A DNA stretch of 42,604 nt from NCBI GenBank assembly GCA_016926595.1, contig JAFGOG010000556.1, forward strand, positions 1 through 42,604, read 5' to 3'. The stretch is from Anaerolineae bacterium. GTDB lineage: Bacteria > Chloroflexota > Anaerolineae > JAAYZQ01. The notes beneath the pieces are model-generated. The model searched no databases. It was not told the DNA's origin and saw only the letters and a program-made list of their open reading frames with translations. Positions 1-42,604 of the stretch are shown in pieces. A program made the position numbers and the translations under genes. The stretch's first letter is position 1, and every line of letters starts with the position of its first letter.

Positions 1-9
1 ATGCCATAG

Positions 10-52
10 TTGGGGGTTGCTTCGGCGCAAAAAGCGCGCCTCGCAACGACAG
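10..52. repeat. Dispersed intergenic repeat remnant, copy 1
   Basis: This stretch resembles 3302-3351. Both have a GG..TTGCTTCGGC or GATCGCTTCGGC start, a short GC-rich middle and a GCCTCGC(A/G)A(C/T)GACAG end. Both copies are in the same orientation and outside genes. It is probably a decayed member of a genomic dispersed family; only two copies are visible here. Confidence 0.45.
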
Positions 53-99
53 GTGCCGGCCCTGCCCCCAGGAACAAACGCTCGCACCCAAAGGGCAGT

Positions 100-128
100 T
101 TGACGGTCGGGCCAACCACACCTATAAT
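100..128 (+). promoter_or_regulatory. Predicted sigma70 promoter of the thioester-domain surface protein
   Basis: TTGACG at 100-105 and TATAAT at 123-128 are separated by 17 bp. Transcription would start near 135, leaving about a 50-nt leader before the ATG at 185. A purine-rich stretch (GAAAAGAAG) lies just upstream of that start. Confidence 0.7.
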
Positions 129-184
129 GGAGACAGTGTGTCGCAGGCCAAACCGTTGGCCTCGTATCTATAGAAAAGAAGCCA

Positions 185-1543
185 ATGATGATTCGCTCGA
201 TGAGCAAGCTATTTGCCGGCTTGTGCCTGTTCAGCCTGGCCTTGCTGCTCTTACCCGCCGCCGTTTGGGCGGATTCGCCGTCCGACCTCAAGCCGTTTTT
301 TGTGGCCCTTCCTCCCTACGGCGCCCTCCAGGTCGCCGTCAACGGCCACTGCCTCGACTATGGGCTGCCTTTCCCCGGCCAGGCGCTGACCCTGGCTGGC
401 CTGGCCGACGACGAGGTGCGCCTGTCCGTCGCCTACAACCTGGTCAACGGCCATTACGTGCAAGAGGACTTGTTCCAGGCCCAGTGGGCGATCTGGCACT
501 TTACCGACCAGGTCGACATCTCTGGCGACAAAAACAAGCTGGCCGCCGACATCGTGGCCTATGCCACCAGCGGCACGCCGGCCGACCTGGACCCGGGCAG
601 CACGTCGCTGGTCGACGCCGCGGCCAAGGGCTGGGTCTCGGTGGCGTTGAACGATTTTGTCAATGTGTCCGATCCGGCCTATTTTGGCAAGGGCACGCTG
701 GTCATTGAGAACAAAACCGATGCCACCCTGGCCCTGCACATCCCCTACGGCGTTGTGTTTAAGGATGCCAAACAGACAGGGGTGCAAGACATGGCCATCT
801 TCCCGTCGGCCCTGCCCCAGGCAGACCCGGCGCAACAGACCATGGCCGCCAGGGAAACCGTGTGCAACCCGTTGTCGGTCAGGCTGCCGGCCAACCAGAC
901 GGCCAACGTGCTCATTAGCGGGCACTGCCTGAACTATGGGCTGCCCTTCCCGGGCCAGGTCATCCGTTCACTCGCGCTCTCACCAGAGGTGATCCGCAAC
1001 ACCATCTGCTACAACCTGGCCAAGGGCTATCTCGAGCAAGACCTGTGGCAGGCGCAGTTGGCGGTGTGGCGGCAGACCGACGACCTGGATAAAGGGGATG
1101 CGTTCCCGCTGGTAGACGAGATCGCCACCTATGCCGAGAGCGGCATCGAGCCGGGCGACATCGGCGCGGGCTGCGTTGCGCTGCCCGATGCGGTCGACAA
1201 GGGCCTGGTCTCGGCCACCATCGACGATTTCACCAACATGTCCGATCCGGCCTACTTTGGCAAGGGCACGTTGGTGCTGACCAACCTGACCGGCACAGAA
1301 CAGGTGATCTGTATCCCCTTTGGCACCACCTTTAAGGACGAAACCCAAACGGGCGTGCAGGACATGGGCATTTTCGCCTCCATGCGTCCCGATCCCGACG
1401 ATCTGAAGGAGCCCCAGACGCTGCCCGAAAGCGGCGGCGACGTGGCCGCCAGCCAGATCCTGGCGATCACGCTGCTGCTGGCCGGGCTGGCGCTGATGCT
1501 CGGCGGGTGGCTGCTCCGTCTCAAGCGCGTGCGCCGGGGGTAA
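185..1543 (+). CDS. Sortase-anchored surface protein with two tandem thioester-domain-like repeats
   Basis: The protein is 452 aa. An N-terminal signal peptide (about 1-29, ending near AVWA|DS) is followed by two homologous repeats of roughly 165 residues (about 40-205 and 230-395). Each repeat has a GHCL(D/N)YGLPFPG motif, then an AQxA(I/V)W motif about 43 residues later, and ends with NxSDPAYFGKGTLV and FKDxxQTGVQDM. The QxA(I/V)W motif and an upstream Cys are the signature residues of the TED thioester domains of Gram-positive adhesins, where Cys and Gln form an internal thioester that bonds covalently to host or matrix amines. The C-terminus has LPESGG (near 412-417), a hydrophobic segment and an RLKRVRRG tail, as expected for a sortase substrate. 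The ATG at 185 is immediately followed by a second ATG. TED assignment is by motif only; adhesion is inferred. Confidence 0.72.
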   Translation: MMIRSMSKLFAGLCLFSLALLLLPAAVWADSPSDLKPFFVALPPYGALQVAVNGHCLDYGLPFPGQALTLAGLADDEVRLSVAYNLVNGHYVQEDLFQAQWAIWHFTDQVDISGDKNKLAADIVAYATSGTPADLDPGSTSLVDAAAKGWVSVALNDFVNVSDPAYFGKGTLVIENKTDATLALHIPYGVVFKDAKQTGVQDMAIFPSALPQADPAQQTMAARETVCNPLSVRLPANQTANVLISGHCLNYGLPFPGQVIRSLALSPEVIRNTICYNLAKGYLEQDLWQAQLAVWRQTDDLDKGDAFPLVDEIATYAESGIEPGDIGAGCVALPDAVDKGLVSATIDDFTNMSDPAYFGKGTLVLTNLTGTEQVICIPFGTTFKDETQTGVQDMGIFASMRPDPDDLKEPQTLPESGGDVAASQILAITLLLAGLALMLGGWLLRLKRVRRG

Positions 1544-1560
1544 GCGTTCACCGAGTGTTA

Positions 1561-1608
1561 GAAACCAGGTTTCCTGGGTCCAAACCACCCGGTCAGAAAC
1601 CTGGTTTC
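1561..1608. repeat. Pair of mutually inverted 13-bp palindromes
   Basis: GAAACCAGGTTTC (1561-1573) and GAAACCTGGTTTC (1596-1608) are each near-palindromic and are exact reverse complements of each other. They can form two small hairpins or one long one. They fill the gap between two plus-strand genes. They could mark the 3' end of the first transcript or belong to a dispersed family. Confidence 0.6.
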
Positions 1609-1627
1609 CTGTTTCATGGGGGTAACC

Positions 1628-2224
1628 ATGCATAAAAAACTGGCGATCCTGGTGGCGCTGATGCTGTGGCTGGGCGCTTGCGACGAACTCGAGGTATGGA
1701 CCGTTGCCCCCACCGCGACGCCCTCAGCCCTGTCGCTGCCAACCTGGTCGCTGCCGGCCGCGACCCTGCCGGCCGACGCAGACCAGCAAGAGCCGGACCG
1801 GGACGACCCCGCCTGGCAAGAGCCGGGGGCTGAATTGGAGGCCGAGGTGATCGCGCTCATCAACCAGGCGCGGAGCAAGCGTGGGCTGGAGGCGCTGGTC
1901 GCAGACAGCCACCTGACGGCCGCGGCCAGGGCGCACAGCCTGGATATGGCCCAGCATGATGCGCTGAGCCATACCGGCTCGGACGGCTCCACGCCGGCCG
2001 AGCGCATCGCGCGACAAGGGTATGCCTGGATGCTGTATGCCGAGAATGTGAGCTGCGGGTATACGACGCCGGCCGAGGTGGTGCAGGGCTGGATGGACAG
2101 CAAGGGGCATCGCGACAACATCCTGCTGGCCGACCTGCGCCACATCGGCGTGGGAACTGTCTATCGCCAGGACAGGAGCTGCGTCACTTATTGGACGGCG
2201 GTCTTTGCCCGGCCGGCAAAGTGA
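1628..2224 (+). CDS. CAP/SCP-domain (YkwD-like) lipoprotein
   Basis: This is an exported CAP-superfamily protein. The start MHKKL at 1628 is preferred over the ATG at 1616 because it gives a compact lipoprotein signal (charged HKK, hydrophobic core, lipobox LGAC) and has a GGGGGT purine stretch upstream. A proline/threonine-rich spacer follows. The CAP domain covers about the last 130 residues, with ELEAEVIALINQAR, AARAHSLDMA, LSHTG, a GYTTPAEVV segment and KGHRDNIL. These residues build the conserved His/Glu cavity of the family. CAP lipoproteins of bacteria act at the cell surface, but their substrates are mostly unknown. The gene follows the sortase substrate after about 85 bp, so both are surface proteins. 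Two Cys residues (NVSCGY and DRSCVTY) could form a disulfide. Confidence 0.85.
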   Translation: MHKKLAILVALMLWLGACDELEVWTVAPTATPSALSLPTWSLPAATLPADADQQEPDRDDPAWQEPGAELEAEVIALINQARSKRGLEALVADSHLTAAARAHSLDMAQHDALSHTGSDGSTPAERIARQGYAWMLYAENVSCGYTTPAEVVQGWMDSKGHRDNILLADLRHIGVGTVYRQDRSCVTYWTAVFARPAK

Positions 2225-2301
2225 CCCTGATCGGGGGGCTGGCTGCAAGAGAACGCGGCCTTTCTCGAGGAGGCGTTCGCCTGAGGTGGCGTTCACCGCT
2301 G

Positions 2302-2748
2302 CTATGTGCGTGGCTCTATCTCGCTCAATGCTTCGACCGGATTGTGCGTGGTCACGATACCGGCAGCCCGGGCCTGCTGCTCACGGTCAAGCGTGATCAA
2401 GGTACTGCCAAAGCGCAGGGCCACCGCCGCGTACACCGCGTCGCTGCCCCGCAGATGATGTTGTGCGGCCACGTCAGCAGCCTGTTGGGCCAGCGTCTCG
2501 TCCAACGGCACCCACACCAAATGCGGCAGGCGGCTCAACGCGGCAGCAAATGCGCGCGCCAGGGTCGCGTCATCCTGCCCACGGCCGATCGCCGCTGCCA
2601 CTTCGGGCAACAGCAGCGTGGGCACGATGATCGGCGTCGCCTGATCTTGCAGGCATGCCAGCAGACGTTGGCTCGTGGCATGTCCCTGCTCGTAAGGGTT
2701 AAACGCATTCAAAAACACGCTGGCATCCACCGTAAATGTGCTGGCCAC
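2302..2748 (-). CDS. PIN-domain toxin, VapC type
   Basis: The protein is 148 aa, the usual VapC length. VapC toxins are Mg2+-dependent RNases that cut tRNA or rRNA and stop translation until bound by their antitoxin. All four acidic residues of the PIN active site are present: D8 (TVDASVFLN), E49 (LLPEVAAAI), D103 (RGSDAVYAA) and D121 (LITLDREQ), so the toxin looks intact. It lies 32 bp downstream of the antitoxin and is transcribed from the same promoter. The RNA target cannot be told from sequence. Confidence 0.92.
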   Translation of the reverse strand: MASTFTVDASVFLNAFNPYEQGHATSQRLLACLQDQATPIIVPTLLLPEVAAAIGRGQDDATLARAFAAALSRLPHLVWVPLDETLAQQAADVAAQHHLRGSDAVYAAVALRFGSTLITLDREQQARAAGIVTTHNPVEALSEIEPRT

Positions 2749-2780
2749 ATCCCTGCTCCTTCAGGCGTCGCCGGCCCGGT

Positions 2781-3041
2781 TCAGCGCCGCATGTCCGAGA
2801 GCAGTTCGGCACTGCTAAGCGGCAACTGCCACCCCCGCCCGATCGCTTCGCCCAGGCGCACCAGTTCATCCCAAGCCGAGGCAGATTCAACCAACTCACC
2901 GGCCTTGGGCTGATCCAGCGGCGTCAACAGGCCGACTACCTGCCCCCGGTAGGTAATCGTGTAGCGGGTACGGTGCTCGCGCACGTTGCGGATAATCTCT
3001 GAGGCGCGGGTCTTGAGCTCTCGTACACCAATATCAGGCAT
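2781..3041 (-). CDS. Phd/YefM-type antitoxin of the PIN toxin
   Basis: The protein is 86 aa. The N-terminal half (MPDIGVRELKTRASEIIRNV, then YTITYRGQVVGLLTP) is the Phd/YefM DNA-binding fold: a VRELK strand-helix start, a helix, and the Y.IT.RG.pVg hairpin. The C-terminal half (about 45-86) is acidic and amphipathic and is the expected toxin-binding tail. A strong AAGGAG site precedes the start. A promoter at 3076-3104 and a palindrome at 3056-3075 lie directly upstream, as expected for autoregulation by the antitoxin-toxin complex. The toxin gene follows 32 bp later. Confidence 0.9.
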   Translation of the reverse strand: MPDIGVRELKTRASEIIRNVREHRTRYTITYRGQVVGLLTPLDQPKAGELVESASAWDELVRLGEAIGRGWQLPLSSAELLSDMRR

Positions 3042-3055
3042 CGCGATCTCCTTTT

Positions 3056-3075
3056 GTAGTCTCTTGTGTGACTAC
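3056..3075 (-). promoter_or_regulatory. Candidate operator of the toxin-antitoxin operon
   Basis: GTAGTC (3056-3061) and GACTAC (3070-3075) form a 6-bp inverted repeat with an 8-bp spacer. The site spans the predicted transcription start and ends next to the -10 box. Binding there by the antitoxin complex would block transcription; this is inferred from the position. Confidence 0.55.
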
Positions 3076-3104
3076 ATTATATCTCAAAATCGGGAGATGG
3101 GCAA
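3076..3104 (-). promoter_or_regulatory. Predicted promoter of the toxin-antitoxin operon
   Basis: Read on the minus strand, TTGCCC (3104-3099) and TATAAT (3081-3076) are separated by 17 bp. The predicted start, near 3069, falls inside the operator palindrome. Confidence 0.7.
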
Positions 3105-3373
3105 CTGTGACGACGTGCTTGGATATCTGTTCTTCGGCCACCGGCGGTCGTGGGGTGCCAGTTACGGGAACGTCGCATTCGACCACTGCCCGGCCAGGGT
3201 TGCTTAATCCTGGCTATTCCCGGCGGATCGCGGCGAGCGCGATAACAATCCACCGGGAACAGCCACCCGGAACGATGGTCACGTGGCTGACCTGTCGACC
3301 CATTGGGGATCGCTTCGGCACGCCAAGTGCGCGTGCCTCGCGATGACAGATGTGTTTGGGACAAGCGCGGCGG
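3105..3373. other. Intergenic stretch without a recognised gene
   Basis: The reading frames here look like chance frames. The only recognisable element is the second copy of a dispersed repeat at 3302-3351 (compare 10-52). Confidence 0.5.
3302..3351. repeat. Dispersed intergenic repeat remnant, copy 2
   Basis: This resembles 10-52: GATCGCTTCGGC near the start and GCCTCGCGATGACAG at the end, with a diverged middle. It lies between the toxin-antitoxin promoter and the end of the SPFH operon. Confidence 0.45.
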
Positions 3374-4288
3374 CTAGCCGGCCTTGCGCGCGACCAGCAG
3401 GTCGTTGAGCACGTCGCTGTGCGGCGGGACCAGGGTGAGCTGGCCCTTGCCCTCTAGGATGCGCTGCGTCTCCAGGATCTCGAACATCGCCGCCGCCACC
3501 TCGGGGTCGGCCGAGATGGTCTGCATGGCCTGGCCGACGATGCGCGGGCGGATGGCCGCGGCCTTGGCAAACTCGACCGCCGCCTGCCGATCGGCCGTGC
3601 TGGTGATGATGTTGACCTGGTTGGCCCCATCTTGCTTGATCGCCGAGGTCACCTGGCGCAGACGGTTGACCACCTTGGCCTCGATCTGCTGGATCATGCC
3701 CACGTCGCGAAAGTGGACTTTGCGGATGTAGACCGAGCCCAGCCTGTAACCCCACTCGTGCGAGCGCGGCGAGACCTCTTCGCGCACGGTGCGGCTCATG
3801 GCGTGGCGGTCGACCAGCATTTGATCCAGCGGCAGGTTGCTGAGCGAGCGCACCACGGCGTTGCTGACGTTGGCGGCCAGCGAGCCGCGCGGGTCAACGT
3901 TTTTGAACAGGTAGGACACCGGGTCGCTGATATACATTTCGTACCAGATGCCCACGCCCATCGGCGCACCCTCTTCGGAGTTGACCGGGTTGCTGCGCAG
4001 GTACTGCTGGTCGAGGCGCATATCCAGGACGCGACGGGCGCCCAGCCAGTTGACCAGGAAGGCGTTGAGGCCCAGGCGCACGGGCAGCCAGTGCAGGCCC
4101 GGCTCGGTCAAGGTGCCGATGACCTTGCCGAACAGGATAAAGACCTGGCAGGTGCCTTCCTGGACGATCGTGTACAGGCCCAGCAGGCGCAGGATGAGAA
4201 AAAAGATCGGCGCGATGAACCACATAGCGATAAAGGTGACCGCCGCGGCGATAACAAATTCGGTGAGAAATCCAGCCAACGCACCCAT
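3374..4288 (-). CDS. SPFH/Band 7 membrane protein, second gene of pair
   Basis: The protein is 304 aa. One long hydrophobic stretch (about 5-40, probably one or two membrane passes) is followed by an SPFH domain (about 40-240), recognisable from the IVQEGTCQVFILFGKVIGTLTEPGLHWL start. A helical tail contains QVNIITSTADRQAAVEFAKAAAIRP, the usual alanine-rich post-SPFH region. SPFH proteins form large ring or cage assemblies on membranes and influence proteases and membrane organisation. The start codon overlaps the stop of the upstream SPFH gene by one base (TAATG), so the two proteins are probably made together and assemble as hetero-oligomers. The specific partner is unknown. Confidence 0.85.
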   Translation of the reverse strand: MGALAGFLTEFVIAAAVTFIAMWFIAPIFFLILRLLGLYTIVQEGTCQVFILFGKVIGTLTEPGLHWLPVRLGLNAFLVNWLGARRVLDMRLDQQYLRSNPVNSEEGAPMGVGIWYEMYISDPVSYLFKNVDPRGSLAANVSNAVVRSLSNLPLDQMLVDRHAMSRTVREEVSPRSHEWGYRLGSVYIRKVHFRDVGMIQQIEAKVVNRLRQVTSAIKQDGANQVNIITSTADRQAAVEFAKAAAIRPRIVGQAMQTISADPEVAAAMFEILETQRILEGKGQLTLVPPHSDVLNDLLVARKAG

Positions 4289-5265
4289 TATTCCACCTCC
4301 CGTACCACATGCCCGGCATGGGTATACAGCCGCAGGCGCACGTTGCGCAGATAGGCTTGCAGCGCCGCCGGCCCGCTCTGGCGCAGGGCGCGCAACTGTT
4401 CGGCCAGGGCGATCAGCGGCTCCACTTCGGCCTGCGCATCGAGGGTCTCGATCTCCACCGCCCGTTTGGACTGCACGATCTTTTGGTCGGCGGCGGCCTG
4501 GGCCAGGCTGATGTCGGACGAGACCTGGTTGTGGGCGGTGTTGATCGCCGCCAGCGCCGACTCAACCTCGGCCGGCGGGTCGATGCCGGTGATCAGCGAG
4601 GCGTCGAGGATGATCCCGTAGCGAGCGGCGGACGAGGCGCACTCGCGCTCCATGTGTTCGTTCAGGTCGCGCAGGTTTTTGCGCAGGTCGTTGATCGACA
4701 CGCCGGTGACGATGCTCATCTCACCGCCGCGCGCGGCCTCGGGGGTCGATGCCTCAAAGCTGGCGATGCGCTCGCGCAGCACGGAGACAAAGTAGCCCAT
4801 GACGTGCGAGATGGGCCGCTTGACGCCGAACAGGTAGGCGTAGAGGTTGCTCTCGGCGACCCGGTAGCGGATCTGCCCGGTGAGGCCGGTGTTGAGCTGG
4901 TCTTTGGTGACCGCTTCCAGGATAGTGCCGCCGGCATTGACCTTGGGATCGTCCGGGTCGTACGCCATATTCATGGTCTGGGTGGCGATAGAGACTTTGT
5001 AGACACGCTCCCACGGCCATTTGAAATAGGGCCCCCCGGGGGGGATGACGCGCACGACGGGATAATTATAGCGCCGTTTGTGCTCTGCGGTCAGCATTTC
5101 ACCCAGCGGCGAGTCGGCGGTGGTCGCGTCGCCCAGACGATCCGCCCGCCCAAAGATGGTTTTCACCGCGCGTTCGTTCTGATCGACGGTGTAGAACGAG
5201 GTGAGCAGGTAACGAAGGAAAAACCAGGCGACAAAACCCACGATGATGCCTAATAAAATGCCCAT
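4288..5265 (-). CDS. SPFH/Band 7 membrane protein, first gene of pair
   Basis: I place the start at MGILLG (5265) rather than ten codons upstream, because an AAAGGAG site lies 8 nt before it. That gives a 325-aa protein with one N-terminal membrane helix (ILLGIIVGFVAWFFLRYLL). The SPFH domain begins at FYTVDQNERAVKTIFGRA and includes the GGPYFKWPWERVYKV and GQIRYRV strands. A helical C-terminal part contains SDISLAQAAADQKIVQSKRAVEIETLDAQAE-type alanine/glutamate-rich sequence typical of flotillin/stomatin coiled coils. It is the leading gene of a two-gene operon with the SPFH protein at 3374-4288. Confidence 0.85.
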   Translation of the reverse strand: MGILLGIIVGFVAWFFLRYLLTSFYTVDQNERAVKTIFGRADRLGDATTADSPLGEMLTAEHKRRYNYPVVRVIPPGGPYFKWPWERVYKVSIATQTMNMAYDPDDPKVNAGGTILEAVTKDQLNTGLTGQIRYRVAESNLYAYLFGVKRPISHVMGYFVSVLRERIASFEASTPEAARGGEMSIVTGVSINDLRKNLRDLNEHMERECASSAARYGIILDASLITGIDPPAEVESALAAINTAHNQVSSDISLAQAAADQKIVQSKRAVEIETLDAQAEVEPLIALAEQLRALRQSGPAALQAYLRNVRLRLYTHAGHVVREVE

Positions 5266-5426
5266 TGTCCACACTCCTTTGCTGGTAAAGGACACATTGC
5301 CAGATGATGAACTATCCGATCGTCATCGGTATGCGTTCATTGTACGACAGATCCGTAACGAGGTCAATCCTGCCTTTTATGCCGCCAGGGCCACTGACAA
5401 GTACCTTGCACTGCTCAAAACAAAAT

Positions 5427-5455
5427 TTGACAATTCTATGATACTCTGCTATAAT
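5427..5455 (+). promoter_or_regulatory. Perfect-consensus sigma70 promoter of the RRM gene
   Basis: TTGACA (5427-5432) and TATAAT (5450-5455) both match consensus exactly, with an optimal 17-bp spacer. Transcription would begin near 5462 and give a leader of about 190 nt before the RRM start codon. Confidence 0.88.
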
Positions 5456-5500
5456 GATTTATACAAGATGAAGCGAGATTCCAAGTTGATGTATAAAAAC

Positions 5501-5539
5501 AAAGCCCTGGACTTGTTTGTCCGGGGCTTTCGCGTTTTC
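5501..5539 (+). promoter_or_regulatory. Leader hairpin, possible attenuator, of the RRM gene
   Basis: AAAGCCCTGGAC (5501-5512) pairs over all 12 positions (one G-U) with GTCCGGGGCTTT (5519-5530) around a 6-nt loop. It is followed by CGCGTTTTC, a weak U tract. It sits about 40 nt into the predicted leader and 120 nt before the start codon. It could terminate or pause transcription, or act as an RNA thermosensor; this is inferred. Confidence 0.6.
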
Positions 5540-5652
5540 TGGCAACTTTGCTTCCAGAAATAGCGGGTCCAGGCCATATGTTTGTAAAAATGTGGTGGAA
5601 AAGGAATCTGTAAACCAGAAAATGGACCCACCAGACTATAGGAGGATCGGAA

Positions 5653-5943
5653 ATGGGTAAGAGTATTTACGTCGGTAACATGAGCTACGATACGACCGAA
5701 GGCAAGCTGCAAGAGCTATTCGCGACACACGGCCCGGTGGACACGGTCAACGTGATCACCGATCGTGACACGGGACGCCCCCGCGGTTTTGCGTTTGTGG
5801 AAATGGTCACAGACGAAGCGGCCAGGTCAGCAATCGCGGCATTGAACGGCCAGGAAGTGGATGGCCGGGCGTTGACGGTGAACGAAGCCAAACCCCGCGA
5901 ACCGCGTTCGGATACGCGAAAGGGTAACCAGCGCAGATGGTAA
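5653..5943 (+). CDS. RRM-domain RNA-binding protein
   Basis: The protein is 96 aa with a single RRM. RNP2 is IYVGNM (residues 5-10) and RNP1 is RGFAFVEM (about 44-51), both with the aromatic residues that stack on RNA bases. A basic C-terminal tail (PREPRSDTRKGNQRRW) follows. The protein resembles the small Rbp proteins of cyanobacteria and other bacteria, many of which are cold-induced RNA chaperones. An AGGAGG site lies at 5641-5646. The gene stands alone, with its own consensus promoter, long structured leader and strong terminator, which suggests high and regulated expression. Confidence 0.95.
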   Translation: MGKSIYVGNMSYDTTEGKLQELFATHGPVDTVNVITDRDTGRPRGFAFVEMVTDEAARSAIAALNGQEVDGRALTVNEAKPREPRSDTRKGNQRRW

Positions 5944-5997
5944 TGGCTTTTGATCGTGCCGTCGCCATCGCGGTGACCTGACACGAAAACAAGCCAG

Positions 5998-6570
5998 TCA
6001 CAGGGAGCGAGCAACCGTAGATTGCTCGCTCTCTTTTTTTGTCCAGTTGGCTGTTTTTTCAAGCGCCAGCCACTCCTCCCGCGAGATAGTAAATTCGCCG
6101 CGCGCGCCCTTGCCGCGCGCGTCCTCTTTTTCTTTCAATCCCAACCGCTTGAGCAGCCTGACGGATTCCTCGTTGTCGGGGTTGGTGCCGGTGTAGATGG
6201 AATCCGCCGCCAACGGGCCAAACAGATAGGCCATGGCCGCCCGGCAGCCTTCGGTGGCATAGCCGTAACCGTGGTGAGCGGGATGGAAGACGTAACCGAG
6301 GTTATGCACACGCCCCTGCACGTTTTCCCGCCGTTCGATCGCGATCATGCCGATGAGTTTGCCCGTGTCCTTCAGGCAGGTAGCGAGATAGCCGTCGCCG
6401 CCGGCAAACCAGGTCGCCATGCCCTTGACCTCCTCGTCAGAGGTCGGCCACGGGTCTTCGTATTGGGCCCATTTGGAATTCCGGTAGGCGATGGCTAACT
6501 CTTGAAGCTGCGGCCAGTCGTCAGGCGTAAAGTTACGGATGATGAGTCGGTCGGTTTCTAATGTGATCAT
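5998..6570 (-). CDS. GNAT N-acetyltransferase, RimJ/RimL-like
   Basis: The start at MITLETDRL (6570) is chosen because an AGGAG site precedes it and the family begins with this motif; the longer frame adds 46 unrelated residues. The 190-aa product has the ETDRLIIRNFTPDD start of the RimJ/RimL group, the central strand VHNLGYVFHPAHHGYGYATEG with the acetyl-CoA-binding (Q/R)xxGxG/A-like loop (HGYGYA), and the NPDNEESVRLLKRLGL helix near the end. The acceptor is unknown. It is the last gene of the minus-strand run that begins with the UvrA2-like gene, 26 bp after the nuclease. The terminator of the convergent RRM gene lies inside its last codons. Confidence 0.88.
   Translation of the reverse strand: MITLETDRLIIRNFTPDDWPQLQELAIAYRNSKWAQYEDPWPTSDEEVKGMATWFAGGDGYLATCLKDTGKLIGMIAIERRENVQGRVHNLGYVFHPAHHGYGYATEGCRAAMAYLFGPLAADSIYTGTNPDNEESVRLLKRLGLKEKEDARGKGARGEFTISREEWLALEKTANWTKKESEQSTVARSL
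6005..6040 (+). terminator. Rho-independent terminator of the RRM gene
   Basis: GAGCGAGCAA (6005-6014) pairs perfectly with TTGCTCGCTC (6022-6031) around a 7-nt loop, followed by TCTTTTTTT. It overlaps the 3' end of the convergent acetyltransferase gene. Confidence 0.9.
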
Positions 6571-6596
6571 AGTTGTGCTCCTGTAGTCCAAATCAA

Positions 6597-7679
6597 CTAT
6601 TCTTTTTTTGCCAGGCGATCTCTGCGTAAGGCATTGAGCACCTGGATCACCTGCGCTTGTGCGACGACACTGGGTGTGACGTCGGGGCGCGAAGGCGTGT
6701 AGTCGCATGGGGTGATCGTCGCCAGCACACCCCGGATGCCAGTTCCTCTTTCCAGATACGCGCGCAAGAGGGGGGACTGGCAGGAGTTATCCAGGTAACG
6801 CTGCAACTGTGCTTCGTGCTCCGGCCCGAGCGCACCACGTTTCAGCTCAACCAGGATAAGCGTGTCCGCGGCCTGGTCCAGGAAAACCAGATCGACGATG
6901 TGCCGCTCGCCACCCTCGCTGTAGATGAGGTGTTGGCGGGCCAGCAAGGCGATGGGCTGCGGAAACAGCAAAGACGGCTGGGCCTCGATGGCGTCCTCCA
7001 GGTTCTTTTCGGTATCGACGGCAGCGTACTCGGCGTTCAGGACTTGACAGATCTCGACCGCTTTTACCTTGCCGATACCGGGGATGCTGAGCAGTTCCGC
7101 TTCGCTCGCCGCCACCAAACGCCGGACGCTGCCAAAATGCTGCAGCAGGTCGCGCGCCAGCACTCGCCCGCAGCCAGGCAGCATCTCAACGACCCGGCGC
7201 TGCAGGTCGACCAGGTCGGTCGCTTTCCGCTTGGGGATGAGCGAGATCTCGGGAATGCCCAATTGCTCCTGGCGGGCCAGCATGGCGATGAGCGCAACGG
7301 TATCGTCGAGATCCCGGGTTGACAACACGTTGAGGCCATACTCGAGAATCATCGAGGTCAGCGCGCCGCGCACGGCCTGGGGATTGAACGCCGTGTGCTC
7401 ATAGTTTACCTCTCCTTCGACGATGAGGATGGGCAGTTCAAAGTGCTCGCGCAGATAGATGGCGCTGGTAAAGAGCGTCTTGTCCTGGATGCCATGCAAG
7501 AGCCTGCTGCCGGTGCGCCGCTCCACCGCCAGGCGTTGGCTGAGCACATACCGCTCGACGGGACCTTCGTCTTCGGTAATGGGAACAACGGCGATCCCCA
7601 ACTCGACCAACCTCCGGGCCACTTTGCCGGCGGGTTGGGTGACTGCGACGGATAAAGGGACAGGGTGATGATCCATCAT
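6597..7679 (-). CDS. Fused XPF/ERCC4-like, helix-hairpin-helix and NucS-like nuclease protein
   Basis: The protein is 360 aa. Residues about 10-150 resemble the XPF/ERCC4 nuclease fold (VERRTGSRLLHGIQDKTLF, LPILIVEGE). However, the catalytic ERKxxxD motif reads E53-R-R55 with R59 at the Asp position, and the upstream GDY-like acid is also absent, so this module looks inactive. Residues about 165-216 hold a HhH DNA-binding region (LQHFGSVRRLVAASEAELLSIPGIG). The C-terminal part (about 225-360) resembles the NucS/RecB-type PD-(D/E)xK fold, with IVDLVFLD (D263) and LILVELKR (E278, K280) intact. Cleavage is therefore expected from the C-terminal module, with HhH and XPF-like parts for structure-specific DNA binding. 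It lies between the toroid gene and the GNAT gene in a UvrA2-led operon. Confidence 0.8.
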   Translation of the reverse strand: MMDHHPVPLSVAVTQPAGKVARRLVELGIAVVPITEDEGPVERYVLSQRLAVERRTGSRLLHGIQDKTLFTSAIYLREHFELPILIVEGEVNYEHTAFNPQAVRGALTSMILEYGLNVLSTRDLDDTVALIAMLARQEQLGIPEISLIPKRKATDLVDLQRRVVEMLPGCGRVLARDLLQHFGSVRRLVAASEAELLSIPGIGKVKAVEICQVLNAEYAAVDTEKNLEDAIEAQPSLLFPQPIALLARQHLIYSEGGERHIVDLVFLDQAADTLILVELKRGALGPEHEAQLQRYLDNSCQSPLLRAYLERGTGIRGVLATITPCDYTPSRPDVTPSVVAQAQVIQVLNALRRDRLAKKE

Positions 7680-7691
7680 GTCGTCGTGACC

Positions 7692-8732
7692 TCACTGGCT
7701 GCCAAAATGATCCAGGACGATCAGCGCGAACAGGGTCAACCACTTGCTGGGCTGCCCTCTGACCTCGACGTCGACCCACATCTTGCCGTTCAGCGAGTTT
7801 TCGAGCAGCCACACGCCGCCGGCGGTGCGCCTGTCGCGGATGAGCTGCAAGGGATCCTCCAGCGCCTGGCTCATCGGCGCGCCGGCGGCAGCCAGGGCAA
7901 ACATCGCCTCCAGGATATCCGAGTTGTAGCTCAGCGGAAAGCCAAACTGGGTCCAGCCGCGCTTGGGCTCCAGCTCCCCGAGACCGCGTTCGGCCAGGAA
8001 GCGCCGCTTCCGGTCGGCGATCCAACCCTTGACCGTCTCTCCGGGCGGCAGATCGGCACGCTTGGGCGCTTGAGCCAACACCTCTTCTTGCCAGGCCTTG
8101 CGGTTCCCGGGCACATAGTGATACACCTGCCTGGAAACCAGGGTTTGGGCGATCCAGTCGATGGCGCCGCTCACCGCCGGGGAGCGTGCCTCGGGTGGCA
8201 CCTGACCAAAACAGAGCAGCAGCTTGGGCAAGGCCATATAACAACGCGACAGCAGGCTGTAGCTCATCGCCTCACACTGGATACCCTGGTCAACCAGGAT
8301 ACGCTCGGCCAGCGCCTCGGTCTCCTCCACCACGACGGGATGGGCGCCATAGCCGAGACGCATGAAGGCAGCCAGCATGTTGGCGGTCAGGCATTGGCCG
8401 CCACGCCATCTGTTTACCCACTTGCGGTCAGCCAACAGGCCGAGTACGCCAGGGGCAATGCGTGGATCTTGTCCATCGGCCAGGAACTGGCCCAAAAAGA
8501 TGACCTGCCAGTACTTGCCGGTGTACTTGGCGTAGGCCCGGTTGTCGTCGGGCCAGAACTGCTCACCGTGCGCCAGGATGCCCTGGGTGACAGAATAGTC
8601 CATGAGCCGGTCCCTGGTCTCCTGCACCTCAGCGTCCGTATCCGGGCGCTGCAGAAGGCGGGTCAAGGTCAGCAGGCGAACCGGAGGGTTATCCGGCCCC
8701 GACAGCCAGTCCACGATCGTTTCTCGATCCAT
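7692..8732 (-). CDS. Alpha/alpha-toroid (prenyltransferase/terpene-cyclase-like) protein of unknown function
   Basis: The protein is 346 aa, soluble and rich in helices. Motifs such as KYTGKYWQVIFLGQFLADG, GGQCLTANMLAAFMRLGYG, RGWTQFGFPLSYNSDILEAM and TAGGVWLLENSLNGKMW have the W-G-Q/C periodicity of the prenyltransferase/squalene-cyclase toroid fold. The DxDD or DxDDTA acid motif of terpene cyclases is not visible, so enzymatic cyclisation is unlikely. Similar proteins in environmental genomes are often mislabelled NifH; nothing here resembles nitrogenase. The ATG follows the UvrA2-like stop after one base (TGAcATG), so it is translationally coupled to that repair-type ATPase. Function unknown. 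Confidence 0.6.
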   Translation of the reverse strand: MDRETIVDWLSGPDNPPVRLLTLTRLLQRPDTDAEVQETRDRLMDYSVTQGILAHGEQFWPDDNRAYAKYTGKYWQVIFLGQFLADGQDPRIAPGVLGLLADRKWVNRWRGGQCLTANMLAAFMRLGYGAHPVVVEETEALAERILVDQGIQCEAMSYSLLSRCYMALPKLLLCFGQVPPEARSPAVSGAIDWIAQTLVSRQVYHYVPGNRKAWQEEVLAQAPKRADLPPGETVKGWIADRKRRFLAERGLGELEPKRGWTQFGFPLSYNSDILEAMFALAAAGAPMSQALEDPLQLIRDRRTAGGVWLLENSLNGKMWVDVEVRGQPSKWLTLFALIVLDHFGSQ

Positions 8733-8733
8733 G

Positions 8734-11280
8734 TCACACTCCCATTTCCTGCAGATAGCGCCCCGTGTGGCTCGCCATCACCCGGGCCACGTCCTCCGGC
8801 GCGCCCTGGGCGACGATCTCGCCGCCCGCGTCGCCGCCTTCCGGGCCGAGGTCGATCACCCAGTCGCTGGCCCGGATCACGTCCAGGTTGTGTTCGATGA
8901 CCACCACGCTGTTGCCGGCGTCCACCAGCCCGTGCAGCAGATTGAGTAAGTTGGCTACATCGGCGGCGTGCAGGCCCGTGGTCGGCTCGTCGAGCAGGTA
9001 GAGCGTGTGCCCGGTGGCCCGGCGCGCCAGTTCCCTGGCCAGCTTGACGCGCTGCGCCTCCCCGCCGCTCAACGTCGTCGCCGGCTGGCCCAACTTGAGG
9101 TAACCCATGCCCACCTCGTCCATCAGCGCCAGCCGGTCATACGCTGCCGGCACGTCGGCGAACAGCGCGGCGGCCTCGGCGATGGACATGTCCAGCACGT
9201 CGGCGATGGTATGACCACGATAGCGCACCTCCAGCACCTCGCGCTTGAAGCGTTTGCCGTGGCAGGCCGGGCAGCGCACCTGCACGTCGGGCATAAAGTG
9301 CATGGTCACCGTGAGCGTCCCACCTCCCTGGCAGCGCTCGCAGCGCCCACCCGGGGTGTTGAAGGAAAAGTGCCCGGCGTTCAGGCCGCGCGCATGCGCC
9401 TCCGCCGTGCCGGCAAAGGCCTGGCGGATGGGCGTAAAACTGTCGGTGTAGGTTGCCGCGTTGGAGCGTGGGGTGCGCCCGATGGCCGACTGATCCAGGG
9501 TGATCACCTTGTCCAGGTGCTCCCAGCCGGCAATGGCCAGGTGTTCGCCGGGTGGGTCGCCCGCGCCGTAGAAACGCTGCCGCGCCGCCCGGTCCAAGAT
9601 GTCGAGCATCAGCGATGATTTGCCCGAGCCGGCGACGCCGGTCACGGCGACGAGCATGCCAAGCGGCAGGGCCACGGTGATGTCCTTGAGGTTGTGCTCG
9701 CGCGCGCCGTGGATCACCAGCCGCGCCTCGCTGCCATGCCGCCGCTCGCGGGTGGGGAGGGTCGCCCGCCCGGAGAGGGTGCGCCCGGTCGGCGTATCCG
9801 CCGCCGCGACTTGATCAGGGCTTCCCGTCGCGACGATCTGCCCGCCAAACGTCCCCGCGCCCGGCCCCATGTCGATCACGTGATCGGCGGCGCGCACCAC
9901 GCTCAGGTCGTGCTCGATGACCAGGACGGTGTTGCCCAGGTCGCGCAGCTGGCGCAGCACGCGCACGAGCCGCTGGGTGTCGCGCTGGTGCAGGCCGATG
10001 GTCGGCTCGTCAAGCACATAGAGCACGCCGGTCAGCCCGGAACCGAGCAGCGCGGCCAGCCGCAGCCGCTGGGCTTCGCCGGCAGAGAGGGTGGGTGAGG
10101 CGCGCAGCAGGGTCAGGTAGCCCGCGCCCACGTCCAGCAGGCGGTGCACGCGCTCACCCAGGTCGTCGAGCAGGGAGGCGATGATCGGCTGCGCCTCGGG
10201 TCTCACGACCGCGGGTAGCCCCTCCAGCCAGGTCGCCAGTTCAGCAATCGACATCCGCGACAGGGCGATGATCGTTTGCCCGTTCATGGTAACGGCGCGG
10301 CTCTCGGGACGCAGCCGGTCGCCTCTACAGTCGGGGCAGGTCTGGGTGATCAGCAGGTGCTCCAGGTCGTCGCGAGAGTCGGGGTTGCGGGCGTGACCCG
10401 CATAGCGGGCGTGGTCAGCGTAGCGGCGCATCAGGGCGGTGACGATCCCTTCAAAGCTGCCCTGGCCCACGGTCATCGGTGGTTTGGTATGCGGGAAATG
10501 CCGCCGGAAGGGCTCTCCATAGGTCCCGTAGAGCAGCAGGTCGCGCTGGGGCGGGGCGAACGTCCCGATCGGCGCGTGCAGGTCGAACTCAAAGCCGTAA
10601 TACTGCCCGGCGCTGCACAGCGTTCGCCCATAGTGCTGCGCCTGGGGCTCGTTCCACAGCAGCACGCCACCCCCGGCGACGGAACGCTGCGGGTCGAGCA
10701 GTTGGCTCAGGTTGGGCTGGCGAACTGTCCCCAGGCCGGTGCAGGTGGGGCACGCGCCGGCAGGCTTGTTGAAGGAAAAGTGAGCCATGCCCAGTTCGGG
10801 CACGGGCGCGCCGCAGTGTGGGCAAGGGTAGGTCTCGCTCAGGTCCAGCGTATCGCCCGCATCCTCCAGCCCGTTGGCCTCGTCGTCCCACGCCTCGAAG
10901 CTGGACGGGGCGACGTCGCCGCCGCAGGCCGGGCAGGGACGGTGGCCCAGGCGGGCAAAGAGGATGCGCAGGTAGGTATACACGTCGGTCACGGTGCCGA
11001 CGGTGGAACGCGGGCTGCGATTGGTGTTCTGTTGATCCACGCTGATCGAGGGGGACAGGCCGCTGATGCCTTCGATGGGCGGCCGGCCAAAATAGTCGAC
11101 CATCCCTAACGATTCCATGTACTGCCGCTGTCCCTCCTTGTGCAGGATGTCAAAGGCCAGCGTGGATTTGCCAGAGCCAGACAGCCCGGTCAGCACCACC
11201 AGTTGGTTCTTGGGGATGCTGACGGTGATGGCTTTCAGGTTATGCAGCCGCGCGCCCTTGACGACGATCTGGTCGGGCAT
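8734..11280 (-). CDS. UvrA2-like excinuclease ABC subunit A paralogue
   Basis: The start at MPDQIVV (11280) has a GGGGGAAC site upstream. The 848-aa protein has two ABC ATPase halves. The first has [21 protein letters not shown] and VLYVLDEPTIGL; the second has GVAGSGKSS, LSGGEAQRVKLA and YLLDEPTTGL. Zinc-binding CxxC pairs CPACGG, CPHCG, CPTCTGLG, CERCQGGG and CPACHGKR are present. In canonical UvrA about 130 residues between the first two CxxC pairs hold the UvrB-binding domain; here the gap is about 45 residues. This is the mark of UvrA2-type paralogues, which bind damaged or intercalated DNA and give drug tolerance without recruiting UvrB. It leads an operon with the toroid protein, the nuclease and a GNAT enzyme. 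Confidence 0.9.
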   Translation of the reverse strand: MPDQIVVKGARLHNLKAITVSIPKNQLVVLTGLSGSGKSTLAFDILHKEGQRQYMESLGMVDYFGRPPIEGISGLSPSISVDQQNTNRSPRSTVGTVTDVYTYLRILFARLGHRPCPACGGDVAPSSFEAWDDEANGLEDAGDTLDLSETYPCPHCGAPVPELGMAHFSFNKPAGACPTCTGLGTVRQPNLSQLLDPQRSVAGGGVLLWNEPQAQHYGRTLCSAGQYYGFEFDLHAPIGTFAPPQRDLLLYGTYGEPFRRHFPHTKPPMTVGQGSFEGIVTALMRRYADHARYAGHARNPDSRDDLEHLLITQTCPDCRGDRLRPESRAVTMNGQTIIALSRMSIAELATWLEGLPAVVRPEAQPIIASLLDDLGERVHRLLDVGAGYLTLLRASPTLSAGEAQRLRLAALLGSGLTGVLYVLDEPTIGLHQRDTQRLVRVLRQLRDLGNTVLVIEHDLSVVRAADHVIDMGPGAGTFGGQIVATGSPDQVAAADTPTGRTLSGRATLPTRERRHGSEARLVIHGAREHNLKDITVALPLGMLVAVTGVAGSGKSSLMLDILDRAARQRFYGAGDPPGEHLAIAGWEHLDKVITLDQSAIGRTPRSNAATYTDSFTPIRQAFAGTAEAHARGLNAGHFSFNTPGGRCERCQGGGTLTVTMHFMPDVQVRCPACHGKRFKREVLEVRYRGHTIADVLDMSIAEAAALFADVPAAYDRLALMDEVGMGYLKLGQPATTLSGGEAQRVKLARELARRATGHTLYLLDEPTTGLHAADVANLLNLLHGLVDAGNSVVVIEHNLDVIRASDWVIDLGPEGGDAGGEIVAQGAPEDVARVMASHTGRYLQEMGV

Positions 11281-11334
11281 ATGTTCCCCCATTCGTAAGG
11301 TCCTGAGGGGTATGAAACGGCGTTGCTGAAACCA

Positions 11335-12477
11335 TCAGCCCACAAACAGCGGGCGGTATTCCTTGCTTTGCTCGGCCAACTGGGCCTCTTCTTCGGCTGT
11401 GAGCGGTGTGAGCTGCGGCGCGACGTCGCACATAAGCCAGAGCAGTTCAGCATGGCTTGGAGAAACCGCAGCTGTGACCGGTCTGGACAGGGTAAAGCGC
11501 ATCCCTAACAGGGCTTCCTCAGGCGTGTCCACCGGTTCGTACCAGCATTTCGGCCATCTGCTGCGATCTACGCCTGCCGGCCAGGGTTGCCGCGCCAGTG
11601 ACTTGAGCGCGAGGATGCCCACCCCTTGCTCCTGAGCCCGCTGCACCACCCCAGGGCCAAAGTCCCCGGCGTGCCAGATGACCCAGTTGACCGGGTATAG
11701 GACGGTGTCGAACTGGAAGCGGTCCAGCATGGCCAGCGCCGCCTTCTCGTGATGAGCGGAGAAACCGATGTGCCTGACCTTGCCGGCCTCTCGCGCCGCC
11801 AGCACAGCCTCGAGCGCGCCGCCAGGCCCCATGATCGCATCCACGTCGGCCAAACTGCTGACCGCATGAAACTGGTACAGGTCGAAATAGTCGGTGCGCG
11901 CCTTGGCCAGGGAACGGTTTAACTCACTCTCCGCCTCAGCCCGCGTTCGCTGACCGGTCTTACAGGCTAAAAAGACCTCTTTCCGGTAAGGCTCGAGCGC
12001 CGGGCCCAGCCGATCCTCGGCATCGCCATAGGCCGGAGCAACATCAAAGTAGGTGATCCCTTTGTCGATCGCCTGCCTGACCAGCGCGGCCGCGTCCTCA
12101 TCGGTTACATCCTTGACGACGATGCCGCCAAACCCGACAATGGACAGCTCCAGGCCGGTTTTACCCAACGGTCGTCGCACCATCGTGCCTGGCTCGGGTG
12201 TACCTGATTCTGCAGGGCTGGCAGCCGTGGGCTCGGCCGGGACGGTTGGCGGCTCGGTTGCCGTCGGGACGACCTTGACCGTACTGGTAGCAGCAGGCGA
12301 TGGGGTAGCAGTAGGCAGCGGAGTACCGGTCAGTGTCGGAGTAGGCGTAGGCGGCGGAGTCTCACTGGCCGGGGCCGGTGTGGAGACCGTCGCCTCTGGC
12401 TTGCAAGCGGCTAACGTGACTGTGGCCGCCGCTGCGGTCAGGAACTGCCGGCGATTGATCTTTTTGCAAGATGCCAT
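11335..12477 (-). CDS. Exported (Tat) lipoprotein aldo/keto reductase
   Basis: The start at MASCKKINRRQFLT (12477) has a GGAGAAG site and gives a Tat signal (NRRQFLT) ending in a lipobox (TLAAC). A proline/threonine-rich linker of about 80 residues follows. The rest is an aldo/keto reductase TIM barrel starting at VRRPLGKTGLELSIVGFGG. The catalytic tetrad is present: Asp and Tyr in FDVAPAYGD, Lys in LACKTGQ and His in YQFHAV. Export through Tat fits a protein folded with its nicotinamide cofactor before transport. The protein is predicted to sit lipid-anchored outside the membrane. Its substrate is unknown. It is the third gene of the flavodiiron-DinB-reductase run on the minus strand. Confidence 0.88.
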   Translation of the reverse strand: MASCKKINRRQFLTAAAATVTLAACKPEATVSTPAPASETPPPTPTPTLTGTPLPTATPSPAATSTVKVVPTATEPPTVPAEPTAASPAESGTPEPGTMVRRPLGKTGLELSIVGFGGIVVKDVTDEDAAALVRQAIDKGITYFDVAPAYGDAEDRLGPALEPYRKEVFLACKTGQRTRAEAESELNRSLAKARTDYFDLYQFHAVSSLADVDAIMGPGGALEAVLAAREAGKVRHIGFSAHHEKAALAMLDRFQFDTVLYPVNWVIWHAGDFGPGVVQRAQEQGVGILALKSLARQPWPAGVDRSRWPKCWYEPVDTPEEALLGMRFTLSRPVTAAVSPSHAELLWLMCDVAPQLTPLTAEEEAQLAEQSKEYRPLFVG

Positions 12478-12509
12478 AGTGTTCTTCTCCGATAGCGGAG
12501 GGGCGGACC

Positions 12510-13028
12510 TCACCACCGCCCCCCGCCATATTCGACCGAATAGGGAGACGACTGTTTCTCGTGCCAGGCATGCAGCAGTCTGATCATCTGGCGCAGATGC
12601 GCCAGGTCGTGATCGACCCACGAGACGAGTACGTCACCTGCGCTGAGCGCAAACCCCTCGCCAGAAGGGCCAAATGGGGTTTGTGACTTGATATCCCAGT
12701 CTGGCGAACGCAGCGTCTTGAGCCACGCGAGCGAGGCTTCGCGCTCACTCAAGAAACGCTCAACAGCCTGGCGACAGTCCTTTACAGAGATGTATTCTTC
12801 GTGGCGAAACCTGGCCCACGGTTGTGGCGGGTCGCTTAACATTTCCTTCAGGTGTTTGCGAAAGTCGATCCGCTCCTCATTGTAGATGTGATCCATAACC
12901 TCGTTAACTGACCAACTCTCCGGATCGGGTTTCCACTGCGCCTGCTCGTCCGGGACCCCCTGTACCAGGGCACGTATCGTCTCGGCATTGGCGGCCAACT
13001 GGCGAATGACTTGTTCCAGTTCGATCAT
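12510..13028 (-). CDS. DinB/YfiT-family metal-binding four-helix protein
   Basis: The start at MIELEQ (13028) has a TAGGAGATG site. The 172-aa protein is a DinB_2-type four-helix bundle: WSVNEVMDHIYNEER gives the first His ligand helix, and WVDHDLAHLRQMIRLL gives the paired HxxxH-type ligands (DHDLAH). The WKPDPESWSVNEV start is typical of the family. Members are metal-dependent thiol or bacillithiol S-transferases, or uncharacterised. It lies 11 bp after the flavodiiron gene and is likely co-transcribed with it. Confidence 0.85.
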   Translation of the reverse strand: MIELEQVIRQLAANAETIRALVQGVPDEQAQWKPDPESWSVNEVMDHIYNEERIDFRKHLKEMLSDPPQPWARFRHEEYISVKDCRQAVERFLSEREASLAWLKTLRSPDWDIKSQTPFGPSGEGFALSAGDVLVSWVDHDLAHLRQMIRLLHAWHEKQSSPYSVEYGGGRW

Positions 13029-13039
13029 CGTACCATCTC

Positions 13040-14230
13040 CTAAGCGAGCGTCTTGTGCTTGTCGGCTATCTCCGTCGCCAGGCGATCCAGGGCCGCAAAA
13101 TCGGCCTCCCTCGGATGCCCCTTGCACAGCACCGGCTCCAGCAGCTCCACCTTCAGGTTGGGGATCAACCCGGCGATCTGCTCAACGGCCTTGCTGTTCC
13201 AGCCATACGAGCCGACGATCGAGGCAAAGCGCGCCTTGGGACGCAGGGCGTTGGCCAGGAAGGCAGCATAAAACACCGCCGGGTGCGGGCCAACGTGGAT
13301 CGTCGGCGTGCCGATGACGATCGTCGCCGCATCGACCAGGGCGATGGCCAGCTTGCCGATGTCGGTCACAGCCAGGTCGAACTGGTGCACGGTGACGCCT
13401 TTTTCGGCCAACGCGGACACCAGGTAGGCGACCATCTTGGCCGTGCTGCCGTGGGTCGAGACGTAGGGAATGACCGCCACGTTCTTGGGCGTCTCCGACG
13501 TCCAGTCACGATAGGCATCGAGGATAAAGGCCGGCCGGTCATAAATCGGGCCGTGGCTGGGGGCAATGAGATCGATTTCGTAGCCGGCCAGCTTGTCCAG
13601 GTTGCGCTGGATGATCTTGCGAAAAGGCATCATGATCTCGGCATAATAGCGCTTGGCGGCCTCATAGACCTGCCCCTCGTCGGTCACGTACAGGTCGCTG
13701 GTGGCCAGGTGTGAGCCGAAAAAGTCGCAGGTGAAGAGGATGCGCTCTTCGGCCCGGTCGCTTCGACCGACCAGGTAAGTAACCATCGTCTCCGGCCAGT
13801 GCACCCAGGGCGTATGGATAAAGGTGAGCTTCTTGTCGCCCAGGGACAGGCTCTGCCCGTCCTCGACGGCCATGAACCGTTCGGCCGGGATGAGCAGGTG
13901 ATCGGCCAGCATCTCGACCCCCTTGGGCGTGGCAATCACCTTCGCTTCGGGGTAGCGCTCCAGGACGAGCGGGATCGATCCCGAGTGGTCCTGTTCGGCG
14001 TGGTGGGCGATCACGTAATCGACGCGGGGCACGTCTTGCAGTTGGGCAAGCAGAATGTCGGCCTTGGCGGGATCCACGCTGTCCATGAGCACGGTCTTGT
14101 CGCTGCCCTGGATCAGATAGGCATTGTAACTGGTGCCGTCTGGCAGCGGGATCAGCGAGTCGAACAACCGCCTATCCCAATCGACGGCGCCCATCCAATA
14201 GATGTTTTCTCGAATCTTGCGTTTCTTCAT
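13040..14230 (-). CDS. Flavodiiron protein (A-type), O2 or NO reductase
   Basis: The start at MKKRKIREN (14230) has an AGGAG site 9 nt upstream. The 396-aa product has a metallo-beta-lactamase-like diiron domain with every ligand visible: HHAEQDHSG (the H-x-E-x-D-H set), WVHWPETM (His), TCDFFGSH (Asp) and APSHGPIYD (His). A flavodoxin domain with the FMN phosphate loop YVSTHGSTAKM follows. No rubredoxin or flavin reductase extension is present, so an external electron donor is needed. Flavodiiron proteins reduce O2 to water or NO to N2O and protect anaerobic enzymes. The promoter carries a CRP/FNR-like palindrome, fitting control by oxygen, NO or cAMP. It is first gene of a run with DinB and the exported reductase. 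Confidence 0.95.
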   Translation of the reverse strand: MKKRKIRENIYWMGAVDWDRRLFDSLIPLPDGTSYNAYLIQGSDKTVLMDSVDPAKADILLAQLQDVPRVDYVIAHHAEQDHSGSIPLVLERYPEAKVIATPKGVEMLADHLLIPAERFMAVEDGQSLSLGDKKLTFIHTPWVHWPETMVTYLVGRSDRAEERILFTCDFFGSHLATSDLYVTDEGQVYEAAKRYYAEIMMPFRKIIQRNLDKLAGYEIDLIAPSHGPIYDRPAFILDAYRDWTSETPKNVAVIPYVSTHGSTAKMVAYLVSALAEKGVTVHQFDLAVTDIGKLAIALVDAATIVIGTPTIHVGPHPAVFYAAFLANALRPKARFASIVGSYGWNSKAVEQIAGLIPNLKVELLEPVLCKGHPREADFAALDRLATEIADKHKTLA

Positions 14231-14282
14231 TTCACATGTCTCCTGTTCTTGTTCGAATGAGTTCTTGCGCTCTTTTAGCTCC

Positions 14283-14291
14283 AGTATACCA
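14283..14291 (-). promoter_or_regulatory. Extended -10 promoter of the flavodiiron gene
   Basis: On the minus strand the sequence is TGGTATACT, an extended -10 box, with TATACT at 14288-14283. No clear -35 box is present, as expected for an activator-dependent promoter. The start would be near 14276. Confidence 0.6.
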
Positions 14292-14309
14292 CACAATACC
14301 AGGAGTGGA

Positions 14310-14325
14310 TGTGATATAAGTTACA
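14310..14325 (-). promoter_or_regulatory. CRP/FNR-family binding site candidate
   Basis: TGTGATATAAGTTACA matches the CRP-type pattern TGTGA-N6-TCACA with one mismatch. Its centre (14317.5) is 41.5 bp upstream of the predicted start near 14276, the exact class II activator position. Confidence 0.6.
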
Positions 14326-14333
14326 CTTGTAAA

Positions 14334-15203
14334 TCAGGTTGGCGTCTGGTCCCTCACCTGTTGGGCATAGGCCGCGACGCGCCGATCCATGTCGAGAGGA
14401 TAGGTATAGCCCAACTGGCTGGCGACCTCGATGCCGACCCACCGGAAGAGAGCCAGGGTACGAAAGAAGGCCTCCCAGTTTTCCTCGATCCCGGCTCCTG
14501 CGTAGGTGCTCTCTACCTGGGACCAGATCTCGGGCGGCAGGCGTTTCTTCAGCCCTCTACCCAGGAAGCCCGTCGGCGCCGACCAGCCGTGATCGAGTTC
14601 CATCCGCCAGTCGAGCATCTGGCGCAGGAAATTGTGTTTCATGTCAAAATCCAGGCAGTACTTGGCTGGCAGCAGTTCGTCACGGCGCAAACACTTGGCC
14701 ACAAAGGGCACGTCGCTGAAAAAATCTGCGACCACTTTTTGGTAAACCGCTTCGCTGGGCGGCGACGGGATAGTGGCGCTGTACGTGGGCGCAGAGAGGC
14801 CCTCGGTCAGGCGGTCTTTATCCATCAGGACGACGTACCCGAGGTCCAGGTCGGCCGGAAGCGCAGGTGACTGGACGATCTGGCGCAGCAACTCGACCGG
14901 CCAGACGGTGAAATCGACCTTGAGGCCGTCCTGGAACAGCACGACGTTGCCCAGCTGCGCAATGTCATAGTCCGGCGCGGGGTGGATAGGGTCCCAGTAA
15001 GCCACGAGCACCCGGCCGAAACCCTCCAGCCAGTTCTTGTCCTCATAGAAAGGGTGGATGTCCTCGACCACCAGGATGATGTCATAGTCGGACAGGTCAT
15101 CGGCGCAGTTGGCGCGCGAGCCGGTCAAAAGCATGGCGCGGACGGCATGCTGCTCCTGGCCCCAGCGGATCATACGTTGAATGACAGCATCTTCCAAGAC
15201 CAT
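14334..15203 (-). CDS. ANT(6)/AadE-like aminoglycoside nucleotidyltransferase family protein
   Basis: The protein is 289 aa, the normal length of the family. The nucleotidyltransferase signature is intact: GSRAN (28-32) followed by SDYDI (38-42), with the two metal-binding Asp residues D39 and D41, and a third acidic strand in KVDFTVWP. The C-terminal helical part contains CLDFDMKHNFLRQMLDW and GFLGRGLKKRLP, typical of ANT(6)-I and its chromosomal relatives. ANT(6) enzymes adenylylate streptomycin. Chromosomal homologues in environmental bacteria may have other acceptors, so resistance is not proven. It stands about 80 bp downstream of the efflux operon. Confidence 0.88.
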   Translation of the reverse strand: MVLEDAVIQRMIRWGQEQHAVRAMLLTGSRANCADDLSDYDIILVVEDIHPFYEDKNWLEGFGRVLVAYWDPIHPAPDYDIAQLGNVVLFQDGLKVDFTVWPVELLRQIVQSPALPADLDLGYVVLMDKDRLTEGLSAPTYSATIPSPPSEAVYQKVVADFFSDVPFVAKCLRRDELLPAKYCLDFDMKHNFLRQMLDWRMELDHGWSAPTGFLGRGLKKRLPPEIWSQVESTYAGAGIEENWEAFFRTLALFRWVGIEVASQLGYTYPLDMDRRVAAYAQQVRDQTPT

Positions 15204-15282
15204 CTTTTGCTCGCCTCCTGTTCACCCGGGCAACAAGATCCGGATCTATGGTAGCACAAGAGCCGAGCGAACGCAAATGCCG

Positions 15283-16686
15283 CTAACGAAAGGCGTCGAT
15301 CTCGACCTGCGCGTTCATCCCCGGCCTGAGGTCGAGGTCAGTTGGCTCCAGGGCGATCAGCAAGGTATAAGTGGTGTCGCCCTGCTGTACCACGGCGACT
15401 GGCGAGATGGCCTCCACCTGCCCGCGCACGGCCTGGTTACCCAGGGCCAGGATCTGCACCCTGGCCTCCTGTCCGGCGCTGATTCTGCCGATGTTTAACT
15501 CGCTCACATTGCGCGTCTCCACGAGCCAGCGGGTGGTGTCGAGGATCTCGACGGCCGGCGCCCCCGCCGCAGCCCACTCGCCGGTGCGCACATGGACCGC
15601 GGAAATGACGCCATCAAAGGGCGCGCGGATCTCGGTGCCGGCCATCCGCCAGCGCACCTGCTCGACGGCCAGTTCGGCCTGGCGCAGCCGGGAGCGGGCC
15701 TGGGCAACTGCCTCCGGCGCAGGTGGGTCGAGCAGCGGATCGACCCAGGCGCGCAGTGTGTCCAGGTCTGCTTGGGCATGCTCTACTTGGGCAGCCAGGA
15801 GGGTCAAGGTTACGGTGTAGGCGGCCCGGGCATCCAGTGCCTGGGCCAACTGCACGCCGATCGTCTCGCCTTGGGCTGCCAGCAGGTCGAGGCCGAGGGC
15901 GTGCGCACGCTGTGCGCCTTGCGCCGCTTCCAGCCGTGCCTGGGCGATCTGCACCTCCCACTGCGCCTGCTGCACAACCCGCACCAGGCCGTCGCGCATC
16001 TGCTGCGGCTCCCAGGGGCGATCGAGGGCCTTTTTGTACTCGTCCTGCGCCGCCTCAAGAGCCCTTGTGGCGCGGGCCAGCTCAACCTGAGCAATAGTCA
16101 CTTGAGCCAACGGCGAGTTGGCGCGCGCCTGGGCCAGTTGCAGGTTGAGTTGAGCTTGGCCCGCCTGGGCGAAGGCAACGTCCGCAGTGGGGCCAGACCA
16201 TTTTGCCTGCTCCAGTTGCAGTTGGGCCACGCGCAAGGCCATCTCGGCCTGCGCCACTTGCTGCGCATGGGCCGCCTCCGCACGGTCGATCTCAGCCTGA
16301 CTGGGCCCGTTGAGCAGCGCGTCGAGTGCGGCTTGTTCGATAGTCACCTGTGCCTGGGCGTTTTCCAACTCCAGTTGCAGGGCCGTCGTGTCCAACCCGG
16401 CCAACAGACTGCCCGTTTTTACCGCCACACCCAGGCGAGCGGGCACAGCCTCGACCGGACCGCCAACGGCAAAACTCAATGGCAGCGTCTGCGCTGGGCG
16501 GATGGTGCCCAAAGCTTTAATCACGCTGCCAGACTGTGCCAGCGCGGCAGGCGTGGCATCGAGGCCCTGCGGATGAACTGCCTCTGCCATCGACGTGCCT
16601 TGAGGGGACTTGTTACACCCGGCGATGAGCAGCAAGGCCCAAAACAAAATATGAATCGATCTGACCGTGTTGGATGTGTGTTTCAT
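15283..16686 (-). CDS. HlyD-type membrane-fusion lipoprotein of an ABC exporter
   Basis: The protein is 467 aa with a lipoprotein signal (LLLIAGC, Cys24). The order is first half of the lipoyl/barrel-sandwich region (ALGTIRPAQTLPLSFAVGGPVEAV), a very long alanine/glutamine-rich coiled coil (about 105-330), second lipoyl half (GTEIRAPFDGVISAVHVRTGEW) and a beta-barrel (RVQILALGNQAVRGQVEAISP). This is the MacA/HlyD adaptor architecture. It follows the FtsX permease by 35 bp with a GAGGAAA site. In Gram-negative MacAB pumps the adaptor reaches an outer-membrane channel; none is encoded nearby, so it may instead gate substrate at the extracytoplasmic side. The substrate is unknown. Confidence 0.92.
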   Translation of the reverse strand: MKHTSNTVRSIHILFWALLLIAGCNKSPQGTSMAEAVHPQGLDATPAALAQSGSVIKALGTIRPAQTLPLSFAVGGPVEAVPARLGVAVKTGSLLAGLDTTALQLELENAQAQVTIEQAALDALLNGPSQAEIDRAEAAHAQQVAQAEMALRVAQLQLEQAKWSGPTADVAFAQAGQAQLNLQLAQARANSPLAQVTIAQVELARATRALEAAQDEYKKALDRPWEPQQMRDGLVRVVQQAQWEVQIAQARLEAAQGAQRAHALGLDLLAAQGETIGVQLAQALDARAAYTVTLTLLAAQVEHAQADLDTLRAWVDPLLDPPAPEAVAQARSRLRQAELAVEQVRWRMAGTEIRAPFDGVISAVHVRTGEWAAAGAPAVEILDTTRWLVETRNVSELNIGRISAGQEARVQILALGNQAVRGQVEAISPVAVVQQGDTTYTLLIALEPTDLDLRPGMNAQVEIDAFR

Positions 16687-16721
16687 CGTCTATTTCCTCA
16701 CTAACAGTTCATCGGCCAAAG

Positions 16722-19067
16722 TTACCGTCTTTCGATGATCGCCACCGGGTCGAGTTTGCGCAGCATCCGAGCGATGGTCACCGCACTGGCCAGAACGATG
16801 CTCAGGGGAAGCGGCACAGTGAACAGCCAGGGTGCCCAGTTGGCAAAATCCAGACTCAGGCCGCGCGGCGCGTAGAGCAGCGCCTGCATCCCTAGCAGCC
16901 CGGTTCCACACAGCGCCGCGCCGATGAGCCAGGCTAACGCGGTCAGGCTACCGGTCTCTTTGACCGTGCGCCCGACAAGCCAGCGGCGACTGCGTCCAAT
17001 GGCATTGAGCACGCCGAACTCTTCCTTGCGCTGGTTGAAAAAGATAGTGTTAAGCGTGACCATCGCACCTGCTGCCACAACCGCGATCATGCCTTCGAGC
17101 AGGGCAAACGCGAGGGTGAGAGAAGCCATCAACTCGCGGTAATCTCGCGCGGCCGTGGCAGAGGTGATGACGCCGGTCTCATTGGAAGCGATGCTGTCTT
17201 CCAGCCAGCGGGCCAGTTCAGCCTGGCGTCCCGCGTGAGGCACCACCAGCAGGCGCAGCGGACGAATGGAAACGAGTTCGTGGCTCTGCAGGTATTCCAG
17301 GGAAGCGAGGCCAAACCACGGGCGCTCCGGCGACAGGATGCCGACAACCACCATCTCGACGGGAAGGTCATCGTGCACCAGCGATACTCCCGTCTGGCTT
17401 TGCGCCCCGCCGACCCGGTCCCCCACCCGCAGCCCCCGGTTGACGGCGACGGTGACTGAGAGCGCGATCTCGTTGCTGCGGGGACGGGGTAGGCGGCCTT
17501 CTTGCACTTGCGCGCCAAACGTCTGCAGCAATATGGGCTGGTCGGCTTCAGGAACCCCGTAGAGGCCCACCCCCACCTCACCCCCCGGGGGCACCTGCAT
17601 CTGGATGCCCAATTGGATTGCTGGGATGACACGTTGTACCGCCGGATGGCGCTGGATCTGAGCCACCGTGCCGGGATCGAGGGCGTTGTTACGGACCGGG
17701 TACACTTCACTCACGGCACGGAGGTAAGCATTTGCCGGCTGCATCGCACTGACGGAGGAGGTGAGCAAAAAGACCGGCAAGGCGATCCCCAGCACCACCA
17801 GGGCAATGCTGCCAACCAGCAGCAGACTGCGCCGCCTATGACGCAGGTAAAAGGTGTGCGAAGCAAGTGGCTGAGCCGCCGAGCGCTTGACCACTGGATG
17901 GTGCTGAGGCTCTTCACCCAGATGACCCCGTTCGACGATCGCCACCGCATCCAGCCGCGCCAGGATGCGCCGGACGTTCCAAAAGGTCAAAGCCACCACC
18001 ACGACAGGAACGGGCAACACAAAGAAAAGCGGCGCGGGATTGAACAGGTCCAATTCCATGCCCAGGTTGTAGAACAGACGGTACTTGATGAAGGAGAGGG
18101 CCAGCAGGGCCAGTCCCAGGCCTACCAACATCCCGATCCCGGCGACGACAGCCGTTTCCGCCGTCATGCGGCGCACAAGGTGCCGTTTCTGGAGACCCAG
18201 GGCGTGCATGAGCCCGAGTTCCTCCAACCGGCTGCTCAAGGCAATCTGGTTGATCACCCCGACGACCACAGCGACCACGACAGCGACCACCGTGTTGACG
18301 ACGCCGAAAATGAGACGAAGGCCCGCGCGCGCCATGGCGACAAAGCGGGCAATCTCGGCAAAGGTCTCGACAGAGGTGGAAGACGTCTTGATAGTCGTCT
18401 CCAAAAAGGTGTCCACGCCGGCTTTGTGCCCCGGCTCGGCGGCCACAAGCAGCCCGGTGCGGCGTGGCGCATAGCGTTCGTGACTGTCCAGGTACTCGCC
18501 AGAGACAAAGCCCAGGCGGATGGCCGGCCCCTCGTCGGCCCCTTCCAAGATACCCACCAGGGTCAAAGGTGCGGCGACAGCGCCGTAGTATCGTTTGTCC
18601 ACGGTGCGGGCGATCTCATCGCCGATCCGCAAGTGCAGCGCCCGGGCCACTTCTTCCGAGAGCACGATCTCGTTGCTGCGCGGCTCAAACATCCGCCCCT
18701 CTTTGAGGCGCGCGTCGCAATAGTCCATCACGTAGCGTGCATCGTCCGGCGTGAGGCCCAACAGCCGCAGCTCGTCCTGTCCGATCAACGTCGGGTAGGT
18801 GATCGGCAGCCCGTTGTCGCGGATGAGACGCTGCACCCCGGGATACGTTTGCACCTGTGCAATCACGCCTGGATCGAGCACACCGCCAACCGGAAACACC
18901 CGGCTGAGCCGGGTGACGTAGATGACGTTGGCGCGCACTGGCACGGACTCTAGCACGCCAACCAGGACAAACAGCCCAACTGTCGCCAGGCCGATCAGCA
19001 GAATCTGTACCAACGCGTTCTTTTTGTGGCGCAAGTAATAGGTACAAGAGGATAGCGGGTTCATCAT
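16722..19067 (-). CDS. ABC exporter permease with two FtsX domains
   Basis: The protein is 781 aa. It has a duplicated layout: an N-terminal membrane helix (NALVQILLIGLATVGLFVLVG), an extracytoplasmic MacB-like domain, and an FtsX domain (VVAVVVAVVVGVINQIALSSRLEELGLMHALGLQKRHLVRR). The same set then repeats (about 400-781, FNQRKEEFGVLNAIGRSRRWLVGR). The ELGLMHALG and EFGVLNAIG motifs are the FtsX coupling-helix sequences that contact the ATPase. Such proteins act by mechanotransmission or lipid/peptide export. The ATG lies five bases after the ATPase stop, so the two are tightly coupled, and the HlyD-type adaptor follows. Confidence 0.93.
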   Translation of the reverse strand: MMNPLSSCTYYLRHKKNALVQILLIGLATVGLFVLVGVLESVPVRANVIYVTRLSRVFPVGGVLDPGVIAQVQTYPGVQRLIRDNGLPITYPTLIGQDELRLLGLTPDDARYVMDYCDARLKEGRMFEPRSNEIVLSEEVARALHLRIGDEIARTVDKRYYGAVAAPLTLVGILEGADEGPAIRLGFVSGEYLDSHERYAPRRTGLLVAAEPGHKAGVDTFLETTIKTSSTSVETFAEIARFVAMARAGLRLIFGVVNTVVAVVVAVVVGVINQIALSSRLEELGLMHALGLQKRHLVRRMTAETAVVAGIGMLVGLGLALLALSFIKYRLFYNLGMELDLFNPAPLFFVLPVPVVVVALTFWNVRRILARLDAVAIVERGHLGEEPQHHPVVKRSAAQPLASHTFYLRHRRRSLLLVGSIALVVLGIALPVFLLTSSVSAMQPANAYLRAVSEVYPVRNNALDPGTVAQIQRHPAVQRVIPAIQLGIQMQVPPGGEVGVGLYGVPEADQPILLQTFGAQVQEGRLPRPRSNEIALSVTVAVNRGLRVGDRVGGAQSQTGVSLVHDDLPVEMVVVGILSPERPWFGLASLEYLQSHELVSIRPLRLLVVPHAGRQAELARWLEDSIASNETGVITSATAARDYRELMASLTLAFALLEGMIAVVAAGAMVTLNTIFFNQRKEEFGVLNAIGRSRRWLVGRTVKETGSLTALAWLIGAALCGTGLLGMQALLYAPRGLSLDFANWAPWLFTVPLPLSIVLASAVTIARMLRKLDPVAIIERR

Positions 19068-19072
19068 TCACC

Positions 19073-19771
19073 TCACATGACCACACCGTTGACACGCTGC
19101 GCGCGCGCCAGCCGGTCTTCGACCCTGGCGATCTGGCCATCGCGGATGGTTAACACCAGGTCGGCCTCACTCAGGATCTCGGGGTTGTGAGTGACGGCGA
19201 TCAGGCTGCCCTGGTCACGGTAGCTGCGCAGCAAAGCCATCACTTGCAATCCCGTATGCCGATCCAGCAGCCCCGTCGGCTCGTCGGCAAAAATAACCCG
19301 CGGGCGGTGGATCATAGCCCGGGCGATGGCCACCCGCTGCCGCTCGCCGCCGGATAGCTCGTAGGGAAAACGATGCAGCTTGTCGCCCAGGCCCAGGTCG
19401 GCTAACAGCGCCTTTGCCTGCTCCAGGTGCGCCCTGCCCTGCACCGGCGCGGCGACCATGACGTTTTCCAGCGTAGTGAGATAGTTGATCAAAAAGTGCT
19501 GCTGGAAGACAAAACCAAACTCGGTGCGGCGCAGGGCCACCCGTTCCCGGTCGGACATCTTGCTGTACGCGCGGTCGTCGAGGCAAACATCGCCCTGGGT
19601 GGGTTTGCGCAGCCCACTGAGCAGATAGAGCAGCGAGCTTTTGCCCGAACCGGAGGGACCAAGAATGCCGACAAACTGGTGGTCCTGGATGCCCAATGAC
19701 ACACCGTGCACGGCGTTGATGGTTCTGTCGCCATCCTGGTACGTCAAGGTTAGATTCTCTGCCTGTAACAT
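19073..19771 (-). CDS. ABC exporter ATP-binding protein (MacB/LolD-type)
   Basis: The start at MLQAENLTL (19771) is supported by an AAGGAG site; the longer frame adds 25 unrelated residues. The 232-aa ATPase has Walker [11 protein letters not shown]-loop FVFQQHF, signature [14 protein letters not shown], Walker [11 protein letters not shown]-loop LLDRHTG and H-loop VTHNPE, all intact. It energises the FtsX permease that follows after five bases, and the HlyD adaptor. The operon is divergent from the response regulator/histidine kinase pair, its likely regulator. Confidence 0.95.
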
Positions 19772-19865
19772 AGTCACTCCTTTACGATTTCTGTCCATTA
19801 CCTTGCCTCTATGATACTCGATCCGGCAGTTGTTTTCCATAGGCACCTGTCACACCGCGGCGATG

Positions 19866-19897
19866 ATGACCCTCACGTTCCACCGTGACATTGTCAT
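19866..19897. promoter_or_regulatory. Imperfect inverted repeat between divergent operons
   Basis: ATGAC (19866) and TCACG (19873) are mirrored by CGTGA (19884) and GTCAT (19893), giving a two-part inverted repeat. It lies between the exporter operon and the two-component genes and could be a binding site of the NarL-type regulator. The arms are short, so this is tentative. Confidence 0.35.
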
Positions 19898-19942
19898 AGG
19901 CATAGAACCAACAAATGGATGAGACATGATCGACAGAAATCT

Positions 19943-19971
19943 TTGACTTTTCACTCAGCTTCAGATACAAT
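19943..19971 (+). promoter_or_regulatory. Predicted promoter of the two-component genes
   Basis: TTGACT (19943-19948) and TACAAT (19966-19971) are separated by 17 bp. The predicted start is near 19978, and an AAGGAGG site follows directly before the ATG at 19991. Confidence 0.75.
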
Positions 19972-19990
19972 AGGGTGAAGGAGGCGTCCT

Positions 19991-20617
19991 ATGATCCGCG
20001 TTGCCGTTGTCGACGACCACCCCCACGTGGCCATCGCCCTGCGTGCGCTGCTCGATCAAACCCCCGACATCCGCCTGGTGGCCGAAGCCAGGCGAGGCGG
20101 TGACGTGCCAACGCTGGTGCGCCAGGCTCGCCCTGACGTCTTGCTGCTCGATCTGTTCATCGAACCACAATTCGATGCCCTGGCAACGGTGCGCAACCTG
20201 CGCGCCGATTTTCCCCACCTCAAAATCTGCCTGTTCAGCGCGTTCCTGGAGCCGTCGATGGTGCGCGACCTGCTGCAAGCGGGCGTGTATGGCTATATCC
20301 TCAAGGACGATGACTATGTGTCCAAGATCGAGGTCATTCTTCGGGATCTGATGGATGGGCGCGTCTACCTGAGCACACAGGTGTACCGGGCTTTGGCCGA
20401 AGCGATGCGCACAGAGGGCGCCGAGTCGACGCTGTCGGAGCGCGAACTGGATATTTTACGGCTGGCCAAACGAGGCTTGCCCAACCCACAAGTCGCCCAA
20501 TCGCTGCACATTTCGCCGGGCACGGTGCGCAATCACCTCAGCGCCATCTATCGCAAACTGGGCGTGCACAGCCGCCACGAGGCTCTCCAGGCAGCAGAGA
20601 AACAGGGATTGATCTGA
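19991..20617 (+). CDS. NarL/LuxR-type response regulator
   Basis: The protein is 208 aa. The receiver domain (1-120) has the acidic pocket D8/D9, phosphoacceptor D54 (LLLDLF), S83 and K105. The LuxR-type HTH (about 145-205) contains LSERELDILRLAKRGLPNPQVAQSLHISPGTVRNHLSAIYRKLGVHSR. Phosphorylation by the kinase encoded one base downstream would promote dimer binding to DNA. The divergent ABC exporter operon is the most likely target, but this is inferred from position only. Confidence 0.95.
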   Translation: MIRVAVVDDHPHVAIALRALLDQTPDIRLVAEARRGGDVPTLVRQARPDVLLLDLFIEPQFDALATVRNLRADFPHLKICLFSAFLEPSMVRDLLQAGVYGYILKDDDYVSKIEVILRDLMDGRVYLSTQVYRALAEAMRTEGAESTLSERELDILRLAKRGLPNPQVAQSLHISPGTVRNHLSAIYRKLGVHSRHEALQAAEKQGLI

Positions 20618-20618
20618 C

Positions 20619-21908
20619 ATGGTTACAGACTATGTGATCGGCCTGGCGCTGGGATGGCTGAGCCTGGCGTTGGGCCTGCTGTCCTATCGTTGGCTGCGCG
20701 GCTGGTGGCAGCGGCGGCGCTACGGCCCAGAGATCGATCACGGGCTGCTGCTGGTAGAATATGGCCGCCGAATGACCGGCACGTTGGACCGCGAGGGGAT
20801 TGTACACCTGTTTACCACCGACCTGCCGCGCGTGCTCGGGGTCGAACGCGCCGTGCTGCTGTTACCTCAAGAACACCAACTTGTCGCCGGTGAACAGAGT
20901 GTGCCCATCAGCCACGCTGCGGTGCGGTGGGTCGCCTCGGCAGGGGAAGCGCAACGGGCCGAGCGTGGGCACCTGCACGCGCTGATCCAGCAGGGACGCA
21001 GCGATCTGGGCTGGGCGCGGGTGTGGGTGCCGCTGCTGCGGGGGATCGATCTGCGGGGACTGTGGCTGCTTGGAGAACGCAAACGGGGTGCGCACGGGCG
21101 TCTCCTGGGATTTTCGCCGCGAGACCTGCGCTGGCTGACCGCCCTGGGTCGGCAAGCGGCACTGGTGCTGGAAGCCATCCACTATGCCGAGCAGGAGCGA
21201 CTGGCCGCCGCAGACATCCGCACATTGTACCGCCAGGTGGTTTTGGCGCGCGAGGTCGAGCGCGGGCGAATGGCGCGCGAACTACACGATGGCGTGCTGC
21301 AAGACTTGTGCGCCGTCACCCGCGATCTGAAAGCGCTGGAAGCACAAACAGCGAGCTCGAGCGGCACCGACACTTGTAACGCAGCAGGCTATGCCGACCT
21401 GACCACGCGCGCCGGAGAGGCGGTGCAGGCGCTGCGCGCCATCTGCAATGACTTGCGCCCGCCGCTGCTCCAACAGGACCTCGTTGCGGCGCTCAAGGCG
21501 CTGGTCGAGGGACTGGACGCACGCTCTACGGCCCCCGTGCGCATCGACGTGCAAATCCAGAACCCGCAAGCGTTGTCAGCCTGCCTCTCCGACGACGTAG
21601 CCCTGGCCCTCTTTCGCATCACTCAGGAGGCGCTGCACAACGCCATCCAGCACGCTGACGCCTCCGAGATCGCGGTCAGCCTGACTCAATACCCCGACTT
21701 TTTGCGCCTCACGGTCATCGACGACGGGCGGGGCATTGCCGGCGGGCTCGAGCCAGGCCGGTTCGTGGCCGAGGGTCATTTTGGCCTGGCCGGGATGCGC
21801 GAACGTGCGGCGATGATCGGAGCCAGGCTGGACGTACAGACCGCCGTCGACTATGGCACGGCGGTCGTCGTCCAGGTTCCCTACGCTACCCCTCCCGTCA
21901 AACCTTGA
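20619..21908 (+). CDS. Membrane-anchored NarL-family sensor histidine kinase with GAF-like domain
   Basis: The protein is 429 aa. One N-terminal membrane helix (about 4-24) is followed by a GAF-like sensor region (about 45-190) with no extracytoplasmic loop, so the signal is probably sensed inside the cell or in the membrane. The HisKA_3 dimerisation helix carries the phosphoacceptor His in RMARELHDGVLQDL. The HATPase_c domain has the N box ITQEALHNAIQHA and G box VIDDGRGIAGG, plus GHFGLAGMRERA. The ATG comes one base after the regulator stop (TGAcATG), so the pair is translationally coupled. Confidence 0.94.
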   Translation: MVTDYVIGLALGWLSLALGLLSYRWLRGWWQRRRYGPEIDHGLLLVEYGRRMTGTLDREGIVHLFTTDLPRVLGVERAVLLLPQEHQLVAGEQSVPISHAAVRWVASAGEAQRAERGHLHALIQQGRSDLGWARVWVPLLRGIDLRGLWLLGERKRGAHGRLLGFSPRDLRWLTALGRQAALVLEAIHYAEQERLAAADIRTLYRQVVLAREVERGRMARELHDGVLQDLCAVTRDLKALEAQTASSSGTDTCNAAGYADLTTRAGEAVQALRAICNDLRPPLLQQDLVAALKALVEGLDARSTAPVRIDVQIQNPQALSACLSDDVALALFRITQEALHNAIQHADASEIAVSLTQYPDFLRLTVIDDGRGIAGGLEPGRFVAEGHFGLAGMRERAAMIGARLDVQTAVDYGTAVVVQVPYATPPVKP

Positions 21909-21921
21909 GCGGATCTGGATT

Positions 21922-22617
21922 CTACGCCGATCTGCCGTCTGTGGATCGCCGTGTGGCGGCCGCTTTGGCCTCGAGTTCCCGGATCGCGTCGGAGGCGATC
22001 CAACGCGCGGCGCGCGAGTCCATTTGTTGGATCGCTTTGGCGGCCTCGAGGGCAGCCTGGTTCAGTTGCGGGTTGCGCTTGCCGATGTTGCGCAGCGCCC
22101 AGCTAACTGCCTTTTTGACCATGTTACGTTCGTCGGTCGCGCCGCGCTGGATGACCGGCAGCAGGGCCACGAACTGCTCGTCGCGGGCCTGCTTGTCGTG
22201 CCAGGCCAGGCAGGCGAGCAAGGCAAACGCAGCCCGCTTGACAAACTCTTCTTCGCGCTCGGCCCAGTCGCGAACCTTTTGCCAGGCCAGGGGCATCTTT
22301 TCAAAGAGGTTCATACACACCTGGTCGCAAACGTCCCAAGAGTTCAAGTCCTTGACCCAATCCTCCATCTGCGCTTCGGTCAGGGCCTGGGGATCGTCGA
22401 TCATGGCGGCGACGATGCGCGCCTCAGGTATCCCGACCTGCCACAAGGCCAGGGCCAGCGCATGGTCTTTGCCCACTTCTTTGGCCAGCTTGCGCATGTC
22501 GGGGATGGATACACCCAGGCGGCCCTCGGCGGTCATCGCATAGCGGGCCATCCCGGCAACCTGATCGGGCCGCGCTTTTTCTTTCAGTTTGTCCAGGATA
22601 TCTTGAACAGAAGCCAT
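21922..22617 (-). CDS. AlkD-like DNA alkylation repair HEAT-repeat glycosylase
   Basis: I start the gene at MASVQDIL (22617), which is preceded by an AGGCAAAGG site; the longer open frame upstream is not coding. The 231-aa protein is the ALK-repeat (HEAT-like) family: YAMTAEGRLGVSIPDMRKLAKEVGKDHALALALW, LNSWDVCDQVCMNLF, FVKRAAFALLACLAWHDK and DERNMVKKAVSWALRNIGKRNP. The W-D pair in SWDVCD and the VKKAVSWALR motif are typical of AlkD-type enzymes that remove bulky or cationic alkyl bases such as 3- and 7-methylpurines without base flipping. It is convergent with the histidine kinase, 13 bp apart. Confidence 0.9.
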   Translation of the reverse strand: MASVQDILDKLKEKARPDQVAGMARYAMTAEGRLGVSIPDMRKLAKEVGKDHALALALWQVGIPEARIVAAMIDDPQALTEAQMEDWVKDLNSWDVCDQVCMNLFEKMPLAWQKVRDWAEREEEFVKRAAFALLACLAWHDKQARDEQFVALLPVIQRGATDERNMVKKAVSWALRNIGKRNPQLNQAALEAAKAIQQMDSRAARWIASDAIRELEAKAAATRRSTDGRSA

Positions 22618-22812
22618 CCTTTGCCTCGCTCCTTGCGCCTTTAGCCGGCGAAATCTTTGAGGACAGCCCTTGAACGGCGACATCATGCCGCCCGTCGGGT
22701 GAGTGCTGATGGAAGAATAGCACAAACGTTCGGTTTGCGCAAATTGGTGGATCCCACAGATTGGGGTGCGTCCGGCCGCGGCCTCGCTCGTGCAGGGAGA
22801 GATGGAGCAAGC
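22618..22812. other. Intergenic stretch without a recognised gene
   Basis: No gene, RNA or clear signal is visible between the AlkD-like start and the palindrome at 22813-22837. The promoter for the ABC-cyclase operon lies at the right edge of the gap. Confidence 0.5.
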
Positions 22813-22837
22813 GCACAGACTTGCATCTGTGCTTTTT
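22813..22837. repeat. Palindromic hairpin with T tract upstream of the ABC-cyclase operon
   Basis: GCACAGA (22813-22819) and TCTGTGC (22826-22832) form a 7-bp stem with a 6-nt loop, followed by TTTTT. It lies 6 bp upstream of a consensus -35 box. It resembles a terminator, but no plus-strand gene precedes it. It could therefore be an operator or a dispersed hairpin element. Confidence 0.5.
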
Positions 22838-22842
22838 CGGTG

Positions 22843-22872
22843 TTGACATTCGGAGGCTAGCCAGGTTATAAT
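22843..22872 (+). promoter_or_regulatory. Consensus sigma70 promoter of the ABC-cyclase operon
   Basis: TTGACA (22843-22848) and TATAAT (22867-22872) both match consensus, with an 18-bp spacer. The predicted start is near 22879, giving a leader of about 70 nt before the ATPase ATG at 22949. Confidence 0.82.
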
Positions 22873-22948
22873 GATCGTATTGGTCAAACCCCGCTTTGAC
22901 ACCTGGACCAGGCTCCTGGAACCGGCTGTACGCCTGAAAGGAAAAAAG

Positions 22949-23689
22949 ATGGATATCTTGCAGACACAGAACCTCCACAAGCAGTACATCATGGGCGAAG
23001 TCACCGTGAACGCCTTGCGCGGCGTGGATTTTGTCGTACAGCAGGGCGAGTTCGTGGCGGTGATGGGGCCATCCGGTTCCGGCAAATCGACGCTGCTGCA
23101 CCTGCTCGGCGGGCTGGACGCGCCCAGCGATGGCGAGGTAACCCTCGGCGGGCGGCGGCTGGCGCATCTGAGCGACGATGAGGTGACGATCATCCGGCGG
23201 CGGCAGATGGGGTTCATCTTTCAGTTCTTTAATTTGCTGCCCACCCTCAGCGCGGCGGAGAACGTGGCCTTGCCGCTGCTGATCGATGGCAAGCGCATCG
23301 AGGACTATGCCGAGCGCGTTAGCTCACTGCTGGCGTTGGTCGGGCTGGACGACCGCGCCCAACACCGCCCCGACCAGCTCTCCGGCGGGCAGCAGCAGCG
23401 GGTGGCAATCGCCCGCGCGCTGGTCACCGAGCCAGCCATCGTCCTGGCCGATGAGCCAACCGGCAACCTCGACCGCAAGGTGGGTCGCGAGGTGCTCGAT
23501 CTACTGCGCCGCGCCTGCGACGAAAAGCAGCAGACCATCGTCATGGTCACCCACGACCCGTTCGCGGCGGCCTATGCCGACCGGGTGGTCTTTTTGCGCG
23601 ATGGCAACGTCGTGCACGAATGGCGCCCCAACGGCGATCAAGAGAGCGTGCAAGCCATCATTGACATCATGGCCGGGTTGGAAGTGTGA
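22949..23689 (+). CDS. ABC transporter ATP-binding protein partnering the cyclase-fused permease
   Basis: The start at [13 protein letters not shown] (22949) has a GAAAGGAAAAAAG site and is the standard N-terminus of the family; the upstream 26 codons overlap the promoter leader. The 246-aa protein has Walker [11 protein letters not shown]-loop FIFQFFN, signature [14 protein letters not shown], Walker [10 protein letters not shown] and H-loop VTHDP, all intact. It belongs to the MacB/LolD/BceA group that works with FtsX permeases. Its stop overlaps the GTG start of the giant permease-cyclase (GTGA), so the two are made together. Confidence 0.95.
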
Positions 23690-26600
23690 ACGACAAACGA
23701 CAAACGTCAACCGTCAGACTAACAGGTTTCGCGTTCTGGCTCCTGGCCTGGCGCAATCTGCGCGCGCACCTCGCCCGCACCTTGTTGAGCGCGCTGACTG
23801 TCGCTCTCGGCGTGGCCATGCTGGTCGCCACGAGCGTGTTCCGCTCTGGCATCGAGGCGGCGTGGACGGCGGGCGCGAACAAGTTTGCCTTTATTACCGA
23901 GATCAGCAACCTCACTTTCGGCGGCGTCGGGTTGATGATGCTCGGCGCGGCGGGTTTTCTGATCTATAATGCTTTTGCGATGAGCGTGACACAGCAGCAG
24001 CGGCAGATCGGGATGCTGCGGTCGCTGGGCATGATGCGCGCGCAGGTCTTGCGCCTGGTGCTGGTAGAGGCGCTGCTCACCGGCGGGCTGGGGACGGCGT
24101 TGGGCGTTTTCGGGGGGCCGCTGGTAGGCAACGGCATCCTCGGCGCGATGGCTTACTTTGGCGTGGAGACAGGCCGGGGCAGCGCCTCGCCGGGCAGCAT
24201 CGCCCTGGCGGTCGCCATGGGCCTGGGGATCTCGCTGCTCTCGGCGCTGGTGCCGGCGCGCCGGGCGGCAGGGCTTTCGCCGCTGGAAGCACTGCGTGAC
24301 AGCGAACTGGTGGGGCAACGAGGCAGCGAGAAAGCGAGAAAGCGAGCCAGCGATTCAGCCAAGCATTCCCATTTGACGTTTCACGTTTCACGGTTGACGC
24401 TCGGCCTCGTGCTGCTCATCTCGCTGTGGGCCTACCTCGCCATCGCCCCCCCGGGCGAGTGGACCGGCTACCATCAGCCGTGGGACATGATCCTCTCGGC
24501 GATCCTGCTCTTTGTGTGGTGGATCGGGCTGGTGCTGGTGACGCCGGCGTTACTGGGCGCGATCGTGCGCGGGCTGCGGGCTTTGCTGCGGCGCAGTCCT
24601 GGCCGCTGGCTGCGGGGTGGAATGGGCCGCCTGCTGGGAGACAACCTGGGCCGCGCGCCGGAGCGCCTGCACCTGACGGCGCTTACGTTCGCCGTCGGGC
24701 TGCTGATGATGGTCTCCACGGGCGGCTTTGTCTCGTTTTGCAACGATGTGATGGTGGGGCGCATCGCCGCGCAGGCGCTGCGCGAGCAGGCGTGGACCAT
24801 TTACCCGTTCAACCGCGTAAAGGGGCTGGGCCAGCTCCAGGGTTTCCAGGCTGACGCGCCCGCGCTCGAACCGGCGATCGTGGCCGAGATCGAGCGCCTG
24901 GCAGCGGGTCGCGCCACTGTGGAGCCAATGTATCTGGTTCCCGTGCCGGAGATCTCGGCGCCGTTCCCCGGCTTTCCCTCGATGCTCACCCTCGACCCGG
25001 AGATGCTGACACGCCCTGGACGGTTTCACATGGTCGAGGGAGACTGGGAGACGGCGATCCCCTTGCTGCGCGAAGGCTGCGGCATGCTCGTCTCCCCGGC
25101 GATCGCGGCCCGCCACGGCGCGGGAGTGGGCGAGCCGATCGCCGTGACCGGACGCAGCGGCCCGGTGAGCTGCGTTGTCGCCGCGACCGGCGCGGGCGGC
25201 TTTGCGCCCATGTCGTTCATCGGTCCCGGCGGGTTCGACCTGTTCGTCGTGCCAGGCCGGGCGCCCGATTCGCTCCAGGTGCGCCCGTTGTCATCCACAA
25301 CGGATGCGGACATCGCCGCGCTGAGTGCCGACCTGTACGCGCTTGCGGCGCGTTACGGCGATGACCGCGTCTTTGTCGCCCGCCCGGAAGACGAGTTGAA
25401 GGCCATCACCGGCACAAGCGACCAGTTGACGCAGATCATGAATGGCCTGCTGCTGCTGGCAGTGGGCGGGGGAGCGCTGGGCAGTGTGAACACCACGCTG
25501 GTGAGCATCCTGGAGCGGCGGCGCGAACTGGCGCTGCTGCGCGCCCTCGGCGCGACACGGCGGCAGATCGCGAGGCTGATCGTCGGCGAATCCGCCATCA
25601 CCGGGCTGCTCGGCGCGCTGCTGGGCCTGCTGGCAGGTTGGGGCACGATCGCCATCTATGTCCTGGTTTATGGCGGGGTCACCTTTGGGCAGGTGGACTT
25701 GCCCCTGTGGACGGCGGTGGCCGAAGTGAGCTGGCCTGCCCTGCGCGGCGGCATGCCAGGATTGGTCGCCGCGCCGCTGTTGGCGGGGCTGGCGGCTTAC
25801 ATGGTGGTGCGGAGGATGGATTTTACCACCGTCAAACGTGAACCGCTGACCAGGCCGCCTTCACGCTTGCCGTTTTACGTCTCGCTCGCCCGGCGCAACC
25901 TCCAGGGGCACACGCTGCGCACGGTGCTCAGCATCGCCACCGTCGCCTTGGGCGTGGCGACCATCGTGGCAACCAACGTGGTGGGCGCGGGCGTCCGTAC
26001 GGGCATCGCCGAGGCGGTCGAGTCCGTGGCTTTTGTCACCGACATGGTGCAGGTGGGACTAAACATCGCCAGTGGGATGATCCTCGTGGCGGCGGGTTTT
26101 CTCATCTACAATGCCTTTGGGATGGCGGTGGTGCAGCGGCGACAGCAGATCGGGTCATTGCGCGCGCTGGGGATGACGCGCCGCCAGGTGCTGCGGCTGG
26201 TGCTGGTAGAGGCGCTGGTCGTGGGTGGGCTGGGGGCCACACTGGGGCTGCTGGCGGGGCCGCTGCTGGGGACAGGCATCCTCAGCGCCATGCGCGCCGC
26301 CGATTACGAGGTAGGTGCGGGGCAGGTCTCGCTGCCGGGCCTGTTGCTCGGCCTGCTCCTGGGCCTGGGGATCGCGGTGGGAGCGGCGCTGCTTCCGGCG
26401 CGGTGCGCGGCGCGGGTCGCGCCGTTGGAAGCGCTGCGTGGCGAAAATACAGTGCGTACTGCGTATTCCGTAGACCGTAACGGCGCATTGCGCATCACCT
26501 TGACTGCGACGCTTTGCATTGGGATGCTCGTTTATCTGGTCTTTTTCCCACCTGGACGCTGGACGGTGGAACCGTGGAACTATGCGCTGCCCATCGCCTT

Positions 26601-29600
26601 GAGCGCGGTGTGGCTGGGCGCGGGGCTGCTGCTGGCGCCGGCGCTCATCGGCGTAGCGGGGCACGCGCTGCGCCAGCCCTTAACGCGGCTGGCCCGCGTC
26701 GCCGGCAGCCTCGTCGCCGACAACCTGCGGCGCGACCGGCAGCGGGTGACGCTGACAGCACTCACGTTTGCTGTGAGCGTGCTAACCATCGTGAGCATCA
26801 CCGGCATTTTCAACTTTTTCGGCCGGGAACTCATCACCTATGCCCAGGAAACGCACCGGGCGGCGGGTTTGCAGCACGGCTGGGCCATCGGCGCGGCGGA
26901 TTTTACGCTTGGTGTCGCCGATCCCGGCGGGATGATCGCGCCGCTCAAGCCGGAGGTGGTTGCTGAGGTGCGCGCCGTGGTCGGCGAGCGGGGCTATATC
27001 GGCACCGAACACGCGCTGGTCATCCCCGAACTCGCCGCCGTGCTGGTGCCCAATTACTTTTCCAGCATGCTCGATCTCGACCTGCTGCGCGTGCCGGGCA
27101 ACGTGACGCTTTTGGAGGGTGAGCTAGAGGCGGCGTTGGCGGTCATGGAAGCAGGCTGCGGCGTGCTGCTCGCCCCCGGCGCGGCACAGCGGCACAGCGC
27201 GGGTGTGGGCGACCACCTCACCATTCAAAGCGATCGCGGCCCGCTGGAATGTGAGGTTGCCGGGGTCGTCGCCTTTGGGATGGTGCCGGTGTCGGTCATC
27301 AGCCCGGCGGTCAAAGGCTATTTCAACGTGGGCGAGCCAACCACCGTGATCGTCTTTCCAAAGGCGGGCGTAGACCGGGCCGCGCTCGAAGCCGACCTGC
27401 TGGCCATCGACGAAAAATACGGCGACGACGCCTGGCTGATGCGCACCGACGAATCCATCCAGACGGTGACCGAGAGTGCCGACCGGGTGTTGGGGCTAAT
27501 GGGCGGCCTGCTGGTGCTGGCCATGGTCGCCGCGGCGTTGGGCACGCTTAACACGACAGCGATGAGCGTGGTCGAGCGGCAGCGCGAGTTAACCCTGTTC
27601 CGCACGATTGGCGCGACACGACGGCAGACGATGACCCTGGTGGTGGGCGAAGCAGCACTCACCGCTCTGCTGGGAAGCGTGCTGGGCCTGCTGGCCGGAT
27701 TGGGCATAAGCGCGATCTTTGTCCTGGCACATGGCGGCAACAACTGGGGCTATCCTGGCATCGATCTTCGGACCGCGACGCTGCGTTCCTGGAAGCCGGC
27801 GCTGCACAGCGGCCTGTGGGGGCTGATCGCCGCACCCTTGTTGGCCGCAGGCACGGCCTGGCTCGTCGTGCGCCGCGCTGATCTGGGTACGCCTGGCACG
27901 TATTCCGCATTCCGCCAGAACGAGCCACGCCATACGCAGTACGCAGTCAGCCGTGTCTTGGGCCTACGCGAGCGCTTTGTCCTCGGCGCCGCTGCGCTCC
28001 TGCTCATCCTGCTGTTCAGCCTGGTCGCGGCGGTGGTGGGTCACCAGCAGCAGTACATGGACGACGGAGCACGCCAACTGGCCATGCTGATGGCCCAATC
28101 GCAGGCGCAAGCGCTCGAACTGGGGCTGCCGGACGGCGCGACGACACTCGACCTGGGCGCACTCGGCGGGCAGCTGGATGCCGCCCAGTTGCTGCAGCTC
28201 CAGGCATTGCTGGAAGATGTGGGCGATACCGGTCTGGCAGGGTACACCGTCGCCGACCGTGATAATGTGGTGCTGCTGAGCCTCAACCCGCGCGAAATCG
28301 GCACGCTTGTCCCCCCACTGACCGATGCGACGCAAGCCATCGCCTGGTCGGAGCGCGAGGGCGAGAGGTGGGGCATCCACGCCACCGCGCCCATTCGCAA
28401 CAGCACCGGGGAGGTCGTCGGCGCGGTACGGATGGCGTTCGACCTGGCGTGGGTGCGGGAGGCACTGCGCGAGCTGCGTGGGACGCTGTGGGCAGTGGGC
28501 GGGGGCGTCAGCCTGTTGGCCCTGGCGTTGGCCTGGCTGCTGGCGACGCCGTTGGTGCGCGTCACCCAGCAGTTGTCCGTCCACGCGGCGGGCGTCGCAC
28601 GCGGGGAATACGTCCCCTTTGCCCGGGCGGGGCCGCGCGGGCGCAGCGCGGGTCGTTCCCGGTGGGCTTGGCTGGCGGCGCGCACCTCGCTGCGCGCCCG
28701 GTTCACCATGGCCCTGGTGGTCACCATCCTGCTGCTGGTGGGCAGCCTGGAGCTGTTCGCGCTGCCCATCCAGCGCCGCCACGTCGAAAAGACGCTGCTC
28801 GACGGCAGCACGGCGACGGTGGAGTGGCTGGGCGAGACCATGTCGGAGGCTTTGGGCCGCGACGACGGTTCTACAGCCGGCGAACTGGGTGCGGATTTCT
28901 CACTGGATCAACTGCTCTCCACAGCAGGCACGCTGGATTGGGGCCAGTTGCAGGCGCTCGGCGAGCAGTCTCGCCCGGACGCACTGGCCTACATTGCCCT
29001 GGCGGACGAGGAGGGCGTGGTCATCCTGTCCGACCAACTGGCGTTCGTCGGCGAGGAGGTTGGCCTCCCTGCCACGACCGAGGTCGCCGAAGAACGCTGG
29101 CGCAACGAGCCAATCTGGACGATCCGCACGTCCTTAACGCGCGGGCGCGGCGGCGAGCGCCTGGGGGCGCTGCAGATGGGCATGCGCCGCGCGGAGGTGG
29201 AGGGATTCCTGGATGAGAGCCGGCTCTTTTTCCGCCTGGCCGGGCTGGTCGCGCTGCTCGCCGGAGTGCTGCTGGCGCAGGTCATCGGCGGGACGGTCGC
29301 CGGGCCGGTGCAGGCGCTGGCGGCGAGCGCACGCCGTATCGCGGCGGGCGACCTGGACGTGCACTTTGCTGTCGGCGGGCAGGACGAAGTGGCCCAGTTG
29401 GCAGCGGCTTACAATACGATGGTCGCCGGGCTGCGCGAGCGCGAATGGCTGCGCGACTTGTTCGGGCGTTTTGTCAGCCAGGAGGTCGCCGAGGCCATCC
29501 GCACCGGGCAGGTGCGCCTGGAGGGCGAGAACCGCGTGGTCAGCGTGCTCTTTTGCGACATTCGCGGCTTTACGACACGCTCAGAGCGCCACACGCCGCA

Positions 29601-30108
29601 AGAGATCGTCACGCTGCTCAACGCTTACCTGCCCGTGGTCGTCGAAGCAGCACAGCATCACCAGGGCACGGTCAACAAATTTGGCGGCGACAGCACGCTG
29701 GTCATTTACGGCGCGCCGCGCCCACTGCAAGAAAGCGCGTACCAGGCCGTGTTGACCGCGTTGGAGCTGCGCGCCAACCTGGCCCGGCTCAACACCCACC
29801 TGGCAGCGAGCGGCAACGATCCGATCCGCATCGGGGTCGGGATCAACACCGGCGTGGTGCTCGCCGGGGCGGTTGGCCCGCACGAGCGGCAGGAATACAC
29901 GGTCATTGGCGATACGGTCAACCTCGCCTCGCGCATCGAGGCATTGAACAAAGACTATCCGGAGCACGACATCCTCATCAGCGGGGCCACCTACGAGGCA
30001 TTAGGCAGCCATCGCGCCGAGTTTACCTTTGTCGACCTGGGCGAGGTCGGCATCCGGGGCAAGTCGGGAGCGGTGCAGGTGTGGGCGGTGCAGGGGCAAG
30101 CTGGATAA
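23686..30108 (+). CDS. Giant four-FtsX ABC permease fused to sensor modules, HAMP and class III adenylate cyclase
   Basis: One uninterrupted 2140-aa frame starts at a GTG that overlaps the ATPase stop. Residues 1-720 and 730-1405 are two homologous FtsX permeases, each with two FtsX units. The coupling motifs are RQIGMLRSLGMMRAQ, RELALLRALGATRRQ, QQIGSLRALGMTRRQ and RELTLFRTIGATRRQ, with extracytoplasmic domains between. Two membrane-flanked sensor modules follow (about 1428-1630 and 1670-1875), then HAMP (about 1868-1920) and a cyclase domain (about 1945-2135). Both metal Asp residues (D1958 in FCDIRGFT, D2002 in KFGGD), the adenine-specifying pair K1998 and T2072, N2079 and R2083 are present, so it should be an active adenylate cyclase. 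Permease movement or sensor ligand probably controls cAMP output. Simple-repeat-like DNA lies in some linkers. Confidence 0.88.
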   Translation: MNDKRQTSTVRLTGFAFWLLAWRNLRAHLARTLLSALTVALGVAMLVATSVFRSGIEAAWTAGANKFAFITEISNLTFGGVGLMMLGAAGFLIYNAFAMSVTQQQRQIGMLRSLGMMRAQVLRLVLVEALLTGGLGTALGVFGGPLVGNGILGAMAYFGVETGRGSASPGSIALAVAMGLGISLLSALVPARRAAGLSPLEALRDSELVGQRGSEKARKRASDSAKHSHLTFHVSRLTLGLVLLISLWAYLAIAPPGEWTGYHQPWDMILSAILLFVWWIGLVLVTPALLGAIVRGLRALLRRSPGRWLRGGMGRLLGDNLGRAPERLHLTALTFAVGLLMMVSTGGFVSFCNDVMVGRIAAQALREQAWTIYPFNRVKGLGQLQGFQADAPALEPAIVAEIERLAAGRATVEPMYLVPVPEISAPFPGFPSMLTLDPEMLTRPGRFHMVEGDWETAIPLLREGCGMLVSPAIAARHGAGVGEPIAVTGRSGPVSCVVAATGAGGFAPMSFIGPGGFDLFVVPGRAPDSLQVRPLSSTTDADIAALSADLYALAARYGDDRVFVARPEDELKAITGTSDQLTQIMNGLLLLAVGGGALGSVNTTLVSILERRRELALLRALGATRRQIARLIVGESAITGLLGALLGLLAGWGTIAIYVLVYGGVTFGQVDLPLWTAVAEVSWPALRGGMPGLVAAPLLAGLAAYMVVRRMDFTTVKREPLTRPPSRLPFYVSLARRNLQGHTLRTVLSIATVALGVATIVATNVVGAGVRTGIAEAVESVAFVTDMVQVGLNIASGMILVAAGFLIYNAFGMAVVQRRQQIGSLRALGMTRRQVLRLVLVEALVVGGLGATLGLLAGPLLGTGILSAMRAADYEVGAGQVSLPGLLLGLLLGLGIAVGAALLPARCAARVAPLEALRGENTVRTAYSVDRNGALRITLTATLCIGMLVYLVFFPPGRWTVEPWNYALPIALSAVWLGAGLLLAPALIGVAGHALRQPLTRLARVAGSLVADNLRRDRQRVTLTALTFAVSVLTIVSITGIFNFFGRELITYAQETHRAAGLQHGWAIGAADFTLGVADPGGMIAPLKPEVVAEVRAVVGERGYIGTEHALVIPELAAVLVPNYFSSMLDLDLLRVPGNVTLLEGELEAALAVMEAGCGVLLAPGAAQRHSAGVGDHLTIQSDRGPLECEVAGVVAFGMVPVSVISPAVKGYFNVGEPTTVIVFPKAGVDRAALEADLLAIDEKYGDDAWLMRTDESIQTVTESADRVLGLMGGLLVLAMVAAALGTLNTTAMSVVERQRELTLFRTIGATRRQTMTLVVGEAALTALLGSVLGLLAGLGISAIFVLAHGGNNWGYPGIDLRTATLRSWKPALHSGLWGLIAAPLLAAGTAWLVVRRADLGTPGTYSAFRQNEPRHTQYAVSRVLGLRERFVLGAAALLLILLFSLVAAVVGHQQQYMDDGARQLAMLMAQSQAQALELGLPDGATTLDLGALGGQLDAAQLLQLQALLEDVGDTGLAGYTVADRDNVVLLSLNPREIGTLVPPLTDATQAIAWSEREGERWGIHATAPIRNSTGEVVGAVRMAFDLAWVREALRELRGTLWAVGGGVSLLALALAWLLATPLVRVTQQLSVHAAGVARGEYVPFARAGPRGRSAGRSRWAWLAARTSLRARFTMALVVTILLLVGSLELFALPIQRRHVEKTLLDGSTATVEWLGETMSEALGRDDGSTAGELGADFSLDQLLSTAGTLDWGQLQALGEQSRPDALAYIALADEEGVVILSDQLAFVGEEVGLPATTEVAEERWRNEPIWTIRTSLTRGRGGERLGALQMGMRRAEVEGFLDESRLFFRLAGLVALLAGVLLAQVIGGTVAGPVQALAASARRIAAGDLDVHFAVGGQDEVAQLAAAYNTMVAGLREREWLRDLFGRFVSQEVAEAIRTGQVRLEGENRVVSVLFCDIRGFTTRSERHTPQEIVTLLNAYLPVVVEAAQHHQGTVNKFGGDSTLVIYGAPRPLQESAYQAVLTALELRANLARLNTHLAASGNDPIRIGVGINTGVVLAGAVGPHERQEYTVIGDTVNLASRIEALNKDYPEHDILISGATYEALGSHRAEFTFVDLGEVGIRGKSGAVQVWAVQGQAG
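24311..24400 (+). repeat. Repeat-like linker DNA inside the permease-cyclase gene
   Basis: Short iterations (GCGAGAAA GCGAGAAA GCGAGCCA, then GACGTTTCACGTTTCACGGTTGACG) encode residues about 209-239, a basic loop after the first FtsX unit. Related short iterations occur at 23687-23715, 26445-26480 and 27897-27955. The composition looks like intergenic repeat DNA rather than conserved coding sequence. Confidence 0.5.
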
Positions 30109-30127
30109 AAGTGTCATGCATCCGTGC

Positions 30128-30508
30128 TCACTGCCGCCAATCATAGGGCAGCAGTTCGCCCAGCGTCACCACGATGCCTTCCGACACCATGACCTGTGCG
30201 GTCACGTTCTCGGCGTGGATCTGGCTGATGAACTCGCGGCAGCGGCCACAAGGCGGCATGATGTGCCCATCCCAGCCCACGGCGATCAGCTTCAGCACCC
30301 GGCTTTCGCCGGCGGTGATCATGGCCGCTGCGGCGGCATGCTCGGCGCAGAAACCCATGGAACAGGCGGTGTCGATGCACACCCCCGTGTAAACCGCTCC
30401 GCTTGCGGCCAGGATGGCCGAGCCGACGCCGCCGGCCTCGGCCCATTCCGACAGCTTACGCGGATTCAACACCGCCTTGGCTTTTTCATAGAGCGCGTCA
30501 AACTCCAT
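30128..30508 (-). CDS. Cytidine deaminase (Cdd/blasticidin-S-deaminase-like)
   Basis: The protein is 126 aa, the length of the tetrameric small CDA family. The zinc site is complete: C54-A-E56 (FCAEHAA), with E56 as the proton shuttle, and PPCGRC giving C87 and C90. The N-terminal GAVYTGVCIDTACS strand carries the substrate-pocket region. The family deaminates (deoxy)cytidine for pyrimidine salvage; blasticidin deaminases share the fold, so exact substrate is not certain. It is convergent with the cyclase gene, 20 bp apart. Confidence 0.9.
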   Translation of the reverse strand: MEFDALYEKAKAVLNPRKLSEWAEAGGVGSAILAASGAVYTGVCIDTACSMGFCAEHAAAAAMITAGESRVLKLIAVGWDGHIMPPCGRCREFISQIHAENVTAQVMVSEGIVVTLGELLPYDWRQ

Positions 30509-30585
30509 CGCGATCCTCCAGATGGTTCATGGTGCAAATCCGACCCGACAAGTTGGGGGATCCCCAGCCAAGGGCACTTGCTGGA

Positions 30586-31875
30586 TCACACCCAACCACG
30601 CAGCCGGCAGGCCTCGGCCACGCGGTCCACGGCGATCAGGTACGCGGCCAGCCGGTTGTGAATGCCATAGCGCTGGGCGATCTCGTGCACACTCTGGTAA
30701 GCCGTGCGCATCTTGTCCCGTAGACGCTGGTTGACCGTAGACCTGTCCCAGTAATACCCGTACGCGTTCTGCACCTGCTCAAAATACGACACGGTGACCC
30801 CACCGGCGTTGCAGAGGAAATCGGGCAGCACGAACACGCCGCGTTCAAACAGGATCTCATCCGCCTCGGGCGTGGTCGGCCCGTTGGCCAGCTCGGCCAC
30901 GAAGCGGGCGCGGACGTTGGGCGCGTTGTCGGCGCGGATCATCCCCTCCATCGCCGCCGGCACCAGCACATCCACGTCGAGCTCGAGGATCTCGGCATTG
31001 CTGATGGCCCTGGCCCCACCCTCGCCATAGCTGGCCACGGTCACGTGCTGCTGCTTGTAGGTAGAAAGGGAAGCAAAATCCAGCCCCTCCTCGGCATAGA
31101 TCCCACCCTGCGAGTCGGTGACGGCGACGACCCGGGCCCCAAACATCTCGACGGCCAGCTTGTGGGCAAAGCGCCCGGCGTTGCCATAGCCCTGAATGGC
31201 GAAACGCGCCCCGCTCAGGTCCACGCCCAGGCTCTGCGCCGCCGCTTCCAGGCAGACCATGCCGCCGCGGGCGGTCGCGTCGTCGCGCCCTTGCGAGCCA
31301 CCCAAGGGGATCGGCTTGCCGGTCACCATGCCGGGCACATTATGCCCGACCATCGTGCTGTACTCGTCGGCCATCCAGGCCATCACCTGTGGGTTGGTGT
31401 ACATGTCGGGCGCCGGCACGTCGGTATACGGCCCCATGTAATGTCCCAGGGCGCGCACATACCCCCGGCTGAGGCGCTCCAGTTCATTGGGCGACAGCGC
31501 CTTGGGATCGCAGACCACGCCCCCCTTGCCTCCCCCCAGGGGCAGATCCATCACCGCGCACTTCCAGGTCATCCACGCTGCCAGGGCGCGGATGGTGTCA
31601 AAGGTCTCATCGCTGTGAAAGCGGATCCCGCCCTTGGTCGGCCCGCGGGCATCGTTGTACTGGACCCGAAAACCCTCGAAAATCTGGATCGTGCCGTCGT
31701 CCATCTTGACCGGAAAGTGGACGTGGAACTCGCGCATCGGCCAGCGCAGCAGCTCGTGGATCGTGTCGTCCAGGCCCATCAACTCGGCGGCTATAGCCAG
31801 TTGGCGTTGGGCGATCTGGAATGGATTGATCTCTGGTACTTGCTTCTCAAGTTCGTATGGGTGTTTGGTGCTCAT
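30586..31875 (-). CDS. gdhA: Glutamate dehydrogenase (Glu/Leu/Phe/Val dehydrogenase family)
   Basis: The protein is 429 aa, the usual hexameric length. The dimerisation/substrate domain has GFRVQYNDARGPTKGGIRFH and the family signature MDLPLGGGKGGVVCDP with the catalytic Lys. PAPDMYTNPQVMAWM supplies the catalytic Asp region. The Rossmann domain begins at FAIQGYGNAGRFAH (GxGxxG type). The enzyme interconverts glutamate and 2-oxoglutarate plus ammonia; the cofactor preference is not clear from sequence. A GGAGAAG site precedes the start. The gene stands alone. Confidence 0.95.
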   Translation of the reverse strand: MSTKHPYELEKQVPEINPFQIAQRQLAIAAELMGLDDTIHELLRWPMREFHVHFPVKMDDGTIQIFEGFRVQYNDARGPTKGGIRFHSDETFDTIRALAAWMTWKCAVMDLPLGGGKGGVVCDPKALSPNELERLSRGYVRALGHYMGPYTDVPAPDMYTNPQVMAWMADEYSTMVGHNVPGMVTGKPIPLGGSQGRDDATARGGMVCLEAAAQSLGVDLSGARFAIQGYGNAGRFAHKLAVEMFGARVVAVTDSQGGIYAEEGLDFASLSTYKQQHVTVASYGEGGARAISNAEILELDVDVLVPAAMEGMIRADNAPNVRARFVAELANGPTTPEADEILFERGVFVLPDFLCNAGGVTVSYFEQVQNAYGYYWDRSTVNQRLRDKMRTAYQSVHEIAQRYGIHNRLAAYLIAVDRVAEACRLRGWV

Positions 31876-32184
31876 GGGTGGGTCTTCTCCGTTTGGTCAC
31901 GAATGTAAGGTCATCTCCGAATCACCCGCTCTGTACCCGAATCCCCAACCGCCTCTCCGTCGAAACGATGGTCCTATGGCAATCGCGCCGTGATACGGGC
32001 GTCTATAGAACGATCTATGCTTCAGACCCATGCCGAGCGAGTAGCCTATGCAGCGCTACCAACGAGCGTAACGTGGACAACACCAGCAAGCAGTGCCGTC
32101 GAGTAGAACAGGTTGCCCAGGGTCAGCATCATGGTCATCGGTCTGCAATGTTCATTCACCTGCCTGAACGCCACGGTCACCTGG
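31876..32184. other. Intergenic stretch without a recognised gene
   Basis: About 310 bp lie between glutamate dehydrogenase and PPK2. Reading frames are short and without family motifs. It must contain the gdhA promoter, but no good -35/-10 pair is evident. Confidence 0.5.
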
Positions 32185-32991
32185 TCACTCGATCACGATC
32201 TCACCCAGCCCCTCCAGCGCGGGCGGATAGTGCATCTCTAGCTTTTCCATCGTCTCGACGATGATGCTCGAGATCAGCCAGTTGCGGTACCATTTCTTGT
32301 TGGCCGGGATGATATACCACGGGGCCCAGGGATGGCTGCAGCGCTCAAAGACATCCTCGAACGCCTCCATATAGTCGTCCCACTTTTCGCGCGTTTCGAG
32401 GTCACCGGGGTTAAACTTCCAGTTCTTTTCCTTGCGGTCGAGGCGATCCTGAAAACGCTCCCGCTGCTCCTCCTTGGAGATGTGCAGGAAGAATTTCAGG
32501 ATGGTCACCCCGCTATCGGCCAGCAGCTTTTCAAAAGCATTGATGTGCTCGTAGCGCGCCTGCCACACGTTTTTAGGCGCCAGCTTGTCGACGCGCACCA
32601 CGAGCACGTCCTCATAGTGCGAGCGGTTGAAAATGCTGACCTGTCCGCGGCCCGGCGTGTGGGGATGGATGCGCCACAGGAAATCGTGGGCCAGCTCCAA
32701 CCTGGTGGGCACGCCAAAGCCGACCACGTGGCAGCCCTGAGGGTTGAACCCATCCATCACGTGGCGGATCGTGCTGTCCTTGCCGCCGGCGTCCATGGCC
32801 TGCAGCACGATCAGCAAGGCGTGTTTGCCCTCGGCAAACAGCAGCTCTTGCAGTTCAGCCATCCGTCTGACGTTGGCCGCGAGGGCCTCTTTGGCCTCGC
32901 CCTTTTTCTTAAACTCGCCGGTATACTCGGGGTCATAGTCCGACAGGTTGATTTTCTCTCCAAACGGGACTAGCGCTTCTTGTTTGCTCAT
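32185..32991 (-). CDS. ppk2: Polyphosphate kinase 2 family nucleotide phosphotransferase
   Basis: The protein is 268 aa, the single-domain PPK2 length. The Walker A motif is QAMDAGGKDS (64-73) and the Walker B region is FNRSHYEDVLV (121-131) with D128. The lid module is FQDRLDRKEKNWKF. The FNPQGCHVVGFGVPT segment is typical of the polyphosphate:AMP/ADP phosphotransferase branch (class II or III). It uses inorganic polyphosphate to phosphorylate nucleotides. An AAGGAGGG site and a good promoter precede it. Confidence 0.94.
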   Translation of the reverse strand: MSKQEALVPFGEKINLSDYDPEYTGEFKKKGEAKEALAANVRRMAELQELLFAEGKHALLIVLQAMDAGGKDSTIRHVMDGFNPQGCHVVGFGVPTRLELAHDFLWRIHPHTPGRGQVSIFNRSHYEDVLVVRVDKLAPKNVWQARYEHINAFEKLLADSGVTILKFFLHISKEEQRERFQDRLDRKEKNWKFNPGDLETREKWDDYMEAFEDVFERCSHPWAPWYIIPANKKWYRNWLISSIIVETMEKLEMHYPPALEGLGEIVIE

Positions 32992-33014
32992 TGGACCCTC
33001 CTTCAGGTGCGCTT

Positions 33015-33042
33015 ATTATACCATCACCTGAGGTGAAACCAA
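33015..33042 (-). promoter_or_regulatory. Predicted promoter of the PPK2 gene
   Basis: On the minus strand, TTGGTT (33042-33037) and TATAAT (33020-33015) are 16 bp apart, and TGG before the -10 gives an extended -10. The start lies near 33008, leaving a very short leader. Confidence 0.7.
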
Positions 33043-33085
33043 ATCGACGTGCGTTGTCTCGCCGTTCGAGTGCCTGACCAAGGGC

Positions 33086-33712
33086 TCAAAACGTGCCCTC
33101 AGATCTGTCGCCTGGTTCACGCACCATACACCAGAAGCGCAAGTCAGAGTCCGGCACTTGCACCATGCGGACCAGTTCAAAACCTTGTCTCGCGTAAAAC
33201 GGGAGATTCTTTTCGTCGTGCGTTTCCAGGTAGCAAGGCAGGTACTGGGCATCCGCTTTCTCCAATCCCGGCCGCAGCAAGGCCGTCCCGATCCCTATGC
33301 CTTGTCGATCTGGATCCACGGCCAATCCCCACAGATACCAGTGCGGAGTTTGCATGATCTCTCCGTGTACCCTATGGACCAGATCGTCGCTTCTTAGCGT
33401 CAGAGTCAAGAACTGCCTGAGCCCCATGACCAGCGGAAGGGGAAGATAACCGGCCCGGATGTAGCGCCAGGTTGTGATGTGCGTCTGTCCGGGGGGAAGC
33501 CATACGGCGATCCCGGCGACATCGGGGGTCGTATAGGCCTCGCCATAGCGTAACCCGTACGCTACGGCGCAGCCCATATACCATTCCAAATAGCGTTCTC
33601 GGCGCTTTGGGTTGGGCCAATAGGCAGTGACCATCGGGTAGTGAAAAAACGCACGGGCATATACCCTGGTGACCGGCTCCCTCTGAGACGGTTCTAATCG
33701 GATCGCGTCCAT
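33086..33712 (-). CDS. GNAT N-acetyltransferase
   Basis: The start at MDAIRLEPSQ (33712) has a TGGAGG site. The 208-aa product has the acetyl-CoA motif LWGLAVDPDRQGIGIGTALL (R/Q-x-x-G-x-G/A loop QGIGIG) and the LETHDEKNLPFYARQGFELV motif B. The front half (AFFHYPMVTAYWPNPKRR, GIAVWLPPGQT) matches the group often annotated as GNAT proteins with an aromatic-rich acceptor pocket. The substrate is unknown. The upstream gene on the same strand is the alpha/beta hydrolase, separated by a hairpin. Confidence 0.88.
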   Translation of the reverse strand: MDAIRLEPSQREPVTRVYARAFFHYPMVTAYWPNPKRRERYLEWYMGCAVAYGLRYGEAYTTPDVAGIAVWLPPGQTHITTWRYIRAGYLPLPLVMGLRQFLTLTLRSDDLVHRVHGEIMQTPHWYLWGLAVDPDRQGIGIGTALLRPGLEKADAQYLPCYLETHDEKNLPFYARQGFELVRMVQVPDSDLRFWCMVREPGDRSEGTF

Positions 33713-33761
33713 ATCGTACCTCCAACGACGCAACAAGCATCATCACATGTCACTGCTTTGC

Positions 33762-33801
33762 GTGCACCAGGCACGGTGTTTCGCATCATTGCCTGGTGTA
33801 C
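33762..33801. terminator. Intergenic hairpin between hydrolase and GNAT genes
   Basis: CACCAGGCA (33765-33773) pairs with TGCCTGGTG (33790-33798), extended outward by three more pairs including one G-T. No clear T tract follows on either strand, so it may be a pause or processing hairpin rather than a strong terminator. Confidence 0.45.
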
Positions 33802-33821
33802 GCCGTAGGATTGCCCAAACC

Positions 33822-34661
33822 CTATTCCCCCAGGAAATCGAGCAGCAGGCTGTTAAACGCTTCGGTGTGCTCAAGCATAGGATTATGCCCACACTGGTCA
33901 AATATGTGCACGCGCACATCAGCAAGACCTTTGGCGGCAACCTCGGCATGAGCGACAGGGACGACTGGATCTTCGCGCCCCCATACGACCAAAACAGGGT
34001 TTTTGATGGCAGCCAGTCCGCGCATATTGGGCCCAACCATGCTGGCAGACTGGCCAAACGGGTTGCCATTTGCCCGCAGCGTCCTCAGAAACGCCTTCTG
34101 AGCACCGGGCAGGGAGGCCATCCGGTAGCCCAATTCACCCCATTCCGCAGTGATGATGGTCGGGTCAAACACGGTCGATTTGAACCCTTTCAACGATCCT
34201 GCAGGGTCAGGGCGGGTCAGTACTTCGCCCAGAAGGGGCACGCTGCACAGCCGCAGAACAAGAGCGGCCTCTTTGCCCAGCCCCGCGCTGGATACCAGCA
34301 CCAATTTGTCCACCGCTTCTGGATAAAGAAGCGCCAGCCGTGTGGCGATCGCGCCGCCAAGTGAATGTCCAACCACGTGAGCCCGTTCTACCTGGAGCGC
34401 CAGCATGACATTGTGGACGAATTGCGCCAGGTCGGCGATCTGGTAAGAGACATCCAGAGGCTTGTCCGTCCGGCCATGCCCGAGCAGATCCATGGCATAG
34501 ACATGGTGCCGGGCAGCCAGGGCCGCAAAACTCGGCAGCCACGTCTCCACGTATTCCGATATGCCATGAATTAAGACAACCGGCGAACCCCGGCTGCCGG
34601 CCTCCCAGTAGCGCACGTTTATTGATCCGACTTGAATGGTTCGATCCTGTGGCATTTCCAT
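33822..34661 (-). CDS. Alpha/beta-fold hydrolase
   Basis: The start at MEMPQDRTI (34661) has an AGGAGG site. The 279-aa product has the oxyanion HG motif (VVLIHGISEY), the nucleophile elbow GHSLGG with Ser100, the acid in VWGREDPVVP and the His in QCGHNPMLE. This is the typical 2-hydroxymuconate hydrolase or haloperoxidase-like branch. No signal peptide is present, so it is cytoplasmic. The substrate cannot be told. Confidence 0.92.
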   Translation of the reverse strand: MEMPQDRTIQVGSINVRYWEAGSRGSPVVLIHGISEYVETWLPSFAALAARHHVYAMDLLGHGRTDKPLDVSYQIADLAQFVHNVMLALQVERAHVVGHSLGGAIATRLALLYPEAVDKLVLVSSAGLGKEAALVLRLCSVPLLGEVLTRPDPAGSLKGFKSTVFDPTIITAEWGELGYRMASLPGAQKAFLRTLRANGNPFGQSASMVGPNMRGLAAIKNPVLVVWGREDPVVPVAHAEVAAKGLADVRVHIFDQCGHNPMLEHTEAFNSLLLDFLGE

Positions 34662-34793
34662 GCTGAAACCTCCTGTCATTTCTACCTAGCTACCCGGCAT
34701 AGGTGCCTACTTGATCTCGGTCATGACCTCAGCCACCACTTGGCAAATTGCAGGCCTAACCACGATTGCTCAATCGCGCTCGATCACTCAATG

Positions 34794-37700
34794 TCATCCC
34801 GCCCGAGTCTCACCCGGGAACAGATCGCCGCTGCGCCCGCGCAGGAACAGCACCGGCGCGGCCCAATCGCTGCCGCCGGTTCCCTGCTCGGCGGTCACGG
34901 CGATGCGCGCCTGGTCGATGGCCTCATCGATTGGCTTGCGGCGGGCCAACATGCGGTAAAAATCGGCCGAAAATACCTGCGCGCCGCGATCGCTGACCGG
35001 GAACTGCATCGCCACCACGGCAGTCACCCCGGCCTGCACCAGCGCCGGGGCCAGACCCACCCAGGCGCGCTCCGTCCCCCATTCGCACGCCCGGACGGCG
35101 TCGCCGGCGGTCAGGCAGGCGTTGAGCATGGCAAAACGCGGCATCTGCCCGCCGAACAACCGGCAAAACGCGGCCGCATCGCGCCAATCGGCCCGCTTGT
35201 CCTCGTCTTCCAGCGCCAGGTAGCCGCCTCCGGCATCGACGGCGCCGTGGCCGACAAAATGCAGCAGGTGGCACGGCTGGTCGAGCAGGTATTCGCGCAG
35301 CGCCGGCGCGGTCGGCGGCACGAGGACGTGCAACTGCATTTGCCCGGCCTCGAGCAGCGGTTGCAAGACAGCCCTCAAGGCGGCGATCTCGGCCTGCGTG
35401 TCGAGCGTCGCCAGGTCTTGCGGGCTGGCGACGACGGCCAGCATGTGCAGGGGCGGCGACAGCGCGAGCAGCTGCGCCGGACGGGCCACGGGCAGGTGAC
35501 GCACCACCGGCGACCGCGCGCTGAGGGCCAGGAACTCGCCCGCTTGCGGGTCATAGAGCAGCTCCCAGGGCAACCCGGCCAACGCACCAGATTCGACCCT
35601 CAGCCGCAGCCGCAGCCCCTGGCCTTGCACGGTCATCGCCCGGCTGGCGGCAAAACAGGCGCCAACCCCCTCCCGGAACAAGGCCTCGAACAACTGCCGT
35701 CCCCAACCGCGCAGCGTTGACTCGCTGACCGCTCCGCCATTCACCTGCGCCTGGATCGTCGACCAGTCGAACTCGGAGAGGATGAAAGCGCCCTGCGCTT
35801 CGCCGGCCGGCGCATCGAGGACGCGCACCGGGTAGGCGTCGCGGTGCGGGTGGCCGATCAGCAGGTCGAAATCGGCATAGGTGCGGCTCAACGTGGGCAG
35901 AGCAGCCGTCAGGACGGCCGTGCCCGGCTCGGCGACGTCGACCCGCGTCCGGTAGGTGATGCGCACCACCTCGCCGGCCTCGTCGCGGTAATCGACGTGG
36001 ATCCCCAGCGGCACCGGCCCGCTGACCAGTGGGCGGATCGAGAACGCGGTTTGAACGGACTCGGATGGCGCCAGGTCGCGCAGCGCCCTGGATTCGTCGA
36101 GTTCGCCGGTGAAATCGTCGGGGATGTGATGGACGACGATCTGGTGGGCCACGCCGCCACCCACATTTTTCAGGCTGAAGCGCAGCAGTGCGTACTGGCC
36201 TTGGGTCATTTGCTCCGGCGGCGCGACCGCCATCTCGATGTAGGGCCGGCGCCGGCAGCGGGCGACCTGCACGCGACATGGGGCGGCCTGGGCCTCGTCG
36301 CCGGCTTTGACCCAACACGCCTCCGCCGCCGACCAGAGCGCAGCCTGGTCACCCTCTCGCGCCGGCGCTTGCGCCTGCATCTTGCGCGCCGCTTCCATCC
36401 ATGCCACCGCCGCGGCGGCGAACTGTCCCTGCCGCTGTTCCAGTTCGCCGACACGCTGCCAACGGCCGGCCTGGCGGTGGCACGCGACCGCCTCCGCGGG
36501 CAGCCCGGCCTGCTCGTACAGGTCCCCGGCCCGGTCCCAAACGGCGGCCTTTTCATAGCACGCGGCCGCCTGGACCGGCAGCCCGGCCCGCTCGTAGAGC
36601 GAGGCTGCCTGCGGCCACGCTTGCGCGGCCCGGTACGCAGCGGCGGCGCGCGCCAACTCCCCCAGCGCCTCCCAGCTCTCGGCGGCGCGCGCCCACTCGC
36701 CCAGCCGCTCCGACAGTTCGGCGGCCTTACGACGTTGGCCCGCCTCGGCGTAACAGTCCCTGGCTTCGGCCCAGGCTCCGGCCGCCTCGAACAGCGCGGC
36801 GGCTCGCGCCGGGTCGCCCTGCCGCCGGGCCATCTCGGCCACCTTGAGCGGCTGTGCCAGCCGGGCGTAGCAGACCTCGGCGCGGTCATAGGCCCGGGCC
36901 TGCTCGTAAAGCGGCGCGGCACGGGCCGGGTCGCCGGCCGCCCGCCATAGTTCGGCGGCGAGCAGCGGCTGGCCCAACCGCCCCTGGTAGACCTGCGCCG
37001 CCTCAACCAGCCGGCCGCGCCGGATGTGCGTCGATGCCGCCTCGGCCCAGCGCCCGCGTTGGGCATAGCCCTCGGCGCCGAGCACGCGCTCGACGGCGAC
37101 CAGGTTGCCATCCCGGTCGGCAGCGATGACCCGCTCGTCGCTCAATGTCGGGGCGACCTCGATCCCGTGCGCCAGCTCGACGCGTTCCATCTCGCGACCG
37201 GAATCTGCATCCAGGATGGTAAGGCGATGGTCGTGCGCAGTCACATAGACCACGCCGTCGGCGGCCGCGGGCGCGGCAGCGACGCGTCCCTCGGTGGCAA
37301 AGACCCAGGCCTCGTCGCCGTCCAGGCTCAGCGCGTGCAGGCCGTCGCGCGCGCCGACAAACAACCGCGTGCCATCCGTGGCCGGCGCGCTGAGCGATTT
37401 GCCCTCCGCACAGACTTGCTTTTGCCAACGCAGCACGCCGCTCTGCGCATCGAGGGCGATGACCCAACCGGTGGTGGAGACACAAACCAGCCGTCCCCCA
37501 ACCCGTACCGGTGTTCGATCCAGCCAGGCATCGGGATCGCCTGCCAGGTCAAAACGCCAGCACGGCGCGCCGTCCAGGCCGACGGCGAGCAGGTGGGGGC
37601 CGCGGCAAGAAATGTAAGCGATGCCGCCGGCAACCAGCGGCGCGGCGGGCGTGGCCACCACCGGCAGCGGGATGCGCTTTTGTTCATCCCCGTTGGCCGC

Positions 37701-38177
37701 GTCCAGCACGACCAGGACCTTGCTGTCCACGGTAACGTACACCTGCCCGCCAACCGCTGCCGGCGCGGAGACGCGCTGCCCGCCCGGCGACCAGGTCCAG
37801 CGCTCGTTTCCGGCCGCGTCCAGGGCACACACCCCACCTGCACCGCGCAGCAGGTCGGTGCTGTAGGTGGAGACCAGCAGCAGGTCGCCCGCCCGGGCCA
37901 GCCCGCCGACGGTAGCGTGCTCGAACCGCCTATGCCAGCGCGGCTGCCCATCGGCCAGCGCTAAGGCGTGAAGCGCCCCCGGCCGGGTGGGGACGAACAG
38001 CAGGCCCAGGGCAACGAGCATCTCGCCCGGCGTCTGCGCCAGCGGCGTCTGCGCCAACGACGTCTGCCAGCGGGGAACGAGGAGCGCCCGCTCCGGTCGA
38101 GGCGATCCGCAGCGGGGGCAAAAGCGCCTGTCCGGCGCGAGGTAGGTTTGACAGTGGGCACAAAAATGGATGCTCAT
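34794..38177 (-). CDS. Zn-ribbon, PQQ-like beta-propeller, helical repeat and CHAT protease-like protein
   Basis: The protein is 1127 aa. A zinc ribbon has C6-x2-C9 and C20-x2-C23. A PQQ/WD-like propeller (about 40-375) has repeated G.vYv...D..l.aLda.sG motifs. A region of TPR-like helical repeats (about 380-650) is rich in units such as AAELWRAAGDPARAAPLYEQA. A beta-sandwich (about 680-790) follows. The CHAT caspase-like domain (about 830-1127) has catalytic H977 in HFVGHGAVD and C1021 in MLNACLTAGD, so it looks active. CHAT proteases with sensor repeats act in bacterial conflict and gasdermin-type systems. No gasdermin or other obvious substrate is adjacent. The nearest system is the DGR cassette and kinase about 1 kb upstream, which suggests but does not prove a link. 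Confidence 0.86.
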   Translation of the reverse strand: MSIHFCAHCQTYLAPDRRFCPRCGSPRPERALLVPRWQTSLAQTPLAQTPGEMLVALGLLFVPTRPGALHALALADGQPRWHRRFEHATVGGLARAGDLLLVSTYSTDLLRGAGGVCALDAAGNERWTWSPGGQRVSAPAAVGGQVYVTVDSKVLVVLDAANGDEQKRIPLPVVATPAAPLVAGGIAYISCRGPHLLAVGLDGAPCWRFDLAGDPDAWLDRTPVRVGGRLVCVSTTGWVIALDAQSGVLRWQKQVCAEGKSLSAPATDGTRLFVGARDGLHALSLDGDEAWVFATEGRVAAAPAAADGVVYVTAHDHRLTILDADSGREMERVELAHGIEVAPTLSDERVIAADRDGNLVAVERVLGAEGYAQRGRWAEAASTHIRRGRLVEAAQVYQGRLGQPLLAAELWRAAGDPARAAPLYEQARAYDRAEVCYARLAQPLKVAEMARRQGDPARAAALFEAAGAWAEARDCYAEAGQRRKAAELSERLGEWARAAESWEALGELARAAAAYRAAQAWPQAASLYERAGLPVQAAACYEKAAVWDRAGDLYEQAGLPAEAVACHRQAGRWQRVGELEQRQGQFAAAAVAWMEAARKMQAQAPAREGDQAALWSAAEACWVKAGDEAQAAPCRVQVARCRRRPYIEMAVAPPEQMTQGQYALLRFSLKNVGGGVAHQIVVHHIPDDFTGELDESRALRDLAPSESVQTAFSIRPLVSGPVPLGIHVDYRDEAGEVVRITYRTRVDVAEPGTAVLTAALPTLSRTYADFDLLIGHPHRDAYPVRVLDAPAGEAQGAFILSEFDWSTIQAQVNGGAVSESTLRGWGRQLFEALFREGVGACFAASRAMTVQGQGLRLRLRVESGALAGLPWELLYDPQAGEFLALSARSPVVRHLPVARPAQLLALSPPLHMLAVVASPQDLATLDTQAEIAALRAVLQPLLEAGQMQLHVLVPPTAPALREYLLDQPCHLLHFVGHGAVDAGGGYLALEDEDKRADWRDAAAFCRLFGGQMPRFAMLNACLTAGDAVRACEWGTERAWVGLAPALVQAGVTAVVAMQFPVSDRGAQVFSADFYRMLARRKPIDEAIDQARIAVTAEQGTGGSDWAAPVLFLRGRSGDLFPGETRAG

Positions 38178-38192
38178 GTTCTTGCCTCTTTA

Positions 38193-38214
38193 CGCGATTG
38201 GAAATCGCGGCTAC
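38193..38214 (-). repeat. REP element, copy 1 (type A)
   Basis: CGCGATT (38193-38199) and AATCGCG (38203-38209) form a hairpin with a GGA loop, followed by GCTAC. On the minus strand it reads GTAG, then the hairpin, the layout recognised by RAYT transposases. Identical copies occur at 38872-38893, 38908-38929 and 41915-41936. Confidence 0.85.
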
Positions 38215-38224
38215 GTTTCACTCT

Positions 38225-38247
38225 GTAGCCGAGGTTTCCCAACCTCG
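38225..38247 (+). repeat. REP element (type B)
   Basis: GTAGCC is followed by the GAGGTT/AACCTC hairpin (38231-38236 and 38241-38246). It has the same GTAG guide as type A but a different stem. A second copy lies at 38265. Confidence 0.75.
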
Positions 38248-38264
38248 CGCGCTGAGAAATCACA

Positions 38265-38309
38265 GTAGCCGAGGTTTCCTAACCTCGCGCGATTGGATAT
38301 CGCGGCTAC
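38265..38309. repeat. Inverted REP pair (REPIN-like): type B followed by type A
   Basis: A type B unit (GTAGCC plus GAGGTT/AACCTC hairpin, 38265-38286) runs directly into an inverted type A unit (38288-38309, one changed loop base). The GTAG guides point outward from the two ends. The RAYT stop codon lies within the last bases of this element. Confidence 0.78.
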
Positions 38310-38842
38310 TCAAAATCCAAATCAACGATCGACTCTGGCGCTGTATGTCCCCAACCCAATTCGTACCAACCACGCTTCACATACTCATTGAAACTGGTCT
38401 GCACATAGTCTTCAGGCCGGGACACATATCCATGTTTGACCGGGTTATAGTGAATGTAGTGCAGGTGATTAGCCCAATCCTGTTCACTACGAATGACGTG
38501 ATCCCAAAATCCACGCTGCCATAAGGTCGTTTCCTCCGAAATCTGGCGTTGCGTCTTGTAATTCCGGGTGAAATTCCGCTGCACCGAGTGCATCAGTTTG
38601 CTGATGTTGGTCGTCTCGGGCACAAAGATCAAGAGATGAAAATGATCCGGCATGAATGAAAAAGCGTGCATGGTAAAAGGATGGTACTCTTGAACACGAT
38701 GCAGCGTTGCGCGCAGCAGGTTTGTGTTCGTCTCGTCGGCGAAAAGCGGCCTTCGCTCCCGCGTGACACAGGTGATAAAGTAGTAGGCATTAGGAACGTA
38801 CAAGCGTCGGATTCTGGCGCGAACAGGGTCTTGGGTGGTCAT
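38306..38842 (-). CDS. REP-associated tyrosine transposase (RAYT, TnpA_REP)
   Basis: The start at MTTQDPVRAR (38842) gives a 178-aa protein; the longer frame would read through a REP element. The HUH motif is DHFHLL (H67, H69) and the catalytic Tyr is in YIHYNPVKHG (Y132), so the single-strand DNA nuclease site is complete. RAYTs are domesticated IS200/IS605-type proteins that recognise and spread REP hairpins with a GTAG guide. REP hairpins lie on both sides of this gene: two upstream, several downstream. The stop codon is inside a downstream REP. The gene lies between the CHAT gene and the DGR template repeat. Confidence 0.92.
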   Translation of the reverse strand: MTTQDPVRARIRRLYVPNAYYFITCVTRERRPLFADETNTNLLRATLHRVQEYHPFTMHAFSFMPDHFHLLIFVPETTNISKLMHSVQRNFTRNYKTQRQISEETTLWQRGFWDHVIRSEQDWANHLHYIHYNPVKHGYVSRPEDYVQTSFNEYVKRGWYELGWGHTAPESIVDLDFE

Positions 38843-38871
38843 ATCTGTCCTCAAACAAAACAGTTGCCTCA

Positions 38872-38893
38872 CGCGATTGGAAATCGCGGCTAC
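38872..38893 (-). repeat. REP element, copy 2 (type A)
   Basis: It is identical over 22 bp to the unit at 38193-38214 and lies 30 bp upstream of the RAYT start. Confidence 0.88.
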
Positions 38894-38907
38894 GCTACCG
38901 ATCCTGG

Positions 38908-38929
38908 CGCGATTGGAAATCGCGGCTAC
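38908..38929 (-). repeat. REP element, copy 3 (type A)
   Basis: It is identical over 22 bp to the units at 38193 and 38872, in the same orientation, 14 bp from copy 2. Confidence 0.88.
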
Positions 38930-38941
38930 AGGAGGCCGGGT

Positions 38942-38980
38942 GCCCTGCCCCAGGGCCACTCAGGGCCGAGGGGGCAGGGC
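38942..38980. repeat. 10-bp inverted repeat downstream of the DGR template repeat
   Basis: GCCCTGCCCC (38942-38951) is the perfect reverse complement of GGGGCAGGGC (38971-38980), with 19 nt between. It lies about 130 bp beyond the end of the template repeat in the direction of its transcription and could end or stabilise the template RNA. Confidence 0.55.
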
Positions 38981-39109
38981 GATTCTGTATTTGCCCGGAG
39001 CAAAGCAGGGCTTTGCCCGCGGCCAGGGACCGCCGGCGCTCCATTCTTTCGGGCAATGGCTCGCCATCCCACGATGGACGAGATTCGGGCCCGGCGTCAA
39101 GCCACAGAT

Positions 39110-39235
39110 GGATCGGACGCAGCGAAAACCCACATTGTTGTTCGAGTTGGATGGATCGTTCCTGTTGCGATTGGCTGTACGAACGTTGTTCCTGGTGTTG
39201 TTCCACGAGCCGCCACGCAACACCCGCAGCGCACC
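39110..39235 (-). ncRNA. DGR template repeat (TR)
   Basis: This 126-bp stretch aligns without gaps to 39842-39967. Sixteen bases differ and every one is a T on the plus strand here, that is an A on the coding strand: 39113, 39136, 39139, 39141, 39148, 39156, 39159, 39160, 39165, 39166, 39172, 39178, 39186, 39196, 39199 and 39202. None of the 96 non-A positions differs. Translated in the VR frame it is asparagine-rich (GGSWNNTRNNVR, NSNNNVGFR), as expected for AAY codons placed for mutagenesis. It lies 34 bp after the Avd gene and is transcribed from the minus strand. It would be copied by an error-prone reverse transcriptase and the cDNA used to rewrite the VR. Confidence 0.95.
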
Positions 39236-39269
39236 TTCCCGGCGTCCCCGCATCGCGGAGGCGGCCCAC

Positions 39270-39728
39270 CTAGCGGGCCGCCCGCGTTGATGCCGCTTTG
39301 GGGCGGGTCTGCCCGCCCGTATTCTTTTTCTTGCTCTCCTTGTTGATCCAGCCGCCGAGCAGGCGGCCCACCTCAGCCACCATGCGGCTGGCGTGCTCCC
39401 ACTGGGCAAAGGTCAACAAGTGGACCTCGTCTTCGGCCGACAGGCGCAGGTAGAAACGTACCTTGTCCAGTTCCATGTCGGCCTCCAGCAGCAGGCGCAG
39501 GCGCGAGCTGTCGCGCTTTTCCCACGCCGCCTGGATGAGCAGTTCGTGAAAGCGAAACGCCGCATCCTCGATCCGTTTGGCCAGGCGAAAGCGGTGCGCC
39601 TTGGGACAGGTGGTCATCCGCCCGCTCAGCCAGCGCAGCAGGTCATAAGTTTTGGCAAAGAGCGGCGACTCGCGCGCCGCAAAGGGCGGTCGTTCCGCTT
39701 CCAATGGCGCATCTTGTTCTGCTGACAT
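39270..39728 (-). CDS. avd: DGR accessory variability protein, Avd family
   Basis: The protein is 152 aa, basic and all-helical. The pattern LLRWLSGRMTTCPKAHRFRLAKRIEDAAFRF, LDKVRFYLRLSAED and ASRMVAEVGRLLGGWIN matches the four-helix-bundle Avd/23S-IVP fold; the last motif is close to the RFWLRF...LIAEVGRILGSWI sequence of the Bordetella phage BPP-1 Avd. Avd forms a pentameric barrel that binds the template RNA and the DGR reverse transcriptase and is essential for mutagenic homing. Its place between VR-bearing target and template repeat is the canonical DGR order. A lysine-rich tail (KESKKK) extends the C-terminus. The reverse transcriptase expected after the template repeat is absent. Confidence 0.92.
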   Translation of the reverse strand: MSAEQDAPLEAERPPFAARESPLFAKTYDLLRWLSGRMTTCPKAHRFRLAKRIEDAAFRFHELLIQAAWEKRDSSRLRLLLEADMELDKVRFYLRLSAEDEVHLLTFAQWEHASRMVAEVGRLLGGWINKESKKKNTGGQTRPKAASTRAAR

Positions 39729-39768
39729 CTTGCCCCTTTATTTCGCATATCGATACGCGCCGCGCGCG

Positions 39769-39791
39769 CCAGAGGGGGACACCCCCTCTGG
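39769..39791. repeat. Perfect 10-bp hairpin downstream of the VR
   Basis: CCAGAGGGGG (39769-39778) and CCCCCTCTGG (39782-39791) form a perfect stem with a 3-nt loop. It lies 50 bp past the 3' end of the VR, between target gene and Avd. DGRs often need a hairpin or cruciform just downstream of the VR for target recognition; it may alternatively end the target transcript, though no U tract follows. Confidence 0.65.
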
Positions 39792-39826
39792 ACTCCCCCG
39801 TTCCAGAAACCCAGGATCCCAGCAAC

Positions 39827-41758
39827 TCAGAACCCAGAACCGGAGCGGACGCAGCGAAAACCCACATAGTCGCTCGAGTAGGATGGACCGAGCCTGCCGC
39901 GATAGGCTGCACGAACGATGTTCCTGGAGTCGTACCACGAGCCGCCACGCAACACCCGCAGCGCACCGTTCTCCGGCCCTGCCGGATCCTCACGCGGCGA
40001 TTGAGCGTAATAATCCTCCCCATACCGATCGGCCACCCACTCCCACACGTTGCCGGCCATGTCCAGCGCGCCGTAGGGGCTGGCCCCGGCTGGCTTGCTG
40101 CCCACCGGCCAGGCTTTGGACCCCTGCCCGCAGCCGTTCCCGCTGCCGTCATCCATCACCGCGTACTCACAGGTGGCGGTCTGGTTGCCCCAGGGATAGG
40201 CTCGCCTGTCCGTCCCCCGCGCCGCCTTTTCCCACTGCGCCTCGGTTGGCAAAGATCGTCCGGCCCACGCGCAATACGCTTGGGCGTCACTCCAATCTAC
40301 GCCAACTACCGGTTGCGTGTCACCATTGTAATCTGAGTCACCGGCCAAATCTGACGCCTGGCACGCGCCTGTCTGCACGCACAGCCGGTATTGGGCGTTG
40401 GTCACCTCGGTACGGTCGATCCAGAACGCGTCCAGGGTGACCTCGTGTTGGGGGAACTCGTCGTCATACGCACCCTCATCGCCTGCCGCGCTGCCCATCC
40501 AGAACGTGCCCGCCGGGACAAAGACCATCTCCATGCCGTCCTTTTCCGGCGTCGCCGTTGGTTTAGGCGGCTCCGGGGTCATAGTCAGGGTTCCGGTCGG
40601 CGTGCTCGTCAGTGTGTATGTAACCGTTGGTGCCGGCGTGTGTTCGGTTGTTGGCGTCGGTGGCAACGTCGCCGTTGGTCCCGGCGTCAAGGTTGCCGTG
40701 GGCGTTGCGGTTGATAAACTAACTATCGCCGTCGGCGTCGGCTGGGGGCCGATCAGGCTGCCGATCCAGATGCCGCCAGCCAGGAGGGCCACGGCCAGGA
40801 CGCCAGCCAGCGCCCACCGCCCCCAGGCCGGTTTGGCGGTGGGGGACGGCGCCCTTTGCGCTGGCTCCGGTTCGTGCCAGGACGGTGGCAGCGCCCTTCG
40901 CGCCAGCTCCGGTGCGGGCCGGGGTGGCTGGGCTGCCTCGCGCAGCGCCCCCACCAGCGCCGCCGCCGTGGGGTAACGATCCTGCGGCGCTTTGGCCAGC
41001 GCCTTGATCAGCACGCGGGTCACGCGTTCGGGCAGGCCGGCGCGGATCTGGCGCGGGTCGGGCGGGGGCAGGTTGAGGTGGGCGTTGAGCGTCGCCGGGG
41101 TGTTGCCCGGAAAGGGCACCCGCCCGGTCAGCATCTCGTAAGCCACGATGCCCAGCGCGTACAGGTCGGTCACCGGGCCAACCTCGTCCTTGCGGTTGGG
41201 GTCGGCCTGCTCGGGGGCCATATACTCGGGCGAGCCCAGGGTCATGCCCGGCGAGCTCAGGCTCTGGCTGCCCGCCATGGCCTTAACCAGGCCAAAGTCC
41301 ATCAAGGTGACGTGCAGCCGCCCCTGCTGCGCTTCGACCATGATGTTGGCGGGCTTGACGTCGCGGTGCAGCACGCCCTGCCGGTGGGCATAGTCCAGCG
41401 CGTCGGCGATCTGAGATAGGATGGCGATCGCCTGGGATAAGGAGAGCGGGCCGCGCCCGCGCAGCATGTCCGCCAGGGTTTCACCTTCCAGGCATTCCAT
41501 GGCGATATACAGTTGGCCACCCTCCTCGCCGATATCGTGCACGGTGACGATGTGCGGGTGCCGCAGGCGGGCCACCGTTTTGGCCTCGTTCTGAAAGCGC
41601 GCCGCAAAGCCGGCCTCCCAGGTCAGGTGCGGGGCGAGGAGCTTGAGCGCCACCACGCGGTCGAGCGCGGTGTCGCGCGCGCGGTAGACGGCGGCAAAGC
41701 CGCCGCGGCCGATCTCGTCCAGGATCTCGTATTTGCCCAGTTGTTTGGGTTCAGACAT
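39827..41758 (-). CDS. Transmembrane Ser/Thr kinase with FGE/C-type-lectin-like domain, DGR target
   Basis: The protein is 643 aa. A Hanks-type kinase (1-275) has IGRGGFA, K39, HRDVKPAN (D133), DFG (D154) and APEQ, all intact. A membrane helix (about 314-337) is followed by a proline/threonine-rich stalk (339-404) and an FGE-sulfatase/SUMF-fold domain (409-640; GTFWMGS, RSLPTEAQWEKAARG, DMAGNVWEWVADRYG). The catalytic Cys pair of true FGE is missing from the GGSW...VGFRC region, so it should bind ligand rather than oxidise Cys. The last ~42 residues are the DGR variable repeat; 13 residues between 609 and 631 differ from the template. It is thus a receptor kinase with a rewritable outer binding face and an inner kinase. 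Extended -10 promoter upstream. Confidence 0.93.
   Translation of the reverse strand: MSEPKQLGKYEILDEIGRGGFAAVYRARDTALDRVVALKLLAPHLTWEAGFAARFQNEAKTVARLRHPHIVTVHDIGEEGGQLYIAMECLEGETLADMLRGRGPLSLSQAIAILSQIADALDYAHRQGVLHRDVKPANIMVEAQQGRLHVTLMDFGLVKAMAGSQSLSSPGMTLGSPEYMAPEQADPNRKDEVGPVTDLYALGIVAYEMLTGRVPFPGNTPATLNAHLNLPPPDPRQIRAGLPERVTRVLIKALAKAPQDRYPTAAALVGALREAAQPPRPAPELARRALPPSWHEPEPAQRAPSPTAKPAWGRWALAGVLAVALLAGGIWIGSLIGPQPTPTAIVSLSTATPTATLTPGPTATLPPTPTTEHTPAPTVTYTLTSTPTGTLTMTPEPPKPTATPEKDGMEMVFVPAGTFWMGSAAGDEGAYDDEFPQHEVTLDAFWIDRTEVTNAQYRLCVQTGACQASDLAGDSDYNGDTQPVVGVDWSDAQAYCAWAGRSLPTEAQWEKAARGTDRRAYPWGNQTATCEYAVMDDGSGNGCGQGSKAWPVGSKPAGASPYGALDMAGNVWEWVADRYGEDYYAQSPREDPAGPENGALRVLRGGSWYDSRNIVRAAYRGRLGPSYSSDYVGFRCVRSGSGF
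39842..39967 (-). repeat. DGR variable repeat (VR)
   Basis: This encodes about residues 598-640 of the kinase-FGE protein. It matches the template repeat with no gaps and 16 substitutions, all at template adenines (coding strand). The 21 bp at 39847-39867, the 3' end of the coding strand, are identical in both repeats and almost free of adenine; they are the likely initiation-of-mutagenic-homing region. The changes turn N, T and D into Y, D, S, I, A, G and L; one change is silent. Confidence 0.95.
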
Positions 41759-41860
41759 AGGCCCATCCTTCGTTTTCCACGACCGTGTGGCTGTCCGATG
41801 CAGCGGTCAACCGCGATGGCTCAGCCTCGCCAGGATGCATTGCGGAGCCTGATCTCTCGT

Positions 41861-41869
41861 ATTATAACA
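41861..41869 (-). promoter_or_regulatory. Extended -10 promoter of the DGR target gene
   Basis: The minus strand reads TGTTATAAT, a perfect extended -10 with TATAAT at 41866-41861. No convincing -35 box is seen. The start lies near 41854, leaving a leader of about 95 nt. Confidence 0.62.
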
Positions 41870-41914
41870 CCAAAGGCTGTTTCTTGCATCTTGCAACGCG
41901 TGGTTGTAGCGCTG

Positions 41915-41936
41915 CGCGATTGGAAATCGCGGCTAC
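41915..41936 (-). repeat. REP element, copy 5 (type A), distant from the RAYT
   Basis: It is identical over 22 bp to the three other exact copies and in the same orientation, but about 3 kb from the RAYT. It lies between the DGR target promoter and the terminal antitoxin gene, which shows dispersal of the element. Confidence 0.85.
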
Positions 41937-42058
41937 AAAGGGCATTTGAGGCTTAGCTTAACGACAAACGCTCGCGCGCGCTTAACACGGACGTTGACAA
42001 ATCGGTGCTTTTTTGGCACACTTGATGTATACCAATTGTCACCCAGGAGGATGATGTT

Positions 42059-42364
42059 ATGGAATTTATCACCGTCCGTGATTTGCGCACCCGCCCTAGC
42101 CAGGTTTGGGACAAATTGCGCCAGCAGCGCGACCTGATCTTGACCGCCAACGGGCGGCCGATCGCCGTGCTGAGCCACATCGACGAGGGCGATGTGGAAG
42201 AGACGCTGGCCTCGCTGCGCCGCGCTCGCGCCCAGGCCGCCCTGTCGCGCCTGCGCGCTGACGCCGCGGCGCAAGGTCTGGACCGCCTGTCTGCCGACCA
42301 GGTCGAGGCCGAGATCGCCGCGGCGCGAACTGAGCACCACCGGCGACTTGCAGATCGCTTATGA
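42059..42364 (+). CDS. Phd/YefM-type antitoxin
   Basis: The protein is 101 aa. The N-terminal half (MEFITVRDLRTRPSQVWDKLRQQRDLILTANGRPIAVLSHID) is the Phd/YefM fold with the VRDLR helix and the ..LT.NG.PIAvL hairpin. The rest is a long helical, charged tail for toxin binding. An AGGAGG site precedes the start at 42059. It overlaps the remains of a PIN toxin, so it may now be an orphan antitoxin. Confidence 0.88.
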   Translation: MEFITVRDLRTRPSQVWDKLRQQRDLILTANGRPIAVLSHIDEGDVEETLASLRRARAQAALSRLRADAAAQGLDRLSADQVEAEIAAARTEHHRRLADRL

Positions 42365-42548
42365 TGACCGCATTGCCGCCGAGTACCGGCACGTACTGGC
42401 GCGGCCGCGCTTTGGCTTTCACCCCGAAGCGGTGGCGCACCTGTTGGACTATTTGTTCACCGAAGGCCTGCCCCTGGTGGCGCGGCCGCTGCCTGCCAGC
42501 CTGCTGCTGCGCCCTGCCACAGCCAAAGCACCCAAGGCCAGCCCATGA
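42330..42548 (+). pseudogene. Decayed PIN-family toxin (COG1569 type)
   Basis: In the frame ending at 42548, the sequence GDLQIAYDDRIAAEYRHVLARPRFGFHPE is the middle of the PIN toxin family usually paired with such antitoxins. The N-terminal part with the first catalytic Asp (normally VLDTNVLVS) is missing, because the antitoxin frame occupies its place. The C-terminal part after PLP no longer resembles the LPDPDD..FLE region. The reading frame has no plausible start of its own. A deletion joining antitoxin end to toxin middle explains this; a frameshift is less likely. Confidence 0.7.
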
Positions 42549-42604
42549 TCAGCATCGATCCCCGCCGCCCGCTGAGCCACCACAACACGCCCAGTGCCAA
42601 GCCG
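42545..42604 (+). CDS. Start of a possible further gene, cut by the window end
   Basis: An ATG at 42545 overlaps the stop of the toxin remnant (ATGA) and stays open to the window end (MISIDPRRPLSHHNTPSAKP). Twenty codons are too few to identify it. The overlap suggests coupling, but it could be a chance frame. Confidence 0.25.
   Translation, partial: MISIDPRRPLSHHNTPSAKP

What the first reader, a model, noticed from the sequence alone, without database searches (positions are those of the whole stretch)
39110..39967. A diversity-generating retroelement with textbook adenine-specific TR/VR divergence
The 126-bp repeats at 39110-39235 and 39842-39967 align without a gap. They differ at 16 sites and all 16 are adenines on the template coding strand (16 of 30 adenines changed, 0 of 96 other bases). 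If substitutions fell at random, the chance of all hitting adenines is below about 1e-10. Changes go to T, G and C. Together with the Avd gene between the repeats, this is a DGR that has been active recently enough to leave no other mutations.
Basis: seen in the sequence. Interest (0 to 1): 0.97.

Follow-up and report, generated by a model that had tools for sequence, protein, structure and literature searches.

The report
Hypermutation cassette missing its reverse transcriptase
A bacterial DNA cassette, probably from a Chloroflexota bacterium, carries a template, its scrambled copy at the end of a predicted receptor-kinase gene, the usual helper gene and a matching RNA spacer, but no reverse transcriptase on its 42.6-kb contig, so it is likely a diversity-generating retroelement that borrows the copying enzyme from elsewhere in the cell.

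Summary
In detail: 126-bp repeats, 16 mismatches, all at template adenines (16 of 30 A, 0 of 96 others; 2e-12). They are the TR and VR of a diversity-generating retroelement (DGR). VR ends a 643-aa kinase-TM-FGE gene; avd, a post-VR 10-bp hairpin and a match to the family's post-TR spacer RNA are present. In 101 RT-bearing relatives RT lies within 643 bp of avd; here a RAYT transposase follows the spacer. RT-less VR-avd-TR cassettes recur in Chloroflexota (Avd tree: at least 5 label changes). At one site beside queA they are RT-less in three species, yet each VR tracks its own TR at 8/9, 12/12 and 12/12 non-A differences, and avd is under purifying selection (dN/dS 0.10 for the pair measured). 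This implies continued homing with RT supplied in trans; 6 of 8 such genomes hold a DGR RT elsewhere. For the window, trans supply is inferred: no host genome is held, a recent relic is not excluded, and a misassembly at a REP repeat could hide an RT. New variant of a known kind.

The parts
39110..39235 (-). Template repeat (TR); A-only match extends to 39237
39842..39967 (-). Variable repeat (VR), residues 598-639 of the target protein
39827..41758 (-). Target gene, 643 aa: Ser/Thr kinase (10-262, HRD and DFG present), hydrophobic segment about 318-336 (predicted TM), P/T-rich linker, FGE-type domain (410-638) ending in the VR
   Evidence: Pfam; motifs and hydrophobicity; PDB relatives
39270..39728 (-). 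avd (accessory variability determinant), 152 aa
   Evidence: PF22296 67.3 bits; profile of its relatives matches 4dwl and 8ub7 (Avd)
39769..39791 (-). Post-VR hairpin, 10-bp perfect stem, 3-nt loop, 50 nt after the VR
   Evidence: a perfect stem of 6 bp or more within 120 nt after VR in 44 of 62 loci, 8 bp or more in 32 of 62; no shuffled control was run
38979..39118 (-). Post-TR spacer, matched by a covariance model built only from RT-bearing relatives (51.3 bits, E 4e-12)
38306..38959 (-). Y1 transposase ORF (RAYT-like by my reading) where a downstream RT would be expected; REP-like 27-bp repeats at 38188, 38283, 38867, 38903 (not part of the DGR)

Best explanation
This is an RT-less DGR cassette: it has its own template, variable repeat, avd gene, post-VR hairpin and a match to the family's spacer RNA, and it is likely diversified by a reverse transcriptase supplied in trans from another DGR of the same cell. 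Inferred steps: avd-TR-spacer is transcribed; the spacer RNA and Avd recruit the borrowed RT; the RT misreads template adenines; the cDNA replaces the VR and can change up to 16 residues at the C-terminal tip of a domain predicted to lie outside the cell on a receptor kinase. Shown here: the A-only TR/VR pattern, the cis parts, the absence of RT on the contig, and, in relatives, RT-less cassettes whose VR keeps following its own TR. Not shown: an RT in this cell, or activity today.
For: A-only divergence. No RT on the contig, against RT <=643 bp from avd in the 101 loci with RT within 4 kb. Spacer model from 19 RT-bearing loci (covariation score 0.407; slid controls 0.101-0.176) hits within about 40 nt of the TR end in the window and in 10 of 10 other RT-less or RT-remnant TR/VR loci given, and in L257 (35.3 bits) and L256 (20.2 bits). 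RT-less cassettes L058, L070 and L256 lie at one orthologous site beside queA; non-A TR differences are followed by the own VR in 8/9, 12/12, 12/12, and in 17/18 for the RT-less pair L016/L020; avd dN/dS 0.10 (dS 0.84, L058/L070) and 0.16 (L016/L020). Plain gene conversion would also erase the A differences, so it does not explain the pattern. RT-less VRs fit their own TR (0-1 non-A mismatch) and not the TRs of RT-bearing DGRs in the same genome (6-22 non-A mismatches over 26-119 aligned bases, 5 genomes). Of 8 RT-less genomes 6 hold a DGR RT elsewhere.
Against: No host genome is held, so no RT can be shown for this cell. G176 and G333 (RT-less), and G231 (on a 4.67-Mb contig) and G362 (RT remnant), show no full DGR RT elsewhere yet have A-only TR/VR, so a recently frozen relic looks the same; G333 holds one partial RT match (E 2e-26) that I judged to be another family. 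The relatives are mostly draft MAGs. L016, L020 and L058 each carry one non-A VR mismatch. The spacer model misses or barely scores 10 of 33 RT-bearing sources. avd dN/dS between the window and L001 is 0.48, at 50% identity, so purifying selection is not shown for the window's own avd. Avds of the window's clade (P0002-P0013) are known only as proteins.
Confidence: 0.62

Rival explanations
1. Frozen relic: a once complete DGR lost its RT recently, perhaps by REP/RAYT insertion, and the VR is now fixed.
For: The Y1 transposase and REP-like repeats sit directly after the spacer. Relatives with RT remnants between VR and avd exist (L132, L133, L141, L257); G231 and G333 show no DGR RT elsewhere. 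PMC10907252 (sections 7 and 18 read) describes MITE-like arrays replacing RT genes.
Against: avd, spacer and hairpin are intact and 0 of 96 non-A sites changed; in L058/L070 the RT-less state predates an avd divergence of dS 0.84, yet VR tracks TR.
Confidence: 0.25
2. Ordinary DGR with RT just downstream of TR; the assembly was joined wrongly at the 27-bp REP repeat at 38903-38929.
For: RT-downstream order exists in 11 of 117 labelled loci; the REP unit has 5 copies in the window and lies about where such an RT would begin.
Against: 27 bp is shorter than common reads; RT-less cassettes recur elsewhere, in L058 and L070 directly before queA.
Confidence: 0.11
3. Not a retroelement: a duplicated FGE C-terminus that diverged by ordinary mutation or selection.
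For: The two copies are 87% identical (110 of 126).
Against: All 16 changes at A (2e-12); avd, spacer match and hairpin present.
Confidence: 0.01

Closest known systems
BPP-1-type diversity-generating retroelement (VR, avd, TR, RT)
   Same: A-specific TR/VR pair, Avd family (profile match to 4dwl and 8ub7), post-VR hairpin, structured post-TR spacer; parts as described in PMC12875486 (passages read)
   Different: no RT beside the TR; target is a cellular kinase-FGE protein
Degenerate DGR loci 4 and 5 of Thiohalocapsa PB-PSB1 (PMC10907252; abstract, sections 5, 7, 8, 18 and passages read)
   Same: RT missing at the locus after mobile-element activity; trans diversification proposed; CLec targets with kinase, CHAT, NACHT, TIR domains in that genome
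   Different: there the VRs match another locus's TR; here each RT-less cassette keeps and follows its own TR, avd and spacer, and the state is shared by species
Partial DGRs of Nanoarchaeota (PMC4372165; passages read) and remote variable proteins of cyanobacteria (PMC7517822; passages read)
   Same: targets away from RT; cyanobacterial targets are most often kinases
   Different: the nanoarchaeal ones are only target, VR and cis elements; ours has TR and avd. Whether cyanobacterial remote loci hold templates I did not see
RT-bearing Chloroflexota DGRs fetched here (such as L002, L024, L045)
   Same: avd, TR directly after avd, spacer RNA
   Different: RT lies between VR and avd, or in others after TR

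Membership tests
Diversity-generating retroelement | TR/VR pair differing only at TR adenines | tested here: met
   16 of 16 at A
Diversity-generating retroelement | DGR reverse transcriptase at the locus | tested here: not met
   none in 42.6 kb; 2.9 kb upstream and 39.3 kb downstream of avd are held
Diversity-generating retroelement | Avd accessory gene | tested here: met
   PF22296
Diversity-generating retroelement | hairpin downstream of VR | tested here: met
   39769-39791; its function was not tested
Diversity-generating retroelement | structured spacer RNA after TR | tested here: met
   model R1, 51.3 bits
Diversity-generating retroelement | VR in a C-type-lectin/FGE ligand-binding domain | tested here: met
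   PF03781; FGE enzymes and the Treponema variable protein 2y3c by sequence; the fold itself was not predicted
Diversity-generating retroelement | mutagenic homing in living cells | not testable with these tools
   needs population reads or a bench assay
Functional formylglycine-generating enzyme | catalytic cysteine pair after the RGGS motif | tested here: not met
   the aligned enzyme 6muj has two Cys there and the target has none; that the pair is catalytic is recalled

The most novel reading that the evidence does not exclude
RT-less DGR cassettes are a stable, recurrent class of non-autonomous retroelement in Chloroflexota: each keeps its own template, spacer RNA and Avd and shares a reverse transcriptase made elsewhere in the cell, so that one enzyme drives a network of separately templated, hypermutating immune-like receptors (kinase, TIR, CHAT and NACHT fusions).
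Probability: 0.5. Interest if true: 0.75.

Novelty: new variant of a known kind. Interest (0 to 1): 0.6.

Why it matters
DGR surveys mostly start from the RT (recalled; PMC8144416, passages, says its approach would miss remote targets and PMC6642488, passages, counted partial DGRs only with TR and RT), so cassettes with a template but no RT escape them. If an RT works in trans on another cassette's spacer RNA and Avd, the hypermutated repertoire of these bacteria is larger than RT counts suggest, and a spacer RNA model gives a way to look for such cassettes. It makes testable whether RT-Avd-RNA pairing is specific or shared.

Tried and rejected
Host genome search for an RT: no genome held. Close genome relatives of the window: the best glutamate dehydrogenase identity among 298 class genomes was 71% (G009); its order holds one genome, without an Avd match; G001's order holds two. 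The viral-contig scan gave only distant Avds (22-38% identity in the listed best segments) and was not used further. Rfam gave nothing for the spacer (one sub-threshold miRNA match elsewhere). A first alignment of 33 spacers gave no consensus structure; later ones did. tblastn of 67 relatives' RT ORFs against the window gave 57 rows at E<=1; in the part printed one was strong (E 1e-29), but it lies in the window's FGE domain, so I take that ORF to hold FGE residues too, and the others printed were E 0.015 or worse. A single origin of the RT-less state is not favoured by the Avd tree (6 changes, 5 forced), which rests on 119 columns with many open forks. Plain gene conversion was rejected because A differences persist. 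Of the 14 avd hits without RT, 5 showed no TR/VR and were not counted as cassettes (at least two of them sit at contig ends), and one (G005:C11) is cut by the contig start. Of 333 relatives the tool kept the best 80.

Full report
Observation. A scan of direct-repeat diagonals of the window finds this pair only, 128 bp with 17 A changes and no other. VR codes for residues 598-639 of a 643-aa protein. The window is the whole contig (42,604 bases).

Anatomy. On the reverse strand the order is target gene with VR (41758-39827), hairpin (39791-39769), avd (39728-39270), TR (39235-39110), spacer match (39118-38979), then a Y1 transposase ORF among REP-like repeats. The target has a protein kinase domain with HRD and DFG, a hydrophobic segment at about 318-336, a P/T-rich linker and an FGE-sulfatase domain. 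The FGE enzyme aligned carries two cysteines after RGGS that the target lacks; the Treponema denticola variable protein 2y3c also matches. The template could encode about 10^15.7 protein variants.

The missing part. A profile of 40 DGR RTs finds nothing in the window's ORFs of 60 aa or more; tblastn adds no credible RT piece in the rows printed. I labelled 117 loci (window, 80, 26, 10; some are the same place fetched twice): RT upstream of avd 78, on the opposite strand 12, downstream 11, absent 9 (one of them, L046, cut by the contig start), and only a remnant or partial match 7, of which L023 and L118 are near a contig end. RT was looked for within 4 kb; in the 101 loci with RT the gap between the RT and avd matches is at most 643 bp. 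In a class sample of 298 genomes, 99 avd matches lie in 65 genomes and 14 have no RT start within 5 kb: 5 of the 14 are RT-less cassettes with a TR/VR pair (G001, G002, G003, G112, G176), 3 keep an RT remnant with a TR/VR pair (G134, G231, G037), 1 is cut by the contig start, 5 show no TR/VR.

RT-less cassettes in relatives. Adenine/other mismatches are 17/0 (L001), 15/1 (L016), 15/1 (L020), 8/1 (L058), 17/0 (L070), 22/0 (L131), 17/0 (L134), 10/0 (L256). Targets by Pfam are kinase-FGE (L001, two VRs), TIR-FGE (L016), CHAT-FGE (L020), NACHT-FGE (L058, L070), TIR-NACHT-FGE (L131) and FGE alone (L134). L058, L070 and L256, from three genomes, share the site beside queA. Their TRs differ pairwise at 9, 12 and 12 non-adenine sites, and both VRs follow their own TR at 8, 12 and 12 of these. 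L058 and L070 align in one stretch from VR through spacer into queA, so I infer that RT was already absent in their ancestor; L256 has about 350 bp more between spacer and queA, so for it this is less sure. avd dN/dS is 0.10 at dS 0.84 (L058/L070) and 0.16 (L016/L020); for window/L001, at 50% identity, it is 0.48. In the Avd tree the RT-less label needs 6 changes, 5 of them forced by well-supported branches; L058+L070 are sisters (SH-aLRT 100), L016+L020 (91).

Spacer RNA. From 19 RT-bearing loci two helices were read, one starting next to the TR end and one before GGGCAAATA. 80.2% of cells pair and 40 cells have changes on both sides; with the partner slid by 1-3 columns 36.1-51.4% pair and 8-16 cells do; 0 of 500 shuffles reach the paired share, the double-change cells or the covariation score, but 74 of 500 reach the number of pairs with a double change and 232 of 500 the number of pair types. 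I chose the pairs by eye on the same alignment, guided by RNAalifold, which favours them. Model R1, built without any RT-less locus, hits the window and all 10 other RT-less or remnant loci by the TR (24.9-79.1 bits; two further matches there, at E 0.05 and 0.25, are chance-like), L257 (35.3), L256 (20.2, E 0.001) and the edge-cut L046/L139 (87.6), but not L135 and L136, which have avd without TR/VR. Of 33 RT-bearing sources 23 match at E below 0.01 and 10 do not (where RT-less L070 was the 34th source).

Where the RT could come from. DGR RTs lie elsewhere in G001, G002, G003, G006, G007 and G112, not in G176 or G333 (where one partial match of another kind and one fragment turned up): 6 of 8 RT-less genomes. 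For RT-remnant genomes: G134 and G037 yes, G231 and G362 no, 2 of 4. In the class sample 67 of 298 genomes had an RT that I took as DGR-like (one search counts 106 with any RT match at E<=1e-15). RT-less VRs do not match the TRs of RT-bearing DGRs in their genome (6-22 non-A mismatches, in two cases over short overlaps of 26 and 41 bases), so what is missing is the enzyme, not the template.

Prior work. PMC10907252 (abstract, sections 5, 7, 8, 18, passages) describes RT-less degenerate loci whose VRs match another locus's TR; PMC4372165 and PMC7517822 (passages) describe partial DGRs and remote targets; PMC6642488 (passages) counted partial DGRs only if TR and RT were present; PMC12875486 (passages) gives the role of spacer, Avd and stem-loop in BPP-1; PMC7159879 (passages) ties DGRs to conflict systems; PMC10053308 (passages) added nothing on this point. 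In the listings of my searches of an open-access library I saw no report of conserved RT-less cassettes with their own TR; subscription papers are not covered.

Verdict. The DGR reading is right; the finding is a new variant: a cassette complete except for RT. That such cassettes stay active without a local RT is well supported in relatives and inferred for the window.

Noticed in passing
window 23686-30108 (+): 2140-aa ORF joining FtsX/MacB permease stretches, a HAMP domain and a nucleotide cyclase catalytic domain
   Followed up: no
window 34794-38177 (-): 1127-aa zinc-ribbon/PQQ-propeller/CHAT gene near the cassette; a possible effector partner
   Followed up: no
window 14334-15203 (-): Gene of the streptomycin adenylyltransferase family PF04439
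   Followed up: no
window 38188-38929 and 41910-41936: Five copies of a 27-bp REP-like palindromic repeat around the Y1 transposase gene and upstream of the kinase gene
   Followed up: partly
L001:2385-2498: A second VR (17 A, 3 other mismatches to the same TR) in another kinase-FGE gene about 7 kb from the RT-less cassette
   Followed up: partly
L133 (G231), L132, L141, L257: RT remnants between VR and avd with A-only TR/VR pairs; in G231 residues 7-45 and 304-352 of the RT profile remain and no other DGR RT was found
   Followed up: partly
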